This document shows, piece after piece, positions 1 to 64,000 of a DNA stretch of 64,000 nt. The DNA comes from Arthrobacter sp. Leaf234 (GTDB lineage: Bacteria > Actinomycetota > Actinomycetes > Actinomycetales > Micrococcaceae), in assembly GCF_001422665.1 (NCBI RefSeq), contig NZ_LMLU01000009.1:62001-126000 (forward strand), written 5' to 3'. The translations under genes and the position numbers were made by a program. How positions within the stretch are numbered: the stretch's first letter is position 1; each line of letters begins with the position of its first letter. The notes beneath the pieces are model-generated. The model was not told the origin of the DNA and searched no databases. It worked only from the letters and a program-made list of their open reading frames with translations.

Positions 1-754
1 ATCTCGTCACCGACGCTGACGCGGACGCCACCGATGAGGGCCGGATCGACCTTCACGTTGACCTTCAACTGGCGGCCGTACATGGCATTGAGCCCTGCCT
101 CGAGGCGCTCGAACTGGCTCGCCGACAGCGGACGGGTGACGCTGACATCGGCGATCCAGCGCTGCTGGCGCGCCGCGACCAGTTCCAGGAACCGCTCGAC
201 CAGCGCAGCGGGCTTGAGTCCGCGCGGCGACCGGACGGCCTGCGTGATGAGCAGGCGGCTCGCAGGCCCTGCCGACGGCACGAGCTTCAGGCCGAGGGTG
301 ACCTTCGACTCCGACGACGCCTGCGCCTCGGAGAGAGCCCTCTGCAGGGCGTGGTCCGAAGCGACGACCTGGATGAAGGAGTACAGCTCGTTCTCGAGTT
401 GCTCCAGACCCTCGACGCCGCTTCCCTGCTCGGCGACCGAGATCACCACGGTGGCCGCCAGGGTCTCCAGCGCATCACCGATGTCACGGGCATTGGCCCA
501 GCGCTCACCGACGAGGTCGCGCACGACACCGGCCGCCTCCGAGGACACGCGTCCGGCGATCAGCTGATCGACGAGCACGGCCTTGTCCTTCCCGGTGCGG
601 GACGGATCCGTCAGCGCCCGGCGGAGGCCTGCGTTGCTGTCAAGGATCGCCAGGACGCCGAACAGGTCCTCGGCCAGCGCGAGGTTCGCGCCCGCCAGGC
701 GGGACTCGAGTCCTTCACGGACCGTTGCCAGGGAGACGCTCGATACTCCGGCCA

Positions 755-755
<1 letters not shown>
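1..755 (-). CDS. atpH: F1Fo ATP synthase subunit delta (3' end cut by window)
   Basis: Subunit delta forms the peripheral stalk with subunit b and fixes the alpha3-beta3 head against rotation. The reading frame starts at an ATG at 755 that overlaps the TAA of atpF (TAATG), so the two are translationally coupled. It stays open to the window edge, giving 251 visible residues; actinobacterial delta subunits are about 270, so only the tail is missing. The N-terminal half is the helical OSCP-like domain (MAGVSSVSLATVREGLESR at the start). The visible C-terminal part contains an RPLSASQFERL segment followed by a GGVRVSVGDEI segment, as expected for the family. It is the last visible gene of the atp operon. 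Confidence 0.93.
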
Positions 756-1309
<554 letters not shown>

Positions 1310-1356
1310 TCACCCGTCTTTCTTCAACTGGTCTTCGGTCGGTCAGGACGGCTGTG

Positions 1357-1572
1357 TCAGGCGCCGATGACGAAGGCGAAGACGAGGCCCAGGATCGCGA
1401 GGGCTTCGGTCAGTGCCAGGCCGAGGAAGGCGATGGGCTGGAGGACACGCTGTGCCTCAGGCTGGCGAGCCACGCCATTGATGTAGGCCGCGAAGACGAG
1501 ACCCACACCGATACCACCGCCGATTGCGGAGAGACCGTATCCAACGAGGTTGAGGCTACCCTGTACTTCCAT
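1357..1572 (-). CDS. atpE: F1Fo ATP synthase subunit c (proteolipid)
   Basis: This 71-residue hairpin of two membrane helices assembles into the rotating c-ring. The Gly-rich helix 1 ([15 protein letters not shown]), the polar loop RQPE at residues 36-39 that contacts F1, and helix 2 with the ion-carrying carboxylate Glu56 ([13 protein letters not shown]) are all visible. The residues around Glu56 look like the proton type rather than the sodium type (inference). A good ribosome site (AAAGGA) sits 5 bases before the ATG. Helix 2 around Glu56 is the region known as the bedaquiline target in mycobacteria. Confidence 0.97.
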
Positions 1573-1647
1573 TGTGTTCCTTTCAAGATGCCGCCTTGAT
1601 GCGACAGGTTGTTTGGGATCATCCCCGACGGGGAAGACATGTGTGAA

Positions 1648-2469
1648 TCAGTGGGCGTCGGCGTGCAGTGCGCCTTCGATGTAGATCGCGGCCAGCAGCG
1701 TGAAGACGTAGGCCTGCAGGATCATGATCAGTGCTTCGAGCATGTACATCGCGACGGATCCGACGAGGACCAGGACGCTGGTTCCCTGCAGCAGGATGTT
1801 GCCCGTCATGACCATGTACTCGATGGCCGAACCCGCGAGGGTCACGATCAGGTGGCCCGCGAGCATGGTGGCGAAGAGTCGGAGCGAGTGCGTGACCGGC
1901 CGGACGATGAAGTTCGAGATGATCTCGATCGGCACCACGATCAGCAGGATGTACCAGGGGACACCCGAGGGGACCACGGCCAGCTTGAAGTAGCGGATAC
2001 CGTGCCTCTTCAGGCCGATGCCGACCCAGAGGAAGAAGAAGATGGCGGCGATGCCGTAGGCGCTGCCGGGGTGGGAGAACGTCGGCAGCTGCAGGAAGGG
2101 AACCGCGCCGAAGATGTTGTTCACCAGCACGAAGAAGAACGCGGTGAAAAGCCACGGCACGTACTTCAGGAATTCCTTGCCGCCGATGATGTCCTTGCCG
2201 ATGGAGTTCCGGACGAATCCGTAGGCGGACTCCCCCAGGAACTGCAGCTTGCCGGGCACCAGCTGGTTCCGCCTCGAGGCGACGAGGAAGAAGGCGGCGA
2301 TGAGGACCACCGAGAGGATGGTCAGCAGCATCTGCTTCCCGAAGCCGCCCTCGAGGAGGACGCCGTATTCCCCACCCCAGGGCAGGATGTCCCGGTAGTG
2401 GGTGTCATCGATAGTCGGGGCTACGAATCCCTCTTCGGTAGTTGCGGCCGGGAGCGCAAGCGCGATCAA
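1648..2469 (-). CDS. atpB: F1Fo ATP synthase subunit a
   Basis: Subunit a forms the two proton half-channels beside the c-ring. The 273-residue protein has six or so hydrophobic helices. It carries the essential arginine in SLRLFATMLAGH and the family segments GESAYGFVRNSIG and WLFTAFFFVLVNN. The start is a TTG at 2469, six bases after AGGA (AGAGAGGAAACGCG), which is the only well-placed initiation site; a rare codon here may limit expression. It is followed by atpE after 75 bp. Confidence 0.95.
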   Translation of the reverse strand: MIALALPAATTEEGFVAPTIDDTHYRDILPWGGEYGVLLEGGFGKQMLLTILSVVLIAAFFLVASRRNQLVPGKLQFLGESAYGFVRNSIGKDIIGGKEFLKYVPWLFTAFFFVLVNNIFGAVPFLQLPTFSHPGSAYGIAAIFFFLWVGIGLKRHGIRYFKLAVVPSGVPWYILLIVVPIEIISNFIVRPVTHSLRLFATMLAGHLIVTLAGSAIEYMVMTGNILLQGTSVLVLVGSVAMYMLEALIMILQAYVFTLLAAIYIEGALHADAH

Positions 2470-2551
2470 CGCGTTTCCTCTCTGCAGTGTCCATCGTTGG
2501 GCAAGATCTGTTCGGCCGCGTGACTGGTCCGACTCGTTGAGTTATGGGGAG

Positions 2552-2869
2552 TCACTCGGGTCCTGTACCGGCATCGGGCGTCGGCCGGGATCCGCTCTGC
2601 GGATTCGGCGTATGGTCCCGGGTGAGGTTGTGCATGTGGGAGAGGTAGAAACCGCCCGCTGCACCTAAGAACGCTCCCGCCAGCACCAACCAGCGCGTGT
2701 CGAGGAGATTATCCAGCCACCAGCCTATCAAACTCCACACCAGGATCCCGCCAATGATGTAGCTGAAGACGGCCATCCCGGCGTTGTAGCCGCCGTTGGA
2801 ATAGCGGGCGTCGCCGCTTCCGCGCGGCGTGCCGGGGCCACCGCCAGCTTCCGGTCCTGTCATCGGCAT
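2552..2869 (-). CDS. AtpZ/AtpI-family small membrane protein of the atp operon
   Basis: This 105-residue protein has a Gly/Pro-rich N-terminus, two membrane helices (about 33-52 and 60-80: FSYIIGGILVWSLIGWWLDNL and WLVLAGAFLGAAGGFYLSHM) and a polar tail. That arrangement, directly upstream of atpB, matches the AtpZ family, which is associated with c-ring assembly and magnesium handling. The start ATG is one base after the stop of the preceding gene, so they are co-translated. The family call rests on topology and position; individual residues are poorly conserved. Confidence 0.7.
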   Translation of the reverse strand: MPMTGPEAGGGPGTPRGSGDARYSNGGYNAGMAVFSYIIGGILVWSLIGWWLDNLLDTRWLVLAGAFLGAAGGFYLSHMHNLTRDHTPNPQSGSRPTPDAGTGPE

Positions 2870-2870
2870 G

Positions 2871-3479
2871 TCAGTGTCCTTCCGGTCCGTGCGGGGTGGG
2901 CCGGGCGTCGGCCGGCCCCTCTACAGGCGGCTGCGCGGGGACGTGCCCGGGCTGGGTCCGGGGCTCCTCGCCGTCGCCGTACAGGGGGGTACGGAGGCGC
3001 GAGAAGGCGATGACCTCGGCGACCTGCCAGGCGATGACGGTGGCGAGTGCCCCGCTGAAGAACCAGGTGCGGTCCAGCCATCCCGGCGTTCCCAGGAAGA
3101 ACAGCACGGCGGCGAACCCCACGACCTTGATGGCGTAGGTGACGGCGAAGAGGCCGAGTGCCCCGGACGGATTGGTGCGGCCCGCATAGTGGCCGATCAG
3201 GAGGCTGATACCGAAGAAGGCGACGACGAGCGCCGCTCCGGAGAGGACGCTGAGACCGGCTGCGGGCGACGTCGCCACGGTCGCGACGACGGCCAGGCCC
3301 ACGGCGATCGCTCCCCCGGCCCCGGCGCTCCGTGCCAGGATCCCGAGCCAGGGTGACGCCGTCGCTCCCGATGCCGGCACGATGTGGGCCTGGTCGGGTC
3401 CTGTGGCCGGCTCATCCGGTCGTGGCACGTCATGTCCGCTCTGTCGGCTGCGCCGTCCGGCGCCCTGCTGGTCCTCCAC
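2871..3479 (-). CDS. AtpI-like four-helix membrane protein, first gene of the atp operon
   Basis: The 202-residue protein has a disordered N-terminus of about 40 residues, four predicted membrane helices (about 45-68, 76-95, 108-128, 138-156), and a Pro-rich cytoplasmic tail. Position as the first gene before AtpZ-like and atpB, plus the four-helix layout, matches the AtpI (ATP synthase protein I) superfamily, which helps c-ring assembly. The GTG start at 3479 lacks an obvious ribosome site. The function is inferred from synteny; sequence identity to characterised AtpI cannot be judged here. Confidence 0.65.
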   Translation of the reverse strand: MEDQQGAGRRSRQSGHDVPRPDEPATGPDQAHIVPASGATASPWLGILARSAGAGGAIAVGLAVVATVATSPAAGLSVLSGAALVVAFFGISLLIGHYAGRTNPSGALGLFAVTYAIKVVGFAAVLFFLGTPGWLDRTWFFSGALATVIAWQVAEVIAFSRLRTPLYGDGEEPRTQPGHVPAQPPVEGPADARPTPHGPEGH

Positions 3480-3689
3480 CGACGGCGTCGGGAGGGCTGT
3501 ACCGGATCGGCGGGACGGATAATCACCGCGCCCGGCGCATGGAATTCTACCGTACCCGCGCTGCGCCCCCTCTGCCGTCCGGCCTCCGGCACCGGCTCCC
3601 GCCGCCCCACCGGACGTCCCCGGCGATCCGCCGCCCCCGGCCCTTCACGGCTTCCTGGGCTCCCGCCTCCCCCGCCACAGTGCCTGCGA

Positions 3690-4712
3690 TCAGGCGCCCG
3701 CAGCGACCCGTCGGCGGGCCGCGGCGCGGAAGATCCGCGGCGAGTAGAGGTACACGGCGACGACGGCGGCGGCGAACAGGGACGCCGACACCGCGAGCGG
3801 CGCGGGTGCCGTGGCGAGCACGAAGCCCGCTGCTCCGGTCAGGGCGGACAGCACGGAGACGAGGACGGAGACCTGTACGTGGGAGAGTCCCGTGTCCGTG
3901 AGTCGCTGGTAGACGTGCTGGCGGTGCGCCGTCGAGAGGCGTTCGCCGCGCCGCGCGCGCCGGAGGAACGTGGTGAAGGTGTCGGCGAGGTAGATGAGGA
4001 CCGGCGAGAGCAGGTATTCCAGGTACACCCCTGCGAGCAGGCCGGTCACGGCGATCGCCGCGATGGAGGCGCCGAGCAGATAGCTGCCGACGTCGCCGAG
4101 GAAGACGAACCCGCGGCCGAGGTTCCAGGGCAGGAACCCCGCGAAGGCCGCCGCCACCACGAGTCCGGCGACGGTGAGCCAGAGCTGGTCCGACAGCACG
4201 CCGGCCCAGGCATAGAAGAGGCCGACCACGAGGCCGTGCATACCGGAGATGCCGTTGATGCCGTCCATGAAATTGGCTGCGTTGATGTAGGTGGCGACCG
4301 CGACGGCGCCGACCGGGATCCACCAGTAGCTGCTGTCGTCGATCGTCGTCGCCAGGGCGGCGGTACCGACCGCACCGATGAGCAGCTGGGTCGCCAGCCT
4401 GACCCGGACGGACAGTCCGCGGAAGTCCTCGATCCACCCCAGGGCGGACGCCGCGGCCACCAGCACGAGGATCACCAGGATCAGCGACCGGTCGACGGCG
4501 ACGAGGCCCGTCGCGAGCGAGAGGGCGAGGGCCACGAGGATCGCGAGCGAGACCGCGAGGCCCATGCCGCGCAGGACGACCGTGCTGTGCGAGGAGCGGG
4601 TGTTCGGGATGTCGATCACGCCGAGCCGCCGGAGCAGCGGCCTGACGGCGAAGGGCAACAGGAGCGAGAGGACGAGCGCGATCAGGCCGATCACGACCAG
4701 CAGCGTGGTCAT
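3690..4712 (-). CDS. polyprenyl-phosphate phosphosugar transferase, WecA/WbpL type
   Basis: Enzymes of this MraY-like family transfer a sugar 1-phosphate from a UDP-sugar to undecaprenyl phosphate, starting a lipid-linked glycan. The 340-residue protein is almost entirely membrane helices. It keeps the family's cytoplasmic motifs: NTRSSHS with a following RGMG near the N-terminus, the Asp-containing NFMDGINGISG, FLGDVGS, and the basic HRQHVYQRL loop. RSSH and HxxHxYQRL are closer to WbpL than to WecA/TagO (recalled family knowledge). The ATG at 4712 overlaps the stop of the dehydratase gene (ATGA). Pairing with a WbpM-type dehydratase suggests the substrate is a 4-keto-6-deoxy-derived N-acetylamino sugar. 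Confidence 0.85.
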   Translation of the reverse strand: MTTLLVVIGLIALVLSLLLPFAVRPLLRRLGVIDIPNTRSSHSTVVLRGMGLAVSLAILVALALSLATGLVAVDRSLILVILVLVAAASALGWIEDFRGLSVRVRLATQLLIGAVGTAALATTIDDSSYWWIPVGAVAVATYINAANFMDGINGISGMHGLVVGLFYAWAGVLSDQLWLTVAGLVVAAAFAGFLPWNLGRGFVFLGDVGSYLLGASIAAIAVTGLLAGVYLEYLLSPVLIYLADTFTTFLRRARRGERLSTAHRQHVYQRLTDTGLSHVQVSVLVSVLSALTGAAGFVLATAPAPLAVSASLFAAAVVAVYLYSPRIFRAAARRRVAAGA

Positions 4713-6694
4713 GGCGTCGTCCCGCCGGACCCCGAGGTGGAGGACGCGGACGGACGGGATGCCGCGGAACGTGCGTCGTGACCGCGGTCGTCGGACCGCG
4801 TCGGACCGTCCGGCGCCGATCCTGCGGGAGCCTCCAGCTCCGTCGCCGCATCGAGGGAGGCGATGCTGCGGTGATCGTGGCCGAAGCCGCCCTCGGCCTT
4901 CCACGCCTGCAGGTCCAGCTGCTGCGGGTCGAGGGCCACGACGGAGGTGTGCGAGATCTTCGGATGCAGCGGGCGCGAGTCGTCCTCGCCGACGCCCATG
5001 AGGTCCTCGTGCATCTTCTCGCCGGGGCGCAGCCCGGTGAAGACGATGTCGATGTCCTTGCCGGACATCGCGATCATGCGCTGGGCGACGTCGAGGATCC
5101 GGACCGCCTCCCCCATGTCGAGGATCAGGACCTCCCCGCCCCTGCCGATGGCACCGGCCTGCACCACGAGCTGGCATGCCTCGGGGATGGTCATGAAGAA
5201 GCGCGTCACCTCCGGGTCCGTCACGGTGATGGGACCGCCGGTGCGGATCTGCTCCGTGAACAGCGGCAGCATGGAGCCGCGGCTGCCGATCACGTTGCCG
5301 AACCTGACGGAGACGTACTGCTGCCCGGTCCGCTGGGCGTGGTGGGACGTGAGCTTCTCGGCGACGCGCTTGGAGTGGCCGAGGACGCTGGTGGGGTCCG
5401 CGGCCTTGTCCGTCGAGATGTTCACGAAGTTCGTCACCCCCACCGAGGCGGACGCCCGCAGCACGTTCAGCGAGCCCTGCACGTTCGTCTTCCAGGCCTC
5501 CTCCGGGTACTGCTCGAGGAGGGAGACGTGCTTGAGTGCCGCGGCGTGGAAGACGACCTGCGGCTTGCGGTCCTCGAAGATGTCCAGCAGTGCGTCCGCG
5601 TCCCGGATGTCCGCGAGGACGGTGTCGCGGCCGGTCAGCAGTCCCCGTCCCGTGAGGGAGATCTGCGTGGACTGGAGGCCCGTCTCGTCACGGTCGAGCA
5701 TGATCAGCTCGGCCGGGGCGAACGCGGACAGCTGGCGGCACAGCTCGGAGCCGATCGAGCCGCCCGCTCCCGTCACGAGCACGCGCTTGCCGGTGATGTA
5801 GCCGGCCACCTCGTCCGGGTGGATGTCCACCGGACGGCGTCCGATGAGGTCCTCGACCGCGACCTCACGGAAGTCGGCGATGGCCGGGCCCGAGGCACCC
5901 AGCATGTCGCGCAGCGGCGGGAGGACGAGCACCTTGATGCCGAGGCCCGCGACGAGGTCGGAGACGCGACGCACCTGGGCTGCCTCGACCCCGGCGAAGG
6001 CGATGACCAGGAGCGAGGCCTGCGTCCTCGCCACGACCTCGCGCAGATCGTCGATCCGTCCGAGGACCGGCACCGAGGAGAGGCGGAGGTGCTTCTTGGC
6101 GGGATCGTCGTCGATCAGGCCGACGGGGAAGTAGGGCGATCCGGGGTCCTGCATCATGCGGACCACCAGGGAGTTGCCGAGGAAACCGGCACCGTAGATG
6201 AGCGTCCGCTGCGCATCCTCGCCCGGCTTGGCCTTGCTCTCCACGTACATCCGCTTGAGGTACCGGGTCGCTGCGAGGAACATGCAGGCGAACGGGAAGG
6301 CGATGATGCCGATGCTGCGCGGGACCTCGATGACGGTGAAGAAGGCGACGCTGACGAGGACGAGGATGACGCCGACCAGCACCGCGACGATGACGAGGAG
6401 CTTCGCCTCGTGGAAGCTGCCGAAGCTGTACCTGCCCCGGTAGAGCGCGAAGCTCAGTCCGACGACCAGCTGTGCCAGGACCGCGACCGCGCAGAAGGCC
6501 GCGATACCGGGGACATTGACCTCCTTCACGAGCAGCTCGTACCTCAGGATGAGGGCCAGGAGGATCGCGACGATCCAGGCGGCGGCGTCCAGCAGGTACT
6601 GCGACCACAGCCAGATGGCGGGTTTGTCGCCGCTCGACCCGACGGCGGTGGAGCCGGATGTCCGGGCCGCGGCCCGTCCTTCGTTGAGTCCCAT
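4709..6694 (-). CDS. membrane-bound UDP-sugar 4,6-dehydratase/epimerase, WbpM/CapD type
   Basis: The 661-residue protein has four N-terminal membrane helices (about 25-135), a CoA-binding-like Rossmann domain (GAGFLGNS near residue 160), and a C-terminal NAD(P)-binding catalytic domain starting at GAGGSIGS near residue 310. The family STDKA motif and downstream Lys (LGHSK) are present. The position that is Tyr in FlaA1-like and Met in WbpM-like enzymes of the Y/M-x3-K motif is Leu here. It likely converts a UDP-HexNAc to a 4-keto-6-deoxy sugar for the coupled transferase. The C-terminal tail of about 60 residues is Ser/Gly/Pro-rich and disordered. Confidence 0.85.
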   Translation of the reverse strand: MGLNEGRAAARTSGSTAVGSSGDKPAIWLWSQYLLDAAAWIVAILLALILRYELLVKEVNVPGIAAFCAVAVLAQLVVGLSFALYRGRYSFGSFHEAKLLVIVAVLVGVILVLVSVAFFTVIEVPRSIGIIAFPFACMFLAATRYLKRMYVESKAKPGEDAQRTLIYGAGFLGNSLVVRMMQDPGSPYFPVGLIDDDPAKKHLRLSSVPVLGRIDDLREVVARTQASLLVIAFAGVEAAQVRRVSDLVAGLGIKVLVLPPLRDMLGASGPAIADFREVAVEDLIGRRPVDIHPDEVAGYITGKRVLVTGAGGSIGSELCRQLSAFAPAELIMLDRDETGLQSTQISLTGRGLLTGRDTVLADIRDADALLDIFEDRKPQVVFHAAALKHVSLLEQYPEEAWKTNVQGSLNVLRASASVGVTNFVNISTDKAADPTSVLGHSKRVAEKLTSHHAQRTGQQYVSVRFGNVIGSRGSMLPLFTEQIRTGGPITVTDPEVTRFFMTIPEACQLVVQAGAIGRGGEVLILDMGEAVRILDVAQRMIAMSGKDIDIVFTGLRPGEKMHEDLMGVGEDDSRPLHPKISHTSVVALDPQQLDLQAWKAEGGFGHDHRSIASLDAATELEAPAGSAPDGPTRSDDRGHDARSAASRPSASSTSGSGGTTP

Positions 6695-6896
6695 GATTCC
6701 TAACGATGTCTTGCAGGCCGGGACCGCGTTCCCACCGTCGGACCTGCCGTCTCCGGGCCCGCCGGTGGTGACGGGCGGGCCGGTCCGGCAGCAGCTGGAA
6801 CACGGTGTAATAGACTGCTACTACCCGAGAATACTAACTGCACGGCCTGTACCAGGCCCGTCGCGCACCGCCCTGGCGCGGCCCGGAAGGAGCAGT

Positions 6897-7871
6897 TTGC
6901 ACGCCCCTGACGCCGGCTCCCCCCGCGTGTTCATCGTCATCACGACGTACAACCGGGCGTCCTTCCTGAGGGATCTCCTCGACTCCATCGCAGCCCTGGA
7001 CCCCGCCCCGGCGGGGGTCGTCGTCGTGGACAACGCCAGCACCGACGACACCGCAGGGGTCCTCGCGGACCTCGACCTCGCCGTGCCGGTCGTCGTGCTG
7101 CGACTGCCGGCGAACGTCGGGGGTGCGGGCGGCTTCGCGGCCGGCGTGGCCCGCGGGCTCGAGGCAGGCGCCGACTGGCTCTGGCTGATGGACGACGACG
7201 TCGTCGTCCTCCCTGATGCCCTCGCGTCCTTCCGGCCCTGGATGGACCGCTACTCCTGCATCCACGGTCGTCGCCTCGACCACGCCGGGCGACCCTTCTT
7301 CTGGCAGCACCAGCTCCACGAGCGGCTCGGCGTCCATCTGCCGGTCCGCGGGGACGTCTTCGCCACCTCCCCGGTGTTCCACACGAACGTGGGCTGCTTC
7401 GAGGGGATGCTCGTCGCGGCCGACACCGTGCGGGAGACCGGTCTGCCCGACGCACGGTTCTTCCTCAACGGGGACGACACCACCTACGGGTGGCTGATCT
7501 CGCGGCACCACCCGGTCGCCTACGTCGATGCGTTCGTCCTCCGGAAGACGCGGGCGCAGCGGCAGATCGACCTCGGCGTGCGTCACCTCAACGACTCGAG
7601 CGACCTGTCCCGGTTCTGCGGCATGCGCAACCGCGGGCACCTCGCGCGCTACCTCCAGCTCCACGGCCGGTACTCCCGCCTCGGCTTCGGGCTGGGCACC
7701 CTCCTCTCCGCGGGGAAGGAGATCTTCCGCCTCCTGGCGGTCGAGCACTCCGTGTCCGGGCTGTCCGCCGTGTGGCGTGGCTGGCGGGCTGCGCGCGTGA
7801 TCCTGCGGGACCGGAGCTGGCGTCCCGAGCCGTCGCCGGCGGGCTCCACCGGCACGGGTGGCCCAGGATGA
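6897..7871 (+). CDS. family 2 glycosyltransferase, galactofuranosyl/rhamnosyl type
   Basis: This 324-residue GT2 (GT-A fold) enzyme has VFIVITTYNR at the start, the nucleotide-binding VDNASTDDT, NVGGAGGFAAG, the metal-binding WLMDDDV (Asp99-101), and the acceptor-side FLNGDDTTYGW. This combination is seen in GlfT-like and rhamnosyl transferases of actinobacterial cell-wall polysaccharide. The start is a TTG at 6897 with AAGGAG four bases upstream; upstream in-frame sequence does not look coding. It is divergent from the WbpM-type gene (202-bp shared control region) and overlaps the SDR gene by ATGA. The sugar specificity cannot be read from sequence alone. Confidence 0.85.
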   Translation: MHAPDAGSPRVFIVITTYNRASFLRDLLDSIAALDPAPAGVVVVDNASTDDTAGVLADLDLAVPVVVLRLPANVGGAGGFAAGVARGLEAGADWLWLMDDDVVVLPDALASFRPWMDRYSCIHGRRLDHAGRPFFWQHQLHERLGVHLPVRGDVFATSPVFHTNVGCFEGMLVAADTVRETGLPDARFFLNGDDTTYGWLISRHHPVAYVDAFVLRKTRAQRQIDLGVRHLNDSSDLSRFCGMRNRGHLARYLQLHGRYSRLGFGLGTLLSAGKEIFRLLAVEHSVSGLSAVWRGWRAARVILRDRSWRPEPSPAGSTGTGGPG

Positions 7872-8800
7872 GCTGGCTGGTCATCGGCGGCTCCGGCTTC
7901 GTCGGCCACGAGATCCTCGGTGCGGCCCGCGCAGCGGGCATCGAGACCCGCAGCGCTCCTGCGCCCCGGCTCCGGACGACGGCGGACACCCCGGAGGCGG
8001 TCCTCGCGGAAGCGCGCCGCAGTGACGTCACTGCACTGACCGGGCTCATGGCGGGTCACGACGTCGTCGTCAACGCGGCCGGACTCGCGACGCCGTCCGC
8101 CGAGGACAGTGCCGGGCTGAGGGGTGCGAACGCGTTGCTTCCGGCCGTCCTCGCCAGGGCGGCCGGCGCCGCGGGTGTCCGCCGCCTCGTCCACCTCAGC
8201 AGCGCTGCGGTCCAGGGACGCACGCCGCTACTGGACGAATCCGGCGGCGTCCAGCCCTTCTCCCCGTACTCCCGCAGCAAGGCGCTCGGCGAGCAGGCCC
8301 TGGCCCTGCTGGACCCGGGCGGCCTGGCGGTCGTCACGGTCCGCGCCACCTCCGTCCAGGGAGCAGGGCGGCCCACGACGGCGGCACTGGCGCGCCTCGC
8401 CCGTTCACCGCTGGCGTCGGTGGCGGCACCCGGTACCGCCGCCTCGCCCGTCACCTCGGTGGGCGCGCTCGCGGACCTCGTGATCGCCGTGGGGCGTCAC
8501 TCCGGCGAGGTGCCCGCCGTCGTCCTGCAACCGTGGGAGGGACTGTCCGTACGATCGGTCCTCGAGGCCGCGGGCGGAAGACCGCGTGTCCTGCCGGCGT
8601 GGCTGTGCAGGACTGTCGTCAGCGGGGGCTTCGCCACGTCGCGGCTCCTCGGCGGGAGGCTGGACGGCCATGTCCGTCGCGTCGAGCTCATGTGGTTCGG
8701 ACAGGACCAGGTGGCGGGCTGGGCCGCTGCCGAAGGGCTGGCGCCCGCGCCCCGGGTGAGGGATGTCCTCGGAGCGGCAGCGCTGCCCGACCAGCGGTAG
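7868..8800 (+). CDS. NAD-dependent epimerase/dehydratase (extended SDR)
   Basis: The 310-residue protein opens with the Rossmann motif GGSGFVG (residues 7-13) and contains the catalytic signature of extended short-chain dehydrogenases: LVHLSSAAV followed by FSPYSRSKALGE with Tyr-x3-Lys. Both catalytic residues are intact. It likely makes or modifies a nucleotide sugar for the coupled GT2 enzyme, but the substrate is not identifiable. The ATG at 7868 overlaps the preceding stop (ATGA). It converges on tsaC with a 41-bp gap. Confidence 0.8.
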   Translation: MSWLVIGGSGFVGHEILGAARAAGIETRSAPAPRLRTTADTPEAVLAEARRSDVTALTGLMAGHDVVVNAAGLATPSAEDSAGLRGANALLPAVLARAAGAAGVRRLVHLSSAAVQGRTPLLDESGGVQPFSPYSRSKALGEQALALLDPGGLAVVTVRATSVQGAGRPTTAALARLARSPLASVAAPGTAASPVTSVGALADLVIAVGRHSGEVPAVVLQPWEGLSVRSVLEAAGGRPRVLPAWLCRTVVSGGFATSRLLGGRLDGHVRRVELMWFGQDQVAGWAAAEGLAPAPRVRDVLGAAALPDQR

Positions 8801-8841
8801 GCGTCCGGGCGGCGCCCCGGGGCGGGATGGCCGAGGAGGGC

Positions 8842-9549
8842 TCAGCTGTCGGCGGCGACCGTGCCGTCGCCGTCGTCCCTGCTTGGACCTGCGTCGCCGT
8901 CGACGCCGATGATCCCCGGAACGATCTCCCGAAGCCGCTCCAGCGGAAGTGTCCCCTGGCGGACCACGCGCAGGGCCTCCCCCGTGGCGTCGACGATGGT
9001 CGAGCCCGTGCCGCCGCCCTCGCTTCTCGGACCTCCGTCGAGGTACACCGCGACCGAGGCGGCCAACTGGTCGGCGGCCTCGGCCGCCGTCGTCGCCGCC
9101 GGTTGCCCGGTCCTGTTGGCGGACGACACGGCCAGCGGACCGGTGAGCATCAGCAGCTCGAGGGCGATCTCGTCGTCGGGCACCCTGAGCGCCACCGTAC
9201 CGAGGGTGTCCCCCAGGTCCCACGTCAGGGAGGGCTGGGCATGGCAGATGAGGGTCAGTCCGCCGGGCCAGAACGTCTCGGCGAGCTTCCGCGCGTCCGG
9301 GTGGACGTCGGTGGCGAGGCCGTCGAGCGTCTGGAGGCGGGGGATGAGGACCGGCGGCGGCATGGTGCGCCCGCGCCCCTTCGAGGCCAGCAGCGTGGCG
9401 ACGGCCTGGGGCGAGAAGGCGTCCGCCCCGATGCCGTACACGGTGTCGGTGGGCAGGACGACGCACTGCTTCAGCGAGACGGCGCGCTGCGCGGCCGCGA
9501 GGCCTTCACGGCGCTGGGCGGGATCGGAGCAGTCGTAGCTGGTGGTCAC
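8842..9549 (-). CDS. tsaC: L-threonylcarbamoyladenylate synthase (TsaC/Sua5 family)
   Basis: This enzyme makes threonylcarbamoyl-AMP for the t6A37 modification of ANN-decoding tRNAs. The 235-residue protein has the YrdC-fold motifs LPTDTVYGIGADAF, the KGRGR substrate loop, FWPGGLTLI, VALRVPDD and SSANRTGQPA. It lacks a C-terminal Sua5 domain, so it is the short TsaC type. The GTG at 9549 is chosen because GGAGAG lies 8 bases upstream and conservation begins near there; a longer frame to 9651 has a non-conserved Pro/Arg-rich lead. Its neighbourhood with prmC and prfA is the usual actinobacterial translation cluster. Confidence 0.93.
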   Translation of the reverse strand: MTTSYDCSDPAQRREGLAAAQRAVSLKQCVVLPTDTVYGIGADAFSPQAVATLLASKGRGRTMPPPVLIPRLQTLDGLATDVHPDARKLAETFWPGGLTLICHAQPSLTWDLGDTLGTVALRVPDDEIALELLMLTGPLAVSSANRTGQPAATTAAEAADQLAASVAVYLDGGPRSEGGGTGSTIVDATGEALRVVRQGTLPLERLREIVPGIIGVDGDAGPSRDDGDGTVAADS

Positions 9550-9663
9550 CGGGTAATCTCTCCATTCGCCGGCGGTGCACGCCGGAGTCGGGGTATCGGG
9601 TGGGAGGGGTCGATGGGGTCGATCGGGTCGAGGCGTCGGCCCGCGGTGCACGCGCCTCGTCGA

Positions 9664-10709
<1,046 letters not shown>

Positions 10710-10713
<4 letters not shown>

Positions 10714-11609
10714 CGTCCGCCTCCTGAGGCTGTGTCCGCGACGTCGGCTTCCGACGTCGATGTCCCGTCCACGCGGAGCTGCCCCAGGACGGCGCTGGTG
10801 GCACGGTCGCGCCCGCCGAGGTCCTGGTGCGTGGTGACGTCCGCCCACACGCCGGCCTCCGCGAGGAACGCGGCGACCCAGGGCGCCTGCACCTCGGCGT
10901 GCTCCATGACGAAGTACCCGCCCGCCCTGAGCAGGCGGGCGGCCGAGGCCGCCGCGGCCCGCGGCAGCCGGAGTCCGTCGGCTCCCCCGCCGTACAGCGC
11001 CATCTGCGGATCGTGCTCGGCCACCTCGGGTTCGGTGGGCACGGCGTCGGCCGGGATGTACGGCGGGTTCGACACGACGATGTCGAAGGTGCCGTTCTCC
11101 TCGGGCAGCGCCGTCGCGAGGTCACCCTGGACGAGGCGGACCCCGTAGGGCTCGAGGTTCGCGCGGGCCCAGGCGATCGCGAGGTCGCTCAGTTCGACGG
11201 CGTAGACCTCGGCGCCGGGCACCTCGTCCGCGACCGACGCGGCGATCGCCCCGGAGCCGGTGCCCAGGTCCACGATCCTGGGAGCCGCCAGCGTGCCCGC
11301 CCGGTCGATCACGAGCTGCGCCACTGATTCGGTCTCGGGACGCGGGATGAAGACTCCCGGGCCGACCGACAGCTCGATCCGCCGGAAGGATGCAGCGCCG
11401 GTGAGGTGCTGCAGCGGGACACGGCGCGCGCGCTCGTCGACGAGGGCGTCCAGTCCCTCCGGCGCCGGAGCGCCGATCAGTGCCATCGATCGGAGCCGGC
11501 CGCGGGACACCCCGAGCAGGTGGGCTGCCAGGAGCTCGGCGTCGACCCGGGGACTCGGCACGCCCGCCGCCCGCAGCCGTTCCTCCGCCGCACGCAGGGC
11601 GTCCTCCAC
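10710..11609 (-). CDS. prmC: peptide chain release factor N5-glutamine methyltransferase
   Basis: PrmC methylates the glutamine of the GGQ loop in RF1 and RF2. The 299-residue protein has the N-terminal helical domain (LLAAHLLGVSRGRL), the substrate segment FIPRPETE, the SAM motif DLGTGSGAIA, and the catalytic NPPYIP. The GTG start at 11609 is two bases after the stop of prfA, its own substrate gene. It is followed by an ATGA overlap with a glycosyltransferase. Confidence 0.95.
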
Positions 11610-11611
11610 GC

Positions 11612-12691
11612 CTACTCTTCCGTGCCGATGGCGTCCAGGCGGGCCTGCTCGTCCATCTCGATGGCCGACTGCACCACGGGCTCGAGGTCACCGTTCATGA
11701 CGGCGTCCAGGTTGTAGGCCTTGTAGCCCGTGCGGTGGTCCGCGATCCGGTTCTCGGGGTAGTTGTAGGTGCGGATGCGCTCGGAGCGGTCCATGGTGCG
11801 GATCTGGGACTTCCGGATGTCCGAGTTCGCGGCGTCGATCTTCTCCTGCTCGTGCGCGAGGATGCGGGAGCGCAGCACGCGCATCGCCGCCTCGCGGTTC
11901 TGCAGCTGCGACTTCTCGTTCTGCATCGCCACGACGATCCCCGTGGGCAGGTGCGTGATGCGGACCGCCGAGTCGGTCGTGTTGACGGACTGGCCACCCG
12001 GACCCGAGGAACGGTAGACGTCGATCTTCAGGTCGTTCTGGCTGATCTCGACCTCCTCCGGCTCGTCGACCTCGGGCAGCACGAGCACGCCCGCCGCGGA
12101 GGTGTGGATGCGGCCCTGCGACTCGGTGACCGGGACGCGCTGGACGCGGTGCACGCCGCCCTCGAACTTCAGGCGCGCGTAGACGCCCTCCGCCGGATCG
12201 TTGGAGGACCCCTTGATGGCCATCTGGACATCCTTGTAGCCGCCGAGGTCGGACTCGTTGGCGGAGATGAGCTCCGTCTTCCAGCCCCGGGACTCCGCGT
12301 ACCGCGCGTACATGCGCAGCAGGTCCCCGGCGAACAGCGCGGCTTCGTCGCCACCCTCGCCGCCCTTGACCTCGATGATGACGTTGCGGCCGTCGTTCGG
12401 GTCCCGCGGGATGAGCAGGCGTCGCAGGCGCTCCTGCGCCACGGCGAGCTGTTCCTCGAGCACAGGAACCTCGGCCGCGAACTCGGGGTCCTCGGACGCC
12501 ATCTCGCGTGCGGCCTCGAGGTCGTCGTTCAGGGCGGCCCACCGGTTGTGGGCGTCGACGATCCTGCCGAGCTCGGCATACCGGCGGCCGAGCCTGCGGG
12601 CCAGCGCCTGGTCGGCGTGGACGGCGGGGTCGGCGAGCTGGTCCTGCAGTTCGGAGTGCTCGTCGAGCAGTCCCTGGATGGACTCAAACAT
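11612..12691 (-). CDS. prfA: peptide chain release factor 1
   Basis: RF1 terminates translation at UAA and UAG. The 359-residue protein has the codon-recognition tripeptide PVT (in [10 protein letters not shown]), typical of the RF1 P-x-T motif, and the catalytic GGQ ([13 protein letters not shown]), which is methylated by the downstream PrmC. Length and domain order are standard. The start is the ATG at 12691 with GAGG upstream. It is separated from rho by 151 bp with a strong hairpin. Confidence 0.97.
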
Positions 12692-12793
12692 CTGGTGTAC
12701 CTCTTTCGGCGTCTACCGCCAGTCTACGAAGGTCGGGACGGCCCGGTTGACCACGCTGTGCCGGGACGCGACTTAACGGGCGAAGCCGCTCGC

Positions 12794-12820
12794 CCTGCCG
12801 TCCCGGGGAGGGACGGCAGG
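12794..12820 (-). terminator. hairpin between rho and prfA
   Basis: A perfect 11-bp GC-rich stem (CCTGCCGTCCC / GGGACGGCAGG) with a 5-base loop lies 23 bases past the rho stop. No U-run follows on the minus strand, so it may be a weak terminator, a 3'-end stabiliser or a pause site. In many actinobacteria rpmE lies between rho and prfA; here only this hairpin does. Confidence 0.55.
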
Positions 12821-12842
12821 ACGAACGGCGTCGTGGGGTGCG

Positions 12843-15092
12843 CTAGTCGGAGTCCTTGGAGCCCAGGGTGGTCTTCTGGACCTGCATGAGGAACTCGACG
12901 TTGGACTGCGTCTCCCGGATCTTGTTGGTCAGCAGCTCGAGTGCCTGCTGGGTCTCGAGACCCGACAGCACGCGGCGCAGCTTCCACATGATCTTGACCT
13001 CGTCCGGCGAGAGCAGGTTCTCCTCGCGGCGCGTACCGGACGCGTTGACGTCCACGGCCGGGAAGATGCGCTTGTCGGCGAGGCTGCGCGAGAGGCGGAG
13101 CTCCATGTTGCCGGTGCCCTTGAACTCCTCGAAGATGACCTCGTCCATCTTGGAACCGGTCTCGACGAGCGCGGTCGCGAGGATGGTGAGCGAGCCACCG
13201 TTCTCGATGTTGCGGGCAGCACCGAAGAAACGCTTCGGCGGGTACAGCGCTGCGGAATCGACACCACCGGACAGGATACGGCCCGAGGCCGGCGCGGCCA
13301 GGTTGTAGGCACGGCCGAGGCGCGTCATCGAGTCGAGGAGCACGACGACGTCCATGCCCATCTCCACGAGGCGCTTGGCGCGCTCGATGGAGAGCTCGGC
13401 GACCGTGGTGTGGTCGTCCGCGGGTCGGTCGAAGGTGGAGGCGATGACCTCACCCTTCACCGTGCGCTGCATGTCGGTGACTTCCTCGGGACGCTCGTCC
13501 ACGAGGACCATCATGAGGTGCACCTCGGGGTTGTTGATCGTGATGGCGTTCGCGATCGCCTGCAGGATCAGCGTCTTGCCGGCCTTGGGCGGCGAGACGA
13601 TCAGGCCGCGCTGGCCCTTGCCGATCGGCGCCACGAGGTCGATGACGCGGGGGCCGATCTTCTTCGGGTCCGTCTCGAGGCGCAGGCGGTCCGACGGGTA
13701 GAGCGGCACGAGCTTCGCGAACTCGACGCGGTCCTTGAGGTCCTCGGCCGGCTTGCCGTTCACCGTGGTGACGCGGACGAGGGCGTTGAACTTCTGGCGT
13801 GCGCTGGCCTGCGTCTCGCCCTCGCGGGGAGCGCGGATGGCACCGACGACGGCGTCGCCCTTGCGCAGGTTGTGCTTCTTGACCTGGGCCAGGGAGACGT
13901 AGACGTCGTTCGGACCCGGCAGGTAGCCGGACGTGCGCACGAAGGCGTAGTTCTCGAGGACGTCGAGGATGCCCGCGACGGGCAGCAGGACGTCGTCCTC
14001 GGTGACCTCGACGTCGTCGACGTCGGGCTGGTTGCGGCCACGGCGACGGTCGTTGCGCTCATTGCGCTCGTTGCGGTCACGGAAGCGGCTGCTGCGGTCC
14101 TCGACGGGATTCCCACCGTTGCGGTTGGCACGGTTGCGGCGGTTCCGGCCGCGACCCTCGTCGTCGTTCGATGCGTTGGAGCCGTTGGAGCCGTTGCCCC
14201 CGGAGTTCCGGTTGTCGCTGCGCTCGCTGCCGGTGCGGCCGCCGTCGTTCTGGCCGTCACTGTTCGAGCCGCTGTTGTTCGAGTTGTTGTTCGAGTTGTT
14301 GTTCGAGCCGTTGTTCGAGCCGTTGTTCGAGCCGTTGGAGGACCCGTTGTTCGAGCGGTCCTCGTCGCGGCCGTTGCGTGAGCGGTTGCGGCGCTCGTTG
14401 CGGTCGCCGCGCCCCTCGCCCTGCTGGCCGAAGCCGGAGTCACCCTGCTGGCCGGACTCGTTCTGTCCGTCGTTCTGGTTCTCGTTGCGGGTCTCGGCCG
14501 CGGTCTCGGTCTGCCCGGACTGTGCGTCGCTGCGGTCCTCGCCGCGACGGTTGCGGCGGTTGCGCTGGTTGCGGCCGCCGGTTTCGCGGTCACCGCGATC
14601 CTGCTGGTCCCCGGCGGACGGGGCGTCGGCGGTCTCACGCGACGGGGCCTCGACCTGCTCGCCGGTGATGACGGCAGCGTCCGTTGCAGGCACGGAGACG
14701 ACGCCGTCGCTTCCCGCGCGGCGGTTCCGGTTCCGCGTCCGGGGCTGGCGCTCGGGCGCCTCCTGCCCGTCCTGCGTCGGAGCGGCCGGTGCTTCGGTGG
14801 CGTCCGGCGTGCCGGCGACGACAGGGCGCGCGCCGTCCGCGTTCCGCTCGCTGCGGACGGTGGGGGCCTTCTGGCGGTCGGCCACCGCGCCTCCGCGCTG
14901 GTGGTCCGAGATGGCGGAGACGAGGTCGCTCTTGCGCATCCTCGATCCGCCGGTGATGCCGAGCTGACCGGCGAGTGCCTGCAGCTGGGCGAGCTTCAGG
15001 CCGGCGAGGCCGCTGCTCTTGGAAGTTGTTGCGCCGGTTGCTTCAGCGTCTTGGGTGGCCACACCTGGTAACAGGTCAGTGGTTTCAGTCAC
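12843..15092 (-). CDS. rho: transcription termination factor Rho
   Basis: Rho is the hexameric RNA-dependent ATPase that ends transcription. The 749-residue protein has an N-terminal Rho_N segment (GLKLAQLQALAGQLGI), a disordered insertion of about 250 residues rich in Asn, Arg, Gly, Ser and Gln, the RNA-binding cold-shock-like domain (ENYAFVRTSGYLPGPNDVYVS), and the RecA-like motor with Walker A PPKAGKT and Walker B VVVLLDSMTR. The insertion makes it far longer than E. coli Rho (419) and is an actinobacterial trait. The GTG at 15092 is chosen for GAAGGA upstream; in-frame starts at 15161 and 15260 would add a poorly conserved leader. Confidence 0.96.
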   Translation of the reverse strand: MTETTDLLPGVATQDAEATGATTSKSSGLAGLKLAQLQALAGQLGITGGSRMRKSDLVSAISDHQRGGAVADRQKAPTVRSERNADGARPVVAGTPDATEAPAAPTQDGQEAPERQPRTRNRNRRAGSDGVVSVPATDAAVITGEQVEAPSRETADAPSAGDQQDRGDRETGGRNQRNRRNRRGEDRSDAQSGQTETAAETRNENQNDGQNESGQQGDSGFGQQGEGRGDRNERRNRSRNGRDEDRSNNGSSNGSNNGSNNGSNNNSNNNSNNSGSNSDGQNDGGRTGSERSDNRNSGGNGSNGSNASNDDEGRGRNRRNRANRNGGNPVEDRSSRFRDRNERNERNDRRRGRNQPDVDDVEVTEDDVLLPVAGILDVLENYAFVRTSGYLPGPNDVYVSLAQVKKHNLRKGDAVVGAIRAPREGETQASARQKFNALVRVTTVNGKPAEDLKDRVEFAKLVPLYPSDRLRLETDPKKIGPRVIDLVAPIGKGQRGLIVSPPKAGKTLILQAIANAITINNPEVHLMMVLVDERPEEVTDMQRTVKGEVIASTFDRPADDHTTVAELSIERAKRLVEMGMDVVVLLDSMTRLGRAYNLAAPASGRILSGGVDSAALYPPKRFFGAARNIENGGSLTILATALVETGSKMDEVIFEEFKGTGNMELRLSRSLADKRIFPAVDVNASGTRREENLLSPDEVKIMWKLRRVLSGLETQQALELLTNKIRETQSNVEFLMQVQKTTLGSKDSD
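14261..14355 (-). repeat. 12-bp Asn-Gly/Asn-Ser coding repeats in rho
   Basis: A run of near-identical 12-base units (plus strand TTGTTCGAGCCG / TTGTTCGAGTTG) encodes consecutive SNNG, SNNN and related tetrapeptides in the disordered insertion of Rho. The unit preserves frame, so length polymorphism between strains is likely. Confidence 0.8.
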
Positions 15093-15420
15093 GAAGGATC
15101 CTTCCCCCTCGTCGGGCGGCCACCTGATCAGTGGTCCGCGGTGGTTTGCCCCGTGCCGCATGTGAAGCAGGCGGGGTTCAGTCGGGCCGGGAACTGTCCG
15201 GCCTCGACTGGGCGTGCTGGAGCCTGAGGATGTCTTCGCAGGCAGGACTGGCCCGCGCACGAAGATCAGGTCGGAGGCTACACCGGAGGATGCGCTACTG
15301 CTGATGGACCCTGCAGTTTTCGCGGCGGTCCGAAGAAGAGGACGGCCGACTCAGCAGAAGCACACGATGCCTTGAGAGACACAGTGACACGTAGTGCGCA
15401 CAGCGTACGCGGAACGGTCA
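15093..15420 (-). promoter_or_regulatory. rho leader region (328-bp gap)
   Basis: This gap between thrB and rho holds the rho promoter and leader, but I find no convincing -35/-10 pair. At 15179-15210 there is an imperfect inverted repeat (CAGTCGGGCCGG and CCGGCCTCGACTG) that can fold in the leader RNA about 90 bases before the start codon. The frame of rho stays open back to 15260, so an extended N-terminus cannot be fully excluded. Rho autoregulation through its leader is known in other bacteria; nothing here proves it. Confidence 0.4.
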
Positions 15421-16422
15421 CTACCCTTGGTGCACTCCTACTTTAGCACCCGAACGCTCCACCGTGAGTCGCAGGATACGCCAGGGTTCCGGCGTGTCGA
15501 GGGTGCGAAGAAGCGCCCGCAGCGTCTCCTCGGCCGCCTCCGCCCCTGCCGCGCCGACGGCCAGCGTCATGATGCTGGGCCCCGCTCCGGAGATGGTGCT
15601 CGCGAAGCCCGCAGCGCGCAATCCGCGCAGGAGCGTGGCACTCGGGAGCATGGCCTGGGCGCGGTAGTCCTGGTGCAGCCAGTCCTGCGTCGCGGGGAAG
15701 AGGAGTGACGGATCCTCCGCCAGGGCGTGCACCAGCAGCGCCGCACGCCCTGCGTTCGCGGCCGCGCTGTGGTGGGAGACCGACGCCGGCAGCAGCGCCC
15801 GGGCGCTCTCCGTCGACAGCACGCTCCCGGGGACGGCGACCACGGGGACGACGTCTGGATGCACCTCCACACGCGTGCTGTGGTAAGCGTGTCCGCTCTC
15901 CCAGGAGACGGCGAGGGAACCCATGAGGGCGGGGGCCACATTGTCCGGATGGCCCTCGAGCTGTGCCGCCCACTGCAGGAGGTGGGCGTCGTCGAGCCTG
16001 CGGTCGACGGGCAGGAGCGCGTTGCCCGCGAGGACACCCGCGACGATCGCGGCCGCGGAGGAGCCGAGGCCCCTGCCGTGCGGGATCACGTTGGTCGTGT
16101 CCAGTTTAAGGCCGGGTGATGCGAACCCGGCGCGCTCCAGCGTACTGAGGAGCGAACGCGCCACGAGGTGCGTCCCGTCCGTCGGCAGGGCGGCGGAGCC
16201 CTCCCCCGTCGGCCTCACCACCGTCGTCCCGGCGGTGACCGTGCGGACGCGGACCGTGTCGTAGAGCGACAGTGCCAGACCGAGTGCGTCGAAGCCCGGT
16301 CCGAGGTTCGCACTCGTCGCGGGGACGCGCACCTCGACGGACTGTCCGGGCGCTACGCCGGGGAGTCCGGCGGTGCCGTCCGGATCGGCGACGGGGACCG
16401 GCACCGCGTGGAGGCCGGTCAC
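15421..16422 (-). CDS. thrB: homoserine kinase
   Basis: ThrB phosphorylates L-homoserine to O-phosphohomoserine in threonine synthesis. The 333-residue GHMP kinase has VRVPATSANLGPGFDALGLAL near the N-terminus, the ATP-binding PHGRGLGSSAAA loop and the C-terminal ISGAGPSIM motif. The GTG at 16422 lies one base after the thrC stop (TGAGGTG), so translation is coupled. It closes the argS-lysA-hom-thrC-thrB run. Confidence 0.95.
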   Translation of the reverse strand: MTGLHAVPVPVADPDGTAGLPGVAPGQSVEVRVPATSANLGPGFDALGLALSLYDTVRVRTVTAGTTVVRPTGEGSAALPTDGTHLVARSLLSTLERAGFASPGLKLDTTNVIPHGRGLGSSAAAIVAGVLAGNALLPVDRRLDDAHLLQWAAQLEGHPDNVAPALMGSLAVSWESGHAYHSTRVEVHPDVVPVVAVPGSVLSTESARALLPASVSHHSAAANAGRAALLVHALAEDPSLLFPATQDWLHQDYRAQAMLPSATLLRGLRAAGFASTISGAGPSIMTLAVGAAGAEAAEETLRALLRTLDTPEPWRILRLTVERSGAKVGVHQG

Positions 16423-16423
16423 C

Positions 16424-17527
16424 TCAGCCCTCGAGCCCGAGGGCCGCGGCGACGCTGACGACGTCGAACTCCACCTTGGTGGGCTCGACATCCGCGCCGT
16501 CGGCGGTGCGGAGCGCCCACTGCGGGTCCTTCAGGCCGTGACCGGTGACCGTGATGACGATCGTCTTGCCCGTCGGCGCGAGGCCCTCGGCGTGCTTCTT
16601 GATGAGTCCTGCGACGCCGGCAGCGGAGGCGGGTTCCACGAAGACGCCCTCGCGGGAGGACAGCCAGCGGTGCGCGTCGAGGATCTCCTCGTCCGTCACG
16701 GCCTCGATGAGTCCGCCGGACTCGTCACGGGCGGCCACGGCGAAGTCCCAGGACGCGGGGTTGCCGATCCGGATGGCGGTCGCGATGGTGTCCGGTTCGG
16801 TGATCGGGTGGCCCTTGACCAGCGGGGACGCGCCCTCTGCCTGGAAGCCCCACATGATCGGCGTCCGGGTCGCCACGGCCGGCAGCTCACCGTGGTGCAT
16901 CGAGGCGTACGGCGCCGCGTACTCCTTGTAGCCCTTCCAGTAGGCGCTGATGTTGCCCGCGTTCCCGACCGGCATCAGATGGTAGTCCGGTGCATCGCCG
17001 AGAGTGTCGACCACCTCGAAGGCTGCGGTCTTCTGCCCCTCCAGCCGCGCGGGGTTGACGGAGTTCACCAGGAACACGGGATAGGCCTCGGCGAGCTTCC
17101 GCGCCACGTCGAGGCAGTTGTCGAAGTTGCCGTTGACCTGCAGGAGCTGCGCACCGTGCGCGATCGCCTGGCTCAGCTTGCCCATGGAGATCTTGCCGTC
17201 GGGAACGAGCACGGCGCAGGTGATTCCGGCCTGCGTGGCGTAGGCCGCCGCGGAGGCGGAGGTGTTGCCCGTGGACGCACAGACCACGGCCTTGGCCCCG
17301 GCGGCGACCGCGGCCGTCATGGCCATGGTCATGCCGCGGTCCTTGAAGGAGCCGGTGGGGTTCATGCCCTCGACCTTGAGGTAGACGGTGTTGCCCGTCA
17401 GCTCGGACAGATGGCGGGCGTGCACGAGGGGCGTACCGCCCTCGCCGAGGGTGATGACCTCGGTGGCCTCGGTGACAGGTAGGCGTTCTGCGTATTCGCG
17501 GATGACTCCGCGCCACTGGTGGGCCAC
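16424..17527 (-). CDS. thrC: threonine synthase
   Basis: ThrC is a PLP enzyme that turns O-phosphohomoserine into threonine. The 367-residue protein is the short class, with the PLP lysine Lys62 in [10 protein letters not shown], the Ser/Thr/Asn loop [13 protein letters not shown] and the phosphate-binding [12 protein letters not shown]. The GTG start at 17527 directly abuts the TAA of hom with no spacer. Confidence 0.96.
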
Positions 17528-18856
17528 TTAGATTCCCTCTACTCGGAGCACGGATGAGACGGCGGTGATGACGTCGAGCGCACCGACCTGCTTGACGGTC
17601 GCCGCGAGGGACGCCTCGGGGGCGCGATGGGTGACGATGCGCAGCTCGGCGGTGGTGCCGCCGTCGGGCCCGCGCTGATGGATGCGCTGGCGCATCGTCT
17701 CGATGGAGACGCCGTTCTCGGCGAAGATGTGGGCGATCCGGGCGAGGACACCGGGCTGGTCCGCGACCTGCAGGCCGATGCAGTAGCTCGTGCGGACGGT
17801 GTCGATGCTCAGCGGCGGCACGTGGCCCGTGGTGGTCTCGGTGCGGCCGGGCCCGCCGAGGACCATGCGGCGGGCCGCGCTCACGACGTCGCCGAGCACG
17901 GCCGACGCCGTCGGCGTCCCGCCTGCACCCTGGCCGTAGAACATGAGCTCGCCCGCGTTCTCCGCCTCGATGAACACGGCGTTGAACGCGCCGTGGACGG
18001 CCGCGAGCGGGTGCGAACGCGGCAGGAGGGTGGGGTGGACGCGGACGCCCACGCCCGCTGCGCCGGCCTCGTCGGTCAGGATCTCGGCGATGGCGAGCAG
18101 CTTGATGACGTAGCCGTCCTCGGCGGCGGCCGCGATGTCGTCCGCGGTGACCGCGGTGATGCCCTCGCAGTACACGTTCTCGAGCGCGAACCGGGTGTGG
18201 AAGGACAGCGAGGCGAGGATCGCGGCCTTCGCGGCGGCGTCGTGCCCCTCGACGTCGGCCGTCGGGTCGGCCTCCGCGTACCCGAGGTCCTGCGCCGCCT
18301 TCAGCGCGTCGGCGAACTGCGCCCCCGTGGAGTCCATCTGGTCCAGGATGTAGTTCGTGGTGCCGTTGACGATGCCCAGCACGCGGGTGATGCGGTCCCC
18401 CGACAGGCTGTCGCGGATGGGTCGCAGAATGGGGATGGCTCCGGCGACGGCGGCCTCGTAGGACAACTGCACGCCGGCCTTGTCGGCCTGCTCGTAGAGC
18501 TCCGGCCCGTCCTGCGCGAGGAGGGCCTTGTTCCCGCTGACCACCGTGGCACCGTGCGCGATGGCGCGCAGGATCAGCGTCTTGGCCGGCTCGATGCCGC
18601 CCATGAGCTCGATGACGATGTCCGCCCGCTCGACGAGCGACTCGGCGTCCTGGGTCAGCAGCCCCGCCGGCAGGTCGACGTCGCGCTCCGCCTCGAGCGA
18701 ACGGACCGCCACCCCGGTGAGTTCGAGGGGGGCGCCTGCCCTGAGCCCGAGGTCCGCGGCGTCCTCGAGGAGGATCCGGGCCACCTGGGAGCCGACGTTG
18801 CCGCAGCCCAGCAGGGCGACGCGGAGGGGTGCGGGAGAGGGTGCTGGTGCATTCAT
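17528..18856 (-). CDS. hom: homoserine dehydrogenase
   Basis: This enzyme reduces aspartate semialdehyde to homoserine, the branch point for threonine and methionine. The 442-residue protein has the NAD(P) motif LLGCGNVGS (Gly17, Gly19, Gly22), the catalytic domain segments NGTTNYILDQM and YAEADPTADVEGHDAAAK, and a C-terminal ACT domain (from about residue 355, YCIGLQVADQPGVLARIA) that normally gives threonine feedback inhibition. The ATG at 18856 overlaps the lysA stop by ATGA. Confidence 0.96.
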   Translation of the reverse strand: MNAPAPSPAPLRVALLGCGNVGSQVARILLEDAADLGLRAGAPLELTGVAVRSLEAERDVDLPAGLLTQDAESLVERADIVIELMGGIEPAKTLILRAIAHGATVVSGNKALLAQDGPELYEQADKAGVQLSYEAAVAGAIPILRPIRDSLSGDRITRVLGIVNGTTNYILDQMDSTGAQFADALKAAQDLGYAEADPTADVEGHDAAAKAAILASLSFHTRFALENVYCEGITAVTADDIAAAAEDGYVIKLLAIAEILTDEAGAAGVGVRVHPTLLPRSHPLAAVHGAFNAVFIEAENAGELMFYGQGAGGTPTASAVLGDVVSAARRMVLGGPGRTETTTGHVPPLSIDTVRTSYCIGLQVADQPGVLARIAHIFAENGVSIETMRQRIHQRGPDGGTTAELRIVTHRAPEASLAATVKQVGALDVITAVSSVLRVEGI

Positions 18857-20415
18857 GCGGTCTGTGAAGCTCCTGGATCCGGGGCGGCTACTGCTGGTGA
18901 GGGCTGGGCGGTCTCGCGCTGGACATCCCTGCGGAACAGGTCCTCCTCGGTCTCGCCGCGGACGATCAGTCGGGCCGCACCGTCGACGACCGCCACGACC
19001 GGAGGCCGCGCCAGGTAGTTGTAGTTGCTCGAGAGCACCCAGCAGTAGGCTCCCGTTCCCGGGACGGCGAGGAGGTCACCTGCTCCGGTGTCCTCCGGGA
19101 GGTAGACGTCCCGCACCACAATGTCACCGCTCTCGCAGTGTTTTCCAACCACACGGGACAGGACGGGCGGCCCCTCGGGCGTCCGCGAGGCGAGGACGGC
19201 CGAGTAATCCGCGCCGTAGAGCACCGGACGGGCGTTGTCGCTCATCCCGCCGTCCACCGACACATAGCGTCGCGGGTGCGTAACGGAGGTGTCCTGCACC
19301 ACCTCGGAGCCGTTGGCGGCTGCGTCGACGCGCACGGTCTTCGTGGTGCCCGCGGTGTAGAGGGTGAAGGTCGTCGGTCCCACGATGGCACGGCCGGGCT
19401 CGATCGAGATCCGGGGGACGCGCAGGCCGAGCTCACGGCAGGCGGAGCCGACGACGGTGGCCATCGCGCGGGCGATCTCCGCCGCGGGCCGCGGCTGGTC
19501 GGCCTCGGTGTAGGCGATGCCGTAGCCGCCGCCGAGGTCCAGTTCGGGCAGCTCGACGCCGTGCCGGTCACGGACCCCGGCGAGGAAAACGAGCAGCCGG
19601 CGGGCCGCCAGCTCGAAGCCCTCCGATTCGAAGATCTGCGAGCCGATGTGGCAGTGCACACCGAGGAGGTTGATGCCCGGATGGGCCAGGGCGTCGGCGA
19701 CGGCCCGCGCGGCCGGGGAGGAGCCGCCGTCGTCCTGTCCGTCCTGCTGCCCGGGCCCCTGCTCGGTGGTGAGCGACAGCCCGAACTTCTGGTCCTCGTG
19801 GGCGGTGGCGATGAACTCGTGCGTGTGGGCGTGGACGCCGGGCGTCAGGCGGATCATCACGTTGGCGCGGCGGCCGCGTTCGACGGCGAGGTCACCCACC
19901 AGGGCGACCTCCTGGAGGCTGTCGACGACGATCCGGCCGAGGTCCGCGTCGATGGCCCGCGTGATCTCCGCAGCGGACTTGTTGTTGCCGTGCAGGCCCA
20001 GGCGGTTCCCGGGCATGCCGGCGCGCAGGCCCACGGCGAGTTCGCCGCCGGAGCAGGTGTCGAGGCCGAGGCCCTCCTCGCGGACCCAGTGGGCCACTTC
20101 GGTGCAGATGAAGGATTTGCCCGCGTAGAAGACGTCCACTCCCCCGCACAGATCGCGGAAGGCGTCGTCGAACGCGTCGCGGAAGGTGGCGGCCCGGGTG
20201 CGGAAGTCCCGCTCGGACATCACGAACAGCGGGGTGCCGAACTCGGCGGCGAGGTCGGCGACGGAGACGCCGTCGATCCGCAGGACGCCGTCGCTCCCGC
20301 GCGCGACGTCCTCGGCCCAGAGCTTCGCGTCCAGCCGGGCAGGTTCCGCCGGGACGGACAGCCAGTCTGGCGCGAGGGGCGAGGGGCGGGTGGGGTCCAC
20401 GACGGTCACGGTCAC
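18853..20415 (-). CDS. lysA: diaminopimelate decarboxylase
   Basis: LysA makes lysine from meso-diaminopimelate. The 520-residue fold III PLP enzyme has [15 protein letters not shown] with the PLP lysine, the CSGGEL substrate motif, [10 protein letters not shown], and the C-terminal CESGDI. It is somewhat long because of an N-terminal extension and a Gln/Gly/Asp-rich insertion (near [14 protein letters not shown]). The GTG start at 20415 overlaps the argS stop (GTGA). argS-lysA is a conserved actinobacterial pair. Confidence 0.95.
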
Positions 20416-22061
20416 ATCCTCTCCGGTGCCGATACCCCGAGGAGCCCGAGGCCGTTCGCGAGGACCTGCTGCGTGGCGTTGTTCAGCCAGAGGCGCGAGC
20501 GGTGGACGTCCTCGACCGGGGCGTCGCCCAGCGGGGACACGCGGCAGGCGTCGTACCAGCGGTGGTAGGTGCCGGCGATCACCTCGAGGTGGCGGGCCAC
20601 GCGGTGCGGTTCGCGGAAGGTCGCGGACTGGGCGACGACGCCCGGGAACTGCCCGAGGGCAGCGAGCAGCGCCCCTTCCGTCGGGTGCGCCAGTGCCGCG
20701 GCGTCGAAGGACCTGGTGTCCACACCCGCGGAGACGGCGTTGCGCGCCACGGCGTGCGTCCTGGCGTGGGCGTACTGCACGTAGAACACCGGGTTCTCGT
20801 TGGTGTGCCGGGTCAGGAGGTCCAGGTCGATGTCGATATTCGAATCGGCGGAGAAGCGGGCCAGCGTGTAGCGCGCGGCGTCGACGCCAACTGCGTCCAC
20901 GAGGTCTTCGAGCGTGACGACCGTTCCTGCGCGCTTCGACATGCGCACCGGTGCGCCGTCCTTCACGAGGTTCACCAGCTGGCCGATCAGGACCTCCACG
21001 GCATCGGGATCGTCACCCAAGGCAGCCGCCGCGGCCTTCAGGCGCGCCACGTACCCGTGGTGGTCCGCCCCGAGCATGATGATGTTGAGGTCGAAGCCAC
21101 GGTTCCGCTTGTTGACGAAGTACCCGATGTCTCCGGCGATGTAGGCGGGCGCGCCGTTCGACTTGATCACCACGCGGTCCCGGTCGTCGCCGTAGTCGGT
21201 GGACCTCAGCCACCAGGCGCCGTCCTCGAGGAAGAGGTTGCCGGACGCCTTGAGCTTGTCGAGGAGGTCCTCGACGAAATCGTTCTCGAACAGCGAGTGC
21301 TCGTGGAAGTACACGTCGAAGTCCACGCCGAAATCATGCAGGGACGCCTTGATGTCCGAGAACATGAGGTCCACGCCGATCTCCCTGAACCGCTCGACGG
21401 ACGCCGGTCCGTCGAGGGCCAGCGCGTCGGGATCGGCGGCGAGGACACGCTGGGCTATGTCGACGATGTACTGGCCGCTGTAGCCGTCCTCCGGGGCCGG
21501 ATCGCCGTTGGCGGAGGCGTGGAGTGAGCGGGCGAAGCGGTCGATCTGCGCGCCGTGGTCGTTGAAGTAGTACTCGCGGGTGACCTCCGCACCCTGCGAC
21601 TGCAGGATCCGCGCGAGTGCGTCCCCGACGGCCGCCCAGCGGGTCCCTCCGATGTGGATGGGACCGGTCGGGTTGGCGGAGACGAATTCGAGGTTGATCT
21701 TCCGGCCCGCGAGCGCATCGTTGGTGCCGTAGGCCTGGCCCGCCTCGACGATGGTGCGGGCGAGCTCACCCGCGGCACCGGCGTCGAGCGTGATGTTGAG
21801 GAAGCCCGGACCGGCGATGTCGACGCTCCTGACGCCCTCGATGCCCGCGAGGCGGTCGCTGAGCAGCTGCGCGAACTCCCGGGGGTTCATCCCGGCCTTC
21901 TTGCCGAGCTGCAGCGCGATGTTCGTGGCCCAGTCCCCGTGCTCCCGGTTCTTCGGTCGCTCCACCCGCACCTCGGAGGGGAGGTCGATGGTCAGGTCAC
22001 CGGCGTCGACGGCGGCCCTGAGGCAGGCGGAAATAGCGGAGGAGAGTTCTTCGGGAGTCAC
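20412..22061 (-). CDS. argS: arginyl-tRNA synthetase
   Basis: ArgS charges tRNA-Arg. The 549-residue class I synthetase has the N-terminal Arg-tRNA D-loop domain, the HIGH-like [12 protein letters not shown], the KMSKS-equivalent [11 protein letters not shown], and the C-terminal DALR anticodon-binding domain. The GTG start at 22061 sits six bases after a TATGCT -10 box, so the mRNA probably begins at the start codon. No ribosome site is visible, consistent with that. Confidence 0.97.
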
Positions 22062-22067
22062 CCGTCA

Positions 22068-22073
22068 AGCATA
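22068..22073 (-). promoter_or_regulatory. -10 box of a probable leaderless argS promoter
   Basis: On the minus strand the order is TATGCT, TGACGG, then GTG. With a -10 hexamer six bases before the start codon, transcription should begin at or very near the G of GTG. A clear -35 is not visible. Confidence 0.55.
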
Positions 22074-22311
22074 GCCGCGGCGCCCCGTCCGCCCTGATTC
22101 GCGTGACGCGGCGAGCGCCTGCGGCACAGGCGCGAATCCGCCCCACGGGTCTGCCGACCGGTGCGCGGCCGGTACAGTCCGGAAGGCCGGGAGAAACGAA
22201 TGGAGTCATGGGACGTTGAAATGCATCAGTGGCTCTCCTCGACATCCACGCCTCCCTCGGTGCGGAGCCCTTCCGCCCGGTCCCGCCACCGCGATCCACC
22301 AGGAGCATCCA

Positions 22312-22860
22312 GTGACCATGACAGGCCAGACCGAAACACCCCTGATGACGGCGCCGGCGCGGGCCGGGTTCCCCCTCCACAAGCGCGTCCTGACGGCGCT
22401 CGCCGCCGTGTCCATTCTCGGTGCGGCCGGCTGCGCCGGCGCCGAGGCCGAGACCCCGGCCGCCGAAGCTCCCGCGGCGGAATCCTCCGCAGCCGATGCC
22501 ACCGAGGCACCCGGAGCGGCACCGACCGGGGCAGCGACCGCGGACGCCGCCGCAGCGGACCAGAGCTACGAGGACGGCACCTACACCCAGACGGGCGGCT
22601 ACCAGTCCCCCGCCGGCCCCGAGGAGGTCGGCGTGACCCTGACACTGGCGGCCGATGTCGTGACCGCCGTCGAGGTGGAGCCGATGCCGGACAACCCCAC
22701 CACCACGATGTACCAGGAGCGTTTCGCCGGTGGGATCTCGGACGCGATCGTCGGGAAGAAACTCGACGAGCTCGCCGTGGACAAGGTCGCCGGGTCCTCC
22801 CTGACCAGCGGCGGCTTCAACGAAGCGGCCGACAAGATCAAGAGCGAAGCACAGCTGTAG
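22312..22860 (+). CDS. FMN-binding-domain lipoprotein, probable ApbE substrate
   Basis: The 182-residue protein starts at a GTG with AGGAG six bases upstream. It has a membrane-targeting segment ending in AAGC (Cys41, an imperfect lipobox), an Ala/Pro/Thr-rich linker to about residue 85, and a small FMN_bind domain (GTYTQTGGYQSP to the end). The usual flavinylation motif D-x-x-S/T-G-A-T-x-T reads DKVAGSSLT at residues 157-165, so the acceptor position is Ser163 and the neighbouring Ala is Ser. Genes for ApbE and an NqrB/RnfD-like reductase follow directly. I infer a flavin electron carrier on the outer membrane face; flavin attachment is unproven. Confidence 0.8.
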   Translation: MTMTGQTETPLMTAPARAGFPLHKRVLTALAAVSILGAAGCAGAEAETPAAEAPAAESSAADATEAPGAAPTGAATADAAAADQSYEDGTYTQTGGYQSPAGPEEVGVTLTLAADVVTAVEVEPMPDNPTTTMYQERFAGGISDAIVGKKLDELAVDKVAGSSLTSGGFNEAADKIKSEAQL

Positions 22861-22871
22861 GGCGCAGCGGC

Positions 22872-23732
22872 GTGGGGCACTCCTTCAGCTTCGAGGCGAT
22901 CGGTACGGCCTGGCGCGTGGACAGTGCCGCGCCGCTCCTGGCCGCCCAGAAGGCCGGCCTCCTCCGCATCGCCGAGGACTACGACGCGCTGTACTCCCGC
23001 TTCCGCGCCGACTCCGGCATCACCGAGCTGGCGGCCTCAGGGGGCTCCCTCTCCCTGCCGGGGCACGGCGCCCGGCTGGGGCGCCTCCTGCGCACGCTGC
23101 ACGACGTCACCGGCGGCGGCGTGTCCCCCCTGGTCGGCGAGCGCCTCGCCGACCAGGGCTACGACGCCGGATACAGCTTCGTCCCTACCGCGGCACCGGC
23201 GCCCGCGAGAGCCTGGGACGGCCTCCTCGAGTGGACGGAGGACGGCGTGAGCCTCGCGGCCCCGGCGCTCCTCGACGTCGGCGCCGCAGGCAAGGGGCAA
23301 CTCGTGGACCTGATGCTCGAGTACCTCCTCGCGGCCGGGCACGGGCAGGCGGTCGTCGACGCCAGCGGTGACATGCGACGGGCCGGCAGCGGCTCCATCA
23401 CGGTGGCCCTCGAACACCCCTACGATCCGTCGTCGGCCATCGGCACGGTCGTGCTCACCGAGGGGGCGCTGTGCGCCTCGGCGTCGAACCGCCGGGTCTG
23501 GGGTGACGGACTGCACCACGTCCTGGATGCCCGGACAGGGCACTGCGTCGACACGGTCGTCGCCACGTGGGTCCTCGCAGCCGACGCCATGACCGCCGAC
23601 GGACTGTGCACGGCCCTGTTCGTCACCGACCCCGCGGACCTCGCCGGGTCCTTCGACTTCGACTTCGTCCTGATGTACTCCGACGGACGCGCCCGCTATT
23701 CCGCCCCACTCGCAGGAGCACTGTTCTCATGA
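22872..23732 (+). CDS. apbE: FAD:protein FMN transferase (ApbE family)
   Basis: ApbE attaches FMN from FAD to Thr/Ser of exported proteins. The 286-residue protein has the opening FSFEAIGTAWRV, the segment ALLDVGAAGKGQLVD matching the family's D-x-G-x-x-x-K-G-x-x-V-D motif, and the C-terminal metal and substrate loop (HHVLDARTGHCVDTVVATWVLAADAMTADGL, shown in part by DARTG and AADAMTADG). No obvious signal peptide is seen. The GTG at 22872, 11 bases after the lipoprotein stop, has a weak ribosome site; translation is probably coupled. Confidence 0.88.
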   Translation: MGHSFSFEAIGTAWRVDSAAPLLAAQKAGLLRIAEDYDALYSRFRADSGITELAASGGSLSLPGHGARLGRLLRTLHDVTGGGVSPLVGERLADQGYDAGYSFVPTAAPAPARAWDGLLEWTEDGVSLAAPALLDVGAAGKGQLVDLMLEYLLAAGHGQAVVDASGDMRRAGSGSITVALEHPYDPSSAIGTVVLTEGALCASASNRRVWGDGLHHVLDARTGHCVDTVVATWVLAADAMTADGLCTALFVTDPADLAGSFDFDFVLMYSDGRARYSAPLAGALFS

Positions 23733-25240
23733 CCGCAGCACTCGACGGCCTGCTGGGCCGCATGACCATGTACCGCCTGACCCTGGGCCTGCTGCTCCTG
23801 CTGACCGTCGAGGCCCTCGTGCTCTCGCTGACAGGACTGCTCGCCTACACCCCGGCCGAGATCGGCGGCACCCTCGTGGCCGCCGTGGGAGGGACGATCA
23901 TCGGGACGCGGCTCATGGCGCTGATCCTGCGGCTGCGCCCGCACGGCGACTCGTCGCTCATCACCGGGCTGATCGTCTTCCTCATCATGTTCCCCTCCAG
24001 CACGGCTGCGGGCCTCGGCGGCATCCTCACGGCGGGCGTCGCGGCCGGAGCGTCCAAGTTCCTCCTCGCCTTCCGCGGCCGCCACATCTTCAACCCCGCA
24101 GCCACGGGGGCCGTCGTCGCGACCCTGCTGGGGGTCGGCGCGGCGGCCTGGTGGGTGGCGAACGCGTACATGCTGCCGGTCGTCGCGCTCGGCGCCGCCC
24201 TGCTGCTCCACCGGACGCGGAAGCTGTCCATGGGTGCGGTGTTCCTCGTCGTCGCCCTCGGGATCCTGCTCGTCGGCCTGGTGCAGGGCGGGCTGACCGC
24301 CGGTGCAGGACTCCAGCTGGTCCTGACGTCCTACCCGGTCCTGTTCCTGCTCGGCTTCATGATGACCGAGCCCCTGACGCTCCCCCCGCTGCGCTGGCAG
24401 CAATGGCTCTTTGCCGCGATCGTCGCCGCCGTCTTCGCCCTGCAGGTATCCGTCGGACCCGTATTCCTCGGACCGGAGTTCGCGCTCGTCATCGGTAACG
24501 CCGTCGCGTTCCTGATGGGCCAGCGACGCGGTGTCCGGCTCTCCTTCGCCGGGTCGCGACAGCTGACGCCCACGAGCACGGAGCTCGTCTTCGAACCGGC
24601 CCGTCCCGTGCGCTTCACCGCGGGGCAGTACATGGAACTGTCCATGCCGCACCGCGGGGCGGACAGCCGTGGCAGCCGCCGCGTCTTCAGCATCACGTCC
24701 GCACCCCAGCAGGCCGACGCCGTCACCTTCGGGTTGCGCACCACGGCGCAGGGGAGCTCGTTCAAGAAGGCCCTGCTCGAGCTGCCGAAGGACGCCCACA
24801 TCACCGGGACCCTCGTGGGCGGCGACTTCCGCCTGCCGCGGGATGCGTCCGTCCCGCTCCTGCTGGCCGCCGGCGGGATCGGTGTCACCCCCTTCATCAG
24901 CCAGCTCAGGGACATCGCCGCACGCGGGGAGGACCGCGACATCGTGCTCGTGTACGTGGTGCGCAGCGCCGAGGAGATCGCCTTCCGGGATGAACTGGCC
25001 GGACTCGGTACGCGCGTGGTGCTCTTCGTCCCGGCCGACGACGGCGTTCCGGCGGTCCCCGGCACCTGGACCCTCGCGGGGAGCGGGCTCTCCTCCGAGG
25101 AGCTGCTCGCAGCCGTCCCCGACCTCAAGCGACGCCGGGTCCTGGTCTCCGGGTCGCCGGCGTTCATCGGGGACCTCCGCCGCGTGGTCCGCACCGCCGG
25201 GGTCTCCCGGGTGCGGACGGACGCTTTCCTGGGGTACTGA
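23729..25240 (+). CDS. NqrB/RnfD-like membrane protein fused to ferredoxin-NAD(P)-reductase domain
   Basis: The 503-residue protein has about ten membrane helices in residues 1-270. NqrB/RnfD-like segments are visible: HIFNPAATGAVVA and GFMMTEPLTLPP. A cytosolic FNR domain follows from about residue 275, with the FAD motif RRVFSITS, FTAGQYMEL, the nucleotide-binding AAGGIGVTPF and the terminal TDAFLGY. The membrane part has no SGAT flavinylation site. It should move electrons between cytosolic NAD(P)H or a reduced carrier and the flavin lipoprotein. The ATG at 23729 overlaps the apbE stop (ATGA), forming a three-gene unit. Confidence 0.82.
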   Translation: MTAALDGLLGRMTMYRLTLGLLLLLTVEALVLSLTGLLAYTPAEIGGTLVAAVGGTIIGTRLMALILRLRPHGDSSLITGLIVFLIMFPSSTAAGLGGILTAGVAAGASKFLLAFRGRHIFNPAATGAVVATLLGVGAAAWWVANAYMLPVVALGAALLLHRTRKLSMGAVFLVVALGILLVGLVQGGLTAGAGLQLVLTSYPVLFLLGFMMTEPLTLPPLRWQQWLFAAIVAAVFALQVSVGPVFLGPEFALVIGNAVAFLMGQRRGVRLSFAGSRQLTPTSTELVFEPARPVRFTAGQYMELSMPHRGADSRGSRRVFSITSAPQQADAVTFGLRTTAQGSSFKKALLELPKDAHITGTLVGGDFRLPRDASVPLLLAAGGIGVTPFISQLRDIAARGEDRDIVLVYVVRSAEEIAFRDELAGLGTRVVLFVPADDGVPAVPGTWTLAGSGLSSEELLAAVPDLKRRRVLVSGSPAFIGDLRRVVRTAGVSRVRTDAFLGY

Positions 25241-25270
25241 GGCGTGGACCGACCGGGTCCGGCCCGTGCG

Positions 25271-25300
25271 TTTTCCGACGCAGGCGGCACCTGCTAAGCT
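25271..25300 (+). promoter_or_regulatory. probable promoter of tRNA-Arg
   Basis: A TAAGCT -10 box (25295-25300) with a TTTTCC -35-like hexamer 18 bases upstream places the start of transcription about 30 bases before the tRNA. Confidence 0.4.
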
Positions 25301-25337
25301 CGATGAGTCCCGCACGGGTACGGGAAATCCCGTCTCC

Positions 25338-25410
25338 GCCTTCGTAGCTCAGGGGATAGAGCGTCTGCCTCCGGAGCAGAAGGTCGTAGGTTCGAATCCT
25401 ATCGAGGGCA
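25338..25410 (+). tRNA. tRNA-Arg(CCG)
   Basis: The 73-base sequence folds as a complete cloverleaf. The acceptor stem is GCCTTCG / CGAGGGC with one G-U pair, the D loop is AGCTCAGGGGATAGAGC, the anticodon stem TCTGC/GCAGA flanks CTCCGGA (anticodon CCG), and the T loop is GGTTCGAATCC. It decodes CGG. The discriminator is A and the 3' CCA is not encoded. The 3' end borders the 120-bp gap before the DUF4129 gene; no integrated element is seen there. Confidence 0.95.
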
Positions 25411-25530
25411 CCCCGGACTCCCACGGAGTCAACCGCCGTCGGCCCACCGGGCCGGGGGCGGTTCTGCTTTTGGTAGGCTCCACTGGACGCGGCCCCCGGG
25501 GCTGCACCAGCACCGACCGGCGGGGGAATC

Positions 25531-26310
25531 GTGGGGACGAAGCGCAGGTCGCGGCATCCGCATCCCCGCGTGGACGCACCTACGCTCCTCACCGTCGTCG
25601 TCCTCGTCCTCGCGGTGGTCGCCGCCGGCTTCATGGGCCGGCTGACGGCCCAGCCGGTCATCGACGCGCCCGTCGCCACCGCCACGCAGGAGAGCACCGC
25701 CGAACCCACACCAGCCGTGAGCGGCCCCGCGGAACCGGTCCCGGACGCCGAGCGGCTGATCATCAGCGGCGACACCGCGGCGGGTGCGATCCTCCTCCTC
25801 GTCATGATCGGCCTCGCCCTCCTCGTCCGGCTGCTCCTGCGGATCAGGCGGCGCCCGGAGCGTGACGGCAGCCCCGAGCCGACCGGCCTGCAGCAGGCCG
25901 GATCGCCCGGCCTCGTCGACGACGTGCTCCCTTCATGGACCGAGGACGCCGAACGCGCCCTCACGGACAGTGCCGACACCTCGGACGCGGTGATCCGCTG
26001 CTGGCTCGCCTTCGAGGACCTGTGCGCGGCAGCGGGCGTGGGCCGGACTCCCGCGCAGACCACCTCCGACTTCGCCGCCGCCGCCGCGTCCGCCCTCGAT
26101 CTTCCGCCCCGGCCGCTCACGGTCCTGAACCGTCTCTACCAGCGGGCGAGATTCAGCGCGTCGGGTCCGCACCCCGACGCCACCGACCCCAAGATGACCG
26201 CTCCCGGCGCGGCGGGTGCGCACCTCGACGCCGCGGACCGCGAGCTGGCGCTGGCCTGCGTCCGGGCACTGTCCGCCGCCGTCGCAGCTCGCACCGGTCC
26301 TGCGCGGTGA
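25531..26310 (+). CDS. DUF4129-domain membrane protein
   Basis: The 259-residue protein has two membrane helices (about 18-38 and 83-105) around an extracytoplasmic Thr/Pro-rich loop. A C-terminal cytoplasmic DUF4129 domain follows (IRCWLAFEDLCAAAGVGRTP, then LTVLNRLYQRARFS). DUF4129 genes regularly sit beside moxR and DUF58 genes, as here; the system's function in actinobacteria is not established. The start is a GTG preceded by GGGGG. It overlaps the next gene by GTGA. Confidence 0.75.
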   Translation: MGTKRRSRHPHPRVDAPTLLTVVVLVLAVVAAGFMGRLTAQPVIDAPVATATQESTAEPTPAVSGPAEPVPDAERLIISGDTAAGAILLLVMIGLALLVRLLLRIRRRPERDGSPEPTGLQQAGSPGLVDDVLPSWTEDAERALTDSADTSDAVIRCWLAFEDLCAAAGVGRTPAQTTSDFAAAAASALDLPPRPLTVLNRLYQRARFSASGPHPDATDPKMTAPGAAGAHLDAADRELALACVRALSAAVAARTGPAR

Positions 26311-26783
26311 AGCGCTCGGCCTGGGCTGTCACGGCTGTCCTCGTGGTCCTCGCGGGCGTCTCCGCCTGGTTCTTCGGGCTCGATCCCCGGCACGCCGTGG
26401 TGCTGGTCGGCGCGGCCTTCGCGGCAGGCATCGCCGACGGCCTCCTCGAGGCGGTCGACGTCCCCCGGGCCCGGCTGACGCCACTGCCCGTCCCCGTCCG
26501 TGGCCTCGCGGAGATCCAGGCGCTGGAATTCTCGCTCTCCTCGGCGGACCCCGGGATGCGTGCCGTCCTCGAGGTCCACGGGCTGGCCGCCGACGCCGCC
26601 CGTGCCCGTCCCGACGTGCCGAGGAGCCCGTCCTTCGACGCCTTCGTCGCACAGTCCCAGCCCGCACCCCTCGACCACCGCACCCTGCGCTCCCTCGCCG
26701 ACGAGCTGGAGCGGATCGTCCTCTCGCCGCGTGCCACGGATGCCGCGCCGCCGCCCTCGAACAACTCTCAGGAGACCCGATGA
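26307..26783 (+). CDS. small membrane protein of the MoxR-DUF58 operon
   Basis: This 158-residue protein has two adjacent hydrophobic helices (about 4-22 and 28-46) and a mostly helical cytoplasmic tail. I recognise no family. Its overlaps (GTGA with the DUF4129 gene, ATGA with moxR) show it is translated as part of the operon, so it is probably a structural partner of the DUF58/DUF4129 proteins. Confidence 0.7.
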   Translation: MKRSAWAVTAVLVVLAGVSAWFFGLDPRHAVVLVGAAFAAGIADGLLEAVDVPRARLTPLPVPVRGLAEIQALEFSLSSADPGMRAVLEVHGLAADAARARPDVPRSPSFDAFVAQSQPAPLDHRTLRSLADELERIVLSPRATDAAPPPSNNSQETR

Positions 26784-27859
26784 CCGCAGCAGACACCGCC
26801 CGCAGTTCCGGTGACCACGGACGCCGCATCGGCGCCGACGAGGCAGCCCGCATCGGCGCGCAGGTCATCGAGCGCACCGCCACCGTCGTCGTCGGCGCCG
26901 GGGGCGCCCTGCGCCTGGCCCTCGCGGCCGTCCTCGCGGGGGGACACGTCCTCTTCGAGGACCTGCCCGGACTCGGCAAGACCCTCGCGGCCAAGACGCT
27001 TGCGCAGGCGCTCGGCCTCGACTTCCGGCGCCTCCAGTTCACGCCTGACCTGCTGCCCTCGGACGTCACCGGTTCGTCGATCTTCAATCCGGGCACGCGC
27101 GAGTTCGAGTTCCGGGCGGGGCCCATCTTCGCCGGGCTGTTCCTCGCCGACGAGATCAACCGGACCTCGCCGAAGACGCAGTCGGCGCTGCTGGAGGCCA
27201 TGGCGGAGGCACAGGTCTCGGCCGAGGGCACCACCCTCCCGCTGCGGCGCCCGTTCCATGTCTTCGCGACGTCCAACCCCATCGAGTTCGAGGGGACCTA
27301 CCCCCTGCCCGAGGCTCAGCTGGACCGTTTCATGGTCCGGCTGCGCTTCGGCTATCCCGGCGCGGGCGGCGAACAGGACATCATCGCGCGTCGCCTGGCA
27401 CGCCGGCGCGACGAGACCCTCGTGGAGAGCGTGACCACCGCGGACGGACTGCTGGACCTCCAGGCCGCCGTCGAGTCGGTGCTGGTGGACGACGACGTCA
27501 TCGACTACGCCGTGCGCCTCACCGCCGCGACGCGCACCCACCCGGCCGTCGAGGTCGGGGCATCGCCCCGCGGCTCACAGGCGCTCGTGCTGCTCGGCCG
27601 GGCTCTGGCCGTGCTCGACGGCCGCGCCTTCGTGCTCCCCGAGGACGTGAAGGAAGGCGCCGTGGCCGTGCTCGCGCACCGGCTCACGCTCACGCCGTCG
27701 GCCTGGGCGCAGGGCGTGGCGACGGAGAAGGTGGTGCAGGACGTCCTCGCCGAGGTCCCGACACCTCCGACCGTGCACCGAGGGACCGTGGATGAGACCG
27801 TGGACGAGAGCGTGATCGAGGGCGAGATCGAGGGCGGGCGGGGCGCGCACCGTGGCTGA
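26780..27859 (+). CDS. MoxR-family AAA+ ATPase
   Basis: MoxR ATPases act as chaperones that insert metals or assemble complexes, usually with a VWA or DUF58 partner. The 359-residue protein has Walker A DLPGLGKT (residues 61-68), Walker B LFLADEIN, the arginine-containing INRTSPKTQSALLEAM segment and sensor ATSNPIEFEG, followed by the AAA lid. The last 25 residues are an acidic, disordered tail. It overlaps the DUF58 gene by 8 bases. Confidence 0.9.
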   Translation: MTAADTARSSGDHGRRIGADEAARIGAQVIERTATVVVGAGGALRLALAAVLAGGHVLFEDLPGLGKTLAAKTLAQALGLDFRRLQFTPDLLPSDVTGSSIFNPGTREFEFRAGPIFAGLFLADEINRTSPKTQSALLEAMAEAQVSAEGTTLPLRRPFHVFATSNPIEFEGTYPLPEAQLDRFMVRLRFGYPGAGGEQDIIARRLARRRDETLVESVTTADGLLDLQAAVESVLVDDDVIDYAVRLTAATRTHPAVEVGASPRGSQALVLLGRALAVLDGRAFVLPEDVKEGAVAVLAHRLTLTPSAWAQGVATEKVVQDVLAEVPTPPTVHRGTVDETVDESVIEGEIEGGRGAHRG

Positions 27860-29264
27860 CACTCCGGGCGGCCACTCCCCCGGGTGGGCCCTCGCCGTGA
27901 TCCTCGCCCTGGTGTGCGTGGTCTCCGGACTGGTGTCGGGACGGCCGGACACCGTGGCACTGGGTGCGCCGCTCGTGCTCCTCGCCCTCGCCGGACGCAG
28001 GGCCCAGGTGCGCAGGACGGTGCATCCGTCCTTCTCCCTCGATCGACGCGGGCAGCAGCAGGGCGGTCGCCTGCGGCTGCTGCTGGCACCACCCGGCACC
28101 GACTCCGGGACGCCGCGCACCAGCCTGGTCGCAGCCGTCCTCGCAGCGCCCGGCTGCGCCCCCGACGTCCTGGTGCTCAGGGAGGGCGAGGAATGCCCGG
28201 TGCTCGCGGACGGACCGCTGTCGGGCGAGGTCGAGATCCTGTCCTACGGGACCCTCGGTTTCACCCCGGATCTCACGCACGCGTCCGCCTTCCACCCGGC
28301 GCCACCCGTCCGCGTCAGCATCCTCCCTCCCATCGGGTCCCTGCTCGCGCGGCCCGTCTCGCGTCGACTCGTCGGCCTGGCCGGCACGCACGGCTCGAGG
28401 CGTCCCGGGGAGGGAGCGGAGCTGAGGACCATCGCGCCCCTCGAGCCCGGTGACCAGCTCCGGCGGATCGACTGGCGCTCCACCGCGCGCCGCTCGACCG
28501 ACCAGGACCGCCTGATGGTCCGCCGATCCTTCGCCGACGCCGAGGCCTCGGTCCTGCTCGTGATCGACCAGGGACACGACCTGCCCGCGTCGACCTCCGA
28601 CTGGTTCGCGGCGGGATCACCCCGGCTGGTGACGGGATCGCTGCACGGTGCCAGGACGGCGGCGGCGACGATCGCGGCCTCGTACCTGGCGGCCGGCGAC
28701 CGCGTGGGACTGGACGATCTCGGCGGGACGCGCCGCGCGCTGCGCACGGCCTCGGGCGCCCGGCACCTCGAGCAGATCCGCGCCCGCCTGGCGGCCACCG
28801 GGGTGGTTCCCCGCCGACGGCGACGGCGCGATCCCGTGCCGCCGCAGGGCGCCGTCGTCGTGGTGCTGTCCGCGTTCCTGGACCCCGAACCGGGACGCCT
28901 GCTGAAGCTCTGGCACGCCCGGGGGCACGTGGTGATCGGGGTCGACTGCGTCCCTGTGCTGGAACGGACCGAGGCCACGCCGGCGCAGGAGAGGACCGTG
29001 CGGCTGACCCTGCTGCGGCGTCGCCTCCTCCTCGAGGACCTGCACCGGGACGGCATCGCCGTGGTGGACGGCTCCGTGGTGGAGGGACTCCTGGCCGACC
29101 GGGACCGGATGGCAGCACCCCCTGCGGCGTCCGGCACGACAGCTCCGTCCGGTCGGGACCGACCGGCGCGCCAGGCCGATCTTGCGGTCGGTCCCGACCT
29201 GTCCCTCCCGACCGGCTTCCGCCTCCTCGCCCGCCGTGGCCGCCCTCCGGGGGTGCGGCCGTGA
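27852..29264 (+). CDS. DUF58-domain protein
   Basis: The 470-residue protein has two N-terminal membrane helices (about 11-30 and 33-50), a variable beta-rich middle, and the DUF58 core (GDQLRRIDWRSTARRS, then LMVRRSFADAE and LLVIDQGHD), which is a VWA-like fold. DUF58 proteins partner MoxR. The GTG start overlaps moxR. The C-terminal 60 residues are low complexity. Confidence 0.85.
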   Translation: MADTPGGHSPGWALAVILALVCVVSGLVSGRPDTVALGAPLVLLALAGRRAQVRRTVHPSFSLDRRGQQQGGRLRLLLAPPGTDSGTPRTSLVAAVLAAPGCAPDVLVLREGEECPVLADGPLSGEVEILSYGTLGFTPDLTHASAFHPAPPVRVSILPPIGSLLARPVSRRLVGLAGTHGSRRPGEGAELRTIAPLEPGDQLRRIDWRSTARRSTDQDRLMVRRSFADAEASVLLVIDQGHDLPASTSDWFAAGSPRLVTGSLHGARTAAATIAASYLAAGDRVGLDDLGGTRRALRTASGARHLEQIRARLAATGVVPRRRRRRDPVPPQGAVVVVLSAFLDPEPGRLLKLWHARGHVVIGVDCVPVLERTEATPAQERTVRLTLLRRRLLLEDLHRDGIAVVDGSVVEGLLADRDRMAAPPAASGTTAPSGRDRPARQADLAVGPDLSLPTGFRLLARRGRPPGVRP

Positions 29265-29815
29265 GGTGGCCCCTGGCCGGGGCATGCCGGGCGACGCACG
29301 TCGGCACCCCCGCGGTGCCGGATCGCCGCGGGCTCGTGCCCCTGTGGACCGTGCGCTGCGCCGCAGCTCTCATCGCCGTCCTCCTCGGCGCCCTCGTCTG
29401 GAACGGGAGCGGCTGGATCGTCCTGCCCGTCGTGGTGGCCGCGGGCGCAGCGATCCTCCCGTCGATCGGGCTCACGGTGCTCACCCTGCTCCTGCTCGTC
29501 GTGGCGTACGCCGTGAACATGCCGGCCGGCTCACCGTGGCTCCTGGTCTTCGCCGCCGGCCTGCACGCGGTCTTCGTCCTGGACCTCCTGCTGGTGCACC
29601 TGCCGCTGCGCGGCTGGATCAGCCTGTCCGCCCTCCGCCTCCTCGGGGTGTCCTTCCTGCGCGTGCAGGCGGTCGCGCAGCCGCTGGCCGTCCTCGCGCT
29701 GCTCGTCGACGACGCCGGGTCCAGCCTCCCCCTCGTCCTCGTCGGCGTCGCCGCGCTGGTCGCCTGGTGCTGCTGGCTCATCGGACGGCGGCCACCGCAG
29801 CGGTCCCGTCGGTAG
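29261..29815 (+). CDS. multi-helix membrane protein, last gene of MoxR-DUF58 operon
   Basis: The 184-residue protein has about five membrane helices (roughly 32-48, 52-68, 70-86, 92-110 and 150-170) and basic ends. I do not recognise a family. The GTG start overlaps the DUF58 stop (GTGA), so it belongs to the operon. Confidence 0.7.
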   Translation: MRWPLAGACRATHVGTPAVPDRRGLVPLWTVRCAAALIAVLLGALVWNGSGWIVLPVVVAAGAAILPSIGLTVLTLLLLVVAYAVNMPAGSPWLLVFAAGLHAVFVLDLLLVHLPLRGWISLSALRLLGVSFLRVQAVAQPLAVLALLVDDAGSSLPLVLVGVAALVAWCCWLIGRRPPQRSRR

Positions 29816-29896
29816 GTCGCGGGCAGCAGGCGGCCCGGGCGGCTGCCCGTGGGGCACCGCCGGATAATGCGGACAGGTGCTGACCGCACGTCGCCG

Positions 29897-29902
29897 TACC
29901 CT
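29897..29902 (+). promoter_or_regulatory. -10 box of a probable leaderless WYL-regulator promoter
   Basis: TACCCT is followed by exactly six bases and then ATG, so the transcript should begin at the start codon. Confidence 0.5.
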
Positions 29903-29908
29903 TGGAGC

Positions 29909-30877
29909 ATGATCGAGACCTCGGCCCGGTTGCTGCAGCTCCTCTCGCTCCTTCAGCTGCGGCGCGAGTGGACCGGACCGGCGCTCGCCCAGCGCATGGA
30001 CGTCACGGAGCGGACCGTCCGCCGGGACATCGGGAAGCTGCGCACGCTCGGCTATCCGATCAACGCCTCCCCCGGTGTCGCGGGCGGCTACCAGCTGGGT
30101 GCCGGCGCGCAGCTGCCTCCCCTCCTGCTCGACGACGACGAGGCGCTCGCCGTCGCGATCGGACTGACCGCCGTGACGGCGAGCCCTGTCTCCGGGGTCG
30201 GGGAGGCGTCCGTCCGTGCGCTCACGAAACTCGAGCAGGTCCTCCCGCCGCGCCTCCGCCCGCGGTTCTCGGGTCTCCGCTCAGCCGTCACGCGTATGGC
30301 CGCCGCGAGCACGCCGGTGAATCCCGAGGTGCTGACGTCTCTCTCCGCGGCGATCACGGAGCGGCGCTGCGTGGCCTTCCGCTACGACCGGCACGACGGC
30401 GAGTCGTCCCGCCGCGTCGTCGAGCCCTACCGGCTCGTCGACACCGGCCGTCGGTGGTATCTCGTCGCTTACGACCGCTCGCGCGAGGACTGGCGGACGT
30501 TCCGCGTGGACCGGTGCCAGAGCGTGCCGGTGGCCCGCGATCGCTTCGTCCCGCGCCCGCTGCCGGCCGCCGACCTCGCCGCCTACGTCCAGCAGTCCAT
30601 CACGCGCTCCCCCTACTCCTACGACGCCGTGATCCGCTTCAGCGCACCGCTCCACGAGCTCGAGGCCCGCGTGCCCTCGAGCACAGGGACCCTCGAGGCC
30701 GACGGCGAGGACCACACCCTGCTGAGGGCCGGCTTCGACTCGCTGGATTTCCCGCTGGCCTACCTCGCGAGCTGGGACATCGACTTCGTGGTGCTCGAAC
30801 CCCCGGAGATGCGCGAACGCGTGGCCGTCGTCGCGGACCGGCTGCGGCGGTCCGCCGGGGCTGCCACGGAGTCCTGA
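29909..30877 (+). CDS. YafY-type HTH and WYL-domain transcriptional regulator
   Basis: The 322-residue protein has a DeoR-like winged helix at about 10-60 (ALAQRMDVTERTVRRDIGKLRTLGYPI), a helical linker and a WYL domain (CVAFRYDRHDG, then RRWYLVAYDRSREDWRTFRVDR). A C-terminal WCX-like extension follows. WYL domains sense nucleic acid or nucleotide ligands in several regulators, some tied to DNA damage. The target genes are unknown; the nearest is hrpA, 77 bp downstream on the same strand. The ATG at 29909 has no ribosome site and lies six bases after a -10 box. Confidence 0.88.
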   Translation: MIETSARLLQLLSLLQLRREWTGPALAQRMDVTERTVRRDIGKLRTLGYPINASPGVAGGYQLGAGAQLPPLLLDDDEALAVAIGLTAVTASPVSGVGEASVRALTKLEQVLPPRLRPRFSGLRSAVTRMAAASTPVNPEVLTSLSAAITERRCVAFRYDRHDGESSRRVVEPYRLVDTGRRWYLVAYDRSREDWRTFRVDRCQSVPVARDRFVPRPLPAADLAAYVQQSITRSPYSYDAVIRFSAPLHELEARVPSSTGTLEADGEDHTLLRAGFDSLDFPLAYLASWDIDFVVLEPPEMRERVAVVADRLRRSAGAATES

Positions 30878-30954
30878 CGCGGAGGGTGGGAGCCGCAGCC
30901 CTCGGTGAACGCCCGACACCGGGCGGACGCGAGGAACTAGACTGGCAGGCAACT

Positions 30955-33900
30955 ATGGCACTGACACTCTCCTACCCCGCGGACCTCCCCGTCTCGGACC
31001 GCCGGGCAGACATCATGGCCGCCATCGCGGCCAACCAGGTCACCATCATCGCCGGCGAGACCGGTTCCGGGAAGACGACGCAGATCCCGAAGATGTGCCT
31101 CGAACTGGGCCTCGCCGAGAACGGGCTGATCGGCCACACCCAGCCGCGGCGCCTCGCCGCCCGCACCGTCGCCGAACGCATCGCGGAGGAACTGCAGGTG
31201 CCGCTCGGCGACGAGGTCGGGTACCAGGTCCGCTTCACCGGTTCCGTGGGCCGGAAGACGAAGATCAAGCTGATGACGGACGGCATCCTGCTCGCCGAGA
31301 TCCAGCACGACCGCATGCTGCGGAAGTACAGCACGATCATCATCGACGAGGCCCATGAGCGCAGCCTCAACATCGACTTCATCCTCGGCTACCTCAGGCG
31401 CATCCTGCCGGAGCGCCCGGACCTCAAGGTCATCATCACCTCGGCGACCATCGACCCGGAGCGCTTCGCCGCGCACTTCGCCGCCGACGCCGCCGTGGAG
31501 AACACCTCGCCCGCCCCGATCATCGAGGTCTCCGGGCGCACGTATCCCGTCGAGATCCGGTACCGGCCGCTCGACCAGCCGCCGGGCGGGCTCGACGACG
31601 GGGACGGTGGCGCGGACAGCGAGCTCGAGGAGGAGCGTGATCCGCTCGACGCGGTCTGCGACGCCGTCGACGAACTCTCCCTCGAGGCTCCCGGCGACAT
31701 CCTCGTGTTCTTCTCCGGCGAGCGCGAGATCCGCGATGCCGCCGATGCTCTCCGCGCCCGGATCCAGGCGACGCAGCGACTCCGCGGGACCGAGGTGCTC
31801 CCCCTGTTCGCGCGGCTCTCCCTCGAGGAGCAGCACCGCGTCTTCCGCCCGACGGGCAGCCACCGGAGGATCGTCCTCGCGACCAACGTCGCCGAGACCT
31901 CCCTGACGGTGCCCGGCATCAAGTACGTCATCGACACCGGGACCGCGCGCATCTCCCGGTACTCCCACCGGACGAAGGTGCAGAGACTGCCGATCGAGCG
32001 CGTCTCGCAGGCGTCGGCGAACCAGCGCTCGGGCCGCAGCGGCCGCGTCTCGGACGGTATCGCCATCCGCCTCTACTCGGAGGAGGACTATGCCTCCCGC
32101 CGGCCCTTCACCGAGCCGGAGATCCTGCGCACGAGCCTCGCCGCCGTCATCCTGCAGATGGCCGCCATGGGCGTCACGCGGAGTCCGAAGGACATCGCGG
32201 AGTTCCCGTTCGTGGAACCGCCCGAGACGAAGGCGATCAACGACGGCGTCGCGCTCCTGCGTGAGCTCGGCGCCCTGAAGGACGACGGCAGTCTGTCCGC
32301 CGTCGGGCGCAAGCTCGCCCAGCTCCCCGTGGACCCGCGGCTGGGCCGCATGATCGTGGAAGCCGGTGCCCGCGGTGCCGTCAAGGAGGTCATGGTGCTC
32401 GCGGCGGCCCTGACCATCCAGGACCCCCGCGAGCGGCCGTCCGCGGACCAGCCCGCCAAGCAGCAGCAGGCCGCCGAGAAGCACAAGCGCTTCGTGGACG
32501 AGAACTCGGACTTCACGGCGTACCTCAACCTCTGGCGGTACCTGCAGGAGAAGCAGGACGAGCTGTCCTCGACGCAGTTCCGCAAGCTGTGCCGCGCCGA
32601 GTTCATCAACTACCTCCGCGTCCGGGAGTGGCAGGACCTGTTCCAGCAGCTGCGCCAGCTGGCCAAACCCCTCGGCATCACCCTGCCCGCGGGACCCGTG
32701 GACCCGGTGGGCCTGCACGAGCAGATCCACGTCAGCCTGCTGTCGGGACTGCTGAGCAACATCGGTCTCTACGACCAGCGCAAGCGCGAGTACGCGGGCG
32801 CCCGCGGGACACGCTTCGCCGTCTTCCCGGGGTCCGCCCTGTTCAAGAAGTCGCCGGACTGGGTGATGGCCGCCGAACTCGTCGAGACCTCCCGGCTCTG
32901 GGCGCGGGTCGTCGCCCGGATCGATCCCCTGTGGGCCGAGCAGGTGGCCCCGCACCTCGTGAAGCGCACCTACAGCGAGCCGCACTGGTCCCGGAAGATG
33001 GGCTCGGTCATGGCCTACGAGAAGGTGACGCTGTACGGCGTGCCGATCGTGCCGCAGCGGCGCATCAACTACGGGCGGATCGACCGCGAGGTGGCCCGCG
33101 AGCTCTTCATCCGGCATGCCCTCGTCGAGGGCGACTGGAAGACGCACCACACGTTCTTCAGCCGCAACCAGGCCCGGCTGGCCGAGATCGAGGAGCTGGA
33201 GAACCGCCTGCGGCGGCGGGACCTGCGGGTCGACGACGAGACGCTCTTCGAGTTCTACGACCAGCGCATCGGCGCCGACGTCGTATCGGAGCGCCACTTC
33301 GACGCATGGTGGAAGAAGGCACGCCACGAGTCCCCGGACCTGCTCGACTTCGATCCGGAGCAGCTGCTCGCCGACGACGCCACGGAGCTCGACGAGACGG
33401 CCTTCCCGACCGTCTGGCACCAGGCGGGGTTCGAGCTTCCGCTCACCTACGAGTTCTCGCCCCTCACCCCGGGCGCGCACGACGGCGTCACCGTGACCAT
33501 CCCTGTGCTGTTCCTCAACCAGCTCGATCCGAAGCCCTTCCGCTGGCAGATCCCCGGACAGCGCGTCGAGCTCGTCACGGCCCTCATCAAGTCCCTGCCG
33601 AAGCAGGTGCGGAAGAACTTCGTGCCGGCCCCGGACGTCGCCCGGTCCACCGTCGCCGCCCTGACGTCCGACTTCGACCCGGCCGGGGACGATCTCGAGA
33701 CGTCGCTCGAGCTCGCGCTGCGCCGCCTGCGCGGACACATCATCCCGCCGGGCTCGTGGAACTGGTCGACCGTCCCGGCGCACCTGCTGATGATGTTCCG
33801 CATCGTCGACGCCGACGGCCGGGTCCTCGACGAGTCCCGCGATCTCGAGGCCCTGAGGGAGTCCCTGGCCCCGGCGGTCAGCCGCGCCATCGCGCAGTCG

Positions 33901-35028
33901 CTCGGTGCCGCACCGGGCAGCACGCGGCGGGAGGGAACCTCCCGCGGCCCCGGACGCGGTGGCAGGGGTGCCGGCGGCAAGGCGGACGACGGGCGGGGCA
34001 CCGGGAGCACCGGTCCGCTGGGGCGCGACGACGCCCGCCACGGACCGGCGCGCACCGACGGCCGGGACGCCCGGACACCCGCATCGCGGGACGTCCCCGA
34101 CGTCGCCGCGGGAGCCGTGAGGGGCGGGGTCGCCGTCGCGGAGGCCCCGGCGGTGGCGGAGCGCACCGGGGAGAAGGCCTGGGTCTTCGGCAGCATCGAG
34201 CGCGAGGTCTCGCGAACGGTCGCCGGTCACCGCATCACGGGCTTCCCGGCGCTCGTGGACGAAGGTGCCACCGTGGGTCTCCGGGTCTTCCCCACGCCGG
34301 GCGAGCAGGCCACGGTGATGCGCGCCGGGATCATCCGGCTCCTGTCCCTGCGCATCCCGAGTCCGGCGAAGTACGTGCTGGAGCACCTCAGCAACACGGA
34401 GAAGCTCACGTTCAGCCAGAACCCGCACGGGAGTGTCGCGGAACTCATCCGTGACTGCTCGCTGGCCGCGATCGACAAGCTCGTCCCCGAGGACCTGCCC
34501 TGGACCGACGAGGCGTTCGACCGACTGTACGAGGAGGTGCGGGCCGAGCTGATCGACACGGTCTTCACCGTCACGGCCACCGTGGAGAAGATCCTCGCCA
34601 GTACGCGACGGATCCAGAAGCAGCTCAGGGGCACCACGAGCCTCGCGCTGATCACGGCCCTGAACGACATCCGCAGCCAGCTGGAGCACCTCGTGTATCC
34701 GGGGTTCGTCGCGGCGACGGGGTATGCGCAGCTCGCGCACCTGCCGCGCTACCTCCGGGCCATCGAGGTCCGTCTGGAGAAGCTGCCCACGAACGTCCAG
34801 CGCGACGGCCTCGGCCTGGCGACGGTGCAGCGGTTGGAGGACGAGTACGACGACGCCGTGGCGTCCCTCGCGGCCGGGCGGCACCGGCCCGAGAGCCTCC
34901 GCCGCGTGCGCTGGATGACCGAGGAGCTACGCGTCAGCCTGTTCGCGCAGGACCTCGGTACCGCGTACTCCGTGTCCGAGAAGCGGATCAGGACCGCCCT
35001 CAACGAGGCGATGGCTGCCGCGCGGTAG
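30955..35028 (+). CDS. hrpA: ATP-dependent RNA helicase HrpA
   Basis: The 1357-residue DEAH-box helicase is of usual HrpA length. It has Walker A AGETGSGKTT (residues 33-42), the DEAH box at 131-134 (IDEAHERS), SAT, the Q-R-x-G-R-x-G-R segment NQRSGRSGRV, the HA2 and OB domains, and the long HrpA C-terminal region. At about residues 982-1065 a Gly/Arg-rich disordered linker (GRGGRGAGGK) splits the C-terminal region. HrpA works on colliding ribosomes in E. coli. The ATG at 30955 lies just after a TAGACT box (30938-30943), so the 5' leader may be only about five bases. It converges on the HIT gene with 5 bp between stops. Confidence 0.94.
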   Translation: MALTLSYPADLPVSDRRADIMAAIAANQVTIIAGETGSGKTTQIPKMCLELGLAENGLIGHTQPRRLAARTVAERIAEELQVPLGDEVGYQVRFTGSVGRKTKIKLMTDGILLAEIQHDRMLRKYSTIIIDEAHERSLNIDFILGYLRRILPERPDLKVIITSATIDPERFAAHFAADAAVENTSPAPIIEVSGRTYPVEIRYRPLDQPPGGLDDGDGGADSELEEERDPLDAVCDAVDELSLEAPGDILVFFSGEREIRDAADALRARIQATQRLRGTEVLPLFARLSLEEQHRVFRPTGSHRRIVLATNVAETSLTVPGIKYVIDTGTARISRYSHRTKVQRLPIERVSQASANQRSGRSGRVSDGIAIRLYSEEDYASRRPFTEPEILRTSLAAVILQMAAMGVTRSPKDIAEFPFVEPPETKAINDGVALLRELGALKDDGSLSAVGRKLAQLPVDPRLGRMIVEAGARGAVKEVMVLAAALTIQDPRERPSADQPAKQQQAAEKHKRFVDENSDFTAYLNLWRYLQEKQDELSSTQFRKLCRAEFINYLRVREWQDLFQQLRQLAKPLGITLPAGPVDPVGLHEQIHVSLLSGLLSNIGLYDQRKREYAGARGTRFAVFPGSALFKKSPDWVMAAELVETSRLWARVVARIDPLWAEQVAPHLVKRTYSEPHWSRKMGSVMAYEKVTLYGVPIVPQRRINYGRIDREVARELFIRHALVEGDWKTHHTFFSRNQARLAEIEELENRLRRRDLRVDDETLFEFYDQRIGADVVSERHFDAWWKKARHESPDLLDFDPEQLLADDATELDETAFPTVWHQAGFELPLTYEFSPLTPGAHDGVTVTIPVLFLNQLDPKPFRWQIPGQRVELVTALIKSLPKQVRKNFVPAPDVARSTVAALTSDFDPAGDDLETSLELALRRLRGHIIPPGSWNWSTVPAHLLMMFRIVDADGRVLDESRDLEALRESLAPAVSRAIAQSLGAAPGSTRREGTSRGPGRGGRGAGGKADDGRGTGSTGPLGRDDARHGPARTDGRDARTPASRDVPDVAAGAVRGGVAVAEAPAVAERTGEKAWVFGSIEREVSRTVAGHRITGFPALVDEGATVGLRVFPTPGEQATVMRAGIIRLLSLRIPSPAKYVLEHLSNTEKLTFSQNPHGSVAELIRDCSLAAIDKLVPEDLPWTDEAFDRLYEEVRAELIDTVFTVTATVEKILASTRRIQKQLRGTTSLALITALNDIRSQLEHLVYPGFVAATGYAQLAHLPRYLRAIEVRLEKLPTNVQRDGLGLATVQRLEDEYDDAVASLAAGRHRPESLRRVRWMTEELRVSLFAQDLGTAYSVSEKRIRTALNEAMAAAR

Positions 35029-35033
35029 GCCCG

Positions 35034-35459
35034 TCACACGGGGACCGATTCCCCGTGACCGGCGTCGCGCAGCGCCTGGCGCAGGGTCTCGGCGTACTGG
35101 TCCATCGCCTCCGGCTTCACGGCGAGGTCCACCTTCTTCACGTCGAAGTCCGCCGGTGACTGCGTGGGCCACACGTGGACGTGCAGGTGCGGCACCTCGT
35201 AGCCCTCGAGGAGGACGCCGACGCGCTGCGCACCGAAGGCCGACTGCTGCGCCTTCCCGATCGTCTGGGCGACCGTCATGACCTTCGCGAGCGTGTCGGT
35301 GTCGGCTTCCAGCCAGTGCTCGATCTCCTGGCGTGGCACGACCAGCGTGTGGCCGGGTGTGATGGGCGCGATCGTCAGGAAGGCGACGACGTCGTCGTCC
35401 TGCCAGACGAAGCGGCCGGGGATCTCGCCGTCGATGATCTTCGTGAAGAGCGTAGTCAT
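35034..35459 (-). CDS. HIT family protein
   Basis: The 141-residue protein has the histidine triad HLHVHVW near residue 98 and the family's FTKIIDGEIPGRFVWQDDDVVAF opening (seen as KIIDGEIPG). HIT proteins are nucleotide hydrolases or transferases acting on adenosine- or dinucleoside-linked substrates. The ATG at 35459 has AGGAG eight bases upstream. A longer open frame upstream runs through the repeats and sseA and is not real. Confidence 0.93.
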   Translation of the reverse strand: MTTLFTKIIDGEIPGRFVWQDDDVVAFLTIAPITPGHTLVVPRQEIEHWLEADTDTLAKVMTVAQTIGKAQQSAFGAQRVGVLLEGYEVPHLHVHVWPTQSPADFDVKKVDLAVKPEAMDQYAETLRQALRDAGHGESVPV

Positions 35460-35794
35460 GGGGACTCCTGGTGGTGCGGCGGTCGGAGCACTGCCCTGGC
35501 GCTCCGGCAGGCGGACGGGACCGCGCAGTGGCGGTGGAGCGGGGCGTCCCGGGTTCATACGGAGGACGCTACCGCGCGGTGCAGCTGCGATCCACCACGC
35601 GGGACGCGGCACGGCCGGGGTCGACCGTGCCGCGGCGACTGTGCAGCGGCGACTGTGCAGCGGAGAACGTGCAGCGACGACCGTGCCGCGGCGACTGCGC
35701 TGCGGCGTCGTGTCCGGTACGCCTCCACGACACAGGAGTGGACGGGCGGGACGAGTGTCGCCGTCGGCACCCGCCCCGCCCGGTCCGCCCGCGG
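35460..35794. other. 335-bp gap with tandem repeats between HIT and sulfurtransferase genes
   Basis: I see no convincing gene in this gap. It contains the HIT ribosome site, a GC-rich stretch at 35500-35560, and the six-copy 14-bp repeat array at 35627-35710. Both neighbours are on the minus strand, so this must hold the 3' end of the sseA transcript and the HIT promoter. Confidence 0.6.
35627..35710. repeat. 14-bp tandem repeat array, six units
   Basis: Six head-to-tail 14-base units: GTGCCGCGGCGACT, GTGCAGCGGCGACT, GTGCAGCGGAGAAC, GTGCAGCGACGACC, GTGCCGCGGCGACT, and a decayed GCGCTGCGGCGTCG. The consensus is GTGCAGCGGCGACT. There are no spacers, so it is not a CRISPR array. It is noncoding and 14 is not a multiple of three. 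Each unit could be a protein site or RNA element; the role is unknown. Confidence 0.9.
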
Positions 35795-36622
35795 TCAGGC
35801 GCCCGTGGCGACCGGGAGCCCCTCCGTGGTCGACCACTGCGACCACGAGCCGGGGAACAGTGCGGCGTCGATGCCCGCGATCTCGAGCGCGGCGATCTGG
35901 TGGGCGGCGGTGATCCCCGATCCGCAGTAGACGGCGACCCTCCCCCGGTCGGCGCCCAGGGCGTCGAAACGGCGGCGGAGCTCCGCTGCCGGCCGGAAGC
36001 GCCGGTCCTCCCCGAGGTTCTCGGTGGTCGGAGCGCTGATGGCACCCGGGATGTGGCCCGCCCGGGGATCGACCGGTTCCAGCTCGCCCCGGAAGCGTTC
36101 CGCGGCGCGGGCATCGAGGAGCACGTCGACCAGCGCCGCATCCACGAGGTCCGGCACGTCGACCACCGGCATCCGCCCGGTGGAGAGGTGCACGTTCCCC
36201 ACGCAGTGGCGCTCCTCCCCGCCCTCGACGTCGAACCCGGCGGCACGCCAGGCGGTCAGACCGCCGTCGAGCAGGCTGACGGAGGTGAAGCCCGCGTCCC
36301 GCAGGAGCCACCACAGCCGGGCCGCCGCGAGGTTCCCGGACGCGTCGTAGGCGACCACGGTGTCGCCGTCGTTGAGTCCCCACTGGCGTGCAGCTTCCTG
36401 GAGCGCGTCGGCATCCGGGAGCGGATGGCGGCCGAGGCCGGGCCCGCCGGGTGCGCACAGCTGCGTCTCCAGGTCCACGAACACGGCACCGGGTATGTGG
36501 GCTGCGCGGTAGTGCTCGTGTCCGTGGGGGTCACCCAGGGACCAGCGCACATCGAGCAGGATCGTCTGCGCACCGGAGGTCATCCGGGCCTGCAGGTCCT
36601 GCACATCCATCAGAGTCTTCAT
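35795..36622 (-). CDS. sseA: 3-mercaptopyruvate/thiosulfate sulfurtransferase (two rhodanese domains)
   Basis: The 275-residue protein has an N-terminal non-catalytic rhodanese domain (LLDVRWSLGD, HIPGAVFVDLE) and a C-terminal catalytic one (LLDARAAERF, then VYCGSGITA). The cysteine persulfide loop CGSGIT is closer to mercaptopyruvate sulfurtransferases. The ATG at 36622 has CAGGAGAT upstream. It is divergent from a cysteine desulfhydrase-like gene (150-bp shared region), which suggests joint handling of sulfane sulfur and H2S. Confidence 0.88.
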   Translation of the reverse strand: MKTLMDVQDLQARMTSGAQTILLDVRWSLGDPHGHEHYRAAHIPGAVFVDLETQLCAPGGPGLGRHPLPDADALQEAARQWGLNDGDTVVAYDASGNLAAARLWWLLRDAGFTSVSLLDGGLTAWRAAGFDVEGGEERHCVGNVHLSTGRMPVVDVPDLVDAALVDVLLDARAAERFRGELEPVDPRAGHIPGAISAPTTENLGEDRRFRPAAELRRRFDALGADRGRVAVYCGSGITAAHQIAALEIAGIDAALFPGSWSQWSTTEGLPVATGA

Positions 36623-36760
36623 CGAGATCTCCTGTCGGGACGGGCGACCGGACCTGCGGTGGTCACCGCGGCCGGTCCTGATGCAGGCCAGTCCACCACA
36701 CCGCCGTCCCCGCTCCAAGAAGCCCACGCCGGACCTGCAGGACGGCCCTGGCACGGCTTG

Positions 36761-36766
36761 TAGGCT
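36761..36766 (+). promoter_or_regulatory. -10 box of a probable leaderless cds1-like promoter
   Basis: TAGGCT is followed by six bases and the ATG of the PLP enzyme, so the transcript should start at or beside the start codon. Confidence 0.5.
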
Positions 36767-36772
36767 GGCATC

Positions 36773-37861
36773 ATGCCCAGGTTCAGCGCCGCCGACAGAT
36801 CGTGGTCCGACGACGCCGTGCGCCGCATCGAGGCGGACGGCAACCGCTCCGCGGACACGCACCTGTTCGCCGTCCCCCTCCCCGAGGAATGGGGCGTCCA
36901 GGTCTACCTCAAGGACGAGTCGACGCACCGCACGGGCAGCCTCAAGCACCGCCTCGCCCGGTCCCTGTTCCTGTTCGGCCTGGTCAACGGCTGGATCACG
37001 GAGGGGACCACCATCGTGGAGGCTTCCAGCGGCTCCACCGCCGTCTCCGAGGCCTACTTCGCGCAGCTCCTCGGCCTCCCGTTCGTCGCCGTGATGACGG
37101 CGACCACGAGCCGCGAGAAGATCGCCCTGATCGAGCAGTACGGCGGCACCTGCCGGTTCGTCGAGCACGCCTCCGACGTCTACGCCGTCGCCGAGACGGT
37201 CGCCCGCGAGACGGGCGGACACTACATGGACCAGTTCACCTATGCGGAGCGTGCCACCGACTGGCGGGGGAACAACAACATCGCCGAGTCCATCTTCGAC
37301 CAGCTCTCCCTCGAACCGCACCCGCTGCCCGCGTGGATCGTGGTGGGAGCGGGCACGGGCGGAACGAGCGCCACGATCGGGCGATACCTGCGCTACCATC
37401 GCCACCCCACGCGGCTGGCCGTCGTCGATCCCGAGGGGTCGGCCTTCTACCCGGCGTGGGCGCACCCGGGATCGACGCCCGGCGGCCGTCCGTCACGCAT
37501 CGAGGGGATCGGCAGGCCCCGTCCGGAACCGAGCTTCGTCCCCTCCGTGATCGACGCGATGATCCAGGTACCGGATGCGGCCTCCGTCGCCGCGGCCCGC
37601 CACCTGCGGGCGCTCACCGGCCTGCACGCCGGACCGTCCACCGGGACGAATCTCTGGGGAGTCTGGCAACTCGTGGCCGACCTCGCGGCCGACGGACGGA
37701 CCGGGAGCATCGTGTCCCTGATGTGCGACTCCGGCGACCGGTACACGGCGACGTACGACGACGACGCCTGGCTCAGGCGCAAGGGCCTGGACCCCGCGGA
37801 ACCAGCGGCCGTGCTGGAATCGTTCTTCGCCACCGGCCGATGGCCGCACGACGCGTCCTGA
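36773..37861 (+). CDS. cds1: PLP-dependent cysteine desulfhydrase-like protein (Cds1 family)
   Basis: The 362-residue fold II PLP enzyme has the PLP lysine Lys58 in [10 protein letters not shown], the loop [13 protein letters not shown], and the phosphate-binding [15 protein letters not shown]. It resembles the mycobacterial Rv3684/Cds1 protein, which produces H2S and pyruvate from cysteine, more than housekeeping CysK; this is a memory-based assignment. The divergent sulfurtransferase supports a sulfur role. The ATG lies six bases after a -10 box. Confidence 0.78.
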
Positions 37862-37885
37862 GGGACACGCAGCGGCCTGCGTCCG

Positions 37886-38545
37886 TCAGACCTCGACGCT
37901 CTCCCGCACGTCGAGGTGGCGGAACTCGGTGCCGTAGGGCGCCCCCAGCCGGGTGACCTGGCCCTCGACCGTGCCGAGGCCGGCCTCGTTGAGGAGTCCG
38001 TCATGGATCTGGTAGGCACGCGCCGCCCGCACGGAGGTCACGAAGTCCACCACCTCGGACAGCTTCGACCAGGGCGCATGCACCGGGACCAGGAGCGTCT
38101 GCACCCCGATGCCGTCGGGGACGATCAGCGAGTCGCCCGGATGGTAGACGGATCCGCCGATCAGGTAGCCGACATTGGCGATCATCGGGATGACGGGGTG
38201 GATCAGCGCGTGCTGCCCCCCGTAGGTCCTGACGGGGACGCCGGCCGCAGTGAACTCCTCGCCACCGCCCACGGCGTGGACGCGCTCCTCCGAGCCCTCC
38301 CCCAGTGCCGCGACCACCGCGTCCGCCGCCGGCTGCGGCGCCCAGAGCTCGATCCCCTGGTCGGCCTGCAGGACCGCCACCACGCGGTCCAGCGCGATGT
38401 GGTCGGGATGCTCGTGGGTGATCAGCACAGCGGTGGCACCCTGCAGAGCCTCCTCGACCTCCGAGAAGGTGCCGGGGTCGACGACGAGGACGGCGCCGTC
38501 CTGCTCGAACCGGACGCACGAGTGGGAGTACTTGGTGAGCTTCAT
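37886..38545 (-). CDS. metallo-beta-lactamase-fold hydrolase
   Basis: The 219-residue protein has the metal motif THEHPDH (residues near 63-69), an upstream LTKYSHSCVRFE, and later histidines/aspartate in HPGDS and YQIHDG. This matches the UlaG/YtnP-like small MBL class. The substrate is unknown. Start: ATG at 38545, six bases after a minus-strand TAGTCT box. It is divergent from zur, sharing a 79-bp control region, so zinc control is possible. Confidence 0.85.
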   Translation of the reverse strand: MKLTKYSHSCVRFEQDGAVLVVDPGTFSEVEEALQGATAVLITHEHPDHIALDRVVAVLQADQGIELWAPQPAADAVVAALGEGSEERVHAVGGGEEFTAAGVPVRTYGGQHALIHPVIPMIANVGYLIGGSVYHPGDSLIVPDGIGVQTLLVPVHAPWSKLSEVVDFVTSVRAARAYQIHDGLLNEAGLGTVEGQVTRLGAPYGTEFRHLDVRESVEV

Positions 38546-38551
38546 GGCCTC

Positions 38552-38557
38552 AGACTA
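38552..38557 (-). promoter_or_regulatory. -10 box of a probable leaderless MBL-fold gene promoter
   Basis: On the minus strand TAGTCT, then GAGGCC, then ATG: a six-base gap as in the other leaderless candidates here. Confidence 0.5.
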
Positions 38558-38570
38558 CTCGCGCCCACGC

Positions 38571-38585
38571 TGATAATCTTGACTC
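38571..38585 (+). promoter_or_regulatory. possible degenerate Zur box in the MBL-zur intergenic region
   Basis: TGATAATCTTGACTC has a good left half compared with the actinobacterial Zur consensus (about TGAAAATCATTTTCA) but a poor right half, 8 of 15 matching. It overlaps a GATAAT that could be the -10 box of zur. If real it would give autoregulation. Confidence 0.3.
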
Positions 38586-38624
38586 TGGTCCAGGGCACCC
38601 GAGTGCCCGCGGGAAAGGGAGGAC

Positions 38625-39152
38625 ATGACGCCCGAGGCGACATCCGCGGCAGCGCGGAAGGCTGCTCACGAGCAGGGACCGCGCACGGCGCGGAACACCG
38701 GGACGGGCACGGGACCGGATGCCGAAGCTGCTCCGACCGGCCGCAAGGCCCCCGAGCAACGGGTGACGCGCCAGCGGCGCGCCGTGAGCGCTGCACTGGA
38801 CGAGCTCGACGACTTCCTGAGCACGCAGGAGCTCCACCGGCTCCTGCACGACCGCGGCGAGTCGGTCTCCCTGGCCACCACCTACCGGATCCTCCAGTCC
38901 ATGGCCGACGACGGCGTGGTGGACGTCCTGCGGAACGGTGACAACGAAGCGGTGTACCGGCGCTGCGCCGTCGAGCACCACCACCACCACCTGCTCTGCA
39001 GGAACTGCGGCAGGACCGTCGAGATCGAAGCCCCTGCCGTCGAGCAGTGGGCCACACGGGTCGCGGCCGAGCACGGCTTCACCGATGCCGCCCACACGGT
39101 GGAGATCTACGGACTCTGCCCCGAGTGCACTGCTGCGGCAGCCGCGTCCTGA
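38625..39152 (+). CDS. zur: Fur-family regulator, probable zinc uptake regulator
   Basis: The 175-residue protein has a disordered N-terminus of about 40 residues, the winged helix (LSTQELHRLLHDRGESVSLA, then TTYRILQSM), the His cluster at 118-122 and structural zinc cysteines CRNC (125, 128) and CPEC (165, 168). Fur-family paralogues differ in metal; the nearby ZnuABC genes and a Zur-like box before znuA argue for Zur. The ATG has GGGAGG upstream. Confidence 0.85.
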   Translation: MTPEATSAAARKAAHEQGPRTARNTGTGTGPDAEAAPTGRKAPEQRVTRQRRAVSAALDELDDFLSTQELHRLLHDRGESVSLATTYRILQSMADDGVVDVLRNGDNEAVYRRCAVEHHHHHLLCRNCGRTVEIEAPAVEQWATRVAAEHGFTDAAHTVEIYGLCPECTAAAAAS

Positions 39153-39283
39153 GGCCCTGCGGACCGCGGGTCGGGACACTCCGGAGCTCCTCGGCGACCA
39201 TGCTCCACGCAGGAGAGAGGGCTGGTTGCCGGTCGGCGGCCCGGTCCGGGCCGCCGCGTTCGAGGTATGCGAGAGTAGGAATC

Positions 39284-39553
39284 ATGACGGCGCCCGACAA
39301 GCATCACGACATCAGTGCCACCCGACACAGCCGGGGCGCGGCCCGACTCCCGCGGATGAGGACCGGACTGATGCATCTGCTGTCCTGGCTGGTTCTCGCG
39401 ACGGTGTTCTTCGCCGTCCTAGCGGGCCCTACCGATCTGTCGGCACCTGCGGTGGTCCTCGTCGCGGCCGGCCTGGCCACCCTCGTGGTCGTCGTCGCCG
39501 CATATCTCCGGCGCAGGCCGACCCGCGGGGACGTCGACGTCACCGGCCTCTGA
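39284..39553 (+). CDS. small two-helix membrane protein
   Basis: The 89-residue protein has a basic N-terminus and two hydrophobic helices (about 31-48 and 52-75). I recognise no family. GAGAGTAGGA precedes the ATG. It is flanked by zur and a MarR gene on the same strand but with gaps of 131 and 78 bp. Confidence 0.55.
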   Translation: MTAPDKHHDISATRHSRGAARLPRMRTGLMHLLSWLVLATVFFAVLAGPTDLSAPAVVLVAAGLATLVVVVAAYLRRRPTRGDVDVTGL

Positions 39554-39619
39554 TGCGGTCCGCCCTGCTGCGTCTACCGCGGCGGAGATCTTCCCGCTGA
39601 CCGTGTCGGCACCGTCGAT

Positions 39620-39625
39620 TATCCT
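39620..39625 (+). promoter_or_regulatory. -10 box of a probable leaderless MarR promoter
   Basis: TATCCT, six bases, then GTG. This favours the GTG at 39632 over the ATG one codon later as the start. Confidence 0.5.
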
Positions 39626-39631
39626 TGAACG

Positions 39632-40186
39632 GTGATGTCCTCCGGCAGCTCCGGCCCCAGCGGCGACCGCCCGCAGTCCCCCGCACCCGGCGATCCTGCC
39701 GACGCAGGTGCCCTCGCGGACCTGATCGAGGCCGTCCGCCGATACCGCGACGCCGAGGGGTCCATGCGCGGAACGAGCAGGGATTCGATGCATCTCGGGA
39801 AGACGGACATGACGGCCCTCCGCCTGATGCTCCGGGCCGGCCGGACCGGCACACCGCTCAGCGCAGCGGCGCTGGCCCGGCAGCTCGAGATCTCCTCGGC
39901 CGCCACCACGGTCCTCGTCGACCGGCTCGAGAAGAGCGGCCACGCCGAACGCCGGCGCAGCGCCACCGATCGGCGGGCCATCGAGATCTGGCCGACAGCC
40001 ACCACCGACGACGAGGTACGGTCCACGATGGGCGTCCTCCACGAACGGATGATGGGTGTCGCCGCTGCTCTCCCTGCCCGGGACTGCGCCACGATCCACC
40101 GGTTCCTCCTCCAGCTCGGCGCCGCCATGTCCGGCATGACCGCGGCGGACGGTGCCGTGCAGGCTCTCCCCCGTCAGAACGCCTGA
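39632..40186 (+). CDS. MarR-family regulator (first of two)
   Basis: The 184-residue protein has the winged helix-turn-helix LSAAALARQLEISSAATTVLVDRLEKSGH, best read as LARQLEISSA plus VLVDRLEKSG, and the basic wing RRRSATDRRA, flanked by the dimerisation helices. The ligand and target are unknown. It resembles the next gene (ISSA-T, VDRLEK-G, DRRA), so the two are probably an old duplication. Confidence 0.85.
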   Translation: MMSSGSSGPSGDRPQSPAPGDPADAGALADLIEAVRRYRDAEGSMRGTSRDSMHLGKTDMTALRLMLRAGRTGTPLSAAALARQLEISSAATTVLVDRLEKSGHAERRRSATDRRAIEIWPTATTDDEVRSTMGVLHERMMGVAAALPARDCATIHRFLLQLGAAMSGMTAADGAVQALPRQNA

Positions 40187-40203
40187 CCGTCGAACCGACC
40201 GCT

Positions 40204-40221
40204 GGAGGTCCCGGGACCTCC
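40204..40221. promoter_or_regulatory. 18-bp perfect palindrome between two MarR genes
   Basis: GGAGGTCCCGGGACCTCC is a perfect 18-base palindrome 17 bases after the first MarR stop. It may be an operator for a MarR dimer or a tight hairpin ending the first transcript; no U-run follows. The nearby GACTACTAGATGGTC (40233-40247) is an imperfect dyad overlapping the second promoter. Confidence 0.5.
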
Positions 40222-40247
40222 CTAGAGAGATTGACTACTAGATGGTC

Positions 40248-40253
40248 TAAACT
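40248..40253 (+). promoter_or_regulatory. -10 box of a probable leaderless promoter of the second MarR gene
   Basis: TAAACT, then GTCACC, then ATG: the six-base pattern again. The imperfect dyad just upstream could be the operator for autoregulation. Confidence 0.5.
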
Positions 40254-40259
40254 GTCACC

Positions 40260-40799
40260 ATGAAACCTTCGGACGCACGGCAGGGAGCAGGATACTGGTA
40301 CCCGCCGTCAGGAGAAGGGACTACCGCAGAGGCAGCCACGGGCGTCGACGTCCTGAACGCGCTGCGCGCCTACCGGAACGTGGAGAGCGGCCTCCGGCGA
40401 CGCCTCAGCCAGCGGCTCAGCATCAACGAGACGGACCTCGGAGCCCTGCGCTACCTGCTCTCCGTCTGGCATCGGGACCAGGGTGCGAGCCCCAAGGATC
40501 TCGCTCTCGCGCTGGGGATCTCGAGTGCGTCCACCACGCTCGTGATCGACAGGCTCGAGAAGGCCGGTTTCATCCGTCGTCGCCGGCATCCGGTCGATCG
40601 ACGTGCCGTGATCCTCGAGCCCGGTGAGCGTGCCACCGACGAGTTCCGCTCGGCGTTCGACATCGAGAAGCAGGGCGTGCTGGCAGCAGCGGACGGACTG
40701 ACCAGCGAGGAGACCGAGACGGTCACCCGTTTCCTCCGCAGCATGGAGCAGGCGATCGCGGACGCCGTCAGCCAGCCGGAGCGCTCGCAGGACGCCTGA
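40260..40799 (+). CDS. MarR-family regulator (second of two)
   Basis: The 179-residue protein has the winged helix with LALALGISSASTTLVIDRLEKAG (seen as LALALGISSA and LVIDRLEKAG) and the wing RRRHPVDRRA. Its last 32 bases overlap, tail to tail, the end of the znuB gene on the other strand. Its role is unknown. Confidence 0.87.
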   Translation: MKPSDARQGAGYWYPPSGEGTTAEAATGVDVLNALRAYRNVESGLRRRLSQRLSINETDLGALRYLLSVWHRDQGASPKDLALALGISSASTTLVIDRLEKAGFIRRRRHPVDRRAVILEPGERATDEFRSAFDIEKQGVLAAADGLTSEETETVTRFLRSMEQAIADAVSQPERSQDA

Positions 40800-41685
40800 C
40801 ACCCCGGCCCGGCTCCGCACCCGCCGTGCCCCGACGTGATCCCCGCCGCGACCTCCTCGACGAGATGACACGGCATGCGAGGTAGATGGCGAACGAGATC
40901 GTCGTGACGTACGGGCTGATGGGGATGCGTCCGCCCAGGGCGAGGAGGATTCCGCCCACCACCGAGACGCAGGCGAAGCTCACGCTGAGGAGCACGACCA
41001 GGCCGGGGGCCGAGGTGACCTTGAGGGCGGCGGCCGCAGGCGTGATGAGCAGGGCCAGCACCAGGAGCGCCCCGACCACCTGGATGGAGAGGGCCACCGA
41101 GACCCCGAGCAGCACCATGAAGAGGATCGACAGCCCGCGGACGGGTACACCGCGTGCCTCCGCGAGATCCGCGTCGGCACTGGCGAAGGTCAGGGGACGC
41201 CAGATCGCGGCCAGCGCGAGCATCACGACGACGGCGCATCCGACCAGGAGGTTCAGCTGCACGTCGTCGACGGAGACGATCTGCCCGGTCAGCAGTCCGA
41301 ACTTGTTGGCCGCCCTCCCCTCGTAGAGCGCGAGGAAGAGGATGCCGAGCCCCAGACCGAACGGCATGACGACGCCGATGATCGAATTGCGGTCGCGCGC
41401 CCGGATGCCCATCAGTCCCAGGGTGAGGGCGGCGAGGACGGACCCGACGAGGGAACCCGCCACCACGTTCGCCCCGACCAGCAGGGCGAAGGCGGCGCCG
41501 GCGAAGGACAGTTCGGCGATCCCGTGCACGGCGAACGCGAGGTCGCGCATCATCACGAAGGTGCCGATGAGTCCGCCGAGCAGTCCCAGCACGGCTCCCG
41601 CGATCAGTGAGTTCCTGACGAGTGGGAGGAGCTGGGCGTAGTTGTCGAAGGTGAAGACGGCGCTGATGACGTCCTGGAGATCCAT
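40768..41685 (-). CDS. znuB: zinc ABC transporter permease
   Basis: The 305-residue protein has about eight membrane helices and the ABC-3 permease segments (FVMMRDLAFAVHGIAELSFAGAA, seen as MRDLAFAVHG, and VGALLVLALLITPAAAA). A basic tail of about 35 residues has no family match and is the part overlapping marR. ATG at 41685, three bases after the znuC stop. Confidence 0.9.
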   Translation of the reverse strand: MDLQDVISAVFTFDNYAQLLPLVRNSLIAGAVLGLLGGLIGTFVMMRDLAFAVHGIAELSFAGAAFALLVGANVVAGSLVGSVLAALTLGLMGIRARDRNSIIGVVMPFGLGLGILFLALYEGRAANKFGLLTGQIVSVDDVQLNLLVGCAVVVMLALAAIWRPLTFASADADLAEARGVPVRGLSILFMVLLGVSVALSIQVVGALLVLALLITPAAAALKVTSAPGLVVLLSVSFACVSVVGGILLALGGRIPISPYVTTISFAIYLACRVISSRRSRRGSRRGTAGAEPGRGVRRPASAPAG

Positions 41686-41688
41686 GGT

Positions 41689-42525
41689 CTAGGCGCTTTC
41701 GTGGTGGTGCGTGGTGGCGTCCGGAAGGCCGACGACGATGATGCGGCCGTTGCTGTGCAGGACCTCCACGGGGCTGTTGTAGAGGTCCGACAGCACCTCG
41801 CCCGTCATGACCTCCTCGGGCGTGCCCACCCGGAACTCGCCGTCGGCCAGGTAGAGCACCCGGTCCACGTACTCGATGACGGGGTTGATCTCGTGGGTCA
41901 CGAAGACCACGGCGCTGTTCTTCTCATGGCTCTGCCGGTTGATGAGCGAGCTGACCGCCTGCTGATGGTGCAGGTCGAGCGAGAGCAACGGCTCGTCGCA
42001 CAGGAGGACGGCAGGATCCGAGGCCAGCGCCTGCGCTGCGCGGAGTCGCTGCTGCTCGCCGCCGGACAGCAGTCCGACCGGCGCGTCCGCGTACGTCTCG
42101 GCCCCGACGTCGCGCAGGAGCCCGTCGACCCGCGCGTTGTAGGCGCTGCTGCGCAGCCGGACACCCCAGCGGTGCCCGTCCACGCCGAGGCCCACGAGGT
42201 CCCTGGCCCGCAGCGGCGTGTCCGGCGGGAAGGATTTCTGCTGCGGGATGTACCCGAGGGTCCGGCTGCCGCGGGCGATGGGCCGGCCCTCGATCAGCGC
42301 GGTCCCGGTGTCGAGCTGCTGCAGACCGAGAAGCACCTTGAGGAAGCTGGTCTTGCCCGAGCCGTTCGGACCGAGGACGGCGAAGAACTCCCCCGGCATG
42401 ATGTCGAGGTCCAGTCCCTTCCACAGGGTGCGGTCGCCGAACGAGAGCGCTGCCCCGCGCAGGCTGATGGCCGGCTGATCCCCACCCTGGGAGGAGGGGC
42501 TCTGCCGGGGCAACGTCGAGGTCAT
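41689..42525 (-). CDS. znuC: zinc ABC transporter ATP-binding protein
   Basis: The 278-residue ATPase has Walker A GPNGSGKTS, the Q-loop YIPQQK, signature LSGGEQQRL, Walker B VLLCDEPLLSLD and the switch His in FVTHE. The C-terminal tail is His-rich (THHHES), perhaps binding zinc. It lies between znuA (78 bp) and znuB (3 bp). Confidence 0.93.
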   Translation of the reverse strand: MTSTLPRQSPSSQGGDQPAISLRGAALSFGDRTLWKGLDLDIMPGEFFAVLGPNGSGKTSFLKVLLGLQQLDTGTALIEGRPIARGSRTLGYIPQQKSFPPDTPLRARDLVGLGVDGHRWGVRLRSSAYNARVDGLLRDVGAETYADAPVGLLSGGEQQRLRAAQALASDPAVLLCDEPLLSLDLHHQQAVSSLINRQSHEKNSAVVFVTHEINPVIEYVDRVLYLADGEFRVGTPEEVMTGEVLSDLYNSPVEVLHSNGRIIVVGLPDATTHHHESA

Positions 42526-42603
42526 GCGGGGCGGCTTCCAGTCTGTCGTGGAGGTGGCGGTGGAGGGTTCCGACCACCACTCCGGTTTCGCGGTCTGACG
42601 GCC

Positions 42604-43578
42604 TCAGCCCTCGAGGGCGGCCTCGACGGTGTCCGTGTTGGCCGTCATCCAGGACACGTAGTCCTCGCCGTCGGGCAGTGTCTCGGTGAAGTCGAGCACC
42701 GGGAGGCCGGCGCCGTCAGCGGCCGAGCGGACCGCTTCCGTCTGCGATCCCTCGGTCTGGTCATTGTAGGCAAGGAAGGCCAGCCGGCCACCGCTGACGA
42801 GGTCCTTCATCTCGTTCAGGGCAGCCACCGGGACGTCGGACTCCTCCTCGACCGCTTCGCTGAACCCCTCCGGAGTGACGTTCTCGAGGCCCGCCGCCTC
42901 CAGCAGGTACACGGGAACGGGTTCCGTGACCGCGACCTCCCTGCCGGCCCCCTCGGCGGCCAGCGCGGCCAGGCGGTCCTGAACGGGCTGCACCTCCGCC
43001 GCGAAGGCGTCGGCGCGCTCCTGGTAGGCGTCGGCGTTGACCTCGTCGAGTCGTCCGAGCTCGTCCGCGATCGCATCGGCCAGGGTGACCATGGCCGGCA
43101 GGTCGTACCAGACGTGCTCATTGAACGCGCCGTGGCCGTGGTCCTCCCCGTCGGCGTGGTCGTCCTCCGCCTCGTCGGCGTGCTCCCCGGTCCCGGCGGC
43201 CTCGTCGAGTCCCGACAGGTCGACGGCGTTCAGCACCGTCCCCACCCCGGTCTCCTCCGCGAGGCGGCCGAGGAAGGCGTCGTACCCTCCCCCGTTCTCG
43301 ATCACGAGGTCCGCCTCGGAGACGGACAGCTTGTCCTGCACCGTCGCCTCGTACGAGTGCGGATCCTGGCTGAGGCTGTCGACGATCGAGGTGACCTCGA
43401 CGTCGTCGCCCCCGACCACCGCGGCGATGTCCCCGTAGACGTTCGTCGACGTCACGATCGAGAGACCCCCCTCGGCCCCGGAGGACCCGGCGTCCGGGGT
43501 TCCTGCTCCACAGGCGGTGAGGCCGAGGGCCGACACCGCGAGCAGGGCCGTCACGGCGAGAGGACGGGCAGCAGGCAT
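42604..43578 (-). CDS. znuA: zinc ABC transporter substrate-binding lipoprotein
   Basis: The 324-residue protein has a lipobox LTAC (Cys23). The cluster A-I metal-binding protein motif SQDPHSYE supplies one His. A His/Asp/Glu-rich loop near residues 130-150 (DDHADGEDHGHG) is typical of zinc binders, followed by NEHVWYDLP. Together with znuB, znuC and a Zur-like site upstream, this supports zinc rather than manganese. Confidence 0.92.
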   Translation of the reverse strand: MPAARPLAVTALLAVSALGLTACGAGTPDAGSSGAEGGLSIVTSTNVYGDIAAVVGGDDVEVTSIVDSLSQDPHSYEATVQDKLSVSEADLVIENGGGYDAFLGRLAEETGVGTVLNAVDLSGLDEAAGTGEHADEAEDDHADGEDHGHGAFNEHVWYDLPAMVTLADAIADELGRLDEVNADAYQERADAFAAEVQPVQDRLAALAAEGAGREVAVTEPVPVYLLEAAGLENVTPEGFSEAVEEESDVPVAALNEMKDLVSGGRLAFLAYNDQTEGSQTEAVRSAADGAGLPVLDFTETLPDGEDYVSWMTANTDTVEAALEG

Positions 43579-43599
43579 GGAGGACCTCGATCGGGCTAT

Positions 43600-43614
43600 T
43601 GAGAATTGTTTACG
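43600..43614 (-). promoter_or_regulatory. probable Zur box upstream of znuA
   Basis: On the plus strand, TGAGAATTGTTTACG matches the actinobacterial Zur consensus (about TGAAAATCATTTTCA) at 10 of 15 positions; the site is a near-dyad and lies 22 bases before the znuA start. The consensus is from memory. Confidence 0.55.
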
Positions 43615-43676
43615 TTAGCGGATCGAGTCTAGCCGACACGCGAACCGTTCGCATGCCGCGCTCAGCCACCCCTCCG

Positions 43677-44765
43677 TCAGGCGACTGTCGCCTCGGTCCC
43701 GTTGACGCCCTCTCCCGATCGCCGCGCGCCCTGGTTCTGCGTCGCATCGCGGATCTCGCCGATCAACTGCTCGATCACGTCCTCGAGGAACAGCACGCCA
43801 CGGGTCGCGCCGTCGGACCCGAGCACGCGCGCCACGTGGGAGCCCGTGCGCTGCATCACGGCCAGCGCATCCTCGATCTCGTCGCTGAGAGCGAGATTGG
43901 CGAGGGTGCGGACCTTGTTCTCGGTGATCGGTCTGCGGTACATCGCCTGCGGCATGGACATGATGTCCTTCAGGTGCATGTATCCCGTCAGGTTGCCGTG
44001 CTCGTCCACCATCACGAACCGCGAGAAACCGGTGCGGCCCACGGCCCGCTCGAAGTCCTCGGGCGTCGCATCGGTCCGGATCGTCACCAGCTCGGTGAGC
44101 GGGATCATGGTGGTCTCGGCCGTCTGCCCGGAGAACTCGAGCGCGCCGGTGATCAGTCCGGACTCGTCGTCGACCAGGCCGCTCTTCGTCGACTCCTCGA
44201 CGATCGACTGCACCTCCTCGAGCGTGTAGGTCGAGGACACCTCGTCCTTCGGTTCCACCTTCATGGCTCGCAGGATATGGTTCGCAGCCCAGTTGAGGGA
44301 GGAGATCACCGGGTTGACGATCCGGGCGATCATGACGAGCGGTGGCGCCAGCAGCAGCGCCGCCTTGTCGGCGACGGACACCGAGATGTTCTTCGGCACC
44401 ATCTCCCCGAACGTGACGTGCAAGAACGTGACGAGCAGCAGGGCCAGCGCGAACGCCACACCGTCGGCCAGTCCCTCGGGAACACCGACGGCTTCGAACG
44501 GCACCACGAACAGATGGTGGATGGCCGGCTCCGCGACCTGGAGGATGAGCAGCGAGCACACCGTGATGCCGAGCTGGGAACAGGCCAGCATGAGGGACAC
44601 GTGCTCCATCGCCCAGATGGTGGTGCGCGCCCGCTTCGAGCCTGCATCGGCCAGAGGCTCGATCTGGCTGCGGCGTGCCGACATCACCGCGAACTCGGCG
44701 CCGACGAAGAAGGCGTTGCCCATCAGGAGGACGACGAGCCAGACGATCCCTGCCCAGTCGCTCAT
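43677..44765 (-). CDS. CNNM/CorC-family CBS-domain membrane protein (short)
   Basis: The 362-residue protein has a DUF21 membrane domain with about three helices (GNAFFVGAEFAVMSARRSQIE, seen as FFVGAEFAVMSARR) and a tandem CBS pair (MIPLTELVTI and FSRFVMVDEHGNLTGYMHLKD, in part RFVMVDE). It lacks the C-terminal CorC_HlyC domain. Such proteins are proposed magnesium/cobalt exporters. Its ATG overlaps the stop of the paralogue (ATGA). Confidence 0.88.
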   Translation of the reverse strand: MSDWAGIVWLVVLLMGNAFFVGAEFAVMSARRSQIEPLADAGSKRARTTIWAMEHVSLMLACSQLGITVCSLLILQVAEPAIHHLFVVPFEAVGVPEGLADGVAFALALLLVTFLHVTFGEMVPKNISVSVADKAALLLAPPLVMIARIVNPVISSLNWAANHILRAMKVEPKDEVSSTYTLEEVQSIVEESTKSGLVDDESGLITGALEFSGQTAETTMIPLTELVTIRTDATPEDFERAVGRTGFSRFVMVDEHGNLTGYMHLKDIMSMPQAMYRRPITENKVRTLANLALSDEIEDALAVMQRTGSHVARVLGSDGATRGVLFLEDVIEQLIGEIRDATQNQGARRSGEGVNGTEATVA

Positions 44766-46219
44766 CGGTGGTCCTTCCCGTCGGAGGTGCTCCCCGCGAG
44801 GGCGGGAGTCCCGGTGCGTGGCGGTCGCGTCTCGTCGGTGACCGGCCGGTGTTCGGGGACGACGGCGCGGTCCGGGGCATCGTCAGCGGCGCTGTCGGAT
44901 CCGTCCGGCTCGGGCGGTCCCTGGACCGGCGTCGGCCGGAACTGGACGCGGTCGATCCGCCGTCCGTCCATGCGCTCGACCGTGAGCGTCCCGGCCGGGA
45001 CGCTGACGACGTCGCCCGCCTCGGCGACGCGGCCGAGTTCGGCGAGGATGAACCCGGCGACCGTCTCGTACCCTGCCTCGTCCGGCACCACGAGGTCGGG
45101 GATCTGCAGGGTGACCTCGTCAGGTCGCATGAGACCGGGGAAGAACCAGTCGCCGGCCGCGCTCTGGAGCACACCGGGCTTGAGCTTGTCGTGCTCGTCC
45201 TTCACCTCGCCCACGATCTCCTCGACGAGATCCTCGAGCGTCGCGACTCCCGCCGTCCCGCCGTATTCGTCCAGCACGACGGCGAGTTGCAGGTTGGCCT
45301 CCCGGAGTTCGCTGAGCAACGAGTCCAGGTGGACGGTCTCCGGCACGCGCAGCACGTCGGTCATGATGGTCCCTGCTGGTAGGTCGGCCCGCTTGTGACG
45401 GGGGACGGAGACGGCCTTCTTCACGTGGACCACGCCACGGATGTCATCGGCGGACTCACCGATGAGTGGGAACCGCGAGTAGCCCGTGCGCCGGGCGGCC
45501 TCGACGACATCGGCGACCGTCTGGTCGGAGTCGATGACCTCCATGCGGATCCGCGGCGTCATGACGTCCGCGGCCGTGCGCTCGGAGAAGCTGAAGGTGC
45601 GTGCCAGGAAGGTGGCGGTGGACTGGTCGAGCGTTCCCATCTCGGCGGAACGACGGACCAGGGACGAGAGTTCGGACGGCGTGCGCGCGCCCGAGATCTC
45701 CTCCTTCGCCTCGAGTCCGAACACGTTGAGGACCCGGTTCGAGAACCCGTTGAGCACGACGATGGCCGGCTTGAAGACCGCCGTGAACAGCAGCTGCGGC
45801 CGCGCGAGTGCCTTGCCCACCCGGAACGGCAGGGCGATGGAGAGGTTCTTGGGGACGAGCTCGCCGATCAGCATCGAGAGCAGGGTGGCGAGCACCATCG
45901 CGATGACGATCGAGGAGGACGCCACGAGCGCCTCCGAGAGCCCGAGGGACGTCAGCGGACCCTCGAGGAGCCGCCCGACGGACGGCTCCATCACGTAACC
46001 GGTCAGCAGGGTGGTCATCGTGATGCCCAGCTGGCAGCTCGAGAGCTGCGTGGAGAGGGACTTCAGGCAACGGAGCAGCGGTTCGGCCCTGGTGTCGCCG
46101 TCGTCGACCGCCCGCTGGACGTAGGTCTGGTCGAGCGCGACGAGTGCGAACTCCACCGCCACGAAGAATCCCGTCCCGAGGACGAGGAGTACGCCGGCGG
46201 CGAGATAGATCCATTCCAC
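44762..46219 (-). CDS. CNNM/CorC-family CBS-domain membrane protein (long)
   Basis: The 485-residue paralogue has the DUF21 domain (FFVAVEFALVALD), CBS pair (DVMTPRIRMEVID and RFPLIGES) and the CorC_HlyC domain (VLDEYGGTAGVATLEDLVEEIVGE, seen as EYGGTAGVATLED), followed by a low-complexity tail of about 70 residues. The GTG at 46219 is preceded by GGGAAGGGG. The pair presumably forms a hetero-oligomer (inference). Confidence 0.9.
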   Translation of the reverse strand: MEWIYLAAGVLLVLGTGFFVAVEFALVALDQTYVQRAVDDGDTRAEPLLRCLKSLSTQLSSCQLGITMTTLLTGYVMEPSVGRLLEGPLTSLGLSEALVASSSIVIAMVLATLLSMLIGELVPKNLSIALPFRVGKALARPQLLFTAVFKPAIVVLNGFSNRVLNVFGLEAKEEISGARTPSELSSLVRRSAEMGTLDQSTATFLARTFSFSERTAADVMTPRIRMEVIDSDQTVADVVEAARRTGYSRFPLIGESADDIRGVVHVKKAVSVPRHKRADLPAGTIMTDVLRVPETVHLDSLLSELREANLQLAVVLDEYGGTAGVATLEDLVEEIVGEVKDEHDKLKPGVLQSAAGDWFFPGLMRPDEVTLQIPDLVVPDEAGYETVAGFILAELGRVAEAGDVVSVPAGTLTVERMDGRRIDRVQFRPTPVQGPPEPDGSDSAADDAPDRAVVPEHRPVTDETRPPRTGTPALAGSTSDGKDHR

Positions 46220-46509
46220 CGCTGCTACCCCTTCCCGGTCGGGCGGGACAGGGATCGCAGCGGTCCCCGTCTGAGGGGGTCCGCAGCGTCCGTCGGCAGT
46301 GGCACCGGGCCGTGGTCCGCGTCGGCGGGAGGTCCGACCTGCGGGCCGGACAGCGCATGGGCAAGGAGAGAGGGGATGCCGGCGTCGAGCCGGCCCCTAG
46401 AAGGACTGTCCATAAGACGGCCAGTTTACCGGCTCCGCCCTTCTCCGCCACACGCGATTCCGCTGACCGCGATCGCACCGATCCGTGCCGGCCACCGGCC
46501 CCGCGCGCC

Positions 46510-48027
<1,518 letters not shown>

Positions 48028-48232
48028 CTAGTGCGTCGACCGCACCGCTCCCACTCCGGCCGCCGCCCACGGGCTGTTCGCGGCACCCGCCCGGGAGGGT
48101 ACCCGAGCGACGCGCCTGATTGGATTGTTCGTCAGTCCTGTCACTACACTTGGACAGGGTCCAGACACGGCTTCGCGCCGATCCTGCCGACCGCTCCGCG
48201 CTCAGGGCAACTTACGGAAGAGGCGTTTACAC

Positions 48233-51200
48233 GTGCCAGAACAGACCAGCCACCGGTTACCTGAAGAATTCGGCGGGAACGAGTGGCTTGTTGACGAACT
48301 CTACGAGCAGTTCCAGAAGGACCGCCACTCGGTCGACCGGAAGTGGTGGGAGCTCTTCGATTCGTTCGATGCGGAATCGGCGCCTGCGGAGAACGGACGC
48401 CCCTCGGCGTCGAAGCCCGCCGATCCCGCGACCGCACCCGCGTCGACCAGGCCCCAGACCCCTGCTGCCGGAAGCCCCACATCGTCGGTGACGGCCCATC
48501 CGCCGACCAAGGAACTCCCCGTCGTCACGGCGGAGGCACCCGCACCCAAGGCGTCGGGCGAGAGCCCGGCCAGTACACAGGAGAGCGGCAAGCCTCCGGT
48601 GGCGAAGGAACCGGCCAGAAAGCCCGAGACCTCCCGCGAGGAGAAGTCCGCCGCCAAGCCCATCCCCGCGCAACTCCCGGCCTCGGACCGGAATGCCGAG
48701 ATGGACGAGAACAAGGTCAGTGTGCTGCGTGGACCCGCCAAGGCGATCGCCACGAACATGGAGGCCAGCCTCACCGTCCCGACCGCGACCAGCGTCCGCG
48801 CCATCCCCGCGAAACTGCTGATCGACAACCGCGTGGTCATCAACAGCAACCTCGCGCGCGCCCGGGGCGGCAAGGTCTCGTTCACGCACCTCATCGGCTA
48901 CGCGATCATCCGGGCGCTGGCCCAGTTCCCCTCGCAGAACGTCTACTACGACGTGATCGACGGTAAGCCGTCCGCCGTGCAGCCCGCGCACGTGAACTTC
49001 GGTCTCGCCATCGACATGCCGAAGCCGGACGGCACGCGCTCGCTCGTGGTGCCGAACATCAAGAAGGCCGAGACCATGAACTTCTCGGAGTTCTGGCACG
49101 CCTACGAGGCCCTCGTGAGGAAGGCCCGCGCGGGCAAGCTCGGTGCCGACGACTACGCCGGCACCACGGTGTCCCTCACCAATCCCGGCGGGATCGGGAC
49201 GGTGCACTCCGTGCCCCGGCTCTCCAAGGGACAGGCCTGCATCATCGGAGCGGGCGCCCTCGAGTACCCCGCCGAGTTCCAGGGTTCGAGCGAGAAGACC
49301 CTGGCCAAGCACGCCATCAGCAAGACGATCACGCTGACCTCGACCTACGACCACCGCGTCATCCAGGGCGCGGGCAGTGGCGAGTTCCTGCGGATCATCC
49401 ACCAGCTCCTGCTGGGTGAGCAGGGCTTCTACGACGAGATCTTCGAGTCGCTGCGGATCCCCTACGAGCCGGTGCGCTGGAGTGCCGACATCCAGGTGGA
49501 TCCGATGGACCAGATCAACAAGGTCGCCCGGATCCAGCAGCTCATCCACGCCTACCGCGTGCGTGGTCACCTCATGGCGGACACGAACCCCCTCGAGTAC
49601 GTGCAGCGCAAGCACGCCGATCTCGACATCCGCACGCACGGCCTGACGCTGTGGGACCTCGACCGCGAGTGGCCGACCGGCGGCTTCGGCGGCCAGCCGA
49701 TGCTCAAGTTCCGCGACATGCTCGGCGTCCTCCGCGATGCCTACTGCCGCACCACGGGCATCGAGTACATGCACCTGCAGGACCCCACCGAGCGGCAGTG
49801 GTTCCAGGACGAGCTGGAGCACCCCTACTCCAAGCCGAGCCGCGAGGAGCAGCTGCGCATCCTGCACAAGCTGAATTCCGCGGAGGCCTTCGAGACCTTC
49901 CTGCAGACGAAGTTCGTCGGGCAGAAGCGCTTCTCCCTCGAGGGCGGCGAGTCGCTGATCCCGCTGCTCGACGCCGCCATCTCCGGAGCAGCGGACGACG
50001 GCCTCGACGAGGTCGCGATCGGCATGGCCCACCGCGGCCGCCTGAACGTGCTGACGAACATCGCCGGCAAGACCTACGCGCAGGTCTTCCGCGAGTTCGA
50101 GGGCACCCAGGACCCGCGCTCCGTCCAGGGGTCCGGCGACGTGAAGTACCACCTCGGCACCGAGGGGACCTTCACCTCCGATGCCGGCAACGAGACGAAG
50201 GTCTACCTGGCTGCGAACCCCTCGCACCTCGAGGCCGTCGACCCCGTGCTCGAGGGCATCGTCCGCGCCAAGCAGGACCTGCTCGACCAGGGCGAGACCT
50301 TCCCCGTGCTGCCGATCCTCATCCACGGCGACGCGGCCTTCGCGGGCCAGGGCGTCGTCGCGGAGACCCTGAACCTCTCGCAGCTGCGCGGCTATCGCAC
50401 GGGCGGCACCATCCATGTGATCGTCAACAACCAGGTCGGCTTCACCACGAGCCCGACGTCGTCGCGCTCGTCCGTGTACTCGACGGACGTCGCGAAGATG
50501 GTGCAGGCGCCGATCTTCCACGTGAACGGGGACGATCCCGAGGCCGTGGTGCGCGTGGCGCAGATGGCCTACCAGTTCCGTCAGCGCTTCAACAAGGACG
50601 TCGTCATCGACATGGTGTGCTACCGCCGCCGCGGGCACAACGAGGGTGACGACCCCTCGATGACGCAGCCGATGATGTACAACCTCATCGAGGCGAAGCG
50701 CTCGGTCCGCAAGCTCTACACCGAGGCGCTGATCGGCCGCGGGGATATCACGCAGGAGGAGGCGGAGCAGGCGCTCCGTGACTACCAGGAACGCCTCGAG
50801 CGCGTGTTCGCGGAGACACACGCGGCACAGACCTCGCCGATCCCCGTGGTCACGAAGGATCCCCAGGCCGTGTCCGACCTCGAGCGTCCCTACGCCCAGC
50901 AGGCCGACGGCGCCACGGGCGATGCTCCGCAGACGGCGATCAGCGCGGAGACGCTGGCTCACATCGGTGCCGCGCACACCTCGATCCCCGACGGCTTCAC
51001 CGTCCACCCCAAGCTGAAGGCCCTCCTGGAGAAGCGTGAGCAGATGTCGCGCGAGGGTGGCATCGACTGGGGCTTCGGCGAGATCGCGGCCTTCGGCTCG
51101 CTGCTCATGGAAGGCGTGCCCGTGCGGCTCGCCGGCCAGGACTCCCGACGCGGCACCTTCGTGCAGCGCCACGCGGTCTTCCACGACCGCGCGACGGGCC

Positions 51201-52087
51201 ACGAGTGGCTGCCCCTGGACGACCTCGCCCAGGACCAGGCGAAGTTCTGGGTCTACGATTCGCTGCTCAGCGAGTACGCGGCGATGGGCTTCGAGTACGG
51301 CTACTCCGTGGAGCGGCCCGATGCACTCGTGATCTGGGAGGCGCAGTTCGGCGACTTCGTCAACGGTGCGCAGACGATCATCGACGAGTTCATCAGCTCG
51401 GCGGAGCAGAAGTGGGGCCAGCGGTCCTCGCTGGTCCTCATGCTCCCGCACGGTTACGAGGGGCAGGGGCCGGACCACTCGTCCGCCCGGATCGAACGGT
51501 TCCTCCAGATGTGCGCCGAGCAGAACATGGTGGTCGCCAACCCCAGCAGTGCGGCGTCCCACTTCCACCTGCTGCGCCGCCACGCGTACACCCGGCCGCG
51601 GAAGCCCCTGGTGATCTTCACGCCGAAGCAGCTGCTCCGCCTCAAGGGAGCCGCGAGCTCGGTCGACGACTTCACGCAGGGCACGTTCCGCCCGGTCATC
51701 CCCGACACGCTCGGAACCGCGGGCAAGGACGTCGAGCGTGTGATCATGGTGTCCGGCAGGCTGTACTACGACCTGCTGGCCTCACGGCAGAAGCTCGACG
51801 ACGACCGGACGGCCATCGTCCGCGTCGAGCAGCTCTACCCGCTCCCCGTCGAGGAGATCCGGGCCGCCGTCGGCGCGTACCCCGATGCCGAGCTCGTGTG
51901 GGCACAGGACGAGCCGGCGAACCAGGGGCCGTGGCCGTTCATCGGCCTGAACCTGCCGCAGGAGCTGGACCGGCCCCTCAGGCTTGCCAGCCGACCGGCC
52001 TCGGCCTCGACCGCCACAGGATCGGCCAAGAACCACGCGATCGAGCAGGAGCTGCTCATCAAGAAGGCGTTCGGCCGGCAGAAGTAA
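48233..52087 (+). CDS. kgd: multifunctional 2-oxoglutarate dehydrogenase E1/E2 (Kgd/OdhA)
   Basis: This 1284-residue fusion, restricted to actinobacteria, joins E2-like succinyltransferase to E1 decarboxylase. An N-terminal segment ([20 protein letters not shown], in part LYEQFQKD) precedes a Pro/Ala/Ser-rich linker at 45-155. The E2 catalytic domain covers about 157-390 with [13 protein letters not shown], and the E1 domain follows, with HRGRLNVL, the thiamine/Mg HVNGDDPE near 765 and [12 protein letters not shown]. It lacks a lipoyl domain, so it uses lipoyl-E2 from pyruvate dehydrogenase. The GTG has GGAAGAGG nine bases upstream. Confidence 0.96.
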
Positions 52088-52207
52088 GCGATCAGTATGA
52101 TGTCAGGTGGGGCCCACGGCCCCACCTGATGTCTTTAAGGGATCGAGGCCGGCAGGCAGCGCCGCCGGACCCACCCGTACACCGACGACCAGCACACCGA
52201 GGGACCA

Positions 52208-52807
52208 GTGGAACAACGCAGAATCCGGCTAGCAGCAGTGGGCGACGAACTCCTCGCGGGCATCGGTGATCCCCGCGCCCTCGGCTGGCTCGGTCGCGTC
52301 ATGGCCCGCACGCGCCCCGACAATGCCGTGGTCGAGGCGTTCAGCCTCCCCGCCCCCGCGGAGGGCACGGAAGCGCTGGCGAACCGCTGGTTGCAGGAGG
52401 CCGGCCGCCGCTTCGCGGACGGACACGATAACCGTCTGGTCATCGGTCTGTCGGACCGCGACCTCGATCTCGACCTCTCCACCGCCCGCAGTCGGCTCAA
52501 CCTCGCGAACATCCTCGACGGCGCGTCCCAGACGAGCGTGAAGGTCCTGGTGGTCGGGCCGCCCCCCGGCCTCGACGCCGAGCGAAACAGACGCCTGGCC
52601 GACCTGTCCGCAGCCTTCGGGGATGTCACCACGCGACGCAAGCACGTCTTCGTCGACACGTTCACCCCGCTGCTGGCACACGAGCAGTGGCGGCATGACC
52701 TCGCCGCCAACGGCGGCACCCCGGGACAGGCCGGATACGGCCTCATGGCGTGGCTGGTGCTGCACCGGGGCTGGTTCCAATGGCTCGAGGTGCCCGCGCC
52801 AGAGTAG
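52208..52807 (+). CDS. SGNH/GDSL-fold protein with degenerate catalytic triad
   Basis: The 199-residue protein aligns to GDSL hydrolases, but all three catalytic positions look changed. Block I reads VGDELLAG (Ser to Glu14), and the final block NGGTPGQAGYGLMAW corresponds to the usual D-G-V-H-P-G, with Asp to Asn168 and His to Thr171. It is therefore probably not an esterase. The block III Asn is not obvious. Its role is unknown. Start GTG with GAGGGA upstream. It lies 120 bp after kgd with an independent terminator. Confidence 0.75.
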   Translation: MEQRRIRLAAVGDELLAGIGDPRALGWLGRVMARTRPDNAVVEAFSLPAPAEGTEALANRWLQEAGRRFADGHDNRLVIGLSDRDLDLDLSTARSRLNLANILDGASQTSVKVLVVGPPPGLDAERNRRLADLSAAFGDVTTRRKHVFVDTFTPLLAHEQWRHDLAANGGTPGQAGYGLMAWLVLHRGWFQWLEVPAPE

Positions 52808-52826
52808 ACCCGCATCGCGCGGGAAG

Positions 52827-52856
52827 GCCCCGATGACACGCCGTCGTCGGGGCTTT
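52827..52856 (+). terminator. Rho-independent terminator after the SGNH gene
   Basis: An 11-bp stem (GCCCCGATGAC / GTCGTCGGGGC, one G-U pair) with loop ACGCC is followed by TTT, 20 bases after the stop codon. Confidence 0.8.
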
Positions 52857-53035
52857 CGCGTTCCTCAGAGGCCTTATATTTCACAGAGGTAACGAATGGG
52901 TTATCAATGGTTCACTGAGTGTCTAGAGGCAACGATCGTTCGCTATGCTGGCCCAGTGTGATTGCCGTCACTGCCGCAATCCGCCTCGGGGGACATGACT
53001 GCGTCCCTCGCGCCTAGCACAGTAAGGACTATCGA

Positions 53036-54820
53036 ATGCGTAATAAGCGCACCTTGACGCTCGCCGCACTGTCCATCGGAGCGCTCATGCTGAGTGCCTG
53101 TGGATCGGCGGGCGGAACCGCTGAGACCCCGGCATCGGAAGGCGCCTCGGAAGACCTGGCGACCACCATCAACATCGCGATCAGCCAGGCCCCCACGGGC
53201 TACAACGGCAACACCGCCAGCACCAACTCGGTCTACAACACCTACGTGGACAACCTGACGTCGGCAGGCTTCGCAGCCTTCACTGCAGCAGGCGAGCTGG
53301 AACCGAACACCGAGTTCGGCACGTACGAGAAGACCAGCGACGATCCGCTGACCGTCAAATACACCATCAACGAAGATGCTGTGTGGTCCGACGGCACGCC
53401 GATCGACTTCGACGACGTGCTGCTGACCTGGGCGGCCCTGTCCGGCACCCACCCGAGCGGCGAGACCGACCCCGAGACGGGCGAGGAAGCCGACATCTTC
53501 CAGGCTGCGTCGACCAACGGCTTCGCGCTCATGGAGAAGATCGAGGGTGAGCCCGGTGCGAAGGAGTTCGAGACCGTCTTCTCCGAGCCCTACGCGGACT
53601 GGGAAGCGCTGCTCACCCCGGGCACACTGATGCCCGCGCACGTCGCCGCTGAACAGGGCGGTATGTCCCCCGAGGGCGACGGCGCCGAACTGGTCGAAGC
53701 CATCCAGGCGGACGACATCGAGGCCCTCAAGCCGGTCGCCGAGTTCTGGAACGCGGGCTGGAACTACGAGGTGGACCTCCCGACCCTGCCCGACACCGCG
53801 CTGCTGCCCTCGTCCGGCCCCTACAAGCTGGACAACGCGGTCAACGGCACCCTGACCCTGGTCAAGAACGACCAGTACTGGGGCGAGGAGCGCGCAGGCA
53901 AGACCGACACCATGGTCTTCAAGACCATCGTCGACGAGGAAGCGGTGCAGGCACTGCAGAACGGTGACGTCGACGTCATCGATCCCTCGAGCCCCACGGT
54001 CGACACCAAGGCTGCGCTCGAGCAGATCGGCGAGAACGTCACGGTCGACACCGGGACATCGCTCACCTTCTCGCACATCGACCTGGACCAGCGTCCCGGA
54101 GCGGTCTTCGAGGACGTCAAGGTGCGCCAGGCCTTCCAGGCCTGCGTGCCCCGCGCGGACATGGTCGACAAGTTCGTCACCCCGATCGACCCCGAGGGTA
54201 CGGTCATGAACCTCCGCGAGTACCAGCCGGGACAGCCCGACTACGACACGGTCCTCGACGGTGCCCCTGCCGCCCAGAGCGACGGGACCGCCGACATCGA
54301 AGGCGCCAAGGCCCTCCTTGCCGAAGCAGGCAAGACCGAGCCCGTCAAGGTGTCCCTCATGTTCGCCTCGACCAGCCAGCTCCGTGCCGACATGGTCGCC
54401 CTCGTCAAGGACTCCTGCGACAAGGCCGGCTTCGAGATCATCCCGCAGCCCGAGGCCGAGTGGAGCGCGAAGCTCTCGCAGCCCGGGTCCTGGGACGCCG
54501 TCATCTTCGGCTGGTCCGGTTCGGGTCTCGTGGCCTCGGGTGAGTCCATCTACATCTCCGAGGGCGAGCAGAACTTCGGCGGCTACGCCGACGAAGAGGT
54601 CGACCGCCTGTGGAGCGAGATCGTCACCAACACCGACGAGGAGCAGGTCGTCCCGCTCAAGACCGAGATGGAACAGCGCCTCGCGGAGACCCAGTACAAC
54701 GTGGTGCTCTACGCGAACGCAGACATCATCGGGTACTCCTCCAAGCTCCAGGGCGTGGAACTGAACCCGACGCAGACCGGCATCACCTGGAATGCCTACA
54801 GCTGGACGAAGCAGAACTGA
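53036..54820 (+). CDS. peptide/oligopeptide-type ABC transporter substrate-binding lipoprotein
   Basis: The 594-residue SBP_bac_5 protein has a lipobox LSAC (Cys22), then the family body: VYNTYVDNL, VWSDGTPIDFDDVLLTW, SSGPYKLDN and WGEERAGKTDTMVFK. It is the ligand-binding subunit for the permease genes that follow. The true substrate (peptides, opines, other) is unclear. AAGGA precedes the ATG. A strong hairpin separates it from the first permease gene. Confidence 0.9.
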   Translation: MRNKRTLTLAALSIGALMLSACGSAGGTAETPASEGASEDLATTINIAISQAPTGYNGNTASTNSVYNTYVDNLTSAGFAAFTAAGELEPNTEFGTYEKTSDDPLTVKYTINEDAVWSDGTPIDFDDVLLTWAALSGTHPSGETDPETGEEADIFQAASTNGFALMEKIEGEPGAKEFETVFSEPYADWEALLTPGTLMPAHVAAEQGGMSPEGDGAELVEAIQADDIEALKPVAEFWNAGWNYEVDLPTLPDTALLPSSGPYKLDNAVNGTLTLVKNDQYWGEERAGKTDTMVFKTIVDEEAVQALQNGDVDVIDPSSPTVDTKAALEQIGENVTVDTGTSLTFSHIDLDQRPGAVFEDVKVRQAFQACVPRADMVDKFVTPIDPEGTVMNLREYQPGQPDYDTVLDGAPAAQSDGTADIEGAKALLAEAGKTEPVKVSLMFASTSQLRADMVALVKDSCDKAGFEIIPQPEAEWSAKLSQPGSWDAVIFGWSGSGLVASGESIYISEGEQNFGGYADEEVDRLWSEIVTNTDEEQVVPLKTEMEQRLAETQYNVVLYANADIIGYSSKLQGVELNPTQTGITWNAYSWTKQN

Positions 54821-54844
54821 TCGCTCATTCCGGCTGACGCATGA

Positions 54845-54876
54845 GGACGGGCAGGCTCCCACGGGCCTGCCCGTCC
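54845..54876 (+). terminator. intergenic hairpin between binding-protein and permease genes
   Basis: A perfect 12-bp stem (GGACGGGCAGGC / GCCTGCCCGTCC) with an 8-base loop lies 24 bases after the binding-protein stop. No U-run follows. It likely stabilises or partly ends the upstream message, so the binding protein is made in excess over the permease. Confidence 0.6.
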
Positions 54877-54925
54877 CTGTGCCCGGCCGCCGCGCCAGCC
54901 TGCACCGTTTCCTAGGAGCCCCCAC

Positions 54926-56458
54926 GTGTTCTACTTCATCGCCAAGCGGACGATCATCTCGTTCTTCATCATGCTCGCAGCGACCACGCTGATGTACTTC
55001 CTCACCATCTCGTCGGGCGATCCGTTCGAGGACCTGGGTGAGACGAGCGGCCCCGAGAAGGCCGCGACGATCGCGGCACGGACTGCAGCCATGAACCTGG
55101 ACGTCCCGCCCATCCCCCGCTACTTCCTCTGGCTCCAGGACGTCGGCCACTGCCTCGTCCCGGGCGGCATCAGCTGCACGCTCGGCCAGGACCGCACCGG
55201 AGCGGCGGTCCTCCCCCAGCTCGAGAACGCCATCGGTTCGACGCTGCGACTCGTCGTCGTCGCCACCGTGCTGGCGCTGATCCTCGGCGTCGTCGTCGGG
55301 ATCGTCACGGCGATCCGCCAGTACAGCACCTTCGACTACTCGGTCACCTTCATCTCCTTCCTGCTGTTCTCCCTGCCCCTGTTCTGGCTCTCCACCCTGC
55401 TGAAGCAGTACCTGGCGATCGACCTGAACACCTGGCTGGCGAATCCGCAGTTCTCCTATCTGACGATCGCCCTGATAGGGGTGGTCGCCGGCGTGGTCTG
55501 GGCGATCGTCGTCGGCGGTGACCGACGGCGTCGCCTCATGGTGTTCGGCATCGCCGCCGTCGCCACCGCACTGGCGCTCTATCTGCTCCTCGTCACCGGC
55601 TGGTTCGTCGCTCCGGGCTTCGGCGTCGTCGGTATGCTCATCTCGGCGGCGGGCATCGCCGTCCTGTGGACCGCCCTGCTCGCCGGATTCCGCCGTCGTC
55701 GCGTCCTGAACGCCGCCCTCGCCGCTGCGGGCGTGAGCTACATCGGCTACCTCGTGTCGATCCCGCTCCTGACGGATCCCAGCTGGTTCCTCGTGGTCGC
55801 GCTCGTCGTGGCCCTCGCGGTCGTGTCCTACGTCGTCGCAGGAGTGGTCGGCGGTCCGTTCCGTGCCCAGGCAGCGAAGATCGGCGCGGTGATCGCCGTC
55901 TCGGTGAGCCTGCTGATCGTGCTCGACCGCCTCCTGCAGGCCTACCCCACCCTGTCCGCCAAGGCGGGCGGACGCCCGATCCCCACCACCGGCTCACAGT
56001 CCGCCAACCTCGAGGGCACGTTCTGGGAGATCAACCTCGACTACGCGCTGCACCTCATCCTGCCCACGATCGCCCTCACGCTGATCTCCTTCGCCACCTA
56101 CACCCGCTACACCCGTGCGAGCCAGCTCGACGTGATGAACCAGGACTACATCCGCACCGCTCGGGCCAAGGGCCTCAGCGAACGGACCGTCCTGGTGAAG
56201 CACGCATTCCGCAACGCGATGATTCCCATCACCACGCTGATGGCGTTCGACTTCGCCGGCGTCCTCGGCGGCGCCGTCATCACCGAGCAGGTCTTCGGCT
56301 GGAACGGCATGGGCAAGATGTTCGTCGACGGCATCGCGAACGTGGATCCGGGGCCGGTCATGGCCTTCTTCCTCGTCGTCGGGACGGCCGCCGTGCTGTT
56401 CAACATGCTCGCCGACATCGCCTACGCGTTCCTCGACCCGCGCATCACCCTGAGCTAG
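54926..56458 (+). CDS. DppB-type ABC permease with inserted membrane domain
   Basis: The 510-residue protein has the DppB beginning (helix 7-27, GDPFEDLG region) and end (EAA-loop YIRTARAKGLSERTVLVKHAFRN, seen as TARAKGLSE, then VITEQVFGWNG). Usual DppB proteins are about 310-340 residues. Between about residues 175 and 340 lies an insertion of about 165 residues with some six extra hydrophobic segments. Start GTG at 54926; GGAG is 7 bases upstream. Confidence 0.88.
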   Translation: MFYFIAKRTIISFFIMLAATTLMYFLTISSGDPFEDLGETSGPEKAATIAARTAAMNLDVPPIPRYFLWLQDVGHCLVPGGISCTLGQDRTGAAVLPQLENAIGSTLRLVVVATVLALILGVVVGIVTAIRQYSTFDYSVTFISFLLFSLPLFWLSTLLKQYLAIDLNTWLANPQFSYLTIALIGVVAGVVWAIVVGGDRRRRLMVFGIAAVATALALYLLLVTGWFVAPGFGVVGMLISAAGIAVLWTALLAGFRRRRVLNAALAAAGVSYIGYLVSIPLLTDPSWFLVVALVVALAVVSYVVAGVVGGPFRAQAAKIGAVIAVSVSLLIVLDRLLQAYPTLSAKAGGRPIPTTGSQSANLEGTFWEINLDYALHLILPTIALTLISFATYTRYTRASQLDVMNQDYIRTARAKGLSERTVLVKHAFRNAMIPITTLMAFDFAGVLGGAVITEQVFGWNGMGKMFVDGIANVDPGPVMAFFLVVGTAAVLFNMLADIAYAFLDPRITLS

Positions 56459-56466
56459 GACCCACC

Positions 56467-57501
56467 ATGACTCCACACGACAAGAACCGGGACGACTCCC
56501 GCGCATCCGTCGAGCTGTCCGAGCTGACCCTGCAGAGCCAGGACACGGACATCTCGACGGCCCGGCCCACCAGGGACCAGACGGATCGCATCCGCACCAC
56601 GGAGGCCAAGAGCCAGGGCAAGCTGATCCGCGAGCGGTTCTTCCGGCACAAGGGCGCCCTCGCCGGGATAGCCCTGCTGGTCCTCATCTTCATCCTCGCC
56701 TTCAGCTCCATCGGTTTCGCCGGCCTGCCGGGCTGGTGGAACAAGGAATACGACGTCCTCGCTCCCCGGTTCAACGAAGGCCGGCCCACGCTCACGCTGT
56801 GGCCCTTCAGCCTCGGGGAACATCCGTTCGGGCAGGACGTCCTCGGACGCGACTATTTCGCGCTCACGATGCGCGGCACCCAGACCTCGCTGATCATCGC
56901 CTTCATCGTCGGGCTCGTCGCCATGGTGATCGGCACCACGGTCGGCGCGCTGGCCGGATACTTCCGCGGCTGGACCGAGGCGTTCCTCATGCGGATCACC
57001 GACGTGGTCATCACCATCCCCACCGTCGTGATCGCCGCCGCAGTGGCGGGGATCGTCGCGAAGGCCGGCATCATCCCCTTCGCCGTGTTCCTCGGTGTCG
57101 TCACCTGGACGGGCCTCGCGCGGCTCGTGCGCGGCGAGTTCCTGTCGTTGCGGGAGAAGGAGTTCGTCGAATCGGCGAAATCCGTGGGCGCCAGTTCGTT
57201 CCGCATCATCTTCCGCCACATCCTGCCGAACACGGTCGGGGTGATCATCGTCTCGACGACGCTCGCCATCTCCGGAGCCATCCTCCTCGAGACCGCGCTG
57301 AGCTACCTCGGCCTCGGCGTCGTCGCGCCGGACACCTCGCTCGGCAAGGCCATCAACGACAACCGCTCCGCGCTGACGGTCCGGCCGTGGCTGTTCCTCT
57401 GGCCGGGCGCCTTCATCATCGGCATCGCCCTCGCCGTCAACTTCATCGGCGACGGCCTGCGCGACGCGTTCGACCCCAAGCAGACAAGGGTGAAGCAGTA
57501 A
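56467..57501 (+). CDS. DppC-type ABC permease
   Basis: The 344-residue protein has a long N-terminal cytoplasmic segment of about 55 residues, the first helix GALAGIALLVLIFILAF, the HPFGQDVLGRD motif, the EAA loop EFVESAKSVGASSFRIIFRH (seen as ESAKSVGAS), and ETALSYLGLG. The ATG is 8 bases after the dppB-like stop. The next gene overlaps by TAATG. Confidence 0.92.
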   Translation: MTPHDKNRDDSRASVELSELTLQSQDTDISTARPTRDQTDRIRTTEAKSQGKLIRERFFRHKGALAGIALLVLIFILAFSSIGFAGLPGWWNKEYDVLAPRFNEGRPTLTLWPFSLGEHPFGQDVLGRDYFALTMRGTQTSLIIAFIVGLVAMVIGTTVGALAGYFRGWTEAFLMRITDVVITIPTVVIAAAVAGIVAKAGIIPFAVFLGVVTWTGLARLVRGEFLSLREKEFVESAKSVGASSFRIIFRHILPNTVGVIIVSTTLAISGAILLETALSYLGLGVVAPDTSLGKAINDNRSALTVRPWLFLWPGAFIIGIALAVNFIGDGLRDAFDPKQTRVKQ

Positions 57502-59291
57502 TGGCAGCACACAGTTCCGTCGTCATCTCCGACGAGCAGGTCCCCCTCGGGGACGGCCCCATCCTCGCCGTGAAGGGACTCGGCGTCGACTTCAACGTGG
57601 ACAACGAGTGGGTCATGGCCGCCGAGGACGTCTCCTACGAGATCCACCCCGGTGAGATCCTCGCGATCGTCGGCGAGTCCGGCTCGGGCAAGAGCATGTC
57701 CTCCATGGCGCTCCTCGGGCTCCTGCCCCGCAACGGGCGCTCGCACGGCAGTGCGAGGATGCTCGGCAAGGAGCTCATCGGCGCCCCGCAGGGGACACTG
57801 CGCCGCGTGCGCGGCAACGAGATCGCGATGATCTTCCAGGAGCCCATGACGGCGCTCAACCCGGTCCTCACCGTCGGTGAGCAGATCCGCGAAGCCGTCG
57901 AGCAGCACACCGAGCTCTCCCCCGCCCAGGCGAAGAAGCGCGCCATCGAGCTGCTGCGCATGGTGGAGATCCCCGAAGCCGAACGCCGCTACGACTCGTT
58001 CCCGCACCAGTTCTCCGGCGGCCAGCGCCAGCGGGCCATGATCGCCATCGCCCTCGCCAACGACCCGATGCTCCTGATCGCGGACGAACCGACGACGGCG
58101 CTCGACGTCACGGTGCAGGCCGAGGTGCTGGACCTGCTGCGCAAGCTGAACAAGAGGCTCAACAGCGCCGTCCTGCTCATCACCCATGACATGGGCGTGG
58201 TCGCCGATCTCGCGGACCACGTCGTGGTCATGGAGAAGGGCAGGATCGTCGAGGCCGCCCCCACGGCCCGGCTGTTCGCCGCCCCCACGGAGGCGTACAC
58301 CCAGCAGCTCCTCGGGGCGGTCCCCCACCTGGGCTCGAAGGTCGGCGGGGTGCTCACCGACGTTGAGGTGGTGGACGGGCAACTCAGCATCCACGAGGAG
58401 TACGCCGAGGCTGCCATCCGGGCCCGGGAGACGCGGACCGCCTCGGGAGTCGTCCCGGCCCTGGAACTCACCGATGTGGACATCGAGTACCCGGGGCGCT
58501 TCCGTCAGCCGCCCTTCAAGGCGGTCAACGGCGTCTCCCTGACCATCAATCCCGGTGAGGTCATGGGTCTGGTGGGCGAGTCGGGCTCCGGCAAGTCGAC
58601 GATCGCGCGCGCGGTCACGGGCCTCATCAAGACCTCCGGCGGCAGGGTGAGGATCGGCGGCACCGACATCACGGAGCTGACGGCACGGCAGCTCCTGCCG
58701 CTGCGCAAGAAGTTCGCGATCGTGTTCCAGGATCCGGCGGCGTCGCTGAATCCGAGGCTGTCGATCGGTGACAGCATCGGCGAGCCGCTGCTCCTCCACG
58801 AGAAGCTGGGCCGCGGCGAGCTGGACAAGCGCGTCGCCTCCCTGCTCGAGGACGTGCAGCTGCCGGTGGCCTTCCGCAACAGGTACCCGCACGAGCTCTC
58901 CGGTGGCCAGCGCCAGCGCGTCGGGATCGCCCGGGCCCTGTCGCTGCAGCCGGACCTCCTGGTGGCCGACGAACCCACCTCGGCCCTCGATGTGTCCGTG
59001 CAGGCGAAGGTCCTCGAGCTCCTGCAGGAGCTGCAGCGGGAGCGGGGCTTCGCCTGCCTGTTCGTCAGCCACGACCTCGCCGTCGTCGAGCTCCTGGCCA
59101 GCCACATCGCGGTACTGAACAAGGGCAACCTCGTGGAGCAGGGCAGCACGGAGCAGGTGCTGAAGTACCCCCGCGACGCCTATACCCGGCGGCTCCTCGC
59201 CGCCGCTCCGGTCCCGGACCCGGCGGTGCAGGCCCTGCGGCGGGAGCAGCGCACCGCCATCCTCGCCGCCGGAGCCACCGACCAGGGCTGA
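57501..59291 (+). CDS. fused DppD-DppF ABC ATPase
   Basis: The 596-residue protein carries two complete ATPase domains. Each has Walker A GESGSGKS and signature SGGQRQR (first SGGQRQRAM, second SGGQRQRVG), with Walker [13 protein letters not shown] and [12 protein letters not shown]. Usual systems have DppD and DppF as separate subunits; fusion fixes their pairing. The ATG overlaps the permease stop (TAATG). It ends the four-gene import operon. Confidence 0.95.
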
Positions 59292-59303
59292 CGCAGGACG
59301 CGC

Positions 59304-59333
59304 AAGGGACCCGCCATGCTGGAGGGTCCCTTT
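59304..59333 (+). terminator. Rho-independent terminator of the importer operon
   Basis: A perfect 9-bp stem (AAGGGACCC / GGGTCCCTT) with an 11-base loop is followed by a short T stretch, 12 bases after the stop. It ends before the convergent oxidoreductase gene. Confidence 0.75.
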
Positions 59334-59371
59334 CGTGTTCCTGCAGGTCCTTCCGGACAGAGCGGGAGCGG

Positions 59372-60337
59372 CTAGTGGCGGAAGACGATCTTCCCGAACA
59401 CCTCGCCGTCCAGCATGCGCCGGAAGCCCTGGGCGGCATCCTCGAGCGGCAGCACGCTGTCGATCACGGGCCTGACCCCGGTCGTCACGAGGAAACGCGT
59501 CAGCCGGATCAGCTCCTCCCGCGTGCCCATGGTGGAACCGAGCACCCGCAGCTGGAGGAAGAACACCCGGTTGAGGTCTGCCGACGGTGCAGGACCGCTG
59601 GTCGCACCGCAGGTCACGATCGTCCCACCCGGCACGAGGGACTTCAGGGAGTGGCTCCAGGTCGCCTCCCCCACCGAGTCGAAGACCACGTCGACGCGCT
59701 CGGGAAGGCGCGCGCCGTCGTCGAACACGCGATCCGCGCCCAGGTCGAGGGCACGCCGGCGTTTCTCCTCGCTCCGGCTGGTGGCCCAGACGCGGAACCC
59801 GGCGGCAGCGGCCAGCGCGATGACCGCGGACGCGACCCCGCCACCCGCGCCCTGCACCAGGACCGTGGACCCCGGAGCGGCCGGTGACACGGTGAACAGC
59901 ATCCGGTAGGCGGTGAGCCAGGCCGTCGGCAGGCAGGCCGCCTCCTCGAAGGTGAGCTCGGGAGGCTTGGGCACGAGGTTGCGCTCGGGCACCCAGACCT
60001 CGTCGGCCATGGTGCCGGGGTGCTGCTCCGACAGCAGCGACCGCTTCGGGTCCAGCGTCTCGTCGCCCCGCCAGCCCTCTGAGGACACGACGCCGTGCAC
60101 GATGACCTCGTTGCCGTCGTCGTCGACCCCGGCCGCGTCGCAGCCGAGCACCATCGGGAGCCGCTCCCCGGACAGACCCACACCCCGCAGGGACCAGAGG
60201 TCATGGTGGTTGAGGCTCGACGCGACGACCCTGACACGGCGGAAGCCGGAGGGCGCCTCGGGAAGCTCGAGCTCCCCGACGGTCAGGCCGGCGAGGGGGT
60301 CGCCCGCCGACTGGGTGGCTACATAGGCAGCACGCAT
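59372..60337 (-). CDS. quinone-reductase-like zinc-binding-dehydrogenase-superfamily enzyme
   Basis: The 321-residue MDR-family enzyme has the catalytic N-terminal domain (LNHHDLWSLRGVGLSG and VLGCDAAG) and a Rossmann domain with VLVQGAGGGVASAVI. Typical zinc-site residues of alcohol dehydrogenases are incomplete, so it is probably a zinc-free NADPH reductase. ATG at 60337 is chosen since AAGGAG sits 8 bases upstream; the in-frame GTG two codons earlier is too close to it. Confidence 0.83.
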   Translation of the reverse strand: MRAAYVATQSAGDPLAGLTVGELELPEAPSGFRRVRVVASSLNHHDLWSLRGVGLSGERLPMVLGCDAAGVDDDGNEVIVHGVVSSEGWRGDETLDPKRSLLSEQHPGTMADEVWVPERNLVPKPPELTFEEAACLPTAWLTAYRMLFTVSPAAPGSTVLVQGAGGGVASAVIALAAAAGFRVWATSRSEEKRRRALDLGADRVFDDGARLPERVDVVFDSVGEATWSHSLKSLVPGGTIVTCGATSGPAPSADLNRVFFLQLRVLGSTMGTREELIRLTRFLVTTGVRPVIDSVLPLEDAAQGFRRMLDGEVFGKIVFRH

Positions 60338-60450
60338 GCACACGCTCCTTCGGTCATGGCTGGTCCGTCCATCCTAGGGGCGCCTCCCCGGCGGGCAGGG
60401 GACGGTGCGCCGCTGTTTAGGTGACGCCCCTCGCCGTATGGGAGACTGGG

Positions 60451-60464
60451 GTGCAGTTCTGCAC
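60451..60464. promoter_or_regulatory. 14-bp dyad upstream of the bL37 gene
   Basis: GTGCAGTTCTGCAC is an inverted repeat with 6-base arms, four bases before a TACAGT -10 candidate (60468-60473). It might be an operator for the small ribosomal gene or for the divergent reductase. Confidence 0.3.
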
Positions 60465-60497
60465 GACTACAGTGCCTGAAGAAGAAGGAGGCAGCCC

Positions 60498-60572
60498 ATG
60501 AGCAAGCGAGCACGCAAGCGTCGCGACCGCAAGCGCGGAGGCGCGAACCACGGTAAGCGCCCCAACACCTGA
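60498..60572 (+). CDS. ribosomal protein bL37 (24 residues)
   Basis: The gene encodes MSKRARKRRDRKRGGANHGK followed by RPNT. Its very basic composition and the ANHGKRPN ending match the actinobacterial large-subunit protein bL37 (AURKAIP1/COX24-type), described in mycobacterial ribosome structures. AGGAGG sits 7 bases before the ATG. It is too short for standard gene finders and is often unannotated. Confidence 0.9.
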   Translation: MSKRARKRRDRKRGGANHGKRPNT

Positions 60573-60594
60573 GTCCAGGCGTGAGAAGCACGAC

Positions 60595-60633
60595 GACAGA
60601 ACCTCCGGCCCCGAAGGGTCCGGAGGTTCTGTC
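60595..60633. terminator. strong bidirectional hairpin between bL37 and rsrA
   Basis: A perfect 14-bp stem (GACAGAACCTCCGG / CCGGAGGTTCTGTC) with an 11-base loop lies between the two convergent genes. On the plus strand it is followed by CTTCT. It can end both transcripts. Confidence 0.75.
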
Positions 60634-60668
60634 CTTCTACGGCCGGCTGACGTACGCCGTCGGCAGGG

Positions 60669-60929
60669 TCAGTGGTCCACCGTCTTCAGGTGGCTGATGC
60701 GATCGAGGATGCTGGCCTTCAGCGTGGACGGCGCCACCTCGGTGCAGGACCGCTTCACCACGGAGCGGATCACGCACTCGAGATCGTGCTCCTCCGCGCA
60801 CTGCGGGCACCCGTCCAAGTGGTCCTTGATGTCCACCAGGTCCTGGTGCGACAGCGCACCGTCCAGGTACTCGTACAGCCGTTCGATCCTCGAGTCGGCG
60901 CAGTCGCCCATGCTCCCGCAATCGCTCAT
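60669..60929 (-). CDS. rsrA: mycothiol-system anti-sigma factor RsrA
   Basis: The 86-residue zinc anti-sigma protein has the ZAS motif H-x3-C-x2-C (His37, Cys41, Cys44) plus Cys4, Cys10, Cys52 and Cys62. Oxidation of the cysteines releases SigR in Streptomyces. The ATG overlaps the sigR stop (ATGA), so the two are made together. Confidence 0.93.
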
Positions 60930-61738
60930 TTCTCCATCTCCTGTTCTGTGCCCGCTGCCTTCGCGCCGCCGGTCGTTACCCGGACCCTGGCGCCTGTGCC
61001 GTCCCCGAGGCCCCGCTCGTAGGCGTATTCCGCGAGAAGCTCGCGCAGCAGCTTGCGGCCGCGGTGCAGCCGGGACATGACCGTCCCGATGGGCGTATTC
61101 ATGATTTCCGAGATCTCCTTGTACGCGAAGCCCTCGACGTCCGAGAAGTAGACGGCAAGCCTGAACTCCTCGGGAATGGCCTGCAGGGCGCTCTTGACGT
61201 CGGAATCGGGCAGGTGGTCGAGCGCCTCGGCCTCGGCGGACCGCAGCCCCATCGAGGTGTGTTCGGCGGCCTTCGCGAGCTGCCAGTCCTCGATCGTGTC
61301 CGAGTGCGACTGCAGGGGCTCGCGCTGCCTCTTGCGGTACAGGTTGATGTAGGTGTTCGTGAGGATGCGGTACAGCCACGCCTTGAGGTTGGTCCCCGGC
61401 TTGTACTGGTGGAAGGCCGAGAACGCCTTGGTGTACGCCTCCTGCACCAGGTCCTCTGCATCACTGGGGTTGCGGGCCATGCGCATGGCGGCCGAGTACA
61501 GCTGGTCGACGTACTGCATCGCGTCACGCTCGAAGCGCGCCTTGCGGTCAGCCTCCGACTCCGTCGAGACGTCCAGCTGTGCGTCTTTGGCCTGGTTACT
61601 GCCTGCGGGGGCTGTTGTATTCATCGAGTCGAAGTCTACGCGTCCGCCCCCTCGCGACGCCGGGGCACCGGCACGCCGCACCGTTGTCGACAGCTGGAAA
61701 TCCGGCCTGCCGATCGTCGCCGTCTGGAGAACCGTCAT
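60926..61738 (-). CDS. sigR: ECF sigma factor SigR
   Basis: The 270-residue factor has sigma region 2 ([27 protein letters not shown]) and region 4 ([22 protein letters not shown], then [15 protein letters not shown], seen in part). It controls thiol-oxidative stress genes. The ATG at 61738 has AAGGGG upstream and would give a 38-residue extension over the conserved start (ATG at 61624), which has no ribosome site. Streptomyces makes an analogous long SigR isoform. A SigR promoter sits upstream. Confidence 0.93.
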
Positions 61739-61779
61739 CGGTGCATCCCCTTCCGTTCGGGTTCCTGTACACCTCCTCC

Positions 61780-61805
61780 AACCCCGGGCCGGGACCTTCT
61801 ATTCC
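61780..61805 (-). promoter_or_regulatory. SigR-type promoter of the sigR-rsrA operon
   Basis: On the minus strand GGAAT and GTT are separated by exactly 18 bases, matching the SigR consensus GGAAT-N18-GTT. Transcription should start near 61773, about 35 bases before the ATG at 61738. This gives positive autoregulation and includes the long start in the message. Confidence 0.78.
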
Positions 61806-61971
61806 TGTACATCCGCCCGCAGCCGGTCGGTTGACGGGCTGCGGGCAACCCCGGCACCCGTCGCGGTCACTGATCGCACGGCCCGGCGCGGCATGCAAAA
61901 CTAGACTCAGCGTGCTTCGTATCCGTCCAAGCAATGCCCGGCAGCAGCCGCCGGGCCACCAGGAGGCAGTT

Positions 61972-62520
61972 GTGACCCTTGTCCGCGTTATCGCCCGTCC
62001 CATGATCGCCAGCAGCTTCGTGTTCTCCGGCGTCGACCGGCTCCGCGCCGCCGGAGCCACCGCACCGCAGCTGAAGCCCGTCCTCGCAGGAGTCACGAAG
62101 GTGGTCCCCTCGGCCGCCGCCATCACAGGGAACGAGAAGCTCGTGGGCCAGGTGCTCGGCGCGACGCAGGTCGGTGCCGCACTGCTGCTGGGCATCGGCC
62201 GGTTCTCCCGTGTCGCGGCACTGCTGCTCACGGTCACTGCGACGGTCAACGCCCTCGTCGACTACCGCTCCGCCGATTCAGCCACGAAGGAGGGTAAGAA
62301 GGCCCGCCGCACCCAGCTGCTGAAGAACCTCTCCCTGATCGGCGCCGTCCTGCTCGCCGCCGTGGACACCAACGGTCGCCCGGGCCTCGCCTGGCGGGCC
62401 GAGCACCTCGCCATGGACGCGAAGAAGAACGCGACCGGCCTCGGCAAGGACGCGCGCAAGCAGCTGAAGAAGGCCGACAAGGCCGTGCGCAAGACCGCCG
62501 CAGACGTCGTCGGTTCCTAG
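61972..62520 (+). CDS. DoxX-family membrane protein
   Basis: The 182-residue protein has four membrane helices in the first 130 residues (ARPMIASSFVFSGVDRLRAA, GQVLGATQVGAALLLGIG, FSRVAALLLTVTATVNALV, LLKNLSLIGAVLLAAVD) and a basic Lys/Ala/Asp-rich cytoplasmic tail. DoxX proteins pair with thiol and redox enzymes in mycobacteria; its site between sigR and aroA fits. GTG with AGGAGG upstream. Confidence 0.85.
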   Translation: MTLVRVIARPMIASSFVFSGVDRLRAAGATAPQLKPVLAGVTKVVPSAAAITGNEKLVGQVLGATQVGAALLLGIGRFSRVAALLLTVTATVNALVDYRSADSATKEGKKARRTQLLKNLSLIGAVLLAAVDTNGRPGLAWRAEHLAMDAKKNATGLGKDARKQLKKADKAVRKTAADVVGS

Positions 62521-62525
62521 ACTCC

Positions 62526-63884
62526 GTGACGACCTCCCCAGGCGGGGTGCCCGGCCAGACCATGTGGCGGGCGCCCCGCCTGACGCATGCCGTGGACGCA
62601 GCCATCTCGGTTCCGGGCTCCAAGTCCCTCACCAATCGCTACTTGGTGCTCGCGGCCCTGGCCGACGGTCCGTGCGTCCTCCGCCGCCCCCTGCACTCCC
62701 GTGACTCCGCCCTGATGATCACCGCGCTGCGCTCGCTCGGTGCCGTGATCGACGACATACCGGGCGACGGCGACTTCGGGCCCGACCTGCGTGTCACCCC
62801 CCTTCCCACGGGTGCGCACGAGCCGTCCGCACGGACCGTCGACTGCGGCCTCGCGGGGACGGTCATGCGCTTCGTCCCGGCACTGGCGGGCCTGGTCACC
62901 GGGACCACGGCCTTCGACGGCGATCCCCACGCGCGCCGCCGGCCGATGGGAGCGATCATCGATGCGCTGCGCGGCCTCGGCATCAGCATCGACGACGGCG
63001 GTGCGGGTTCGTTGCCCTTCACCATCGAGGGCCGGGGCGGGGTGCGGGGCGGCCGACTCGTCATCGACGCGTCCGCCTCCTCGCAGTTCGTGTCCGCCCT
63101 GCTGCTCGTCGGCGCGCGATTCGACGAGGGACTGCACCTCGAACACGTCGGCAAGCCCGTGCCGAGCCTCGACCACGTCCGCATGACCGTCGAGACCCTG
63201 CGCTCCCTCGGCGTCGCGGTGGACGACTCCGTCCCGGACCACTGGCACGTGCCCCCCGGCCCCATCCCCGCGTTCGACGTCGCGATCGAGCCGGACCTCT
63301 CCAACGCGGGGCCGTTCCTGGCGGCGGCCGTCGTCACGGGCGGTACCGTCCGCATCCGCAACTGGCCGTCCGGCACCACGCAGGTCGGCGACGCGTGGCG
63401 CCGCATCCTGCCTTCGATGGGTGCGACGGCGACGCTCGACGACGGCACCCTCACCGTGACCGGCGGGCCGTCGATCACCGGCGGCGTCTTCGCGGACACC
63501 TCGGAGCTGGCCCCGACCGTGGCAGCGCTGTGTGCCCTGGCGACGACGCCGTCGACCCTCACCGGGATCGCACACCTCCGCGGCCACGAGACCGATCGGC
63601 TGGCGGCCCTCGCCGCCGAGATCACCGGACTCGGCGGGAGGGTCGAGGAGACGGCCGACGGCCTCGTGATCGAGCCCGCCCCGCTGCACGGCGGCGTCTT
63701 CCACACCTACGAGGACCACCGCATGGCGACCGCCGGGGCGATCCTCGGCCTCGCCGTCGACGGCGTGCAGGTCGAGAACATCGGGACGACGGCGAAGACC
63801 ATGCCGGAGTTCCCCGAGCTCTGGGCGGCCGTCGTGTCCCCCGCCACGCCGTCCACCACGATCGAGTCGGGTGCACGGGCATGA
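62526..63884 (+). CDS. aroA: 3-phosphoshikimate 1-carboxyvinyltransferase (EPSP synthase)
   Basis: AroA joins shikimate-3-phosphate to PEP in aromatic amino acid synthesis. The 452-residue protein has VPGSKSLTNRYLVLAAL, LAGTVMRFVPALAG, the RRPMG loop, the catalytic Asp/Glu region (YEDHRMATAG) and the end segment TTAKTMPEFPELW. It begins at a GTG five bases after the DoxX stop (62520), with which it is probably co-transcribed. Confidence 0.96.
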   Translation: MTTSPGGVPGQTMWRAPRLTHAVDAAISVPGSKSLTNRYLVLAALADGPCVLRRPLHSRDSALMITALRSLGAVIDDIPGDGDFGPDLRVTPLPTGAHEPSARTVDCGLAGTVMRFVPALAGLVTGTTAFDGDPHARRRPMGAIIDALRGLGISIDDGGAGSLPFTIEGRGGVRGGRLVIDASASSQFVSALLLVGARFDEGLHLEHVGKPVPSLDHVRMTVETLRSLGVAVDDSVPDHWHVPPGPIPAFDVAIEPDLSNAGPFLAAAVVTGGTVRIRNWPSGTTQVGDAWRRILPSMGATATLDDGTLTVTGGPSITGGVFADTSELAPTVAALCALATTPSTLTGIAHLRGHETDRLAALAAEITGLGGRVEETADGLVIEPAPLHGGVFHTYEDHRMATAGAILGLAVDGVQVENIGTTAKTMPEFPELWAAVVSPATPSTTIESGARA

Positions 63885-64000
63885 GCGAGGCCGGCAACCG
63901 CAGGGGTTCGCGCGCCTGGGACGAGTCGGACGTCCGGATCCGCCCCAACAAGAAGGGCACGCGCCCGCGGACCAAGACACGTCCCGCCTACGACGACGCG
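63881..64000 (+). CDS. rsgA: ribosome small-subunit GTPase RsgA (cut by window end)
   Basis: Only the first 40 residues are visible. The ATG overlaps the aroA stop (ATGA). The start, with SDVRIRPNKKGTRPRTKTRP, matches the basic N-terminus of actinobacterial RsgA, which follows aroA in many of these genomes. The GTPase domain lies beyond the window, so the call rests on this N-terminus and synteny. Confidence 0.8.
   Translation, partial: MSEAGNRRGSRAWDESDVRIRPNKKGTRPRTKTRPAYDDA

Follow-up and report, generated by a model that had tools for sequence, protein, structure and literature searches.

In Arthrobacter sp. Leaf234, the genes for an FMN_bind-type lipoprotein, an ApbE flavin transferase and a membrane protein fused to a reductase domain form one tight 2.9 kb cluster of three open reading frames within the 64,000-nucleotide stretch of DNA that was analysed, referred to here as the window (Table 1). 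The apbE gene begins 11 nt past the stop codon of the lipoprotein gene, and its own stop codon lies in a 4-nt overlap (ATGA) with the start of the fusion gene, which bears out the tightly coupled three-gene module of a preliminary description of this DNA. The element CAGGAGCA-N5-TGACC spans the GTG start of the lipoprotein gene and supports it, as all 10 sequences aligned from the genus retain this element; one of the ten has ATG at the start position.

Table 1. Position of the three genes and their features in the window
Feature	Positions	Strand	Remarks
Upstream element GAAAC-N16-CGTT, conserved	22193..22217	+	possible ECF-type promoter (weak)
FMN_bind-type lipoprotein, 182 aa, GTG start	22312..22860	+	lipobox with Cys41, codon 22432-22434, in its signal region
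Ser163 codon, part of VAGSSLTS	22798..22800	+	aligned with flavinylated Thr of [S/T]GAT; weak 8p2a alignment and Ser in 77/77
ApbE flavin transferase, 286 aa, GTG start	22872..23732	+	triad residues S203, H216, D243; signal peptide not seen
Fusion gene, ATG start	23729..25240	+	
NqrB/RnfD-like membrane domain, fusion residues 1-268	23729..24532	+	profile and fold comparison
Asn122 codon, FNPA motif, proposed riboflavin-type site	24092..24094	+	aligned with FNPA of RnfD 8ahx_D
Short loop 135-148, presumed outer, invariant Trp141-Trp142	24131..24172	+	replaces longer covalent-FMN RnfD linker
Glu214 codon, TEPLT motif	24368..24370	+	aligned with Asp of TDPVT in RnfD
FAD/NAD(P)H-binding ferredoxin-reductase-type domain of fusion	24533..25240	+	RVFSI at 318, GGIG at 382

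Conservation and genomic neighbourhood

All three genes are found in 77 of the 80 named loci, and contig ends truncate the remaining three, so the grouping of the genes is not due to chance. Within the genus, 29 of 30 loci carry the trio and the last one is truncated; for the family the figure is 18 of 19. The joint conservation on which the preliminary description had staked its reading is thus found. In one relative (L042) the fusion gene stands alone, with neither ApbE nor lipoprotein within 6 kb, and in another (L122) the lipoprotein gene lies about 2.4 kb from apbE. Apart from this spacing, apbE accompanies the lipoprotein gene in all 77 complete loci.

When the open reading frames were clustered over those 72 named loci that exceed 10 kb, the result was the trio or its shadow frames, two minus-strand clusters (37 and 36 loci) and a number of patchier ones. 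The minus-strand clusters correspond to argS and lysA by position and length, the Pfam scan having covered the window copies, and three members of the patchier clusters that were scanned with Pfam are an isocitrate dehydrogenase, a GNAT protein and an ABC transporter. The patchier set also includes clusters present in 27, 26, 23 and 19 loci, among others. No identified neighbour gene in these 72 loci indicates an electron acceptor or functional partner, and nothing found identifies the acceptor, leaving the earlier suggestion that it may be novel without evidence.

The fusion protein

The window fusion gives no match to NQR2_RnfD_RnfE at E<=1, and PF03116 matches the membrane domains of 11 of 43 relatives at E<=0.01 (best 6e-10) and misses 32. 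As a Foldseek search with the whole fusion gave reductase-type proteins in the top 50, the membrane domain was modelled alone, and this model returned at E<0.01 solely Rnf/Nqr chains D or B (ranks 1-15, TMq 0.56-0.73). The PF03116 matches of the relatives together with these top ranks settle the NqrB/RnfD assignment. The RnfD profile alignment to the domain skips from RnfD residue 144 to 220, leaving residues 145-219 unaligned, and a covalent-FMN motif of the [S/T]GA[S/T] type is absent from 43 of 43 membrane domains. The domain thus has an RnfD/NqrB fold in which the linker for covalent FMN has been shortened, and for that reason it probably carries a non-covalent flavin. Asn122 of the fusion would be equivalent to Asn124 of C. 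tetanomorphum, and Glu214 stands where a riboflavin-lining Asp sits in RnfD. On one side of the membrane domain, every second loop and the ends of helices carry Arg and Lys residues, which is consistent with a position of the reductase domain inside the cell. The reductase domain scores 27.3 bits with NAD_binding_1 (PF00175; cut-off 22) and resembles NqrF and flavohaemoglobin reductases; the window fusion contains no cysteine for an Fe-S centre.

The lipoprotein and its flavin transferase

The window lipoprotein itself scores weakly with FMN_bind (PF04205), at 15.7 bits for the whole protein and 18.3 bits for the domain alone against a cut-off of 22, a question settled by its relatives, since 36 of 41 of their lipoprotein domains match PF04205 at E<=0.01 (best 3e-6). 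Export of the protein is suggested by its lipobox. The signal region of the window protein has KR and no RR, and RR occurs in 16 of 71 relatives; twin-arginine is not conserved, and Tat export as an account of the leaderless ApbE described below was rejected on this ground. In place of [S/T]GA[S/T] the lipoproteins carry [AGS][GS]SSL, with an invariant Ser at the position of the normally flavinylated Thr in 77 of 77, a count in which two of 18 family rows were left out as the pattern had matched at the wrong place. The Ser-Ser-Leu is retained in all 77, whilst other portions of the protein vary. The FMN-binding domain 8p2a, which aligns weakly (E 0.26), points to Ser163 as acceptor, in that the second Ser and not the Thr of SSLT is the equivalent residue; ApbE favours Thr over Ser as acceptor.

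The window ApbE scores 102.9 bits with PF02424 (cut-off 25.6), its catalytic triad aligns with that of 6nxi, the Ser-His-Asp residues are invariant in 18 of 18 aligned proteins, and the 29 trio ApbEs included in a tree form one group with support 100/100. Judged by hydropathy only, none of 78 named trio ApbEs (one, L099, is cut at its start) has a hydrophobic leader, nor does any of 36 from the class; among ApbEs from other parts of the phylum, 17 of 26 have one in one set and 0 of 7 in another. PF02424 has three matches in the genome at E<=0.001: one is the window gene, and the other two are in-frame pieces of a single C6 gene. No leader was found in that gene either, and a second, exported ApbE was therefore rejected. 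Most characterised ApbEs are described as lipoproteins outside the membrane in PMC12052999, where a leaderless ApbE of Klebsiella pneumoniae is also presented. Like the trio enzyme, this cytosolic ApbE has no signal peptide, but its known substrate, a fumarate reductase, is soluble and cytosolic, whereas that of the trio bears a lipoprotein export signal. The preliminary description overlooked that the ApbE shows no export signal despite its presumed substrate being exported.

Relationship to known flavin-based systems

The trio corresponds to the NQR/RNF-like flavinylation system, published by Meheust et al. 2021 (PMC8238504) and in mSystems 2024 (PMC11334425) and drawn mainly from Actinobacteria and CPR. 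In the portions of these two papers available to us, the same architecture and electron direction are already proposed on the evidence of gene clusters and models alone. As there, an NqrB/RnfD-like membrane domain is fused to PF00175 beside an extracytosolic FMN-binding protein, and the NqrB flavinylation site is missing, as those portions already remark. The presumably exported FMN-binding protein, its export predicted by the lipobox, and apbE likewise adjoin the fusion, and the N-terminal NqrB/RnfD homology holds by profile and fold, even though PF03116, on which the published definition relies, does not match the window protein. What differs is that the trio branch has diverged beyond the reach of PF03116, both for the window protein and for 32 of 43 relatives (E<=0.01), so that a survey based on PF03116 would probably miss most members. 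Neither the Ser-bearing GSSL acceptor motif nor a leaderless ApbE was found in those same portions of the published accounts.

The family assignments, the one-chain fusion and the probable direction from NAD(P)H to the outside that were put forward in the preliminary description are supported and agree with the published system. Its remark that surveys describe related systems was an understatement, as this architecture is itself described, and the electron path is thus not new. The trio is of value as a well-conserved representative, three genes and 2.9 kb in size, of an electron-export system already in the literature, and its branch proves to sit mostly below Pfam detection.

With Rnf and Na+-Nqr the trio shares homologous membrane (RnfD/NqrB), FMN-bearing (RnfG/NqrC) and FAD/NADH (NqrF) parts. 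It consists, however, of one fusion and one lipoprotein, with no RnfA/E or NqrD/E found (PF02508 has 0 matches in the genome), its covalent-FMN linker is shortened, and electron flow is presumed to be one-way as opposed to semicircular. The MsrQ-like clusters of Actinobacteria, as portrayed in PMC8238504, similarly combine exported FMN-binding proteins, apbE and an NAD-binding domain, but have a haem membrane protein instead of the NqrB/RnfD-like one. An apparent cluster of this kind occurs elsewhere in the genome (L052), and its ApbE also shows no leader; it differs from the trio in its SGA/STYTS motifs and in having its ApbE in a different tree group.

A proposed route for electron export

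We consider it likely that the trio operon specifies a minimal electron exporter of the NQR/RNF-like kind, working as follows, including the attachment of FMN in the cytosol. To judge by its family, the reductase domain at the C-terminus of the fusion would have its FAD reduced by cytosolic NAD(P)H, and the electron would move to a riboflavin-like non-covalent flavin in the membrane domain, near Asn122 and Glu214, and from there to FMN on the lipoprotein. This FMN probably docks in an outer-leaflet pocket opened by the shortened linker, and docking of such a kind has been proposed in print for a Ktedonobacter complex. The reduced lipoprotein would then pass electrons to an acceptor beyond the membrane. 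The dedicated ApbE would link FMN to Ser163, presumably in the cytosol, either ahead of Sec export or in the course of it. The earlier claim of a complete path skips the transmembrane step, as the covalent-FMN site is not found and the fusion has no Fe-S cysteine.

The fold and motifs of the fusion are those of NqrB/RnfD, the ion- and quinone-handling subunit of its complexes, and a partnerless fusion exists in L042, both of which would suit an additional or even a main role as redox-driven ion pump or as NAD(P)H:quinone reductase. We regard this as improbable, given that no NqrD/E-type subunit is found in the genome, that the fusion lacks the outer linker on which RnfD carries covalent FMN, and that its steady association with lipoprotein and ApbE points outward.

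Flavin attachment and export

The trio raises the question of how an exported protein gains covalent FMN when both ApbEs found seem to be intracellular. With neither ApbE found in the genome showing an export signal and the twin-arginine of the lipoprotein not conserved, we infer that attachment takes place in the cytosol, and the flavin is probably joined to the lipoprotein before export. More specifically, and more tentatively, since we would put it at somewhat under an even chance, the leaderless ApbE here, and probably across Actinomycetes, may load the nascent or unfolded preprotein at GSS-L, which is then threaded through Sec. If true, cytosolic flavinylation would reverse the accepted order, in which export comes first and flavinylation follows outside, and would remove the need for FAD export. 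Neither flavinylation before export nor an exported substrate served by a leaderless ApbE was found described in the open-licence PMC literature, including that on Arthrobacter, as far as its accessible text extends.

Alternatively, the leaderless ApbE could reach the outside by a non-classical route and modify the lipoprotein after export, as in other bacteria. The location of most characterised ApbEs outside the membrane would agree with this, as would a Streptomyces multi-FMN protein that is discussed in PMC10339131 on the assumption of an ApbE outside. Against it stands the lack of a hydrophobic N-terminus in all the trio and class ApbEs surveyed above. FAD, moreover, is made inside the cell, and we hold this route to be unlikely. 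Less probable still is that the lipoprotein now carries no covalent flavin, its motif being a relic and ApbE serving another cytosolic substrate. The departure of [AGS][GS]SSL from the usual motif and the cytosolic substrate of the Klebsiella enzyme could be read in this way, but Ser-Ser-Leu has been kept in every lipoprotein while the rest varies, apbE accompanies the lipoprotein gene in every complete locus, though spaced in L122, and Ser is a possible flavinylation target.

The upstream region

Iron control of the trio was rejected, as no DtxR/IdeR-type box, according to the consensus that we assumed, was found in the window at up to 3 mismatches, and a scan for sigma-70 promoters found none. 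For a reading of the GAAAC-N16-CGTT box as an ECF-type promoter, one pattern is present in 9 of 75 loci, all of them Arthrobacter, against a shuffled mean of 0.7 and maximum of 4. Two other patterns occur in 8 of 75 loci (shuffled mean 2.3, maximum 7) and in 1 of 75 (mean 0.8), and the ECF-type promoter is a weak lead.

Organisation and family assignment

The preliminary description had claimed a three-gene flavin electron-transfer module at 22312-25240, and the cluster itself is indeed in place: a lipoprotein gene, apbE and the gene for a membrane-reductase fusion lie co-directionally between argS and tRNA-Arg(CCG), on contig 9 of the 3.52 Mb genome of Arthrobacter sp. Leaf234. The electron-transfer interpretation holds in outline but not in its novelty, such systems having already been published. 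The present analysis contributes a divergent branch in Actinobacteria, mostly missed by Pfam, with a serine-type lipoprotein motif and a distinct ApbE group, together with a topological puzzle, namely that the ApbE is leaderless and its substrate exported.

Features of the trio and its surroundings in the window
Feature	Coordinates	Strand	Remarks
argS	20412-22061	-	divergent from the trio
GAAAC-N16-CGTT element	22193-22217		upstream of the lipoprotein gene
Lipoprotein gene	22312-22860	+	GTG start
apbE	22872-23732	+	GTG start; 11 nt gap after the lipoprotein gene
Fusion gene	23729-25240	+	ATG start; 4 nt overlap with apbE
Terminator-like hairpin	25254-25266		directly 3' of the fusion gene
tRNA-Arg(CCG)	25338-25412
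DUF4129, MoxR-type AAA and DUF58 genes	25531-29264		consecutive

The GTG start of the lipoprotein gene is supported by the conservation of the block CAGGAGCA-N5-TGACC in all ten aligned genus sequences, one of which has ATG at the start position. The GAAAC-N16-CGTT element, conserved in close relatives, is possibly an ECF-type promoter, and the hairpin would end the operon ahead of the tRNA. The genes past the tRNA had no evident tie to the trio.

Pfam places the window ApbE (102.9 bits) and the NAD_binding_1 domain of the fusion (27.3 bits) over the cut-off, leaves the lipoprotein under it for FMN_bind (15.7 bits) and, at E<=1, matches no NqrB/RnfD family in the fusion. The two assignments left weak by the window proteins are settled by those of relatives, where at E<=0.01 FMN_bind is found in 36 of 41 aligned lipoprotein domains and NQR2_RnfD_RnfE in 11 of 43 membrane domains (best 6e-10). 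The single PDB match of the membrane-domain profile at E<=10 is Rnf subunit D (8ahx_D, E 0.02). For the membrane domain modelled alone by AlphaFold2 (pLDDT 93.6), Foldseek ranks 1-15 are all Rnf/Nqr chains D or B (RnfD, NqrB; E 2.9e-5 to 6.6e-3, TMq 0.56-0.73), followed by urea transporters (E >=0.067), and the top 50 for the whole-fusion model (pLDDT 88.9, pTM 0.75) include FNR-type reductases, NqrF among them.

Proposed membrane path of the fusion

The alignment to the RnfD profile skips from RnfD residue 144 to 220. In Clostridium tetanomorphum RnfD, as described in part of PMC9588780, the linker 140-190 bears Thr153 with covalent FMN, and riboflavin lies in the cytoplasmic half between Asn124 and Asp248. 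Instead of this linker the window fusion has a 14-residue loop (135-148) with an invariant Trp141-Trp142, and a [S/T]GA[S/T]-type motif was found in none of 43 membrane domains. By alignment, the counterparts of the RnfD motifs FNPA and TDPVT in the fusion are FNPA (Asn122) and TEPLT (Glu214), two residues that would correspond to those flanking riboflavin in C. tetanomorphum RnfD. The window fusion has no cysteine and therefore no Fe-S cluster. Its Arg and Lys residues occupy alternate loops and the helix ends on the side of those loops, which is consistent with a cytosolic reductase domain. A search of the Leaf234 genome for RnfA/E or NqrD/E proteins found none. This is the same view already reached for the NQR/RNF-like group in the mSystems paper PMC11334425, where the flavinylation site is absent, a flavin site is apparently non-covalent and the FMN of a partner docks.

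As for the acceptor, no hint was found among the neighbouring gene clusters identified. Iron assimilation has been suggested for six clusters with VIT1 in part of the survey of Meheust et al. (PMC8238504); no match to a DtxR/IdeR-type iron-box was found in the window at up to 3 mismatches.

The lipoprotein motif and its ApbE

Close to its C-terminal end the window lipoprotein carries VAGSSLTS, the second Ser of which stands opposite the flavinylated Thr of SGAT in a weak alignment (E 0.26) to the FMN-binding domain of 8p2a. Across 77 lipoproteins the core motif is [AGS][GS]-S-S-L-[T 74, S 2, A 1]-S, its S-S-L part being present in every one of the 77. ApbE modifies Ser as well, with an efficiency that drops when Thr is replaced, according to part of PMC12052999. 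In two trio loci that belong to a different family within the phylum, the FMN-binding protein has the canonical VSGATNTS (L167) or VTGATNTS (L166).

The triad is present in the window ApbE as Ser203-His216-Asp243 (241-257-285 in V. cholerae numbering, as given in part of PMC12052999). In a tree of 99 ApbEs, after four short rows including the trio ApbE of L167 had been dropped, the 29 trio rows (from 30 trio loci picked from all those fetched) form one group with 100/100 support and a long stem, apart from the MsrQ-type ApbE of the Leaf234 genome. The L167 ApbE starts directly at its domain, and that of L166 is interrupted by unread letters. A second flavinylation cluster, apparently MsrQ-like, lies in the Leaf234 genome itself (L052, contig 6, 50000-64000; also L001 and L002), with two FMN_bind proteins bearing SGSTYTS and SGATYTS, a reductase domain and one ApbE, the one further ApbE gene found in this genome and likewise without a leader.

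Leaders and the order of export

A lipobox and hydrophobic stretch are present in 71 of the 77 scored lipoproteins, with RR ahead of the stretch in 16 of the 71 and so not conserved. For ApbE, a leader was scored as a hydrophobic 15-mer in the N-terminal extension (Kyte-Doolittle >=1.8), a crude proxy for a signal predictor. None was found in 78 trio ApbEs of the named set, the best 80 of 541 relatives (two were not examinable, and L099 among the 78 is cut at its own start), nor in trio ApbEs from genus loci (0/29), family loci (0/18) or loci from other families (0/5). Since ApbEs from the class (0/36) and from a second phylum set (0/7) gave the same result, leaderlessness extends across the class sample and beyond and is not trio-specific; among the best-scoring ApbEs elsewhere in the phylum, 17 of 26 have a leader (four not examinable).

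According to the review PMC12052999 most ApbEs are secreted, and in the part of it considered here the cytosolic ones are described solely with intracellular substrates; work on a multi-FMN protein of Streptomyces (PMC10339131) likewise takes flavin transferases as extracellular. It is possible that the leaderless ApbE leaves the cell by non-classical export and meets the lipoprotein outside. We infer rather that FMN is put on the lipoprotein in the cytosol, ahead of its export.

Distribution

By fusion identity the closest named relatives are Arthrobacter bussei (96%) and A. cheniae (89%), with A. ruber at 86% among named species. Apart from Leaf234 itself, 34 genomes of the genus were examined and the fusion was found in 32; the full trio is present in 29 of 30 genus loci fetched (own included), the remaining one ending at a contig edge. 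At E<=1e-20 the family has fusion matches in 67 of 245 genomes (own included) and 9 of 32 genera; 18 of 19 loci from its other genera hold the full trio. The sole clear exception is L042, where neither a lipoprotein gene nor apbE lies within 6 kb of the fusion. At the level of the phylum, matches at E<=1e-30 come from 16 of 396 genomes; eight span the greater part of the profile, one of these carrying an in-frame stop, and the other eight cover the reductase domain only. A scan of named organisms gave 569 pattern stretches, 541 of them coding for relatives, and the full trio is found in 77 of the best 80 retained, which are the closest relatives and not a random sample; the other three are lost to contig ends. 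The genus and named sets overlap, and their counts are therefore not additive.

In Glaciihabitans sp. dw_435 (L122, 2122-5944) the trio is interrupted, the lipoprotein lying about 2.4 kb from apbE. The fusion is divided over two matches in genome G194 (contig 1, 1209730-1211240) and has an in-frame TAA in G580 (L168), possible pseudogenes or assembly errors. A record titled Vibrio cholerae strain 35D (L057, WNZI01000018.1) holds an Arthrobacter-like locus with 86% fusion identity and is probably a mislabelled assembly.
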